Below, in pieces: positions 1 through 33,042 of a stretch of DNA of 33,042 bases. A program made the translations under genes and the position numbers. The notes beneath the pieces are model-generated. The model was not told where the DNA came from. It made no database searches and saw nothing but the letters and a program-made list of their open reading frames with translations. The stretch's first letter is position 1; the number at the start of each line of letters is the position of its first letter. Origin of the DNA: Deltaproteobacteria bacterium (lineage in GTDB: Bacteria > Desulfobacterota > Desulfobacteria > Desulfobacterales > JAHEIW01); contig JAHEIW010000027.1 of NCBI GenBank assembly GCA_024639185.1, forward strand, positions 5,786 through 38,827. Reading direction: 5' to 3'.

Positions 1-1
1 T

Positions 2-262
2 GCATTGCTGGGTTTTGTAGTTGATGCAAAATGGGACGCCTGGTCGATGACGTTCAATCTCGGTTCACTAACGGTTGTGCAGGTTGAGACACAGACGAAT
101 GGTAACGATGAAAAAACACCGTCACCTGTAAGTACGGAACCTAAATCGAAACCTGATGAAAAGAAAGAAGCAACCGGTATAAAGGAAAAACCGCTAAAAG
201 ATTTTAAACCCTCGGAAAAAATTGAGGCAGAACAAGCTGTTGATTTCCCGTATGATATTTAG
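2..262 (+). CDS. 3' end of an unidentified gene (partial)
   Basis: The frame is open from the left edge, so the gene begins outside the window and only about 86 C-terminal codons are seen. The first ~30 residues are moderately hydrophobic (GFVVDAKWDAW, then FNLGSLTVVQVE). The remaining ~50 are a low-complexity Lys/Glu/Pro-rich tail, probably disordered, ending in DFPYDI. I do not recognise a family. It ends about 200 nt before the stator-like gene on the same strand, so it could belong to the same cluster, but a repeat-filled gap separates them and nothing in the sequence proves a link. Confidence 0.5.
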   Translation, partial: ALLGFVVDAKWDAWSMTFNLGSLTVVQVETQTNGNDEKTPSPVSTEPKSKPDEKKEATGIKEKPLKDFKPSEKIEAEQAVDFPYDI

Positions 263-317
263 CCTTTTTATTTAAACAATTAGGCACTAAAAAACCTATC
301 GATTTTTAAGTTATTTA

Positions 318-400
318 AAGGCAGAGGGCAAAGGGCATAGCGCAGAGGGTTAAAAAATGTGATGCTTTGCGCTTTGCGCCATGCCCTATGTGCTTTGCCA
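318..400. repeat. Intergenic inverted repeat, GGCATAGCGCAGAGGG word family
   Basis: The gap 263-467 holds an imperfect inverted repeat. The left arm contains GGGCATAGCGCAGAGGG and neighbouring variants. The right arm contains CGCTTTGCGCCATGCCCTATG and CTTTGCC. Each arm is itself a run of near-copies of one short word. A related pair of arms lies at 20747-20810. There is no T-run, so this is not an obvious terminator. Confidence 0.6.
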
Positions 401-467
401 GCGATTGTAGAAACTGCAAATCAAACATTCTAAAAGGATCATTAACTGCTAACTATGGAAATATACC

Positions 468-1271
468 ATGAAGCGAGACTTTCCGTTTTCGTTTGAGCTC
501 CTTTACCAGGTGTTTTCTTTGATTGTCATCGTCATTATTGTGCATGCCATCTATGTGGCGGTGATACGGCCTAAAGCCGATGCTATTTTGGCCAAACAGG
601 CCATCGCGATGGCCGAAGACAAATCACAGGTCATGGAACGCTCGGTATTCGTTCTGATCCGTGATTATGAGCAGGAAACCTGTTTTATCCTGATGTTCTG
701 GGCGATGGCCATTATGGGGTACAAAGCATTCAGAACGTCACGCCAGAGGGCATTACTGCAAATGGATCTGATTCCGGTGGCAGAAGGCGAGCGCATTTTG
801 CCGGAGGACACCCGGGATGTATCCCGGCAGATCCAGGCGCTGCCCGCTCAGCAGCGCGACGCTCTGGTCCCCCGGGCATTGCTGTCCGGACTGCAGCGAT
901 TCAGCACCACTCGCAATATTCAGGATGTTGCCAGCGCCACGCGTGCCTATTGCGATTCGGAAGCAGAACGCCTGGAATCCGAATTGTCCATGATTCGCTA
1001 TATTGCCTGGGCCATCCCGTCTGTCGGCTTTATTGGAACCGTGCGGGGTATCGGCGACGCGCTGGGTCAGGCGCATAAGGCCATTGAAGGCGATATTTTT
1101 GACGTGACGCGCAGTCTGGGCGTCGCTTTTAATTCAACTCTGATTGCGCTGCTTATCAGCATCGGTCTGATGTTCCTGCTACATCAGTTACAGCAGACGC
1201 AGGAGCATTATGTCCTGGATGCGGAAACCTATTGTGATGAAAATTTGATCAGTCATCTGTATGTCAAGTAA
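468..1271 (+). CDS. TolQ/ExbB/MotA-like stator-type membrane protein
   Basis: The product is a 267-residue membrane protein with hydrophobic segments at about 12-33, 70-87, 176-196 and 216-239. The third segment carries PSVGFIGTVRGI (184-195), which matches the P-x-x-G-L-F-G-T-V-x-G-I signature of TolQ/ExbB channel subunits. The fourth has a Thr (T224) in the position class of the conserved pore Thr. The long 88-175 stretch between TM2 and TM3 would be the cytoplasmic domain. By family knowledge such proteins form pentameric ion channels around a dimeric TolR/ExbD/MotB helix. The two VWA genes downstream supply candidate partner helices. No gene of known Tol, Exb or flagellar systems is nearby. 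The start is the first ATG; its ribosome binding site is weak. Confidence 0.75.
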   Translation: MKRDFPFSFELLYQVFSLIVIVIIVHAIYVAVIRPKADAILAKQAIAMAEDKSQVMERSVFVLIRDYEQETCFILMFWAMAIMGYKAFRTSRQRALLQMDLIPVAEGERILPEDTRDVSRQIQALPAQQRDALVPRALLSGLQRFSTTRNIQDVASATRAYCDSEAERLESELSMIRYIAWAIPSVGFIGTVRGIGDALGQAHKAIEGDIFDVTRSLGVAFNSTLIALLISIGLMFLLHQLQQTQEHYVLDAETYCDENLISHLYVK

Positions 1272-1272
1272 T

Positions 1273-1406
1273 GGCGGTTGTGACCGCCGGGTTCAACGGT
1301 TCCAGGGTTCAGGGTTCCCGGTTGCGATCAATGGCTACTGGCGGCTGGTTACTGGCTTCTGGCAAACCATCAAAAACTTCTGGCCAGCAGCCAGCAGCGA
1401 GTAGCC
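1273..1406. repeat. Intergenic inverted repeats after the stator-like gene
   Basis: Just after the stop codon a perfect 6-bp hairpin GGCGGT-TGTG-ACCGCC spans 1273-1288. Further on, 1333-1364 (GGCTACTGGCGGCTGG and variants) pairs imperfectly with 1378-1406 (CCAGCAGCCAGCAGCGAGTA). The arms consist of degenerate CTGG/GGCT words. There is no U-tract, so intrinsic termination is unlikely. Confidence 0.5.
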
Positions 1407-1463
1407 AGCGGCTGACTCGCTAAATCGTGTAACTTGTGATCCTTAGATAAGAAAGTAACCCTT

Positions 1464-2885
1464 ATGAGCGTATTAGGCGTAGAACTGAGCGATGCCGGTA
1501 TTATGGTTGCCGGCGCTGATCCACCCGGGCTGTTAAAAATCGATGGCGACAGCGTGGAGAGCCCCGGATTCGCTCTACCCGAAAAAAAACGGCTGGCGGT
1601 TGGCGCTGCCGCACAGAGAAAAGCACATCTTTATCCCCGGCAAATCCTCAACCAATTCTGGGACCAGCTAAACACCGAGCCGCTGGAACAGACCAACCCG
1701 TTTGCACACAATCATGCTGAGATCGCCTATGAGCACTTTGCCAGTATCTGGCAGCGTATCCGGCAGCACGGGGACGAAATGGTTGTAGCTGTGCCGGGCT
1801 TTTATACGCGCGCGCATTTAGGCATAATTCTGGGCATCACGAATGAATTGGGCATCCGTGTAAAAGGCTTTACCCCTATCGCCATAGCTGCGGTGCCGGA
1901 TCAGCTGCCGCAGGGATTATGGCTACACCTGGATTTACATTTGCAGCGTTTTGAAGTCACCCATCTGCAGCGGACAGATCAGCTCAGCCGCGAAGAATCC
2001 GTTTCTGCGGAAGGCAGTGGTTTGAGCACATTATACCGCAGGTGGGTAGACGCCATCGCTGAAGAATTTGTGCGCCACACCCGCTTTGATCCATTGCACC
2101 GGGCCGCCACCGAGCAGGAGCTGTACGATCGTTTACCCGGCATTCTGGCGCAGCTCAATCAACATGCAAGTGTTCAACTTGAAATGACCGGTGGCTCCAA
2201 AGTCTATCACGTTACGCTGACAAGGGAGCTCTTTGGCAACACGGCCAAGCCTGTCGCGCAAGAAATCCGTCGTCTGATTGCTGGTTTATGCAATCGCCAT
2301 GACCCGGGTGCGTCCGGACGGGTGCTGCTGCTTACGAATCGTTTTGCCCGACTACCGGGCGTTAAACATATGATGGGCGGAATAGAAAATTGTACAATGA
2401 TGACGCTGCCGGCCGGATCCGGTGCCCTTGGCGCCTTACGATTTTACGACACCCTGAGCCAGCAAAACGACAACCGCAGCGCACCATTTCTAACCACCCG
2501 GCGGTTGCCGCTCAAACAAACCCCAGCGGTAGAAGCAAAACGTCAACCGCCACCCGCTCAACAGCGACCGACCCATATTTTGTACCGCAATCTGGCCTAT
2601 CCGATTGGAAAAACGCCCTTAATCATCGGTCTTGCCGGCGTTAAGGATGCATCCGGCATTCAAATCAAGGGTCAGGTTGCCGGGGTTTCCCGCAAACATT
2701 GCTCGGTTCAACTGCACGATAATCAAATCATTATAAAAGATCACAGCACTTACGGCACCTACGTAAACGAAAATCCGGTCGCCGGAAATGCGGTGCTGGA
2801 GCTGGGCCAGGTTATTCGCGTTGGCACACCGGGTGAAAAACTAAAACTGATCGCATGTCTGGATACAGCAAACCATGAAACGTAG
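1464..2885 (+). CDS. Actin/Hsp70-fold-like protein with C-terminal FHA domain
   Basis: This is a 473-residue soluble protein. Residues 1-330 begin MSVLGVELSDAGIMVAG and include VVAVPGFYTR (107-116) and a late LLLTNRFARLPG segment, the layout of Hsp70/FtsA-like ATPase folds. The nucleotide-binding motifs are weak, so this half is an inference. A Pro/Gln-rich linker (about 335-370) leads to an FHA domain (about 371-467) with the hallmark residues GVSRKH (407-412) and STYGTYVN (428-435). FHA domains bind phosphothreonine peptides, which suggests control of the complex by a Ser/Thr kinase that is not encoded in this window. The end overlaps the next gene by 11 nt, implying co-translation with the first VWA protein. 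Confidence 0.75.
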   Translation: MSVLGVELSDAGIMVAGADPPGLLKIDGDSVESPGFALPEKKRLAVGAAAQRKAHLYPRQILNQFWDQLNTEPLEQTNPFAHNHAEIAYEHFASIWQRIRQHGDEMVVAVPGFYTRAHLGIILGITNELGIRVKGFTPIAIAAVPDQLPQGLWLHLDLHLQRFEVTHLQRTDQLSREESVSAEGSGLSTLYRRWVDAIAEEFVRHTRFDPLHRAATEQELYDRLPGILAQLNQHASVQLEMTGGSKVYHVTLTRELFGNTAKPVAQEIRRLIAGLCNRHDPGASGRVLLLTNRFARLPGVKHMMGGIENCTMMTLPAGSGALGALRFYDTLSQQNDNRSAPFLTTRRLPLKQTPAVEAKRQPPPAQQRPTHILYRNLAYPIGKTPLIIGLAGVKDASGIQIKGQVAGVSRKHCSVQLHDNQIIIKDHSTYGTYVNENPVAGNAVLELGQVIRVGTPGEKLKLIACLDTANHET

Positions 2886-3963
2886 AGCTGTCAACGTATT
2901 CAATTTATCGTTTCTGGATATCATTACCTGCGGTCTGGGCGCGGTTATCCTTTTGTTTGTGCTGGTCAATGCCAAAAGTGCCGCGCAACGGGATTCAATC
3001 ACATCGGATTTTCGTGCCGAGGCTGAGCGCGTGGAGCAGGAGGTTCTGGCAGCCAAAAAGGATCTGGTTCTGGCCCGCAATTCCCTGGAGCAGACGCAAA
3101 CAAAACTGGTGCGTACCGAAGGCCTGTCCCGCCAGATCATAGAAATACTGGAACAAAAAAAAATTGAGCTGTCCGATCGACAGGATGACACCCTGGCCAC
3201 CCAGGAACATGTCAACAAATTAAAAGCGGATCTAAAATCAATTGAGGAAGAGCTCAAGCGCCTGCGCGCCGGAGCCAAAACCCAGGATGACCAGGGCACC
3301 CGCTTGCGAAAATTTCCAGGACAGGGCGATCGTCAATACTTAACGGATCTGAAAATGGGCGGGCGGCGGATTTTTATCCTGGTGGATGCCTCGGCCAGCA
3401 TGCTGGATGAAACAGTGGTGGGCATCATCCGCAGACGCAACCTGAGCAGCAAAGAAAAGCTAAAATCCGCCAAATGGCGCCGGGCGGTCGCAACGGTCAA
3501 CTGGCTGACCACACAGCTACCCTCAACAAGCCAGTTTCAGATATATGCCTTTAACGAAAATGCCCGCCCGTTGCTCGAAGGCACCGCCGGAACCTGGCTG
3601 GATGCCGGTAATGTGGACCAGCTCAACCAGGCTGCCAATGGGATCCGAGGCGTTGTTCCGGAAAAGGGGACGAGTCTTTTAAACGCCATCACGGCCCTGC
3701 GCAAGATGAAGCCCGCCCCGGATAACATTTTTTTGCTGACCGACGGACTGCCAACGATGGGGGCGAGTAAACCCTGGCGCAGACGGGTGTCCAGTGATAA
3801 GCGGTTGAGTCTGTTCAAGGCCGCCATCAAGGAATTTCCAAAAGCACCGGTAAACATTATTTTGTACCCGATGGAAGGCGACCCGCTGGCGGCTGATGCC
3901 TATTGGCGCCTGGCAAAACGGTCACGGGGTTCCTTTTTCTCGCCATCAAAGGATTGGCCCTGA
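2875..3963 (+). CDS. TolR-like helix / coiled coil / VWA domain protein, first paralogue
   Basis: The product has 362 residues. A short basic N-terminus precedes one membrane helix (about 13-32) reading LSFLDIITCGLGAVILLF. D15 sits where TolR and ExbD carry their proton-carrying Asp. Residues 38-135 are a charged heptad-rich coiled coil. From about 160 there is a VWA domain with an intact MIDAS: D171-A-S-A-S175, T265 and D289 (in LLTDG). The predicted topology is N-in with the VWA domain in the periplasm. The gene overlaps the FHA gene by 11 nt. It is paralogous to the next gene in architecture and helix sequence. Metal-dependent ligand binding is inferred from the MIDAS; the ligand is unknown. 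Confidence 0.8.
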   Translation: MKRRAVNVFNLSFLDIITCGLGAVILLFVLVNAKSAAQRDSITSDFRAEAERVEQEVLAAKKDLVLARNSLEQTQTKLVRTEGLSRQIIEILEQKKIELSDRQDDTLATQEHVNKLKADLKSIEEELKRLRAGAKTQDDQGTRLRKFPGQGDRQYLTDLKMGGRRIFILVDASASMLDETVVGIIRRRNLSSKEKLKSAKWRRAVATVNWLTTQLPSTSQFQIYAFNENARPLLEGTAGTWLDAGNVDQLNQAANGIRGVVPEKGTSLLNAITALRKMKPAPDNIFLLTDGLPTMGASKPWRRRVSSDKRLSLFKAAIKEFPKAPVNIILYPMEGDPLAADAYWRLAKRSRGSFFSPSKDWP

Positions 3964-4024
3964 TCGATTTTGGATTTTAGATTGCGGATTTCGGATTTAT
4001 TGCTTGGATCCTGAAGATTGAACG
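3964..4024. repeat. Short intergenic run of GGATTT/TTTTAGATT words
   Basis: The 61-bp gap between the two VWA genes contains tandem variants of the words GGATTTTAGATT and GCGGATTTCGGATTT. The same word family recurs at 5028-5145 after the second VWA gene, where it forms an inverted repeat. Confidence 0.4.
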
Positions 4025-5026
4025 ATGAAAAAAAAACGAAGAGACATCCAAATTTTTAGCTTATCCTTCTTGGATTGCATCTGCTGCGGATTTGGAGCGG
4101 TAATTCTGCTGTTTGTGTTATCCAAATTTGCCGAGCCGTTGATCATTGAAGAGGTAAAAGAAGATCTGGAAGCCAAAATCGTGCGGCTGGAAGAGGAATT
4201 GGTGGAAATCCGGGGCGAAACAGCCGTATTGAATCGTGATTTGACAGCTAAAAAACAGCAGTTGTCGCAAGAAAGAATCCGGCTCGCGCGCCTGCAAGGT
4301 GATCTTTCCAAAACTAAAGGACAGTATGCGGCATCCAAAGATACCGCCCAGGTCCAAAATATTATCGAGGGTCAACTGGCGCGCGCCATGCAGGAATTAA
4401 CCGCAGAGATGCGGCGTCTCCTCAAGCAGCAGCCGCGTAAGGTCGAAAGCGCCATCGGCGGTATTCCTGTGGACAGCGAATATATCATATTTATCATTGA
4501 CACATCAGGCAGTATGCAACGCAATGCCTGGTCCCTGGTGCAACGAAAACTAAGAGAAACCCTGAATGTATACCCGAAAGTTAAAGGTATTCAGGTCATG
4601 AATGATATGGGCGAATACATGTTTTCGCAATACCGGGGCAAGTGGATTCCCGACACGCCGCCCCGCCGACGGGCCATCATTTCACGGCTGAGCTCATGGC
4701 AGGCTTTCAGCAATTCCAGCCCGGTTGAAGGCATCACGGCCGCCATCCGAACCTTTTATGCAACCGATAAAAAAATCAGCCTGTATGTTTTCGGTGATGA
4801 ATTCAGCGGTCCGCGGATTCAACCGGTTGTCGACGCTGTGGATCGCATCAACAAGCGCACAAAAGACGGCTCCCGGCGCGTTCGCATACATGCCGTCGGT
4901 TTTCCGGTGGTCATGACAAAGACGCGTATGCGAGGCAACACGGGGGAACGCTTTGCGACGTTGATGCGCATTTTGTGCCACAAAAACGGCGGCACTTTTG
5001 TGGGGCTTAATTCAACGAGACCGTAA
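4025..5026 (+). CDS. TolR-like helix / coiled coil / VWA domain protein, second paralogue
   Basis: The product has 333 residues and the same architecture as the preceding gene. The membrane helix (14-33) reads LSFLDCICCGFGAVILLF, with D17 at the TolR/ExbD Asp position. A coiled coil spans about 42-135. The VWA domain starts near 150 with MIDAS D159-T-S-G-S163. The shared helix signature, LSFLDxIxCGxGAVILLF, shows that the two genes arose by duplication, while their VWA domains have diverged. Two different copies suggest a heterodimer inside the stator channel, as MotB and TolR dimerise; this is inference. The extra cysteines at 18, 20 and 21 in the helix are unusual. The start is the ATG shortly after the gap repeat; the Shine-Dalgarno is weak. 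Confidence 0.8.
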   Translation: MKKKRRDIQIFSLSFLDCICCGFGAVILLFVLSKFAEPLIIEEVKEDLEAKIVRLEEELVEIRGETAVLNRDLTAKKQQLSQERIRLARLQGDLSKTKGQYAASKDTAQVQNIIEGQLARAMQELTAEMRRLLKQQPRKVESAIGGIPVDSEYIIFIIDTSGSMQRNAWSLVQRKLRETLNVYPKVKGIQVMNDMGEYMFSQYRGKWIPDTPPRRRAIISRLSSWQAFSNSSPVEGITAAIRTFYATDKKISLYVFGDEFSGPRIQPVVDAVDRINKRTKDGSRRVRIHAVGFPVVMTKTRMRGNTGERFATLMRILCHKNGGTFVGLNSTRP

Positions 5027-5027
5027 A

Positions 5028-5145
5028 TTGATTTTAGATTTTAGAATTTGGAATTTGGATTATTAAGACCTTGAAATTATCTTTTATAAGGTGATCTGCA
5101 TACTTCGACTTCTGTAAATCCAAAATCCAAAATATAATTGGTCAA
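5028..5145. repeat. Intergenic inverted repeat of TTTTGGATTT words
   Basis: The gap 5027-5199 starts with TTTTAGATTTTAGAATTTGG variants and ends with AAATCCAAAATCCAAAATAT, giving an imperfect inverted repeat with AT-rich arms. The words match those in the preceding gap (3964-4024). No promoter is evident. Confidence 0.5.
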
Positions 5146-5199
5146 AAAATTCTTTTAACGATTTAGAACCAAAAGTAATAAGTAAAAACGAGATGGTAG

Positions 5200-5700
5200 A
5201 TGGATTTAACCTGCCCCAGCTGCAACCAAAAGTTGCCGGAAGTCGAAACGCTCAAATATCGATTTTGCCCCCATTGCGGTGCTGAAATCGACACCAAGCC
5301 CCGGCGGCTCGACGAAGCGTTTTTGACCATACCCCCGGATTTGCCGCCAATAGCGGTAGACGCTAAGCCAAAAGATCCCGGTCTTGCCCCGGAAAGAACA
5401 ACACCCGAAAACGGGCAGTTTAATGATCAAACCATCGCTCCGCAGCCCATCACCCCGGAAAAACGGCCGCATATCAGACCGCCGGCTGAACCGCCCCCGC
5501 CCGGTTTCTTCCGAACCCTGCCTTCAGAGAATGATCCGCCGCCATCCATACCCAAAAAACAGCTGAAGAAAAAGGCCGACCCGCCACTAACGAAACCTAT
5601 AAAAAAACCGCCGACAAAAAACCATCATAAGGTCATTATCGCGGTTTTGATTATACTGGCTGTGGTTATTTTAATATTGGGCTGGCTGTTTACTTTTTAA
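5200..5700 (+). CDS. Zinc-ribbon protein with proline-rich linker and C-terminal membrane anchor
   Basis: The product has 166 residues. An N-terminal zinc ribbon uses two CxxC pairs (CPSC at 5-8 and CPHC at 23-26). A Pro/Lys-rich, probably disordered linker of about 100 residues follows. One C-terminal hydrophobic helix (HKVIIAVLIILAVVILILGW) is close to the end, a tail-anchored layout with the zinc ribbon in the cytoplasm. It follows the second VWA gene on the same strand after a 173-nt gap, so it is a plausible but unproven member of the stator-like cluster. Function is unknown; zinc ribbons of this kind often mediate protein contacts. Confidence 0.7.
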   Translation: MDLTCPSCNQKLPEVETLKYRFCPHCGAEIDTKPRRLDEAFLTIPPDLPPIAVDAKPKDPGLAPERTTPENGQFNDQTIAPQPITPEKRPHIRPPAEPPPPGFFRTLPSENDPPPSIPKKQLKKKADPPLTKPIKKPPTKNHHKVIIAVLIILAVVILILGWLFTF

Positions 5701-5985
5701 CCAGCGCTGCAAATGCACCTTCGGCAGCCTTAAATCGTTTTTGCTGTCGCCGCTCCGCTGAGAATTCAACCTCGGGCATAGCACACACTCCGGCTTCAGA
5801 AATAGCAGAAGCTCTGTTTTGTACTCCCTTTTAGATCTTCGAGTTCTTCGTGGTGAGAACCATATCAGGTGTATTCTCAACTGGCGTTTCCCAGATAACC
5901 GATTTACAAAATAACCGCTCTTTGCAACCGTCCGGGATTCGCTCGTCAAGCGGTATCAATTTATCGTAAATTCTTTACGTTAAGC
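5701..5985. other. Non-coding gap upstream of sat
   Basis: About 285 nt with no supported gene. Short open frames here have no ribosome binding site or family resemblance. No clear terminator follows the zinc-ribbon gene. The promoter-like elements for sat lie in the adjoining 5986-6107. Confidence 0.4.
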
Positions 5986-6062
5986 GCGGAATTCCGCTTG
6001 ACAAAAGCGACCAACCCTATTAATCAATATCCTTTTATACCAAAAAATGACCTTATTTGACA
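5986..6062 (+). promoter_or_regulatory. Candidate control region of sat: palindrome and TTGACA boxes
   Basis: A perfect 12-bp palindrome GCGGAATTCCGC (5986-5997) directly abuts a consensus -35 box TTGACA (5998-6003). The following sequence is AT-rich but lacks a good -10 at 17 bp. A second TTGACA lies at 6057-6062, with TATAAC only 7 bp further on, so it is not a proper pair. The palindrome could be an operator, but which box is used cannot be decided by eye. No TTGTTAA-type Rex half-site pair is seen. Confidence 0.3.
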
Positions 6063-6107
6063 ACCTCTATATAACGAGAACATCAGATTGAAAGGAGATG
6101 AAAACAA

Positions 6108-7382
6108 ATGGCTAATTTAATTCCACCTCATGGCGGAAAAGGACTGACTTGCTGCCTGCTCGAAGGTGCTGAGCTGGAGGCTGAAAAGAAAAAGGCTGAG
6201 GGCCTTAAAAAGATTGAGGTTTCACCCCGTGAAAAGGGTGATTTGATCATGATGGGTATCGGTGGCTTCAGCCCGCTGACAGGCTTCATGACCAAGGCGG
6301 ATTGGAAAGGGGTTTGCGATAATTTTCTGATGGCCGATGGAACCTTCTGGCCCATACCGGTCACCTTATCGGCTTCCAAAAAAGACGCTGAAGGCATCAG
6401 TGAGGGTGAAGAGATTGCACTTTATGACCCGGAGGGCGATGAAATCATGGCCACCATGACGGTCACTGAAAAATTTGAGATGACCGAAGCCGACAAAAAA
6501 TACGAATGCGAAAAAGTTTATATGGGCGAAGGTACCGCCACCGCTGATGAGTTCTGGAAAATCGCCAAAGACGATCATCCGGGGGTTCAGATGGTCATGG
6601 AACAAAAAGACGTCAGCCTGGCCGGACCGGTCAAGGTGCTCACCGAAAGTGAGTATCCCACCAAATATGCCGGCGTCTATATGCGGCCGGAAGAATCCCG
6701 CAAAATATTTGAAGAACGCGGTTGGAGCGAAGTGGCTGCGCTGCAGTTGAGAAACCCCATGCATCGTTCCCATGAGTATCTGTGTAAAATCGCCGTTGAG
6801 GTATGTGATGGCGTTTACATTCATTCTCTGGTCGGCAACCTGAAACCGGGTGATATTCCGGCTGAAGTCCGCGTTAAGTGCATCGATAGCCTGGTTAAAA
6901 ACTATTTTGTTGAAGATAAGGTCGTTCAGGGCGGCTATCCGCTGGATATGCGCTATGCCGGCCCACGAGAAGGTTTGCTGCATGCCACTTTCCGGCAAAA
7001 TTACGGGTGTTCCCGCATGATCATCGGCCGCGACCACGCCGGTGTGGGCGATTTTTACGGCATGTTTGAAGCCCAGACCATTTTTGACAAAATCCCGCAC
7101 CCGGAAGAAGAAGGCAAAGCCTTGCTTTGCACACCCTTGAAAATCGACTGGACCTTTTATTGCTACAAATGCGACGGTATGGCATCGCTGCGAACCTGTC
7201 CGCATGAAAAAGATGACCGCGTCCTGCTCAGTGGAACCATGCTCAGAAAGATGCTCTCTGAAGGCGAAGCGTTGCCGGATCACTTTGGGCGTGATGAAGT
7301 CGTTGAAATTCTGCGCGCATACTACGAAGGCCTGACTGACAAAGTGGAGATCAAGCTGCACGGAGCTGCTACCGGAGATTGA
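6108..7382 (+). CDS. sat: Sulfate adenylyltransferase (ATP sulfurylase), dissimilatory type
   Basis: Catalyses ATP + sulfate to APS + pyrophosphate, the activation step of dissimilatory sulfate reduction, in the cytoplasm. The product has 424 residues, the usual length for the single-domain enzyme. The nucleotide/sulfate motif [11 protein letters not shown] (213-223) and the GRDHAG motif (307-312) are intact. A Cys/His cluster near the C-terminal third (CYKC, then CPH) matches the structural zinc site of archaeal/dissimilatory sulfurylases. The start ATG is preceded by AAAGGAG. No APS kinase domain is fused, as expected for respiration. The gene has its own terminator and points toward the qmoC end of the apr/qmo genes, whose products use its APS. 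Confidence 0.97.
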
Positions 7383-7411
7383 TTTGATCATCTAAAAATT
7401 GCGCAGAAATC

Positions 7412-7446
7412 AAAAGGGAGCCGCCGCAAGGTGCGCTCCCTTTTTT
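7412..7446 (+). terminator. Rho-independent terminator of sat
   Basis: The stem AAAAGGGAGC (7412-7421) pairs with GCTCCCTTTT (7435-7444). The inner CGCC/GGTG extension closes on a GCAA tetraloop, and a T-run follows. On the - strand it also resembles a terminator (A-run on the other side) and could serve the convergent qmoC transcript. Confidence 0.9.
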
Positions 7447-7543
7447 CATTCAAAATCTCAGCACAAATCATAAAGTAAAGTAAGTTTTAAGATCAGCAGG
7501 GCTATTATTTACCCACTGGAGTGTTCGTATGAATATTTCTTAT

Positions 7544-8701
7544 CTAGAAGTTCCTACCCGCATATTCATTATACGCCATCGCCACCGTGCGGTAGACAAA
7601 ATGGACCATTTTTGAAAACGGCAGATAGGCGATCAGGCAAAAAACCAAAATCAGGTGGATATAGTATATCGCAAAGCTGATGGTCGCCAAACCCGCCAGT
7701 CGTGCCAGTTCGGTCCCCATACCGGTTACCCCCAGCCCGAAGGCAAGATAAACCAGATACCAGTCCCAGTAGTCCGATTTTTGATCTTTTTTAGCAGCAC
7801 GGCTCTTGATTAAAAGGATCGTACCGACAATCAGGGCAATGCCGCTGATATTGGCCAGCCATTTGATCGGATTCAGCTGGGACCAGGGGCCATGAACCGG
7901 ACCGCTGGGCAGCAAATATGATCCATAGATCAACAGGAAAACGACCGAAGTCACGATAAACAGCCCGATAAAAGAAAATAGGGTCAACAGGTGCGCGATC
8001 TGGCGGTCTTTGTTCTCGGTGCATTGCGAAAACTTATTGTGTGTCATGATGGTGGGAATGACGCGCACCAGGGCCTTGACAAAACCGACCGGTTCTATTT
8101 TTTCCTGCTTGGTCTTGCCCTCGGCCAGAGCGTTCTGGTGGATATCGCCTAAAAAGCGTTTGAGACCCAATGCTAAAACAGCAACCGCAAAAATGGCGGC
8201 CGGGAGCATTGTCATGTCCACCAGCCAGGTAGAGAAAAATTTATAATGCGCAATTCCCTGGCTAAGATCGGGTGTAAAATCGAGCAAACCGGTGATGCTC
8301 CCCACTACCAGAAAAAGTACCGCCGGGATTGCCAGCAACAGCGGCAGTTTTTTAGGATCTTTGAGAGCACTTACCAGCCATTTGGGCCCGGCATATTCGC
8401 CAATGGCATAGGTCCGCACCGCTGCCAGCACATCACCCGGTTTGGCTTCCCGCGGACAACGTGTTGAACAATCACCACAGTTGTGGCACAACCAGATGTC
8501 GGAACTACCCACCAGCTTGTCTTTTAAGCCCCATGATGCGGCAATCATTTCTTTGCGCGGAAACGGTTTGTTATCCGGCGAGATGGCGCAGGCCACCGAG
8601 CAGGTTGCGCATTGATAGCACTTTTTGAGGTCTTCACCCCCCAGTGCGCCGACTTCTTTGATAAAATCTAAATCAGGCTCAATAACATAAGGTTCAGCCA
8701 T
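7544..8701 (-). CDS. qmoC: Quinone-interacting membrane-bound oxidoreductase subunit C
   Basis: QmoC is the membrane subunit that takes electrons from menaquinol and passes them to QmoAB and then AprBA. The product has 385 residues. The N-terminal HdrC-like part has two [4Fe-4S] motifs, C28/C31/C34/C38 and C72/C75/C78/C82 (each CxxCxxCxxxC). The C-terminal part is a cytochrome-b-like domain with hydrophobic segments near 119-140, 164-181, 240-259, 282-299, 315-330 and 338-360. Possible haem-ligand histidines are H237, H349 and H367. I chose the start at 8701 because GGAGGT lies 7 nt upstream. A longer in-frame extension to 8851 would read into a repeat and has no such site. A 279-nt repeat-bearing gap separates it from qmoB. 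Confidence 0.95.
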   Translation of the reverse strand: MAEPYVIEPDLDFIKEVGALGGEDLKKCYQCATCSVACAISPDNKPFPRKEMIAASWGLKDKLVGSSDIWLCHNCGDCSTRCPREAKPGDVLAAVRTYAIGEYAGPKWLVSALKDPKKLPLLLAIPAVLFLVVGSITGLLDFTPDLSQGIAHYKFFSTWLVDMTMLPAAIFAVAVLALGLKRFLGDIHQNALAEGKTKQEKIEPVGFVKALVRVIPTIMTHNKFSQCTENKDRQIAHLLTLFSFIGLFIVTSVVFLLIYGSYLLPSGPVHGPWSQLNPIKWLANISGIALIVGTILLIKSRAAKKDQKSDYWDWYLVYLAFGLGVTGMGTELARLAGLATISFAIYYIHLILVFCLIAYLPFSKMVHFVYRTVAMAYNEYAGRNF

Positions 8702-8791
8702 ATTCTTACCTCCTACGGAATCGAAAACCAGCGGCGAGCATTTCATGCCGCCCATCTTCAATAAAAAAGGGTTATTCGCTTCGTTCACCCA

Positions 8792-8908
8792 TGGAATAAT
8801 GGAATGGTGGAATGTTGAAATATTGAGAAACAAAAGATGCGAGTGTTTCAAATGGCCTCATCCTTCTGTCCCCCAGTATTCCGTTCTTCCAGAATTCCAT
8901 CATTCCGT
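8792..8908. repeat. Inverted repeat of GGAATGG/ATTCC words inside the qmo operon
   Basis: The left arm 8792-8814 (TGGAATAATGGAATGGTGGA) pairs imperfectly with the right arm 8875-8908 (TTCCAGAATTCCATCATTCC). About 60 nt of loop contains CATCCTTCTGTCC. It lies between qmoB and qmoC, whose products form one complex, so transcripts must read through it. It has no terminal U-tract. Confidence 0.6.
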
Positions 8909-8980
8909 GCCGTTCGTACCGATTATTTTCAAAGTAGCAACTTGAAAGAGGAAAGTTGAAAAATTCCACAATGACTGCCA

Positions 8981-11317
8981 TCAAAATCCCTTAAAGGGGT
9001 TCGGGCCCATTTCCTCAACAGAAGCCACAAAATCATCGACGATTTGCGGCAGTTTGTCATATTCATCGATGGCCACCTGGAATTGTGCCACACGCTCTTC
9101 TTCAAGCGCCAGGCTCGCCAGGGCATCGCCGATTTTTTTCATGCGGATTTCGGCCAGTTCACTGCCCTTGACAAAATGGCACTGGTAGTCGTCGCCGTGT
9201 TTGCACCCCAATAAAAACACACCGTCCATACCCTGGGCCAGGGCATCTTTGATCCAGATGACGTTGACCGAGCCCAGGCACCTGACCGGTATGAAGCGCA
9301 CATCGGCTGAATAGCTCAAACGATTGAGAGCGGCAATATCCAGGGCCGGGTAAGCATCATTTTCACAGATCAGTCCCAGAATTCGCAACGGCGGCTCATC
9401 ATAATCGTCTTCAGAGGGCACGCCAATGGCCTTGACCATCGATCCGATACTGTCGATGCTATAATCGCAAAAGTTGATGATGCGCTCCGGGCAACACCCC
9501 ATACAGGTGCCGCAGCGGCGGCAACGTGCCGGATTCGGCTTGGGCGTTCCCTTTTCATCGTCATCAATAGCGCCGAAGGGGCATTCCTCCGTGCAGCGTT
9601 TACACTGGGTGCAGCGCTGGAAGAAAAAGTCGGGAAAGGTCATGTCACCCGATCGCGGATGAACCGAAACCCCGCGGTTGACTGACTCCAGGCATTGAAT
9701 CGCTTTCAAGGCCGCTCCGCTGGCATCTTCCACTGCTTCTTCGGTGGTCATGCTGCGCCGGATGGCACCGGCAGCATAGATACCGGTTCGCTGGGTTTCA
9801 TAGGGAAAACAGATAAAATTCGAATCGGCATAGTCATCAAAGAGCGCGTTATCACGAAATCCGGGCCCCTGACGGTAAGCCAGATTGATGACCGGGTCAT
9901 CGGCGGTTACTGGCACCATACCGGTTCCCAGCACCACCATATCGGCCTTGACCTGGACCTTTTCGCCCAGCAGCGTATTGTCGGCTTCAATAATCAAGTT
10001 CCCCCCGTTTGTCGAAACGCGGGTGACTTCGCCTTTGGTTAAAAAGATGCCCGGATCCTGCTGAATGTTTTTGTAGAAGTTTTCCGTCAGACCCACGGCA
10101 CGCATATGCTGGTAAAAGACATAAGACTTAGCGTCCTCGTAATCCTCACGCAGGTATTTGGCCTGTTTGAGCGCCACCAGGCTGGTCACGGCACCGGCAT
10201 AACCAAAGTCCTTGTCGTCCCCCTGGCCGGGGCTCTGGATAAAGACAACGGATTTGGCCTCTTTGCCGTCTGAAGGCCGTATAATTTTACCCATGGCGGC
10301 AATCTCTTCAAACTGCTGGTTGGTGACGACATCGGCCATCTGGCCATACCCCAGATGGGCAAATTCACCTTCTTCAGGCTCGTAAGGTCGCCATCCGGCC
10401 GCCAGAATCACAGCACCGAATTTTTCACCATTGGGATCAAGCTGCAGAATGTCCTGTTTGCCCTTATTGTATTCCATAAAGGCTTCATGCATTTTTTCGG
10501 CATCCAGCTCCTGGCCTTTCTCGTCGAGCTTCATCTCATCCGGCAGGGGGAACGGAACGTCGAATTCCGTTCTATCGCCTGGCTTTTTAAGGGTCACTAA
10601 AAAATCACCCGGTTCCCCGGCGATGCGCCCGACCACAGTCTCGGTTCTGACCGTAATATTGGGATAGTTTTGAAGGTCATTAATCTTGGTTTCGATCACG
10701 GGCGCAATCAACCCCTCATAGGGATAGGCGCCGGGCAGCTGTTTTCGCCACCGCTTGGCATTGCCGCCTAAAGACGCTTCTTTTTCAACAATGGTGACAT
10801 CATAGCCGATTTTAGCCGCATCGATGGCCGCCGAAATCCCGCTGATACCGCCGCCGATCACCAAAATCTTTTTATTGAGCGCCTCCAGCAGATAGGGCTC
10901 CGGCAGCTCGACTTTTTTGACGCGTGCCATGCCCATCTTTAAATAATCTTCGGCCATCAATTGAACGTGATCGACGAAGTTGTCATCGTCTTTTTGTTCT
11001 TCGGTGGGAGCCGGATATTTTGAGCGGGGGTGTGTCCAGACCACTCCTTCTCGTAAGTTCACCCGATCCACGATGCAGCCGTCAAAACGGAAAACATCAT
11101 AAAGCACCCGTCGGGAGCAGGCAGCAATCACCAGCGTGTTGACGCCTTCATCGGCAATATCCTTTTTAAGGAGATCGACTCCGGCTTGACCGCATAAAAT
11201 CGGACAGGTTTTGACCGGAAGTCCTTCCTCCTTGGCGACATCGCCCAGTTTTTCGATATCGACGGCCTCCCCGATCCCACAACCTTCGCAGATATATATA
11301 CCGTATTTTTTATCCAT
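8981..11317 (-). CDS. qmoB: Quinone-interacting membrane-bound oxidoreductase subunit B (HdrA-like with MvhD-like tail)
   Basis: QmoB is a cytoplasmic FAD/iron-sulfur subunit of the Qmo complex that connects to APS reductase. The product has 778 residues. The N-terminal region carries spaced cysteines (C10, C13, C38, C42, C67). The FAD-binding Rossmann motif is VIGGGISG (153-160), with the acidic end of the second strand at E178. Two ferredoxin motifs follow: C569/C572/C575/C579 and C599/C602/C605/C609. The C-terminal ~130 residues (RILGLICEN to LLGCKHGDDYQCHF) look like the MvhD domain that in methanogens links hydrogenase to heterodisulfide reductase. The start has AGGAGG 11 nt upstream, and the gap to qmoA is only 14 nt. 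Confidence 0.95.
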   Translation of the reverse strand: MDKKYGIYICEGCGIGEAVDIEKLGDVAKEEGLPVKTCPILCGQAGVDLLKKDIADEGVNTLVIAACSRRVLYDVFRFDGCIVDRVNLREGVVWTHPRSKYPAPTEEQKDDDNFVDHVQLMAEDYLKMGMARVKKVELPEPYLLEALNKKILVIGGGISGISAAIDAAKIGYDVTIVEKEASLGGNAKRWRKQLPGAYPYEGLIAPVIETKINDLQNYPNITVRTETVVGRIAGEPGDFLVTLKKPGDRTEFDVPFPLPDEMKLDEKGQELDAEKMHEAFMEYNKGKQDILQLDPNGEKFGAVILAAGWRPYEPEEGEFAHLGYGQMADVVTNQQFEEIAAMGKIIRPSDGKEAKSVVFIQSPGQGDDKDFGYAGAVTSLVALKQAKYLREDYEDAKSYVFYQHMRAVGLTENFYKNIQQDPGIFLTKGEVTRVSTNGGNLIIEADNTLLGEKVQVKADMVVLGTGMVPVTADDPVINLAYRQGPGFRDNALFDDYADSNFICFPYETQRTGIYAAGAIRRSMTTEEAVEDASGAALKAIQCLESVNRGVSVHPRSGDMTFPDFFFQRCTQCKRCTEECPFGAIDDDEKGTPKPNPARCRRCGTCMGCCPERIINFCDYSIDSIGSMVKAIGVPSEDDYDEPPLRILGLICENDAYPALDIAALNRLSYSADVRFIPVRCLGSVNVIWIKDALAQGMDGVFLLGCKHGDDYQCHFVKGSELAEIRMKKIGDALASLALEEERVAQFQVAIDEYDKLPQIVDDFVASVEEMGPNPFKGF

Positions 11318-11331
11318 GTCTGACTTTCCTC

Positions 11332-12609
11332 CTATCTGCTCACCAGGGTTTGAATCGCCTTAAGGGCCATTCCGGTAGCATTTTGATTGGATGAAACCAC
11401 GTCAGCCGGTTTATTGGCGCATCCGGCTGCAAACATCCCGCCTTTTTCAAAGTCATTGACGATAAATCCATCATCATTGTAGGTCAAATCGGCCGGGAGC
11501 TTGCCGGTGGCAACTGTGGGCTGCATGCCGGTTGCCAGAACCACCATCTCCACTTCCTGATGGATTTTTTCGCCAGTTACGGCATTTTCGGCCACAACGG
11601 TTACATTTTGGTTGCCTGAATCCGCGCTGACCTCAGCCACTTTACCTTTAATCAGGAAGATGTTTTCATCCTCTTTGATCGACTCATAAAAACGTTCATA
11701 GCGATACCCCGGTGTCCGCAGATCAATGTAGAAAACGTATATTTTGGCATCCGGATAGCGCTCGCGCACATAGGTGGCCTGCTTTAAGGATGCCATGCAG
11801 CAAATATAGGAACAGTATGGCAGGTGATTTTCATCACGGGAGCCCGCGCACTGCACAAACGCCACACTCTGCGGCTCTTTGTTGTCCGAGGGGCGCAGAA
11901 TTTTGCCCCGGGTCGGTCCGTTGGGCGCCGCCAATCGCTCCATCATCATATTGGTGATGATGTTTGGATATTGACCGAAACCCAGATTGTCGATATTGGC
12001 GGCATCGTAAGGCTGCCAGCCGGTGGACCACACAATGGCGCCGACGTTCAAATTCAAGGTTTTGGCTTCCATTTCAAGATCAACCGCATCATACTTGCAA
12101 GCCTCTTTGGCCCGGGTGGCATCGGACGTGCCGATGATCTCGGGGGCCACCACATAACGGGCCGGAAAGGCCATCTCAAAGGGTAAATAAGCGCCTTTGA
12201 TCTTTTGCATCCCAAAATCGTATTCGCTGTCGATTTCAGTCTGACAGGCTTCTGCACAGGCATCACAGCAGGTGCAGTTTTCATTTACATACCTCGGGTT
12301 AACTTTAACCGCTACGTCATAGTTGCCCGGGTCGCCGGAAACCGATTCGACTTCCGACAGGGTCAGGATCTTGATTCTGGGATTGTCCTTTATCCGTCTG
12401 AAATTAATTTCCAGACCGCAGGTGGGTGGGCACAACTTGGGAAAATATTGATTCAGCTGTGCGACCCGTCCGCCCAGATACGGATTTTTTTCGACCAGGA
12501 AAACCTCGTATCCCACTTCGGCAGCTTCAAGCGCCGTGGTCAGACCGCTGATCCCGCCGCCTACGACTAATATGCTTCCGCTTACCGGAGCTGCTTTTTC
12601 ATCAGTCAT
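11332..12609 (-). CDS. qmoA: Quinone-interacting membrane-bound oxidoreductase subunit A (HdrA-like)
   Basis: QmoA is the smaller HdrA-like flavoprotein of the Qmo complex, partner of QmoB. The product has 425 residues. The FAD motif VVGGGISG (15-22) is followed by E40, and KNPYLGGRVA is typical of HdrA. A cysteine cluster CTCCDACAEAC (112-122) fits one [4Fe-4S] centre. Additional cysteines occur in CPPTC (60-64) and in the CSYICC region. GGAGGGA stands just before the ATG. It is first in qmoABC. The 403-nt gap to aprA contains a terminator for aprA, so qmoABC may use its own promoter or depend on readthrough; I found no convincing promoter just upstream. Confidence 0.95.
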   Translation of the reverse strand: MTDEKAAPVSGSILVVGGGISGLTTALEAAEVGYEVFLVEKNPYLGGRVAQLNQYFPKLCPPTCGLEINFRRIKDNPRIKILTLSEVESVSGDPGNYDVAVKVNPRYVNENCTCCDACAEACQTEIDSEYDFGMQKIKGAYLPFEMAFPARYVVAPEIIGTSDATRAKEACKYDAVDLEMEAKTLNLNVGAIVWSTGWQPYDAANIDNLGFGQYPNIITNMMMERLAAPNGPTRGKILRPSDNKEPQSVAFVQCAGSRDENHLPYCSYICCMASLKQATYVRERYPDAKIYVFYIDLRTPGYRYERFYESIKEDENIFLIKGKVAEVSADSGNQNVTVVAENAVTGEKIHQEVEMVVLATGMQPTVATGKLPADLTYNDDGFIVNDFEKGGMFAAGCANKPADVVSSNQNATGMALKAIQTLVSR

Positions 12610-12700
12610 ACTTCCCTCCGTACTTTTTGCAATGTTCGATTAACAGGAGTAAACTTCCCCCACAGGGACTCCATTTTCTTCTCGCCGTGTCTCAATTTGA

Positions 12701-12855
12701 TTCAGGTGTCAGGTGTCAGTTTTTCAGAAGACAGAGGGCAGATGACAGAAGACAGATTGGAAATTGAAGTCCTTTATCTGTTATCTGTTTTCTGTTCTCT
12801 GTCATCTGTTCGCTGACACCTGTTCGCTGACACCTGACACCTGAACACTGAAACC
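12701..12855. repeat. Long inverted repeat of CAGGTGTCAG / CTGTCTTCTG words, copy 1
   Basis: The left arm begins TTCAGGTGTCAGGTGTCAG and continues with AGAAGACAGAGGGCAGATGA. The right arm carries TCTGTTATCTGTTTTCTGTT and ends GACACCTGAACACTGAAACC (12836-12855). Both arms are strings of degenerate copies of short words and fold back on each other. The terminal 20-mer is identical to the end of the copy at 15925-16060. The copies flank aprBA in the same orientation. Confidence 0.8.
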
Positions 12856-12935
12856 TATGAATGAAGTGTGAAGCAAAGAGAAATGTTGTCGCCCGCCCGC
12901 ATCGAGCTATCGATAGGCGAGCCCCATGAACAAAA

Positions 12936-12965
12936 ACCTCCAGGTGTCAGATGACACCTGGAGGT
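12936..12965 (-). terminator. Perfect palindromic terminator after aprA
   Basis: ACCTCCAGGTGTCA (12936-12949) is the exact reverse complement of 12952-12965, with a 2-nt centre. Read on the - strand, the stem is followed by TTTTTGTTC, the form of a rho-independent terminator, 48 nt after the aprA stop. Its core CAGGTGTCA is the same word as in the neighbouring inverted repeat, which suggests that the repeat family supplied the terminator. Confidence 0.85.
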
Positions 12966-13012
12966 ATCTGTTGGTTAATTAATGTTGATTCGTCTGCTTC
13001 TTTGCTGATCCA

Positions 13013-14995
13013 TTAGGCGTCCGGAATGATCTTGATATAATCTTTCTTAAAGACATCCCATTTCTGCTCTTTGGGATCATACTTGGAGTTGACAAAGCAG
13101 AACCAGTTCTCATCATCTGTGCCCGGATAATCGGCTTGATAGTAGAAGCCCGGATAACGCGTCTCTTTACGGAACTGAATATGGCGCAGATGCGATTCCA
13201 ACGTCCAGATGCGATGCTGAATCTCCCAGGCTCTCATCAGTTCGTGCAGATCACCGGCAGCCAGTTTCTCGTTATCTTCGCGCATGGTCGCCAGCAGGTC
13301 CATGACGATCTCAAGGTTCTTGGAGGTCGTCTGGTAAAAGGTGGCGGTTCCGGCACCGTATTCATGACCGGCCTTCATCATCCGATACATCATGCCGTTG
13401 GGCTTAATGTAGTTGGGGTTGATGTCATCGGCTGTGGTGTAGGCACAATGCTCCAGATAGGTCCGCACCGGTTTGTAGACAATGTCGACCAGCTCTTGGG
13501 CCGACTGGCTGATGGCCGGCGAGTAGTCTGCATTATCTTTCGCATAGCGGACCATTTCTTTAACCGCAATCCGGCCCTCGGCATGCGAACCTGAAGAAAA
13601 CTTGTGTCCGGAGCAACCGACACCGTCACCGGAGGTGAACAAACCGTCGACAGTGGTCATGCGGTTGTAAACCTTACCGTTGGCAGCCTTGATCTTGTAT
13701 GCATCCGGCACCCAGTCATAGTCCGGACCGGAGGTCCACAGACCGCAGCAGCCGGAGTGAGATCCGAGCAGATACGGTTCGGTGGGCATAACCTCGGAAT
13801 TTTTCTTTTCCGGCTCGGTATCGGTGGCGCACCACAGATTGGCCTGACCGCAGGTCATATCCAAGAAGTCTTCCCAGGCTTCGGATTCAAGATGCTTGAG
13901 CTCTTTTTTGTCCATGGTTTTGCCCAGCTCGGCCAGGGCAGAAACGGTGTCCATAATGATGGGCCCGCGGCCTTCTTTCATCTCAAAGAGCATCAGGTGG
14001 TTACGCAGACAGGTCGGTGTAATGGCTGCAGTTCCATAAGGCGCATATTTTTCCAGCTCGGCTTTAGCGGCATCACTGCCAGCAAAGGCTTCGCCCAGAC
14101 CGTTGAGGGTTTTAGCCTTAAACAGCAGAAACCAGGCCCCCACCGGGCCGTAACCGTCTTTAAAGCGGGCCGGGGTGAAACGGTTTTCCATCATGGACAG
14201 CTCGGCGCCGACTTTCATGCACAGGGTATAGGTGGAACCGGAATTCCAGACCGGATACCAGGCACGACCTTTGCCCTCGCCGACTGAACGCGGCTGGTAA
14301 ATATTAACAGCCCCGCCGCAGGCAACCATCATGGTTTTGCATTTGATGATGAAGACTTTGTTTTCGCGGACGGAAAAACCCACCGCACCGGCGATCTGAT
14401 TTTCTTTGTTGGCATCCAGTAGCAGCTCGACGATGAAGACCCTTTCCAGAACGTTTTCTTCACCGATGGCCAGCTTGGCCGCTTCGGCCACAATGCGTTT
14501 GTAGGATTCGCCGTTAATCATAATCTGCCATTTGCCCGTGCGAACCGGCTGGGCGCCTGCTTTGAGGGTACCCATTTTCTGGCCCTTTTTACCATCCAGG
14601 TTTTTACCGTCTTCGGTTTTCTTCCAGATCGGCAGACCCCATTCTTCAAACAAATGCACGGAATCATCCACGTGGCAGCCCAGATCAAAGATCAGGTCTT
14701 CACGCACAATGCCCATCAGGTCGTTGCGGACCATGCGCACATAATCATCAGGCGTGTTTTCGCCGATATAGGTGTTGATGGCCGAAAGGCCCTGAGCAAC
14801 CGCACCGCTTCTTTCCAGCGCAGCCTTATCTACCATCAGAACGCTCTGGTCATCAGACATCCATTTTTTGGCCTCAAAGGCGGCGCCGCTGGCGGCCATA
14901 CCGCCGCCGACGATCAAAATATCAACTTCACGTTCCTCGACTTCCGGGTCCTTTACAGCTTTGAGTTCCCCGATTGGTTTATTCGGTAATGCCAT
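13013..14995 (-). CDS. aprA: Adenylylsulfate (APS) reductase alpha subunit
   Basis: AprA is the FAD-containing catalytic subunit of dissimilatory APS reductase, which reduces APS to sulfite and AMP in the cytoplasm. The product has 660 residues, the usual length. It belongs to the fumarate reductase/succinate dehydrogenase flavoprotein fold. VDILIVGGGMAASGAAFEA places the FAD dinucleotide-binding motif at 24-42. SGDGVGCSGHKFSSGSHAEG later in the protein is a characteristic conserved FAD-contact stretch. AAGGAGG precedes the ATG by a few nt. It lies 65 nt downstream of aprB, forming aprBA. The protein pairs with AprB, which relays electrons probably from QmoABC. Confidence 0.97.
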   Translation of the reverse strand: MALPNKPIGELKAVKDPEVEEREVDILIVGGGMAASGAAFEAKKWMSDDQSVLMVDKAALERSGAVAQGLSAINTYIGENTPDDYVRMVRNDLMGIVREDLIFDLGCHVDDSVHLFEEWGLPIWKKTEDGKNLDGKKGQKMGTLKAGAQPVRTGKWQIMINGESYKRIVAEAAKLAIGEENVLERVFIVELLLDANKENQIAGAVGFSVRENKVFIIKCKTMMVACGGAVNIYQPRSVGEGKGRAWYPVWNSGSTYTLCMKVGAELSMMENRFTPARFKDGYGPVGAWFLLFKAKTLNGLGEAFAGSDAAKAELEKYAPYGTAAITPTCLRNHLMLFEMKEGRGPIIMDTVSALAELGKTMDKKELKHLESEAWEDFLDMTCGQANLWCATDTEPEKKNSEVMPTEPYLLGSHSGCCGLWTSGPDYDWVPDAYKIKAANGKVYNRMTTVDGLFTSGDGVGCSGHKFSSGSHAEGRIAVKEMVRYAKDNADYSPAISQSAQELVDIVYKPVRTYLEHCAYTTADDINPNYIKPNGMMYRMMKAGHEYGAGTATFYQTTSKNLEIVMDLLATMREDNEKLAAGDLHELMRAWEIQHRIWTLESHLRHIQFRKETRYPGFYYQADYPGTDDENWFCFVNSKYDPKEQKWDVFKKDYIKIIPDA

Positions 14996-15060
14996 ATCTT
15001 ATCCTCCTTGATTTATAATGCTTTTTGATCTTTCACTTTAACTAAACAAACCACGCCTTG

Positions 15061-15498
15061 TTAGACAGTTGCCTGGGGCGTCGGAATGCTATAGCCATCG
15101 GCTTCTTCAGTTGACAGCAACCCGCTTTCCAGGTCTTTGCCTTTCAGTTCCGGATACGCATTGGCCTGTCCTTCGGGAGTGGTCCGGATGGGGAACTTAA
15201 AGCGTTTGATGGTTCCGTTGCGGAACTTGCAGGTCCACATGACATCCTCAGTTCCCAGCATCGGCATAACACTGCTTCCCAGAGGCACAAAGTCGGCATA
15301 ACCCCTGACTTCGATTGCCTGGGTGGGGCAGATCTTGACGCATGAGAAGCATTCCCAGCATTGATCCGGCTCCTGGTTGTAGGCCTTCATCAAGTTGGGT
15401 TCAAGAACCATCAGATCATTCGGACAAATGTACATACAGGCGGTTTTGTCTCCGCCTTTGCATCCATCGCATTTTTCGTCTATTACATAACTTGGCAT
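15061..15498 (-). CDS. aprB: Adenylylsulfate (APS) reductase beta subunit
   Basis: AprB is the iron-sulfur electron-transfer subunit of APS reductase. The product has 145 residues. The N-terminal ferredoxin part has two [4Fe-4S] motifs: C10/C13/C21/C25 (the widened CxxCx7Cx3C of AprB) and C47/C50/C53/C57. The C-terminal ~70 residues, including TTPEGQANAYPEL, form the tail that wraps around AprA in known structures. TAGGAGG precedes the start. It is first in the aprBA unit, with a strong promoter about 240 nt upstream. Confidence 0.96.
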   Translation of the reverse strand: MPSYVIDEKCDGCKGGDKTACMYICPNDLMVLEPNLMKAYNQEPDQCWECFSCVKICPTQAIEVRGYADFVPLGSSVMPMLGTEDVMWTCKFRNGTIKRFKFPIRTTPEGQANAYPELKGKDLESGLLSTEEADGYSIPTPQATV

Positions 15499-15732
15499 TT
15501 ATCATACCTCCTAGAATTAATGATGTGGTAAGTTATTGTAGCAAATTTTAACCGTCGTCTGGAATTAAGTGGTTGCACCTCCCTTCATATTGCTTGGTTT
15601 TTATTGAATTTAATGGGCTATTTATCGGTTGAACCGGTACCCACCGGTTAATATTTGAGAAATCTCAGAGATTTTTTCATCCGAAGACAGTAAATATTTC
15701 CTATAAAATCAACAAGATACAGTTTGCCCAAA
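15499..15732 (-). promoter_or_regulatory. Long 5' leader of aprBA with hairpins
   Basis: The predicted transcript starts near 15732 and has about 230 untranslated nt. On the - strand it contains AACCGG-TGGGTA-CCGGTT (about 15632-15649) and a small AATCTC/GAGATT hairpin (about 15657-15676). A second AGGGAGGTG (about 15580-15590) looks like a ribosome binding site but lacks a start that opens a convincing frame. No known riboswitch class is recognised. Confidence 0.4.
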
Positions 15733-15738
15733 GGGGAA

Positions 15739-15767
15739 AACATATCATTGAACTTTTGCCTTGTCAA
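15739..15767 (-). promoter_or_regulatory. Sigma-70-type promoter of aprBA
   Basis: On the - strand, consensus TTGACA (15767-15762) is followed after exactly 17 bp by TATGTT (15744-15739, four of six consensus bases). It is the best promoter in the window, which fits the high expression expected for aprBA. Confidence 0.7.
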
Positions 15768-15924
15768 GGATTTTTGAAGTTGCAAAAATCAAAATTTCAG
15801 ACGGTTATGAGACAATGATCGTAACTTCTATGGGATGTATTTTGTCTTTCAATTCGATACTATATGTTGTATTCACTTAGCTAGATGCAGCCAAAAAAAA
15901 TACTAGGCGAGTACGCCAAAAAAT

Positions 15925-16060
15925 GGTTTCAGGTGTCTGGTGTCAGCGAACAGATTACAGAAAACAGAGGACAGATGATGTGCTTCAAGATCCATTATTT
16001 CAATCTGTCTTCTGTCGTCTGACATCTGTCTTCTGAAAATGACACCTGAACACTGAAACC
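15925..16060. repeat. Long inverted repeat of CAGGTGTC / CTGTCTTCTG words, copy 2
   Basis: The left arm GGTTTCAGGTGTCTGGTGTC with AGAAAACAGAGGACAGATGA pairs with the right arm ATCTGTCTTCTGTCGTCTGA, ending GACACCTGAACACTGAAACC (16041-16060). That 20-mer is identical to the end of copy 1 at 12836-12855, while the interior differs in word order and length. Confidence 0.8.
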
Positions 16061-16097
16061 TTATTTAAACCTGTAAGCCGTATGGAGCGCTAAACAA

Positions 16098-16823
16098 TTG
16101 GAAGACCACCTGTATCCCATACCGCCGGACGGAAAATTCCGGTTTGCCTGTTCTCCGGAAGCGGCCTGTTTCAATGAGTGTTGCCGGGATTTAAATCAGT
16201 TTTTGTACCCTTACGATATCTTACGTTTGAAAAAGCGACTGGATCTTTCGTCCAGCGAATTTCTGCAACGCTACACAACCCAGCACATCGGGCCCGAATC
16301 CGGGCTGCCGATGGTGACCCTGAAAACCACGCATGCGCCAGGTCGGATATGCCCGTTTGTTACCCCCAAAGGATGCCGCGTCTATCCGGATCGTCCCGCA
16401 TCCTGCCGCACCTATCCGCTGGTGCGGGCCATATCCCGCAATCGTGCAACCGGCAACGTCAGCGAACATTTTATGCTGTTAAAAGAGCCCCACTGTTTCG
16501 GTTTTGACGCATCCAAATCGCAGACCGCTCAGCAATGGATGGACGACCAGCAAATTGAGATTTACAACCACTTCAACGACCAGATGCTGGAGATTATCCG
16601 GCTCAAAAACCAGCTGCGCCCCGGCCCGCTGGACCGGAAATCGCGTCAGCTTTTTTATATGGCCCTTTATGATCTGGACCGCTTCAGAACCCGGATATTT
16701 GAAAATACGCTTTTAGAGCAGATTGCGATGGACCCGCAAAAACTGACGGATGCCGGGACCGACGATACGGCGCTACTGGAAGTCGCCATGCAGTGGGTCA
16801 AGCAGGTGCTTTTTCAATCATAG
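16098..16823 (+). CDS. YkgJ-family cysteine-cluster protein
   Basis: The product has 241 residues. The N-terminal cluster C18/C24/C28/C29 (ending in the paired CC) and a second set C85/C93/C103 (ICPF, GCRVYPDRPASC) define the YkgJ/CxxCxxCC family, thought to bind zinc or iron or an iron-sulfur cluster; the biochemical role is unsettled. The C-terminal half is helical, with no recognised domain. TTG is the only possible in-frame start after an upstream stop, and GGAGCG stands 8 nt before it. The product resembles that of the gene at 19951-20733 across FLYPYD-x-LRLK and the YxDRPxxCR motif, so the two are paralogues. Confidence 0.75.
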   Translation: MEDHLYPIPPDGKFRFACSPEAACFNECCRDLNQFLYPYDILRLKKRLDLSSSEFLQRYTTQHIGPESGLPMVTLKTTHAPGRICPFVTPKGCRVYPDRPASCRTYPLVRAISRNRATGNVSEHFMLLKEPHCFGFDASKSQTAQQWMDDQQIEIYNHFNDQMLEIIRLKNQLRPGPLDRKSRQLFYMALYDLDRFRTRIFENTLLEQIAMDPQKLTDAGTDDTALLEVAMQWVKQVLFQS

Positions 16824-16878
16824 AAAGTCGGGCGGCCCTCTGCAGCCACCGTCTCGAAGCCTGTTGGATTAGTTATAT

Positions 16879-16951
16879 TGGTTTTATTGGTTTTATTGGT
16901 TGATTTAAACTGAACCAATTGAACAAATTAAACCAATGAAACTGATGAAAT
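16879..16951. repeat. Inverted repeat of TTTATTGG / CCAAT words
   Basis: Tandem copies of GGTTTTATT (16879-16905) face AACCAATTGAACAAATTAAA and AACCAATGAAACTGATG (16913-16950). It forms an AT-rich imperfect hairpin in the gap before the SDR gene. There is no T-run downstream. Confidence 0.55.
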
Positions 16952-17000
16952 AGTTGCTGGCTGATTGACGCCATGAAACCCAAAATCCATCGGTGATACT

Positions 17001-17816
17001 ATGAAACTTGACGACAAGGTCGCCTTAGTGCTGGGTGCCATCAAAGGCATCGGCAAAGGCATTGCCCTGTCACTGGCGCAAGGCGGGGCGAAGGTTGCCC
17101 TTAACTACTTCGATTGGGAAGAGGAACTGGAGGTGCTGAAAAAAGATCTGGCCGCTGCCAATGGTGAGCACCTCATTTTAAAGAACAACCTGCTAGAAAC
17201 CGAAGCCATACCCGCCATGATGGAAAAAGTCATCGAGCGCTTCGGCCGCCTGGACATTTTAATCAACAATATCGAGCGCGGCGGCTGGCCGGTGGTGCAC
17301 GGCCGATATGATCAGCAGCAATGGGATCTGGAAATGGAGACCAGCCTGCGTGCCAAGCGTTGGGTGTTTGACGGCGCCCTGCCGTATTTAAAGGCAACCG
17401 GCGATGCCGTCGTGATCAATTTTTCTTCGATTGCCGGCATCGTGGGACGCTCGGGCCCGGCCGGCATGGTTTTTAATGAGGGCTATGCCGCTGCCAACCG
17501 CGGCGTATCCCTGTTAACCGAGACCTGGGCGCGTATGGGCGCACCGCAGGTAAGGGTCAATGAGATCATGCTCGGCTTTTTTGAAACCCGGCATGCCCAA
17601 AAAACCAGAGGCTGGGGATTGTTGAGCGCCCGGCAGAAAAATGCGATTATCGATCACACCCTTCTGGCGCGCACCGGTGCCATCGAAGATGTCGTCAAGA
17701 CCGTAAACTATATAGTAAAAGATGCCCCTTTTATGACCGGCAGCGTCATCCGGCTCGACGGTGGGTATGTTCTGGGCGGTGATAAAGTCGATAAAATGCC
17801 CAAAGGCATTTTATAA
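17001..17816 (+). CDS. Short-chain dehydrogenase/reductase-like protein lacking the catalytic lysine
   Basis: The product has 271 residues, the normal length for a classical SDR. The NAD(P)-binding motif is GAIKGIG (12-18). The strand-4 motif reads ILINN (86-90) but continues IERGG instead of AG. The catalytic Ser is present (FSSIAG, S142/S143) and so is the Tyr (Y162), but the residue four positions later is Asn166 (YAAAN) where active SDRs have Lys. RVNEIMLG matches the RVNxIxPG motif without its Pro. It is therefore SDR-fold by sequence, but catalysis by the usual route is doubtful. Substrate is unknown. FabG-like or sugar-modifying roles cannot be chosen from context. Confidence 0.8.
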   Translation: MKLDDKVALVLGAIKGIGKGIALSLAQGGAKVALNYFDWEEELEVLKKDLAAANGEHLILKNNLLETEAIPAMMEKVIERFGRLDILINNIERGGWPVVHGRYDQQQWDLEMETSLRAKRWVFDGALPYLKATGDAVVINFSSIAGIVGRSGPAGMVFNEGYAAANRGVSLLTETWARMGAPQVRVNEIMLGFFETRHAQKTRGWGLLSARQKNAIIDHTLLARTGAIEDVVKTVNYIVKDAPFMTGSVIRLDGGYVLGGDKVDKMPKGIL

Positions 17817-17916
17817 GAGACGCTGCACCCGTATGCTTACATCAAATATCGGCAAATGGTTTTTTGGCAATTATTTTTTAGATATATTTTTTTAGGTTGG
17901 AGACGGAGAAGGAGCC

Positions 17917-18226
17917 ATGCAGACGATTGCAGGAACCATGCGCAGACTGCCGGTGAAAGGCACGGATGGGTCGATTGATCTGATCGAGATGGACGCAATT
18001 TTTTATCTCGAAGCCCGGGGGGGGCGACACGCTGGTCCGGACCCGGAGAAAAAAACCCTACCATTCCGTTCAGCGGCTGAATGCGCTTGCCCGCAAGCTC
18101 CCGGGCCCGGCGTTTGTGCGCTGCCATCGCGCATTCGTGGCCAATTTGAACCGGGTACGATCGCTCACACCGCGGAGATCCAGGGGCTACGACCTGCGGC
18201 TCGATCCTCCGGTGAGTCCCGTATAA
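17917..18226 (+). pseudogene. Stand-alone LytTR DNA-binding protein, frameshifted at a G8 run
   Basis: The first ~36 codons (to IEMDAIFYLEARGG) and the sequence downstream in the +1 frame (GDTLVRTRRKKPYHSVQRLN, then FVRCHRAFVANLNRV) join into one LytTR domain. It carries the family hallmarks FYLEA, the FVRCHRAFVANL helix, and a C-terminal PVSPV close to the usual PVSR. The two frames meet at eight Gs (18017-18024). With seven Gs a single 102-codon frame would run from ATG 17917 to TAA 18224-18226. No receiver domain is attached. The lesion could be real, a phase-variable tract or a sequencing error. AAGGAG lies very close to the first ATG; the ATG at 17938 is an alternative. Confidence 0.65.
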
Positions 18227-18260
18227 CGGGAATTCAACTGGGCAGGCATGCCGCAAAATG

Positions 18261-18310
18261 ACGATTCATGGCCCAGGCGGACGACTCATGCCACAAAATG
18301 ACAACTCATG
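18261..18310 (+). promoter_or_regulatory. Three direct repeats at a 20-bp period, possible LytTR binding sites
   Basis: ACGATTCATG (18261-18270), ACGACTCATG (18281-18290) and ACAACTCATG (18301-18310) recur at exactly 20 bp, about two helical turns. LytTR regulators are known to bind imperfect direct repeats of about 9 bp with 12-13-bp spacers. These repeats stand just after the LytTR frame and 30 nt before the DUF6933-like gene, so an autoregulatory or downstream operator is plausible. Confidence 0.45.
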
Positions 18311-18339
18311 CTGTAATATCAGAAATTTAAATCAAGGAT

Positions 18340-18726
18340 ATGCAACTGATCCGATGCACACAAAAGCTACTCAAGGAATTACGCGTCAAGCCCTCCGCGG
18401 AGGAGCCGATGTCCATATATATCGGCGATTGGCATGCAAATCTGTTGCGGGTTGAAAGAAGAAAGTGCGTCTTGTTTACAAATAGCGACACGCTATATTC
18501 AATTTTTGTTTTTGGCTTGAAAAGAACTGATTTCGATCATCTTGATGAGGTTTTCCGCCAGAGTTTGTTCCGGCGCCTAAACATTGAAGGGTTTTCGCAA
18601 GTTCAGATCGAAAAAGCGCTGGATGAGTATGAAACAATCCACTTTGCCAAAACAAATAATCGCAAAAATTTTTCCGACATACTTCGTTTAAACTTACAAT
18701 CAAATCGGAAGTCGACTGAATTTTGA
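18340..18726 (+). CDS. DUF6933-like protein of unknown function
   Basis: The product has 128 residues. MQLIRCTQKLLKEL, IGDWHANLL, RRKCVLFTNSDTLYS and KTNNR match, from memory, the conserved blocks of the DUF6933 family. The region after KTNNR is short and reads NFSDILRLNLQSNRK, whereas family members I recall continue for another 30-40 residues, so the C-terminus may be truncated. AAGGAT precedes the ATG. No catalytic motif is evident. It follows the frameshifted LytTR gene and its direct repeats, which suggests control by that regulator in the intact state. Confidence 0.7.
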   Translation: MQLIRCTQKLLKELRVKPSAEEPMSIYIGDWHANLLRVERRKCVLFTNSDTLYSIFVFGLKRTDFDHLDEVFRQSLFRRLNIEGFSQVQIEKALDEYETIHFAKTNNRKNFSDILRLNLQSNRKSTEF

Positions 18727-19406
18727 GCCTATCTTCAGCATATTTAAAAGTAAATCTCTGCCGCGATACCATTTCGGTACATGTAGTTTGAAGATATTTG
18801 CAGGTTTCTTAATAAATCACAGGTTGAAGCCAACTTGGGATACTGGCAACCGCAGATTTTTTAAATTTAGATTATTGTGATTTTATCTGCACATCTATAG
18901 TTTGGGGTAATTTTTGATACTTTATAATTTCACAATTTTTCATTTGCGCAGTTAAGCTTGATTCAGGATTTAAAATGGTCGGCTTTGTAACATATTGCAA
19001 TATATGCTGCGTTTGAGCAACATGATTCAACCATTTGATATATAATCATAAATTTGAATAAGTACTCATTTGGCGCATCAAAACGTTTCAAATCGATGAG
19101 CAAAATTTTAGGATTTGCACCTGGGATTTCCGCATTTTAGTAGTTAACCTGCTGTAATTATTATTAATATTTTCATTCATGGTTCCTGGCACGTTTTGTG
19201 CTCAACCTTGAAACAATACGATATCTATAGCTCTGCTATATTTTCTTTTGTCGCTCAGTACGCTAACTGCCGAATATCTCCATTGCGCGCTTCAGCCGCG
19301 AACTGCCTCTAACTTTGACTTGAATCCAAGCCACACATTATTTGATGCGGGTGTGTTTTTCTGTAACGCCAAAAATTTAATCATTTACAGCAAAGGAGGT
19401 GCAAAA
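18727..19406. other. AT-rich 680-bp gap
   Basis: No gene is supported. The sequence is markedly AT-rich compared with its surroundings and shows only small palindromes, such as CATATTGCAATATATG near 18992-19007. A possible promoter for the small exported protein is TTGACT (19315-19320), 17 bp from TTATTT (19338-19343). An in-frame upstream extension of that protein from 19248 has no ribosome binding site and I do not accept it. Confidence 0.4.
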
Positions 19407-19745
19407 ATGAAAGCTAAAGCATTTTGTATCGTTTCTCTGGTGCTGGTCATGGCTGTCATCGGTGCTGCACTCGCAGCAGCACAGTCCGTATCAAAAGACC
19501 AATTGATTAAATACTACAATAGTTGCATTACAAAAAAAATATCCAACTGCAGTGCCAAAACCACTCTGAAAACTTCAAGATCCGTTAATCTGAGGCGACG
19601 GGCCGATCTGGCGGCAAGACAAGTGACATTTTTTACAACAAACAAAAACATGCTGATTCAGGATATGGTTGATCAGGAAATTACTCAAAAACAGTACAAA
19701 GTTGATTATTATTTAAACAAAAGATTTAATGAAATGGTTAAATAG
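19407..19745 (+). CDS. Small exported protein of unknown function
   Basis: The product has 112 residues. A strong AAAGGAGGT lies 6 nt before ATG 19407, which fixes the start. Residues 1-26 are a classic Sec signal peptide: MKAKAF, then a hydrophobic core VSLVLVMAVIGA, then ALAAAQ with a likely cut after AAA or AAQ. The mature ~86 residues are basic and helical, with two cysteines eight residues apart (NSC-ITKKISNC) that could form a disulfide in the periplasm. I do not recognise a family. It stands alone in AT-rich DNA, which could indicate a horizontally acquired or lineage-specific gene. Confidence 0.75.
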   Translation: MKAKAFCIVSLVLVMAVIGAALAAAQSVSKDQLIKYYNSCITKKISNCSAKTTLKTSRSVNLRRRADLAARQVTFFTTNKNMLIQDMVDQEITQKQYKVDYYLNKRFNEMVK

Positions 19746-19950
19746 ATTTCACTGTAATAAAAACCTTTGATATCTCCAACGTCCACCAAGATTTGACAAC
19801 CACCAAAACCTTGTGAGACTGCAAACGTATTGCAACTTAGCGTACTGTCAAACCCAGTTGTATCTTAATTTGAAAAATAAAAGTTTGAATCCTGGTCATT
19901 GCAAATAATTAAGTGCGCCGCTTCAGCGGATTTCCGGTCCTTTCCTCTGC

Positions 19951-20733
19951 TTAGCGCAACCTCATTTTTTTTGATTTTATACCCCAAAGAAAAAGCTGCA
20001 CCCAATCCATACCGAATTTGAGCAGCTCTGCATCATCTGACTGGATTTTTTTCAGAACCGCTGTTTTGACCTTGTAGCGCTTTAAAAAGCTGCTGTTAAA
20101 TGCAAATTCGTGGAAGCGGTCGATATTATAGGTGGCCATAAAGGCCATCTTGGCGCGGGATCCCTCCGGGCCTTCAACGCCCCAGGGATCGTCTATAAAC
20201 AGTCGTTTAAATTGCGCCCAGCGGATCGTCATCTGCTGATAGCGTCGGGCATCCTGGTCCTTGGCCCAGCTGGCAACATCCCACCGGTCGTCTTCGTGCT
20301 GCCCCAGGCAAAAATCCGGTGGCCGGTAAAAATAGATGGGTGTATCTTTTTTGCGGGCGGCATCGTATTGAACCCCCTGTTCAATCGGAAACGACCGGCA
20401 GGTGTCCGGGCGGTCCGCATAAACCGAGCACCCGGCATCCGTCAGAAAAGGACAGGTCTTTTCCGGGTTATCAGACATCCGCAGTAGCACTTCCGGAAAA
20501 AAATTTCCCGGGCATAGCACCGCATCCACATGGCGCTCTAAAAACGCATCCGAAGAAATGCCTAAAGAATTTTTAAGGCGCAGGACATCGTAAGGATATA
20601 AAAACAGGTTTAGATTGCGGCAGCAGCGGTTAAAGCAGCCAATTCCCGGATAGCACCGAAAAGAAAAAGTATCTTTCTCGCCGACTTGTCTGCCTGCCAG
20701 CTCATCTTTTTTATCGATATCGATATACTTCAC
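19951..20733 (-). CDS. YkgJ-family cysteine-cluster protein, paralogue of the 16098 gene
   Basis: The product has 260 residues. Its first cysteine cluster, FRCYPGIGCFNRCCRNLNLF, and second set (TCPF, GCSVYADRPDTC) follow the YkgJ pattern. FLYPYDVLRLKNSLGISSDAFLERH closely parallels the paralogue at 16098. I prefer GTG 20733, which has CAAAGGA 7 nt upstream. A longer frame to an ATG at 20772 begins inside an inverted repeat and lacks a good site. It lies downstream of another YkgJ gene and the dGTPase gene on the same strand, probably one operon. Function is unknown; metal or cluster binding is expected from the cysteines. Confidence 0.75.
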   Translation of the reverse strand: MKYIDIDKKDELAGRQVGEKDTFSFRCYPGIGCFNRCCRNLNLFLYPYDVLRLKNSLGISSDAFLERHVDAVLCPGNFFPEVLLRMSDNPEKTCPFLTDAGCSVYADRPDTCRSFPIEQGVQYDAARKKDTPIYFYRPPDFCLGQHEDDRWDVASWAKDQDARRYQQMTIRWAQFKRLFIDDPWGVEGPEGSRAKMAFMATYNIDRFHEFAFNSSFLKRYKVKTAVLKKIQSDDAELLKFGMDWVQLFLWGIKSKKMRLR

Positions 20734-20746
20734 AACCAATTCCTTT

Positions 20747-20810
20747 GGCAGAGAGCATAGAGCATTGCGCATAGCGTTTCTTGGTCGACCCTCTGCCCTA
20801 TGCGCTATGC
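20747..20810. repeat. Inverted repeat, GGCATAGCGCAGAGGG word family, second locus
   Basis: The left arm GGCAGAGAGCATAGAGCATT with GCGCATAGCG faces the right arm CCCTCTGCCCTATGCGCTAT. The words are shared with 318-400 at the other end of the window. It fills the gap between two YkgJ genes, and the stop codon of the upstream gene (20805-20807) lies within the right arm. Confidence 0.65.
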
Positions 20811-21407
20811 ATCTGAGCGGATCATTTGCGCTACCGACATTTTAATTTTTGCTGTAAAGTCCATTGAGCGCCTGACATCTTGTTCGAGTGTTGCCATGTC
20901 GCGATATACAGGGGTGCGGTCAAATGAAATATACGGCTGCTGTCCGCAGCGACTGTCAAAGGTGCCGCATCCCGGGCCTTTAATGCCCGGTTGCCCGGGT
21001 TTTTTCAGTTCGTGGGGGATGCCATGCAGCCGGCAAATCATGGGCCGGTATGTATACAGGATGCAGCGCGTGTCAACGTTAAGGGGGCACATCAATCGAA
21101 TGGCACCCCGATTGTCGCGAGCCTTTTCGATAGTATGCACAATGTCAGTGGCTCTCAATTTTACCCGGTCTTGCATTTCGACATCGAGGGTCATCAGCCC
21201 CTCTTTAAGATAAATATACTCAATGAGGGTATGATGGTAAAACCGCGTGCGGCAGCAATTGTCCCGACACCCATCGCAGGAAAATCCGTAATGTGCGGCC
21301 GCCCGATTGTAGGCATCGTCCATGGCAGCATAGATACGCTTCAGCTGTGGTATAAAAGCGGCCAAAACCGGCGGTTCAATAACATCTATTTTAGAGGAGT
21401 GACTCAT
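20805..21407 (-). CDS. YkgJ-family cysteine-cluster protein, divergent third copy
   Basis: The product has 200 residues. The N-terminal cluster CDGCRDNCC (C44, C47, C51, C52) and later cysteines (MCPLNVDTRC, RPMICRLHG, GCGTFDSRC) place it in the YkgJ/CxxCxxCC family. It is shorter than, and only distantly similar to, the other two copies. The N-terminal 40 residues are helical. The ATG at 21407 has only a weak ribosome binding site. The gene starts 24 nt after the dGTPase stop, so the two are probably co-transcribed. Confidence 0.75.
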   Translation of the reverse strand: MSHSSKIDVIEPPVLAAFIPQLKRIYAAMDDAYNRAAAHYGFSCDGCRDNCCRTRFYHHTLIEYIYLKEGLMTLDVEMQDRVKLRATDIVHTIEKARDNRGAIRLMCPLNVDTRCILYTYRPMICRLHGIPHELKKPGQPGIKGPGCGTFDSRCGQQPYISFDRTPVYRDMATLEQDVRRSMDFTAKIKMSVAQMIRSDA

Positions 21408-21430
21408 TGTTGATAACTGACACCCGGGTA

Positions 21431-22486
21431 TTACACCAGGGGCGATGGAAAGAAAATGCTCTGATAAAGGTTCATGGCATAGCGGTCGGTCATACTGGCA
21501 ATCAGGTCGCAGACGGTGCGCTCTTTGCTCTGGCTATTGTTATTGCCCCCCAGCATCTGTAAATCAATTAATTTTTGATGAAGCATGTCTTCATGGTCCA
21601 AAAAATAGGCATACAGATCGGACAGCATCTTTTTGGCTTTTTCAAAATCCTGATGTACCCGGGGAGAGCGATAAACGTTATCATACAGAAATTGTCTGAG
21701 TGCCGTCATTGACGCATAGACCTTATCATCTATTTTGAGGTGCAGCTGTCCGTTTTGGACTTTGCTGGAGGCAATTAAAGCTCGAATCATGGTTTCCGCC
21801 CGCTGGGAATGCGTGCGGCCCAGTATATCGGTGCATATACCCGGTACCTGTTCGGTGTGGATCACACCGCTGCGAATCGCATCTTCTAAATCGTGGTTTA
21901 AATAAGCCATAATATCAGCAATGCGAACGATTCGACCTTCATAGGTACCGGCCATCTTATCCGGATCATCCGGCAGTATTTTCCCGTATCCTTTGGAGTG
22001 TTTTAAAATTCCATCGCGAACTTCATATGTGAGATTCAACCCTTGTCCGTTATTTTCAAGAACATCCACTACCCGCAGACTCTGAGCATTGTGGGAAAAA
22101 TCAGCTGAATAAATTTCTCTTAATACCGTTTCGCCGCTGTGACCGAAAGGCGTGTGACCCAGATCATGCCCCAGGGCGATGGCCTCAACCAGATCCTCGT
22201 TTAAAAACAGGGCCCGCGCCATGACCCTTGCCATTTGAGATACTTCCAGCGTGTGGGTTAGACGGGTGCGGTAATCATCACCTAGCGGTGCCAGAAAGAC
22301 CTGCGTTTTATGCTTTAAACGTCGAAAGGCATTCGAGAAAACTATTCGGTCTCGATCCAGCTGGAAAGCGGTTCGAACCGAGCACGGATTTTCTTCAACG
22401 GCGCGTCCCTTGGAATTGGAACTCAAGCACCCGAAAGGGGCCATGAATTTTTCCTCGCGTCGCTCATATTCTTCACGAATGGACAT
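21431..22486 (-). CDS. dgt: HD-domain deoxyguanosinetriphosphate triphosphohydrolase-like protein
   Basis: This family hydrolyses dNTPs, in the classical case dGTP to deoxyguanosine and triphosphate, and can affect dNTP pools or phage defence. The product has 351 residues, the short bacterial subtype. Metal-binding HD-domain residues are present: RTRLTHTLEV (H78) and GHDLGHTPFGHSGE (H107, D108, H111), with a later Asp in IADIMAYLNHDLED. NAFRRLKHKTQV is the conserved N-terminal signature. I chose the ATG at 22486 because AAAAGG precedes it and family members begin at this MSIREEYE. A 13-codon extension to 22525 is possible. The hydrolysed nucleotide cannot be fixed from sequence, so the symbol denotes the family. 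Confidence 0.9.
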   Translation of the reverse strand: MSIREEYERREEKFMAPFGCLSSNSKGRAVEENPCSVRTAFQLDRDRIVFSNAFRRLKHKTQVFLAPLGDDYRTRLTHTLEVSQMARVMARALFLNEDLVEAIALGHDLGHTPFGHSGETVLREIYSADFSHNAQSLRVVDVLENNGQGLNLTYEVRDGILKHSKGYGKILPDDPDKMAGTYEGRIVRIADIMAYLNHDLEDAIRSGVIHTEQVPGICTDILGRTHSQRAETMIRALIASSKVQNGQLHLKIDDKVYASMTALRQFLYDNVYRSPRVHQDFEKAKKMLSDLYAYFLDHEDMLHQKLIDLQMLGGNNNSQSKERTVCDLIASMTDRYAMNLYQSIFFPSPLV

Positions 22487-22691
22487 GCACAACCTTTTGG
22501 TGTTTAAGCTGTTTATGCATTGCAAAAATAAATAAATTCAATAATCCGTCGTTGGGACCTTGAAATTTTGTGGAAAGGGCTAATATAAATACCCATATGG
22601 TATTTTGTAAAGGAATATTTAGTTTACCCGCTAACGGATTGTGCTTGACACAAGGCGCAAACATCCTTTGAGATTGGATCTGGTATAAACC

Positions 22692-23243
22692 ATGGAAGGG
22701 CACCATCTCATACTGGGCGAATTGGTCGATTTTCTCACCGGTGCTGTTTTAAAAGATACCCACGACGAACGCTACCGACAAAAGATCGCCCGCCTGCTGA
22801 TCAATCAAAAGGGGTATGCAAAGACAGACATAGAGCCCCGCAAAGACCTGGCTGTTCAGGCCGATGATAAAAAGGCCGTTCTGAAAGTGGATTTCATTAT
22901 CACGCTGGCGCAGCAGGTATCGATGGTGATAAAATACGGTCCCGGTTCTCTGGTAACCCGTCGGCGTCCGGTCCTGGCTGTATCACGGCTCGTTGCAGGG
23001 TATCAGGTTCCGGTGGCGGTCATTACCAACGGGCAGGACGCCGAGATCATCAGCGGCTCGTCCGGTGAAGTCATTGCCACAGGTCTTGATGCGATCCCCG
23101 CCAAACAGGATTTGGCGCGCCTGACAACCGGCGAAATCCTTAAGCCGATAACCGCACACCAGGCCGAGATGGAGTCAAGAATACTATATTGTTACGAAGT
23201 CGACGACAGCTGCGAATGTGATGATGACATCTGTCGTCTTTAA
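22692..23243 (+). CDS. Stand-alone HsdR N-terminal-domain-like protein
   Basis: The product has 183 residues. LLINQKGYAKTDIEPRKDLA, followed by KVDFII (D67) and VIKYGPGSLVTR (K81), resembles the N-terminal PD-(D/E)xK domain of type I restriction subunit R. In the usual motif an acidic residue stands two before the Lys, but here that position is Val79 (V-I-K), so nuclease activity is doubtful. The tail has a Cys/Asp/Glu-rich end (CYEVDDSCECDDDICRL). No helicase, HsdM or HsdS is nearby, so this is not a restriction system. It is divergent from dgt. The role is unknown, and the ATG has a weak ribosome binding site. Confidence 0.65.
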   Translation: MEGHHLILGELVDFLTGAVLKDTHDERYRQKIARLLINQKGYAKTDIEPRKDLAVQADDKKAVLKVDFIITLAQQVSMVIKYGPGSLVTRRRPVLAVSRLVAGYQVPVAVITNGQDAEIISGSSGEVIATGLDAIPAKQDLARLTTGEILKPITAHQAEMESRILYCYEVDDSCECDDDICRL

Positions 23244-23263
23244 ATGCTAATCTTGATCGAAGT

Positions 23264-23554
23264 GGTTATTTGAGGGGTCGGGGAGTTTTCCTTAAATTGA
23301 CGGCGGAATGAAATATCAGCGACTTGAGCGTGCAAACTCAGGGTTAAGGGAGTGTAGCGAAAGAACAGAATTCAAATAGAAAATAATGGGTTAGACCTAA
23401 AATCAAATTTTCGCCGTACCGTGGCTTTGGGGTCATTGCTGTTCTTTCGCAACGCTCCCTAAACCCTTCAGACAGTGCACGATTTCGCTGCTGATAATTC
23501 ATTCCGTTATTATCAGGGGTTGGATGGAAAAACTCCCCGACCCCTCGGTTATTT
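23264..23554. mobile_element. MITE-like element with terminal inverted repeats and 8-bp target duplication
   Basis: The element spans 23272-23546 (275 bp). The left end GAGGGGTCGGGGAGTTTTCC (23272-23291) is repeated inverted at 23526-23546 with a single extra T. The interior is also palindromic: GGAATGAA-TATCAGC, AGGGTT and GCGAAAGAACAG occur in both halves in inverse order. GGTTATTT directly abuts both ends (23264-23271 and 23547-23554), a perfect 8-bp direct repeat as left by transposition. There is no transposase frame, so it would move in trans. Confidence 0.85.
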
Positions 23555-23590
23555 AATTAAGCGAATTTTTAGGCTCCGAGGTAAATCAAC

Positions 23591-23761
23591 AGGTTCAAGG
23601 TTCAGCGTTCACCCGCCTTCGCTTAAGCTACAGCGCGGCGGGCAAGGTTCAGAGGTTATAGAACAGCTAAAAAAATCAGAAAAAAAAAACAGGAAAATAA
23701 CATGGACCTCCTGGCGACTAAACGCGAAGGAACAAACCTTTGAACCCTGAACCTCTGAACC
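23591..23761. repeat. Inverted repeat of GGTTCA / TGAACC words enclosing a CCCGCC...GGCGGG hairpin
   Basis: The left arm AGGTTCAAGGTTCAGCGTTC (23591-23610) faces TTGAACCCTGAACCTCTGAA (23740-23759). Nested inside, CCCGCC (23612-23617) pairs with GGCGGG (23637-23642) around GCTTAAGCTA, a REP-like unit. A reading frame of 91 codons across the MITE end and this repeat is not a convincing gene. Confidence 0.6.
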
Positions 23762-23829
23762 GAAAAACGATAACAAAAACCCTGCTACTCAAATCTTATA
23801 AAACGCCATTAACAGCAGATAGAGGATCT

Positions 23830-24330
23830 ATGGACGATACGTTTTTCATGAAAAAAGCACTGGAGCGAGCCCGCATGGCTCTGGCGGCCGGAGAGTTTCC
23901 GGTCGGGTGTGTCGTGGTGTGGAATAATGACATTTTGGTGACTGGCGCCCGGGAGGGCACCACCGGTGATGATCCTAATGAAGTCGATCATGCCGAGATA
24001 ATGACATTGAGAAAACTGAGCCGCCTTGATCGCAAGGTGAATATGCAAGACGTCTCCGTTTTTTCCACCCTGGAACCCTGTCTGATGTGCTTTGGAGCGC
24101 TGGTCATCAGCGGTATTGGCAGAATTGTATTCGCCTATGAGGATGCAATGGGCGGGGGTACCCGTTGCGATTGTGCGCATCTGCCCCCTTTGTATCGGCA
24201 AAGTCAAATTAAAATCAAATCCGGCATATTGCGAAAAGACAGCCTTGAATTATTGAAATCCTATTTCTCACAAACGCAGAATAGGTATCTAAAGGATAGC
24301 TTCTTGGCTGCCTACACTCTGGACCAATGA
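23830..24330 (+). CDS. Nucleoside/tRNA-adenosine deaminase family protein
   Basis: The product has 166 residues and a cytidine-deaminase fold with both zinc motifs intact: HAE (54-56, catalytic Glu56) and PCLMC (83-87). The order EFPVGCVVV ... HAE ... TLEPCLMCFGAL resembles TadA, which converts A34 of tRNA-Arg to inosine. However, the region after PCxxC (ISGIGRIVFAYEDAMGGG) and the extended C-terminus differ from standard TadA, so a free nucleoside or guanine deaminase is also possible. I chose ATG 23830 (GAGG 4 nt upstream). A longer in-frame extension reads back into the repeat. No operon partner is close. Confidence 0.8.
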   Translation: MDDTFFMKKALERARMALAAGEFPVGCVVVWNNDILVTGAREGTTGDDPNEVDHAEIMTLRKLSRLDRKVNMQDVSVFSTLEPCLMCFGALVISGIGRIVFAYEDAMGGGTRCDCAHLPPLYRQSQIKIKSGILRKDSLELLKSYFSQTQNRYLKDSFLAAYTLDQ

Positions 24331-24406
24331 AAAGCGCTTGCTGATCAAAGCTTATAATAAGCGCGAATTCACCTGAAGCGAAGCACGTTTTTATTGCATT
24401 TTTTTC

Positions 24407-24606
24407 TTGCATTTCTTAAGGTTGTTATATATTGGAGATTTAAAATAAATCAGATTTCAACAATTGTTAAACCTGAAATGTGGCTAATGTAGCGGACGAA
24501 AGGGCGCGGTGGTGGCCCGTCTAAATGCCAACGGCAATAAATATCGTTCCGTGTTGGCCGCGGCAGCAGTCGTCCCGACTAAAACCATGGCAGAGGAGGT
24601 GCACGC
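24407..24606 (+). promoter_or_regulatory. Promoter-like boxes and structured leader of infC
   Basis: TTGCAT (24407-24412) and TATATT (24428-24433) are 15 bp apart, a modest promoter candidate. The leader can form stems such as GACG..GGGC/GCCCGTC (about 24496-24521) and GCCAAC/GTTGGC (about 24528-24558), shortly before the AGGAGGT site. In many bacteria this leader is where IF3 and L20 act, but I do not recognise a specific class here. Confidence 0.35.
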
Positions 24607-25146
24607 ATAGCTGTTCCCAGAAGATTCCAGAGACCCAGACGAACGAACAAGGCAAACATCAATCAAAGAATTCGAGCAAAAGAAGTCAGGTTGATTGACG
24701 CAGAAGGCGAGCAAGTCGGTGTCATACCGATCAAAGAAGCCCTGGCAACCGCGGCCGATGCCGGCCTCGACCTGGTTGAAGTTTCACCGAATGCGAATCC
24801 GCCGGTTTGTAAAATAATGGATTACGGCCGATATCGCTACGAGCAAACAAAAAAGAAACACGAGGCCAAGAAAAAACAAAGTACATTTCAGCTCAAAGAG
24901 ATAAAAGTTCGACCCAAAACCGGCGAGCATGACCTGCAGGTCAAAATCGGCCACATTAGAAAATTCATCGGCAAAAAAGATAAGGTCAAGGTCAGTGTTA
25001 TCTTTAGAGGCCGTGAAATTACGCTTTCAGAACTGGGAAAGACGGTCCTCCAAAAAATTATTGCTGAAACCGAAGAAATTGCGATGGTGGAGCAAGAACC
25101 CAAATTTGAAGGCCGTATCCTGGTAATGGTTCTGGCTCCGAAATAG
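24607..25146 (+). CDS. infC: Translation initiation factor IF-3, starting at ATA
   Basis: IF-3 binds the 30S subunit, prevents premature 50S joining and checks the initiation codon. The product has 179 residues with the complete family sequence: AVPRRFQRPRRTNKANINQRIRAKEVRLID at the N-terminus, the flexible linker, then the C-terminal domain (KEIKVRPKTGEHDLQVK, SVIFRGREI). In this frame a stop (TAA 24580-24582) precedes, and no ATG, GTG or TTG occurs before the internal TTG at 24691. AGGAGGT (24594-24600) is 6 nt before ATA 24607. IF-3 genes are known for rare starts (AUU in E. coli) that allow autoregulation, so ATA is the best start. Confidence 0.9.
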   Translation: MAVPRRFQRPRRTNKANINQRIRAKEVRLIDAEGEQVGVIPIKEALATAADAGLDLVEVSPNANPPVCKIMDYGRYRYEQTKKKHEAKKKQSTFQLKEIKVRPKTGEHDLQVKIGHIRKFIGKKDKVKVSVIFRGREITLSELGKTVLQKIIAETEEIAMVEQEPKFEGRILVMVLAPK

Positions 25147-25225
25147 CTTGATCTTACATTGAAATTGTTTTAAATACGACCCGTAAAGGGTGTTGCCCCT
25201 AAACATAGCTGAATAATTCTCAGGG

Positions 25226-25265
25226 TGGCGTGAGCCGGAATGTGTGATTGCTCACGCCATCTATT
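25226..25265 (+). terminator. Hairpin between infC and rpmI, attenuator or terminator
   Basis: TGGCGTGAGC (25226-25235) pairs perfectly with GCTCACGCCA (25250-25259), and TCTATTTTT follows. It lies about 40 nt before rpmI. As rpmI-rplT are normally co-expressed with infC, it may be a regulatory attenuator, in the position where L20-mediated control acts in other bacteria, rather than a full stop. Confidence 0.6.
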
Positions 25266-25297
25266 TTTAAAAAAGTAAGACTGAAGGAGTGTCACAG

Positions 25298-25495
25298 ATG
25301 CCAAAAATAAAAACAAATCGGGCTGCCGCCAAAAGATTTCGCAAAACCGGCTCCGGTAAAATCGTCTACAATAAGTCCTTTGCCAGTCATTTATTGACCA
25401 AAAAGACGACCAAACGAAAACGATCCCTGCGCAAAGGCCGGATCGTTGACAAAACGAATGCGAAGGCCATAAAACTACTACTACCAAACGGCTAG
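25298..25495 (+). CDS. rpmI: 50S ribosomal protein L35
   Basis: The product has 65 residues, the normal size. It begins [20 protein letters not shown], the conserved L35 start, and is strongly basic throughout ([14 protein letters not shown]). GAAGGAGT lies 7-8 nt before ATG 25298. A start three codons upstream (GTG 25289) overlaps the ribosome binding site and is not used. It is the second gene of the conserved infC-rpmI-rplT order, with a 202-nt gap to rplT instead of the usual short spacer. Confidence 0.96.
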
Positions 25496-25510
25496 CGTTT
25501 TTAATCTATA

Positions 25511-25640
25511 ACTGGTTCTTTTTCGCTTTGTTTTGATGAGCTGCGTTCTCCGCGATTTTCCGCCTTCAACGTACTGCAAGTACGCCGAAGGCAAAAAACC
25601 TTGTGCGGCCTTGCCCATCGAAAAAAGCCCTCACTTATAA
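25511..25640. repeat. ~130-bp imperfect palindrome between rpmI and rplT (copy 1)
   Basis: The whole gap folds on itself around CGTACT-GCA-AGTACG (about 25569-25583), extended by CCGCCTTC/GAAGGC and TTTT/AAAA pairings and outer arms ATAACTGGTTCTTTTTCG / CGAAAAAAGCCCTCACTTAT. The core (CGTTCTCCGCG, then CAACGTACT, AAGTACGCC, AACCTTGTGCGGCC) recurs between pheS and pheT at 27176-27300. Confidence 0.8.
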
Positions 25641-25697
25641 CTTAAAAAAATAATTAGACGATAGCCTATCGGCTACTTGGTATGATGGAGAGATAAA

Positions 25698-26048
25698 ATG
25701 AGAATCAAACGCGGCTTCAAAGCCAGAAGAAGACGGAAAAAGGTATTAAAATTAGCCAAAGGATTCCGCGGTGGTCGCAGCAAGTTATTTCGTACGGCTG
25801 CGGATGCGGTCGATAAATCGTTAATGTACGCCTATCGGGACCGGCGCCAGCGCAAACGTGATTTCCGCAGGCTCTGGATTGCACGCATTAACGCCGCAGC
25901 CCGCATGAATAAATTGTCATACAGCAAATTTATGCACGGTCTCAAAATGGCGAACATTGACCTGGATCGAAAGGTTCTGGCTGACCTGGCCATTACAGAC
26001 CCGACCGGTTTTGCGAAAATTGCGCAACTAGCGGCTCGGCAGTCATAG
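25698..26048 (+). CDS. rplT: 50S ribosomal protein L20
   Basis: L20 binds 23S rRNA early in 50S assembly and in several bacteria represses its own operon. The product has 116 residues, the standard length. [34 protein letters not shown] and [20 protein letters not shown] are the conserved blocks. Typical L20 proteins begin MPRVKRG; this one begins MRIKRG, a small variation. GGAG stands about 9 nt before the ATG. It is followed by pheS as in the common infC-rpmI-rplT-pheST order. Confidence 0.96.
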
Positions 26049-26049
26049 A

Positions 26050-26112
26050 ATATAGAATTTGAGAATTCAGGAATTAATATTCTGTTTCGGCCTGAATACC
26101 TGAATTCGCCAT
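26050..26112. repeat. Short inverted repeat of GAATTCAGG / CCTGAATTC words
   Basis: GAATTCAGG (about 26071-26079) and CCTGAATACCTGAATTC (about 26092-26108) form an imperfect hairpin between rplT and pheS, with additional TAGAATATAGAATT words on the left. It resembles the other intergenic word repeats in build. Confidence 0.5.
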
Positions 26113-26130
26113 TTGGCAATCCCAAAATGA

Positions 26131-26158
26131 CAATTTTACACCAAAGGTGTAAAAATTG
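26131..26158 (+). promoter_or_regulatory. Hairpin covering the pheS ribosome binding site and start codon
   Basis: CAATTTTACACC (26131-26142) pairs with GGTGTAAAAATTG (26146-26158), one A bulged, around an AAA loop. The right strand contains the Shine-Dalgarno (AAAGGTG, 26143-26149) and the TTG start (26156-26158), so the folded form would block initiation. This suggests translational control of pheST. Confidence 0.6.
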
Positions 26159-27163
26159 GATAATTCCATTGATCAAATTTATCAAAAAGCCCTGCAGGAG
26201 CTTAAAGCGGCAACTGACCGCCAGGCAGTTGAGGATATTCGCGTCCGTTACCTGGGGCGCAAAGGGGCCGTTACTCGATTCTTAAGAAACATTTCAGATC
26301 TACCCGCCGATCAGCGCCCGGTAGCCGGCAAACAGGCAAACCAATGTAAAAAACTGTTAGAGAAGGCCTGTAAAGAAGCAGCTGAAAATCTTGAAACCGT
26401 TGAGGAGCCGGCTGTTGCAGGCATCGATGTTTCATTGCCCGGGCGACCGGCGCCGTCCGGCTCGCTGCATCCCATTACCCAGATAAACCAGCGAATCTGC
26501 GACATTTTCACCCAGATGGGGTTTGACATCGCCGAAGGACCCGAAGTGGAATTGGATTACTATAACTTTGAGGCCCTTAATTTCCCCAAGGACCATCCGG
26601 CCCGGGACATGCAGGACACCTTTTTCGTTTCGGATGATATCGTCCTTAGAACACATACATCCCCCCTGCAGATTCGCACCATGGAAAAACAGCAACCGCC
26701 GGTGCGTATCATCATGCCTGGCAAAGTGTATCGCTGTGACTCGGATCTGACGCATACCCCTATGTTTCATCAGGTAGAGGGCTTATTGGTCGATGAGAAT
26801 GTATCTTTCGGGGATTTAAAGGGCACGCTGACGGCCTTTGTGCATCAAATGTTTGATGAACAAACCAGCCTGCGCTTTCGGCCCGGCTTTTTCCCGTTCA
26901 CCGAACCCAGTGCCGAGGTCGATATCCTGTGTGTTATGTGTCGCGGTAAGGGGTGTCGGGTATGCTCTCAAACCGGCTGGTTGGAAATCCTCGGGTCTGG
27001 AATGGTTCATCCGGCTTTGTATGAGAACGTGGGATATGATGCCGATCGCTATACCGGTTTTGCTTTTGGCATGGGGGTGGATCGTATTGCCATGCTCAAA
27101 TTCGGAATCGATGACATTCGCAAGTTTTTTGAAAATGATATTAGATTCTTAAGTCAATTCTAG
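26156..27163 (+). CDS. pheS: Phenylalanine-tRNA ligase alpha subunit
   Basis: PheS is the catalytic subunit of the alpha2beta2 enzyme that charges tRNA-Phe. The product has 335 residues, the usual size. An N-terminal coiled coil (about 1-90) is followed by the class II core. Motif 2 is VYRCDSDLTHTPMFHQVEG, and motif 3 is FAFGMGVDRIAMLKFGIDD near the C-terminus. An unusual feature is a CVMCRGKGCRVC cysteine cluster before motif 3, seen in many PheS proteins. The start is TTG: a TAA lies two codons upstream and AAAGGTG is suitably spaced. This start is embedded in a hairpin. Confidence 0.96.
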   Translation: MDNSIDQIYQKALQELKAATDRQAVEDIRVRYLGRKGAVTRFLRNISDLPADQRPVAGKQANQCKKLLEKACKEAAENLETVEEPAVAGIDVSLPGRPAPSGSLHPITQINQRICDIFTQMGFDIAEGPEVELDYYNFEALNFPKDHPARDMQDTFFVSDDIVLRTHTSPLQIRTMEKQQPPVRIIMPGKVYRCDSDLTHTPMFHQVEGLLVDENVSFGDLKGTLTAFVHQMFDEQTSLRFRPGFFPFTEPSAEVDILCVMCRGKGCRVCSQTGWLEILGSGMVHPALYENVGYDADRYTGFAFGMGVDRIAMLKFGIDDIRKFFENDIRFLSQF

Positions 27164-27175
27164 TTTTTGTCCATA

Positions 27176-27300
27176 AATGGATCTTTTTTCGCTGAGCTTC
27201 GTTCTCCGCGGTTTTTCGCCCTCAACGTACTATAAGTACGCCTCAAACGAAAAACCTTGTGCGGCCTAACTCAGCAAAAAAATCTCTCATTTCTGGATCA
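27176..27300. repeat. ~125-bp imperfect palindrome between pheS and pheT (copy 2)
   Basis: The centre is CGTACT-ATA-AGTACG. The outer arms TCCATAAATGGATCTTTTTT and AAAAAAATCTCTCATTTCTG are inverted partners of each other. It shares the core words CGTTCTCCGCG, CAACGTACT, AAGTACGCC and AAAACCTTGTGCGGCC with copy 1 at 25511-25640, but the arms differ, with compensating changes on both sides. Confidence 0.8.
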
Positions 27301-27410
27301 AAAACTAAAATATTGTAAAAAGACATATAAAGTACCATCTCGAATTATCGGGGAAATACAGTTATCGGACATTAGATGATGCCTTGACGCCCCTTTTAGG
27401 AACAGAATAA

Positions 27411-29837
27411 ATGAAGGTTAGTTTAAGCTGGCTCAATGATTATGTGAACATCAAGATGGCAGCGCCGGATCTGGCCGAAGCGTTGACGATGGTGGGGCTC
27501 GAAATTGAGTCGGTAACCGAACGCTACCGCTATCTGGATACGGTATTTGTCGGTCGAATTGAAACAATCGAACCGCACCCCAATGCGGATAAATTGAAGC
27601 TGTGTCGGGTCGATACCGGCCAGGGAAAAATTTCGGTGGTCTGTGGTGCGCCCAATGCTGAAATCGGGATGCTTTCACCGATTGCCCTGCCGGGCACCGA
27701 ATTTCCGGAAGGCTTTGTTCTGGAGCAAAGCGTCATCCGTGGACAAACATCCAAGGGCATGCTTTGCAGTGAAGGTGAACTGGGATTAGGAGAGGATCGC
27801 AGCGGTATTATGCAGCTTGACCCGAAACTATCGGTCGGCGACCCATTGGCCTCTGCCCTGGAATTGACGGATACCGTTTTTGAAATCGAAATCACCCCCA
27901 ACCGGCCCGATTGTCTGAGCGTTATCGGCGTCGCCCGCGAGATCGCCGCCATTCAAAAGGACCGCCTGACATACCCTGACTTCAAACTCAATGACCCACA
28001 AGATCGTATTTCACAGCAGACGTCAATTAAAATCGAAGCGCCAGACCACTGCCCGCGTTATGCCGCCCGGCTGCTCGAAGATATTCAGATTAAACCATCC
28101 CCTTTCTGGATACAGGAAAGGCTTTTGTCTGTGGGGTTACGGCCCATTAACAATATCGTGGATGTAACCAACTTTGTCCTGATGGAAACCGGCCAACCCC
28201 TGCATGCCTTTGATTTTGACCGGCTGTCGCAAAACAGAATTGTGGTCCGCACCGCCGGCAAGGGCGAAACCTTCATTACCCTGGATGAAAAAGAACGTGT
28301 TTTGGACGCTGAAATGCTGATGATCTGTGATGGCGAAAAAGCAGTGGCCATCGGCGGGGTCATGGGAGGCTTGAATTCCGAGATTGAAAACGATACCACC
28401 CGGGTGTTGCTGGAAAGTGCCTATTTTAATCCGGTCAGCATTCGCCGGACAGCCAAAAAGCTTGGCCTGGGTACAGACGCTGCTTATCGCTTTGAGCGCG
28501 GGGTTGATCCCGGCGGCACCATTGCGGCCGCCAACAGAGCCGCCAAGCTGATGGCTGAAATCAGTGGCGCTAAAATTATCGATGGTCTGATAGACGAATA
28601 TCCCCTGCAGCAATCTGTAAAAAGCCTGAAGCTCAGTACCAAAAAAACAAACCGGTTGCTGGGAACGCGCCTGCAGCGCAAGCAAATTGAAAGTCTTCTT
28701 AAATCCATTGAATTTAAAATTGAGCAAAATAGCACTGAAAAAAAAGGCGATACGCTGGTCGTAACCCCACCCAGCTTTCGGGTGGATATTTCCAGACCGG
28801 AAGATCTTATGGAGGAAGTGGTTCGGCTCTACGGGTACAACAACATCCCGACGACATTTCCGCAAATGCCGGCCACCGGCCGCTTATCGACCAAAGAAAT
28901 CCATTTACGCAACCAAGCGCGCCTGCTGATGAACGGATTTGGATTCCGTGAAGCCGTCAACTACAGTTTCGCCCACCATCAATCCGGTGACCACTTGCAG
29001 CTGGACACAGCTGACCCCCGCAGACAGCTTGTGAATATTTTAAATCCGTTGACCGAAGACCAGGCCACCATGCGCTCCTCCCTGGTCCCAGGATTACTGC
29101 AAACGATGCATTATAATTTTACCCAGCGAATTAAAAATTTACAGATTTTTGAAATCGGCAAAATCTTTATCGGCAAAGATCCGCAACAGCTGCCGCAAGA
29201 GACCGAGATGCTCGCCGGGCTCTGGACAGGGACCCGTTATGACGATTCCTGGCATGGCCAGGATACGCCCTGTGATTTTTATGACATTAAAGGCGTAGCT
29301 GAACGCTTCTTAAAGGCGCTGCATATCGATGACATACAATTTAGGCGTTTGCCGGAAAAAGAGTGCAGGTATACCCGCCCCGGCTATAGCGCCCAGATTT
29401 TTCACAACCAAAGCCGGTTGGGTTTGGTGGGACAGATTCATCCCCAGGTCCTTATGAATTTCGACCTGGAACAGGCGGCGTTTTTATTTGAACTTAACTT
29501 CGACAAACTGATACCATTGCTTAAAGACACAACGGTTTCCAGGTCGATTCCCAAATTTCCGGCTATTTTCAGAGACATCACCATTATTGTGAACAAGACG
29601 CTTGAAGCCCAGGAAATCATCAACAGCGCTCTAACTCCGTCATCCGAACTGGTGGAAGACGTCAGTTTGCTGCGCGTGTTCGAGGGCACACCCATTGCGC
29701 CGGGCCAAAAAAGTGTCTCTTTGCGGATTACCTATCGGTCACTGCAAAAAACACTGGAAGATGATGATGTAACACCGATCCATCAATCAATTGCGAACAG
29801 GTTGGTTCAGACATTTAATGCCGGTCTGCCGGCCTGA
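27411..29837 (+). CDS. pheT: Phenylalanine-tRNA ligase beta subunit
   Basis: PheT is the large subunit of phenylalanyl-tRNA synthetase, which holds tRNA and edits mischarged Tyr-tRNA. The product has 808 residues, the normal length. Domains in order: N-terminal MKVSLSWLNDYV; OB-fold tRNA-binding domain about 40-150 (VFVGRIETIEPHPNADKLKL); B3/B4 editing region about 210-385; B5 domain about 400-480; catalytic-like core; C-terminal anticodon-binding domain from about 712 (SIPKFPAIFRDITIIV). AGGAAC precedes the ATG. It follows pheS after a 247-nt gap occupied by the palindromic repeat, where most genomes have a few nt. Both subunits are needed in equal amounts. Confidence 0.97.
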   Translation: MKVSLSWLNDYVNIKMAAPDLAEALTMVGLEIESVTERYRYLDTVFVGRIETIEPHPNADKLKLCRVDTGQGKISVVCGAPNAEIGMLSPIALPGTEFPEGFVLEQSVIRGQTSKGMLCSEGELGLGEDRSGIMQLDPKLSVGDPLASALELTDTVFEIEITPNRPDCLSVIGVAREIAAIQKDRLTYPDFKLNDPQDRISQQTSIKIEAPDHCPRYAARLLEDIQIKPSPFWIQERLLSVGLRPINNIVDVTNFVLMETGQPLHAFDFDRLSQNRIVVRTAGKGETFITLDEKERVLDAEMLMICDGEKAVAIGGVMGGLNSEIENDTTRVLLESAYFNPVSIRRTAKKLGLGTDAAYRFERGVDPGGTIAAANRAAKLMAEISGAKIIDGLIDEYPLQQSVKSLKLSTKKTNRLLGTRLQRKQIESLLKSIEFKIEQNSTEKKGDTLVVTPPSFRVDISRPEDLMEEVVRLYGYNNIPTTFPQMPATGRLSTKEIHLRNQARLLMNGFGFREAVNYSFAHHQSGDHLQLDTADPRRQLVNILNPLTEDQATMRSSLVPGLLQTMHYNFTQRIKNLQIFEIGKIFIGKDPQQLPQETEMLAGLWTGTRYDDSWHGQDTPCDFYDIKGVAERFLKALHIDDIQFRRLPEKECRYTRPGYSAQIFHNQSRLGLVGQIHPQVLMNFDLEQAAFLFELNFDKLIPLLKDTTVSRSIPKFPAIFRDITIIVNKTLEAQEIINSALTPSSELVEDVSLLRVFEGTPIAPGQKSVSLRITYRSLQKTLEDDDVTPIHQSIANRLVQTFNAGLPA

Positions 29838-29853
29838 TCGTTACAACCCATTT

Positions 29854-30210
29854 ATGGTCAAAAAAATGCCAGATAACAAATCGACGCTCGTGGACATACC
29901 GGATAAGCTTTATTTTAGAATTGGCGAAGTCAGCAAATTAGCAAAAATCCCAGCCTATGTCCTGCGGTTTTGGGAAAGTGAGTTCCCACGGATTCGACCC
30001 AAACGAACCGATGCGGGACAACGGCTGTATTCCCGTGCGGATATTGAGCTGATTTTAAAAATTAAAACGCTTCTGTATGAAAAAAAATTCACCATTCAGG
30101 GTGCCCGCCAGCACTTATCGGTCAGATCGCGCAAAGATGAAGCCTCCGAAAAGCAATTGCTGGCCGATTTGCATGCAGAGCTTAAATCCATCAGGGATAT
30201 GCTCAAATAA
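29854..30210 (+). CDS. MerR-family transcriptional regulator
   Basis: The product has 118 residues. An N-terminal winged helix-turn-helix of MerR type is clear: KLYFRIGEVSKLAKIPAYVL, then RFWESEFPRIRPKRTDAGQR and LYSRADIELILKIKTLL. A short C-terminal helix (ASEKQLLADLHAELKSIRD) could dimerise, with no visible ligand-binding domain or cysteines for metal sensing. The start at 29854 follows the pheT stop by 16 nt, with no strong Shine-Dalgarno, so it is probably translated with pheT. In many genomes this position carries ihfA, and a MerR gene follows; ihfA is absent here. The target is unknown. Confidence 0.85.
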   Translation: MVKKMPDNKSTLVDIPDKLYFRIGEVSKLAKIPAYVLRFWESEFPRIRPKRTDAGQRLYSRADIELILKIKTLLYEKKFTIQGARQHLSVRSRKDEASEKQLLADLHAELKSIRDMLK

Positions 30211-30236
30211 AAGCCCATTGGAAATGGGCTTTTATT
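30209..30236 (+). terminator. Rho-independent terminator of the infC-merR block
   Basis: AAAAGCCCATT (30209-30219) pairs with AATGGGCTTTT (30223-30233) around a 3-nt loop, and TTTATTTATT continues the tract. It overlaps the merR stop codon region. Confidence 0.92.
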
Positions 30237-30248
30237 TATTGAATTATA

Positions 30249-30275
30249 TTGACAACCGCCCAATTTTGTCATAAT
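30249..30275 (+). promoter_or_regulatory. Promoter-like boxes upstream of tRNA-Gly
   Basis: TTGACA (30249-30254) and CATAAT (30270-30275) are both near consensus, but the spacer is 15 bp, shorter than the usual 17. The predicted start would fall about 9 nt before the tRNA. The position is right; the spacing makes it tentative. Confidence 0.45.
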
Positions 30276-30290
30276 CATTTAGATTGAAGC

Positions 30291-30366
30291 GCGGGCATAG
30301 CTCAGCTGGTAGAGTACAAGCTTCCCAAGCTTGGTGTCGCGAGTTCGAATCTCGTTGCCCGCTCCA
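30291..30366 (+). tRNA. tRNA-Gly (anticodon CCC)
   Basis: A complete cloverleaf of 76 nt. The acceptor GCGGGCA (30291-30297) pairs with TGCCCGC (30356-30362). Anticodon stem CAAGC/GCTTG with loop TTCCCAA gives anticodon CCC (30324-30326), reading GGG. The T-loop GTTCGAATC is present, with discriminator T and an encoded CCA (30364-30366). No intron or damage. Confidence 0.97.
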
Positions 30367-30505
30367 GTTTGGTTCGTTTCCTTTTAGTTTGGTGAGGGTA
30401 AGACTTTATAGGGACTGTGAGATGGAATTAACTATTACCTTATGGTCGGTGTTATGAACTGATAACTTTTACGGCACAAAGTCAAAGGTCTACCTGGAGT
30501 TAAGG

Positions 30506-30530
30506 AAACGGGCGTTAGCCCGTTTTTTGT
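30506..30530 (+). terminator. Rho-independent terminator downstream of tRNA-Gly
   Basis: AAACGGGC (30506-30513) pairs with GCCCGTTT (30518-30525) around GTTA, followed by a long T-rich run. It is 140 nt after the tRNA, so the precursor would carry a long 3' trailer with no recognised gene. Confidence 0.85.
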
Positions 30531-30598
30531 TTTTTTACCGCTTGTCATAATTATGTTCGGAATAACGCAAAAACGGATGGCGGCATAAGTGTTGTAGC

Positions 30599-30631
30599 AA
30601 AAAAACGTCCCGCAGTCGGAACGTTTTTTTT
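30599..30631 (+). terminator. Second terminator-like hairpin, upstream of rimP
   Basis: AAAAAACGTCC pairs with GGAACGTTTTTT (one bulge) around about 7 nt, and the T-run extends beyond the stem. It is close to rimP and may insulate or attenuate the rimP-nusA-infB unit. No promoter with good boxes is seen between it and rimP. Confidence 0.6.
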
Positions 30632-30665
30632 AACAACCACTATAAGGCTGAGTAAAATAGATCCG

Positions 30666-31202
30666 GTGAAAACGAAACGACATAAATTCAAAACGAAACA
30701 ATCGGACAACCGGAACCCAAAATCCGGATCCAAAAACGACCAAGCGCTCATAAAGCAAATTGAGGCGCTGGTCGAACCGCTGTGTGACAGTGAAGGCTTA
30801 GAGCTGGTACATATTGAATATCAGCGCGAAGCGGGTGGCAGGATCCTGCGTCTGTATATTGACCGGGCGGCAGGTGTCAGCATCGAAGATTGCGTCAATG
30901 TGAGTCGTCAGCTAAATGATCTGCTCGATGTGAAGCTGGATACGATAGGGCCCTATACCCTGGAAGTGACATCACCGGGACCGGAACGGCCCCTATCTAA
31001 ACTGCAGGATTATGAGCGTTTTAAAGGACACAAAGCGAAGGTAAAAACACGCCAGCCGATTAATGAACAAAAAAATTTTACCGGAATTATTATGGGGACG
31101 TCCGCAGAACAAATAAAATTGTCATCAAATGAAAAAACCGTCGTCATCCCCTTTGGTCATATTGCCAGAGCACGGCTTGTCGACGCTGATGGAGAAATCT
31201 GA
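30666..31202 (+). CDS. rimP: Ribosome maturation factor RimP
   Basis: RimP assists 30S subunit maturation. The product has 178 residues, about 25 more than the common size because of a Lys/Arg-rich N-terminal extension before ALIKQIEALVEPLCDSEGLE. The core LVHIEYQREAGGRILRLYID, SIEDCVNVSRQL and LEVTSPGPERPL are the family signatures. The start is GTG with a weak ribosome binding site, so the extension might be shorter in the cell. The stop shares one base with the nusA start (TGATG), indicating translational coupling in the standard rimP-nusA-infB order. Confidence 0.94.
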   Translation: MKTKRHKFKTKQSDNRNPKSGSKNDQALIKQIEALVEPLCDSEGLELVHIEYQREAGGRILRLYIDRAAGVSIEDCVNVSRQLNDLLDVKLDTIGPYTLEVTSPGPERPLSKLQDYERFKGHKAKVKTRQPINEQKNFTGIIMGTSAEQIKLSSNEKTVVIPFGHIARARLVDADGEI

Positions 31203-32815
31203 TGCAAATTTCAGATATCAAACGTGTTGTTGAACAGGTGAGCCGGGATAAAGGCATCGAACGAACAGTTTTGATTAAGGCCCTGGAAGAGGCATTAAAA
31301 TCTGCCGCGCGCAAAAAGTTCGGCAGCAAAATGGATATTGAGGTCCAGTATAATGAAGACTCCGGGGAGATCGAAGTCTTTCAATTCAAGGAGGTCGCTG
31401 AAGTGGTGACCGAACCGGCGCTCGAAATCAGTTTGGAAGAAGGCCGCAAGCTGGATCCGGGATGTGAAATCGGCGATAGCCTCGGTACCAAAATGGACAC
31501 CAGCACCTTCGGCCGCATTGCAGCTCAATCAGCCAAGCAAGTCATCATTCAGAAGATGAAAGATGCGGAAAAAGATGCCGTATATTCCAGTTTTGTCGAC
31601 CGTAAAGGCGAAACAATCAACGGTATCGTACAACGCATTGACCGCGGTGACATCATCGTTAATCTGGGACATACCGAAGGGATTGTCCATGTTCGCGAAC
31701 AGGTTCCCAAAGAAACCTATCGACGCGGTGATCGCATCCGGGCTTACATTTTCGATGTCCTGCATGAGTCTCGCGGCCCGCAGATCATTCTGTCGCGCAC
31801 CCATCCGAATTTTTTGATTCATCTGTTTCGCACCGAAGTACCTGAAATTAGGGAATCAATCGTCACCATTATGGGAGCTGCCCGCGAACCGGGCATTCGG
31901 GCCAAAATTGCAGTGGCTTCCAACAATTCCGATATCGACCCCGTAGGAGCCTGTGTCGGTATGAAAGGCAGCCGCGTCCAAAATGTCGTGCAGGAATTGA
32001 GAGGTGAAAAAATCGATATCATTCCCTGGCATATCGATCCGGCCAAGTTCGTGTGCAATGCGCTGGCGCCGGCCGAAATATCGCGGGTGATCATTGATGA
32101 AAGCAATCAAACCATGGAAGTTATCGTTCCGGATGATTTTTTATCGATTGCCATCGGCAAAAAAGGGCAAAATGTCAGACTGGCTTCAAAATTAACCAGT
32201 TGGAATTTGGACGTTAAAAGCGAAACCAAATACACGATCGCCATGCAAAGCGGATATGATTCATTGGTTGCTTTACCGGGAGTGGGCATCAGCATGGCGG
32301 ACGCGCTATATGAATTGGGTTTTTATTCAGCTGAAGAGGTCAGTAATGCCACCCCGGAGGATTTAATTCAAATCAGGGGAATCGGGGAAGAAACCGCCAA
32401 AAAGTTGATTGCCGCCGCTCAAACGGCTGTCGAAGAGGCCGAGCAAGCTGAGGAATTGGAAGAAGAAACCACCAGTAAAAAATCTGAAATTACCGAAACG
32501 GATGCAATCGAGGACAATGCAGCCGATCCTGAAGTACAGACGCCTGTTGAAGAAGACCCGCAAGCTGAAGAAATAGAAAAAACCGGGGACGAAGCGGCCA
32601 AACAATCCGATGCGGCTGAAGCTCAGGATACCGGGGACGATGCGTCGCCGGATGCAGAACCGCCAGATGACCAGACCGCATCAGAGGATGACGATGAAGC
32701 GGCCGAAGACACACCTGAAAGGCCTGAAACGGATTCCGTAAACGCTGATGAAAGCTCCCGTGTTGAAACGGATAACGCGGAAACGGACACAAAAGATGGT
32801 TCAACCGTGACATAA
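31202..32815 (+). CDS. nusA: Transcription termination/antitermination factor NusA with long acidic tail
   Basis: NusA binds RNA polymerase and nascent RNA and modulates pausing and termination. The product has 537 residues. Order: N-terminal RNAP-binding domain (about 1-125), S1 (about 135-200), KH1 with GMKGSRV (253-259), KH2 with GKKGQNVRLA (319-328), then a helix-hairpin-helix repeat (LPGVG 358-362 and IRGIGEETAKKL 391-402). From about 410 to the end, roughly 125 residues are a low-complexity tail dominated by Glu, Asp, Ala and Thr. In E. coli the region beyond KH2 holds two acidic repeat domains that contact alpha and RNA; here a single HhH plus a disordered acidic tail replaces them. 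Coupled to rimP. Confidence 0.96.
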   Translation: MQISDIKRVVEQVSRDKGIERTVLIKALEEALKSAARKKFGSKMDIEVQYNEDSGEIEVFQFKEVAEVVTEPALEISLEEGRKLDPGCEIGDSLGTKMDTSTFGRIAAQSAKQVIIQKMKDAEKDAVYSSFVDRKGETINGIVQRIDRGDIIVNLGHTEGIVHVREQVPKETYRRGDRIRAYIFDVLHESRGPQIILSRTHPNFLIHLFRTEVPEIRESIVTIMGAAREPGIRAKIAVASNNSDIDPVGACVGMKGSRVQNVVQELRGEKIDIIPWHIDPAKFVCNALAPAEISRVIIDESNQTMEVIVPDDFLSIAIGKKGQNVRLASKLTSWNLDVKSETKYTIAMQSGYDSLVALPGVGISMADALYELGFYSAEEVSNATPEDLIQIRGIGEETAKKLIAAAQTAVEEAEQAEELEEETTSKKSEITETDAIEDNAADPEVQTPVEEDPQAEEIEKTGDEAAKQSDAAEAQDTGDDASPDAEPPDDQTASEDDDEAAEDTPERPETDSVNADESSRVETDNAETDTKDGSTVT

Positions 32816-32932
32816 TAAACATCGGTCCATTTATAGGTAATGGATCCGTTATTAAACAACAACGAAAACGCCGGCTGAAGACGCCCGATGGCGGCCAGAT
32901 GCCGGTTGAGAACTAAAATTTCGGGGGAAAGA

Positions 32933-33042
32933 ATGGCCAAGCTCAGAGTGTACGAACTTGCCAGAGATTTGAACATGACCAATAAGGTGCTGATTGCCAA
33001 GCTCAATGACTTGGATATCGATGTCAAAAGTCATATGAGTGC
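32933..33042 (+). CDS. infB: Translation initiation factor IF-2, N-terminal end only
   Basis: Only the first ~36 codons lie in the window. [20 protein letters not shown] and the following [16 protein letters not shown] are the conserved IF2-N helical module that begins bacterial IF-2. GGGGGAAA precedes the ATG. It follows nusA after 117 nt with no ylxR gene between, as is common in this phylum. The GTPase domains lie beyond the window. Confidence 0.93.

Follow-up and report, generated by a model that had tools for sequence, protein, structure and literature searches.

A conserved operon with a TolQ-type channel gene and two Asp-helix VWA genes, proposed to encode a Tol-like trans-envelope machine

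The stretch of DNA analysed here (the window; 33,042 nucleotides) comes from a member of the Desulfobacterales and corresponds to positions 5,786 to 38,827 of the forward strand of contig JAHEIW010000027.1. Near its start, five open reading frames on the + strand, all of them at the positions given in a preliminary description of the locus, code for a channel subunit (Q), an FHA protein (AFHA), two paralogous VWA proteins (V1 and V2) and a zinc-ribbon protein. The genes and features of the locus are as follows:

2 to 262, + strand: C-terminal 86 codons of the tail-protein gene, a homologue of which is flanked by the PEGA/FGE gene and Q in 64/64 loci tested
about 200 to 259, with the stop codon at 260 to 262, + strand: conserved tail DFKPSEKIEAEQAVDFPYDI of the tail protein, a small exported protein
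468 to 1271, + strand: Q, a MotA/TolQ/ExbB-type channel subunit of 267 residues with four hydrophobic segments
1038 to 1040, + strand: invariant T191 of Q, in PSVGFIGTVRGI
1137 to 1139, + strand: invariant T224 of Q
1464 to 2885, + strand: AFHA, 473 residues, an Hsp70-type nucleotide-binding domain followed by a C-terminal FHA domain; accessory
2875 to 3963, + strand: V1, 362 residues, an N-terminal TM helix (residues 13-31), a coiled coil and a VWA domain
2917 to 2919, + strand: D15 of V1, in the N-terminal TM helix
3385 to 3399, + strand: D171-S175 of the V1 MIDAS, which also includes T266 and D290
4025 to 5026, + strand: V2, 333 residues, a V1 paralogue with a TM helix (residues 15-33), a coiled coil and a VWA domain
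4073 to 4075, + strand: D17 of V2, in the N-terminal TM helix
4499 to 4513, + strand: DTSGS of the V2 MIDAS, which also includes S231 and D258
5200 to 5700, + strand: zinc-ribbon protein, 166 residues, with a C-terminal TM; a lineage-specific neighbour

The AFHA and V1 genes overlap by 11 bases. The start of the window falls inside the tail-protein gene, the N-terminus of which is missing because of a 100-N scaffold gap immediately before the window, and the contig carries three more genes of the operon upstream of this start. The preliminary description was right about its five genes but missed both the tail-protein remnant and these upstream genes. In at least six phyla the operon has a conserved order: lipoprotein, TPR protein, PEGA/FGE, tail protein, Q, (AFHA), V1 and V2. 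Searches of Pfam, NCBIfam and PADLOC returned no dedicated family for V1, for V2 or for the whole gene set.

Q belongs to the MotA_ExbB family (Pfam PF01618; 51.2 bits against a cut-off of 22.9), and the best solved relative of its profile in the PDB is TolQ (E about 1e-3). The presence of four hydrophobic segments (residues 15-33, 72-90, 174-192 and 219-237) gives the protein a MotA-like layout, with four TM helices. Its earlier designation as a TolQ-type channel thus holds for the sequence, to which TolQ is nearest, but not for the layout. T191 and T224, located in the last two TM helices, were invariant in 71/71 alignment rows. The host genome also codes for separate TolQR, ExbBD and three MotAB sets. 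A weak match of ZorA2 to Q, found with PADLOC (E 0.026), raises the possibility that the locus is a Zorya-related system for defence against phages. We regard this as very improbable, as there was no other meaningful PADLOC match, V2 was not found among 72,556 plasmids, the OmpA-type domain present in ZorB is replaced by a VWA domain, and the position of the locus next to sat is conserved in several Desulfobacterales.

V1 matched the VWA_2 family of Pfam (30.8 bits; cut-off 27). V2 scored below the threshold for the same family (15.7 bits) but is a clear homologue of V1 (hhalign, 99.7%, E 3e-26). The MIDAS residues were invariant in V1 and V2 alike. The Asp residue in the N-terminal helix was also invariant, both in V1 (D15; 82/82 rows) and in V2 (D17; 84/84 rows). 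The earlier suggestion that two paralogous Asp-helix VWA proteins replace TolR/ExbD beside a TolQ-type channel is supported. The single N-terminal TM of each protein is preceded by a net charge of about +3 and followed by one of about -1, indicating that V1 and V2 are oriented N-in. Neither protein gave an ExbD match in Pfam. When the helix of V1 or V2 was aligned to ExbD with hhalign, the similarity was weak, and Asp aligned to Asp only with a gap after it; against a cleaned ExbD profile, 8/200 block shuffles of V1 and 17/200 of V2 scored as high. An earlier ExbD profile, which held some wrongly oriented rows, had given a better-looking match than the cleaned one.

It could be argued that V1 and V2 are force transducers located at the side of a Q pentamer, in the manner of TolA or TonB, and that something else forms the axle. 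Another VWA family, characterized by an SHLS motif, has been proposed to act as a side transducer (PMC12204202). In the PVC group, however, that family is accompanied by tolR-like genes, whereas a profile search of 93 loci found no ExbD/TolR gene near Q; moreover, V1 and V2 have the invariant Asp and lack SHLS. A side position for V1 and V2 therefore seems unlikely to us.

The preliminary description had asked for co-occurrence of the channel gene and the VWA genes across genomes, and this is what we found. Q was present in 58/60 loci having enough upstream DNA. Among 274 gammaproteobacterial genomes tested, 18 carried V2, and Q was found in 18/18 of these (hypergeometric P 3e-26, uncorrected for kinship). 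In two genomes that appeared to have Q only (G204 and G215), V1 lies beside Q and runs into the contig end, which explains the apparent lack of V. Two loci initially seemed to be devoid of Q. The genome of one (L103) carries Q and AFHA on another contig; in the other (L053), AFHA is interrupted by an N gap, beyond which there are other genes, so that this locus is uninformative with respect to Q. Q, V1 and V2 are a tight core unit.

The remaining conserved genes may code for periplasmic or outer-membrane partners. The predicted model of the upstream lipoprotein showed a partial and weak match to the N-domain of TolB (TM-score 0.22 over the query, E 1e-3) and is helical outside this TolB-N-like domain. 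The TPR protein of the operon is membrane-anchored. The PEGA/FGE-like protein had the catalytic Cys pair in 0/42 readable motifs, and we reject an activity as formylglycine-generating enzyme because the pair is absent. The small exported tail protein ends in FxPSExIxADxAVxFPxDI; in 62/62 aligned tails, positions -4 and -2 are P and D, respectively. The protein is single-copy in 12/12 genomes, and on this ground we reject the tail as a general sorting tag. With its invariant Asp at -2, the tail protein is a natural candidate for the MIDAS ligand, and its tail may contact the VWA domains.

AFHA has an FHA domain (Pfam, 40.3 bits against a cut-off of 20.7). The remainder of the protein had been called actin-like, and is better described, from the predicted model, as a degenerate Hsp70 nucleotide-binding domain, in which phosphate loop 2 is degenerate. 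The operon of the window itself includes Ser/Thr kinase and FHA genes, which would suit a signalling complex, in which the kinase/FHA pair is informed, through Q-V1-V2 as a sensor or gated ion path, that the VWA domains have bound a ligand. Yet the kinase motifs were found in only 12/54 complete upstream homologues, and the phosphate-binding Arg of the FHA domain, missing in the AFHA of the window, was found in 5/35 AFHA rows. AFHA, in addition, is missing in one gammaproteobacterial clade, and genome-wide in 12 gammaproteobacterial genomes tested, although Q, V1 and V2 are retained together with the periplasmic parts. We thus find it improbable that the complex serves signalling rather than acting as a motor. 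As the kinase is optional and the phosphothreonine-binding Arg is usually missing, gating by phosphothreonine, suggested before for this machine, is not a general feature.

The zinc-ribbon protein, which gave a weak zinc-ribbon match in Pfam, was found only in the genus of the window and in one neighbouring genus (G005). Hence, it probably does not belong to the core machine, in which it had been given the role of an anchor. The distribution of this protein also bears on the idea that the locus codes for an AglRQS-type motor for gliding or for adhesion to surfaces, with the nearby FHA and zinc-finger proteins comparable to GltG/GltJ. AglRQS likewise combines one channel protein with two Asp-helix proteins, and adhesion during Myxococcus gliding involves VWA domains (cited in PMC12204202). 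Against it, the zinc-ribbon protein has the narrow range just given, AFHA is devoid of a TonB-like part, and no other Glt-like gene was seen, Glt profiles not being among those run. We give such a motor little credence.

We think it likely that the products of these genes make up a Tol-like trans-envelope machine driven by protons, with V1 and V2 as the axle; the proton drive, the stoichiometry and the rotation are what we infer. Q would form a wheel in the membrane, a pentamer by analogy, and V1 and V2, always found together, would supply a two-helix axle, such that the invariant Asp of each N-in helix faces a ring of Thr residues (T191 and T224 of Q). Proton flow would turn or strain the axle, and through the long coiled coils this motion would reach a pair of adhesion-like VWA domains in the periplasm, the MIDAS metal sites of which are intact. 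These domains may in turn engage periplasmic or outer-membrane partners coded for by the same operon, namely the TPR protein, the PEGA/FGE-like protein, the lipoprotein with the TolB-N-like domain and the small exported protein. AFHA, with its pseudo-Hsp70 and FHA domains, could be an optional cytoplasmic platform, and the kinase domain may add control in some lineages. The biological task of the machine is probably envelope maintenance or outer-membrane coupling. Possibly, and this we put forward only tentatively, the operon codes for a complete further Tol-like machine, in which a heterodimeric axle with two MIDAS-bearing VWA domains at its end grips the tail and pulls on or releases the TolB-N-like outer-membrane lipoprotein, so that proton force would drive a metal-dependent catch of the ligand.

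The preliminary description knew of no named system with this set of genes, and our literature search found nothing joining TolQ or ExbB with VWA, FHA, PEGA and kinase. The core idea, however, has already been proposed: VWA proteins that bear an Asp have been predicted to act in pairs as the axles of TolQ pentamers (PMC12204202; Mol Biol Evol 2025, msaf138, Fig. 4c,d). The gene arrangement matches, and the AlphaFold 3 models reported there place the two Asp residues within the ring of Thr residues. The TPH-vWA/TolQ family described there, mainly from Proteobacteria and Verrucomicrobia, is very probably the same family, as judged by the text of that paper rather than by sequence. That work named the motor core only, and the machine proposed here is also larger than the five genes first noticed; most of the conserved parts beyond the motor core, including the tail protein, seem to be undescribed so far. 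The machine would add a type with a VWA fold as its load-bearing domain to the ion-driven motors MotAB, ExbBD, TolQR, AglRQS, GldLM and ZorAB, with a spread over at least six two-membrane phyla. Its conserved neighbours are concrete candidate partners, above all the single-copy exported protein with its nearly invariant C-terminal tail, and two misleading leads, the zinc ribbon and phosphothreonine control, are removed.

The present operon resembles Tol-Pal (TolQ-TolR-TolA-TolB-Pal-CpoB) in its TolQ-type channel and the Asp-helix partners of this channel, as well as in its TPR protein and in the TolB-N-like domain of its lipoprotein. Here, in contrast, the axle carries VWA domains, the channel has four TM helices and the profile search found no ExbD/TolR-type axle gene nearby. 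In AglRQS-Glt of Myxococcus xanthus, too, a single channel protein is joined by two differing Asp-helix proteins, and the wider machine includes FHA and zinc-finger proteins; the Agl axles, however, carry TolR-like domains in place of VWA, and FHA and zinc ribbon are not core here. The channel of Zorya (ZorAB) is from the same superfamily, but PADLOC found no ZorB-type domain or ZorC/D/E at our locus, which has no defence context. The closest likeness is to TPH-vWA/TolQ: both have a tolQ-like gene and a heterologous pair of TM-VWA proteins with a conserved Asp in the helix, and both are devoid of tolR/exbD nearby. In this setting, the main text of PMC12204202 mentions neither a PEGA/FGE protein nor a lipoprotein of the TolB-N-like kind, and neither a tail protein nor a kinase or an FHA-Hsp70 protein; loci from Acidobacteriota, Planctomycetota, Kiritimatiellota and Gemmatimonadota are added here.

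The five genes of the preliminary description were all found where it had placed them. The window, positions 5786-38827 of contig C110 in a draft genome of 5.1 Mb, is directly preceded by a 100-N scaffold gap (5686-5785 of C110, locus L009). The gap removes the end of the PEGA/FGE gene (FPS) and the start of a gene for a small exported protein, so that the window opens inside a gene of the operon.

Operon genes and one neighbour, in and around the window
Upstream of the window, contig C110: ORF0, gene end only
Upstream of the window, contig C110: gene for a Ser/Thr kinase-TPR membrane protein
Upstream of the window, contig C110: FPS, PEGA-repeat membrane protein (four repeats) with an FGE-like domain
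1-262: small exported (tail) protein, C-terminal part, ending DFKPSEKIEAEQAVDFPYDI
468-1271, +: Q, MotA/TolQ/ExbB-type channel
1464-2885, +: AFHA, Hsp70-NBD/FHA protein
2875-3963, +: V1, Asp-helix VWA protein
4025-5026, +: V2, paralogue of V1
5200-5700, +: zinc-ribbon gene (neighbour)

Sulfate-reduction genes (sat, qmo-like and apr-like) follow downstream of the operon, at 6108-15498; sat directly adjoins the operon in several Desulfobacterales, and not elsewhere.

That the channel and VWA genes co-occur was borne out: Q was found in 58 of the 60 loci in which 1.5 kb or more of sequence precedes V1. Among 274 gammaproteobacterial genomes, V2 was present in 18 and Q in 20 (counted at ≥246 bits, the next-best match scoring 107 bits), and all 18 V2-bearing genomes were among the 20 with Q (hypergeometric P = 3e-26, kinship ignored). 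In the two genomes with Q and no V2, V1 adjoins Q at a contig end. Variant arrangements were seen in one genome with Q after V2 and in another with Q on a separate contig. We conclude that the channel and the VWA proteins belong together as one set.

Q has four hydrophobic segments, and its T191 and T224 are invariant (71 sequences). V1 and V2 each have a single TM segment at the N-terminus, with positive charge ahead of it and, within it, an Asp invariant in 82 V1 and 84 V2 sequences. The VWA metal site (MIDAS) is likewise invariant, as D171, S173, S175, T266 and D290 in V1 and as D159, S161, S163, S231 and D258 in V2. Direct sequence likeness of V1 and V2 to ExbD is weak, and the proposed axle role therefore leans on their position and topology, on the Asp, on the absence of any other partner (an ExbD-profile search of 93 loci gave no match) and on published AF3 models of a like-described family.

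V1 was detected in 12 of 96 related genomes, with gene order unchanged. A V2 profile run against 85,000 species found >550 relatives among the matches listed; across the loci compared between phyla, built on the best 80 of these, V2 identity was 58-90% over almost the full length. The commonest order, ORF0, TPR protein, FPS, small exported protein, Q, (AFHA), V1, V2, spans Desulfobacterota, Gammaproteobacteria, Acidobacteriota, Planctomycetota, Kiritimatiellota and Gemmatimonadota; a single verrucomicrobial locus has Q, AFHA, V1 and V2. Prevalence is patchy (18/274 genomes in Gammaproteobacteria, 5/297 in Desulfobacterota, 2/247 in Acidobacteriota and 3/246 in Planctomycetota, each sample counting its own centre genome). 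On the V2 tree, phylum labels, which derive from partly unreliable submitter taxa ('Deltaproteobacteria', for example, read as Myxococcota), require 14 changes, against a minimum of 7 and about 32 in shuffles; the distribution is thus clustered by phylum. The V2 of a 'Desulfobacterales' MAG contig (L091) falls within the gammaproteobacterial clade, probably through misbinning or transfer. Loci L188, L189 and L190 form a diverged branch (V2 265-297 bits, Q 246-258 bits) that retains the Asp, the MIDAS and the Q-V1-V2 order, without AFHA at the operon.

The predicted fold of AFHA (pLDDT 89.6) is an Hsp70 nucleotide-binding domain plus FHA, with a TM-score of up to 0.78 on the target against the DnaK domain; its phosphate loop 2 is replaced by an LD-x-HLHR-like sequence. 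Gating by phosphothreonine, as first proposed, falls outside the core: the FHA Arg is retained in just 5 of 35 AFHA proteins, 12 of the 54 TPR proteins with complete sequence have recognisable kinase motifs, and 12 gammaproteobacterial genomes, all within one clade of the V2 tree, lack AFHA at the operon and have no full-length copy elsewhere. Some other TPR proteins may hold degenerate kinases; those without a kinase retain one TM segment near the N-terminus. The supposed zinc-ribbon anchor was also removed from the core, its gene being limited to the window's genus and genome G005.

The tail protein lies between FPS and Q in all 64 loci with both genes on one strand (62 found by pattern, with L084 and L112 as the other two). 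Across the 62 tails that were aligned, Ile -1 occurs in 61, and Pro -4 and Asp -2 are invariant, partly by construction since both belonged to the search pattern; F -19, P -17, E -15, A -11, D -10, V -7 and F -5 are conserved outside it. A profile found one clear copy per genome (12/12), at the operon wherever location could be checked. The tail protein thus looks like a dedicated part of the machine; the single copy speaks against a general sorting tag. MIDAS domains bind acidic ligands, and the tail, through its conserved Asp, may bind the VWA metal site.

ORF0 carries a lipoprotein signal in relatives with complete sequence. Its model (pLDDT 79.7) matches the TolB N-terminal domain with probability 1.00 and E 1e-3, at a TM-score of only 0.22 over the whole query. 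For the ORF0 product of L056 (306-1535), the model shows residues ~230-352 as an extended hairpin of two helices, which includes a glycine-rich hydrophobic stretch and loosely resembles AhlB-type pore hairpins (weak Foldseek matches). The catalytic Cys pair of the FGE-like domain of FPS was absent from all 42 readable motifs. A further exported protein of ~280 aa with the conserved C-terminus DDDVVARQLREAAEKETDPELKKKLWEEYRKYKQ (e.g. L085 884-1726, L086 929-1714) is a possible component; it occurs in 14 loci, and in 13 of them precedes the lipoprotein gene, ORF0. In gammaproteobacterial loci, many from Halieaceae (L106, L108, L113, L087, L082 and others), V2 is followed, at ~1-2.4 kb, by an M48-like peptidase gene and by one or two additional genes for lipoproteins.

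We found no report in the literature of a tested function for this machine in any organism. The main idea of the preliminary description is sound, but it is not new: a 2025 paper (PMC12204202; Mol Biol Evol) had already put it forward as a prediction. That paper describes a TM-tethered VWA family, mostly in heterologous pairs, whose co-occurrence with tolQ homologues, in the absence of tolR/exbD, is extremely tight and whose helix bears a conserved Asp; AF3 sets the Asp pair inside the Thr ring of the pentamer. The Q-V1-V2 core matches every stated feature and, compared on those features, is very probably the same family. To that prediction our analysis adds a wider machine that is deeply conserved and includes a dedicated tail protein, and it takes the zinc ribbon and phosphothreonine gating out of the core. 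The main text of the paper mentions neither PEGA nor, in this context, an FHA domain, and its section on the VWA/tolQ family describes no small exported protein.
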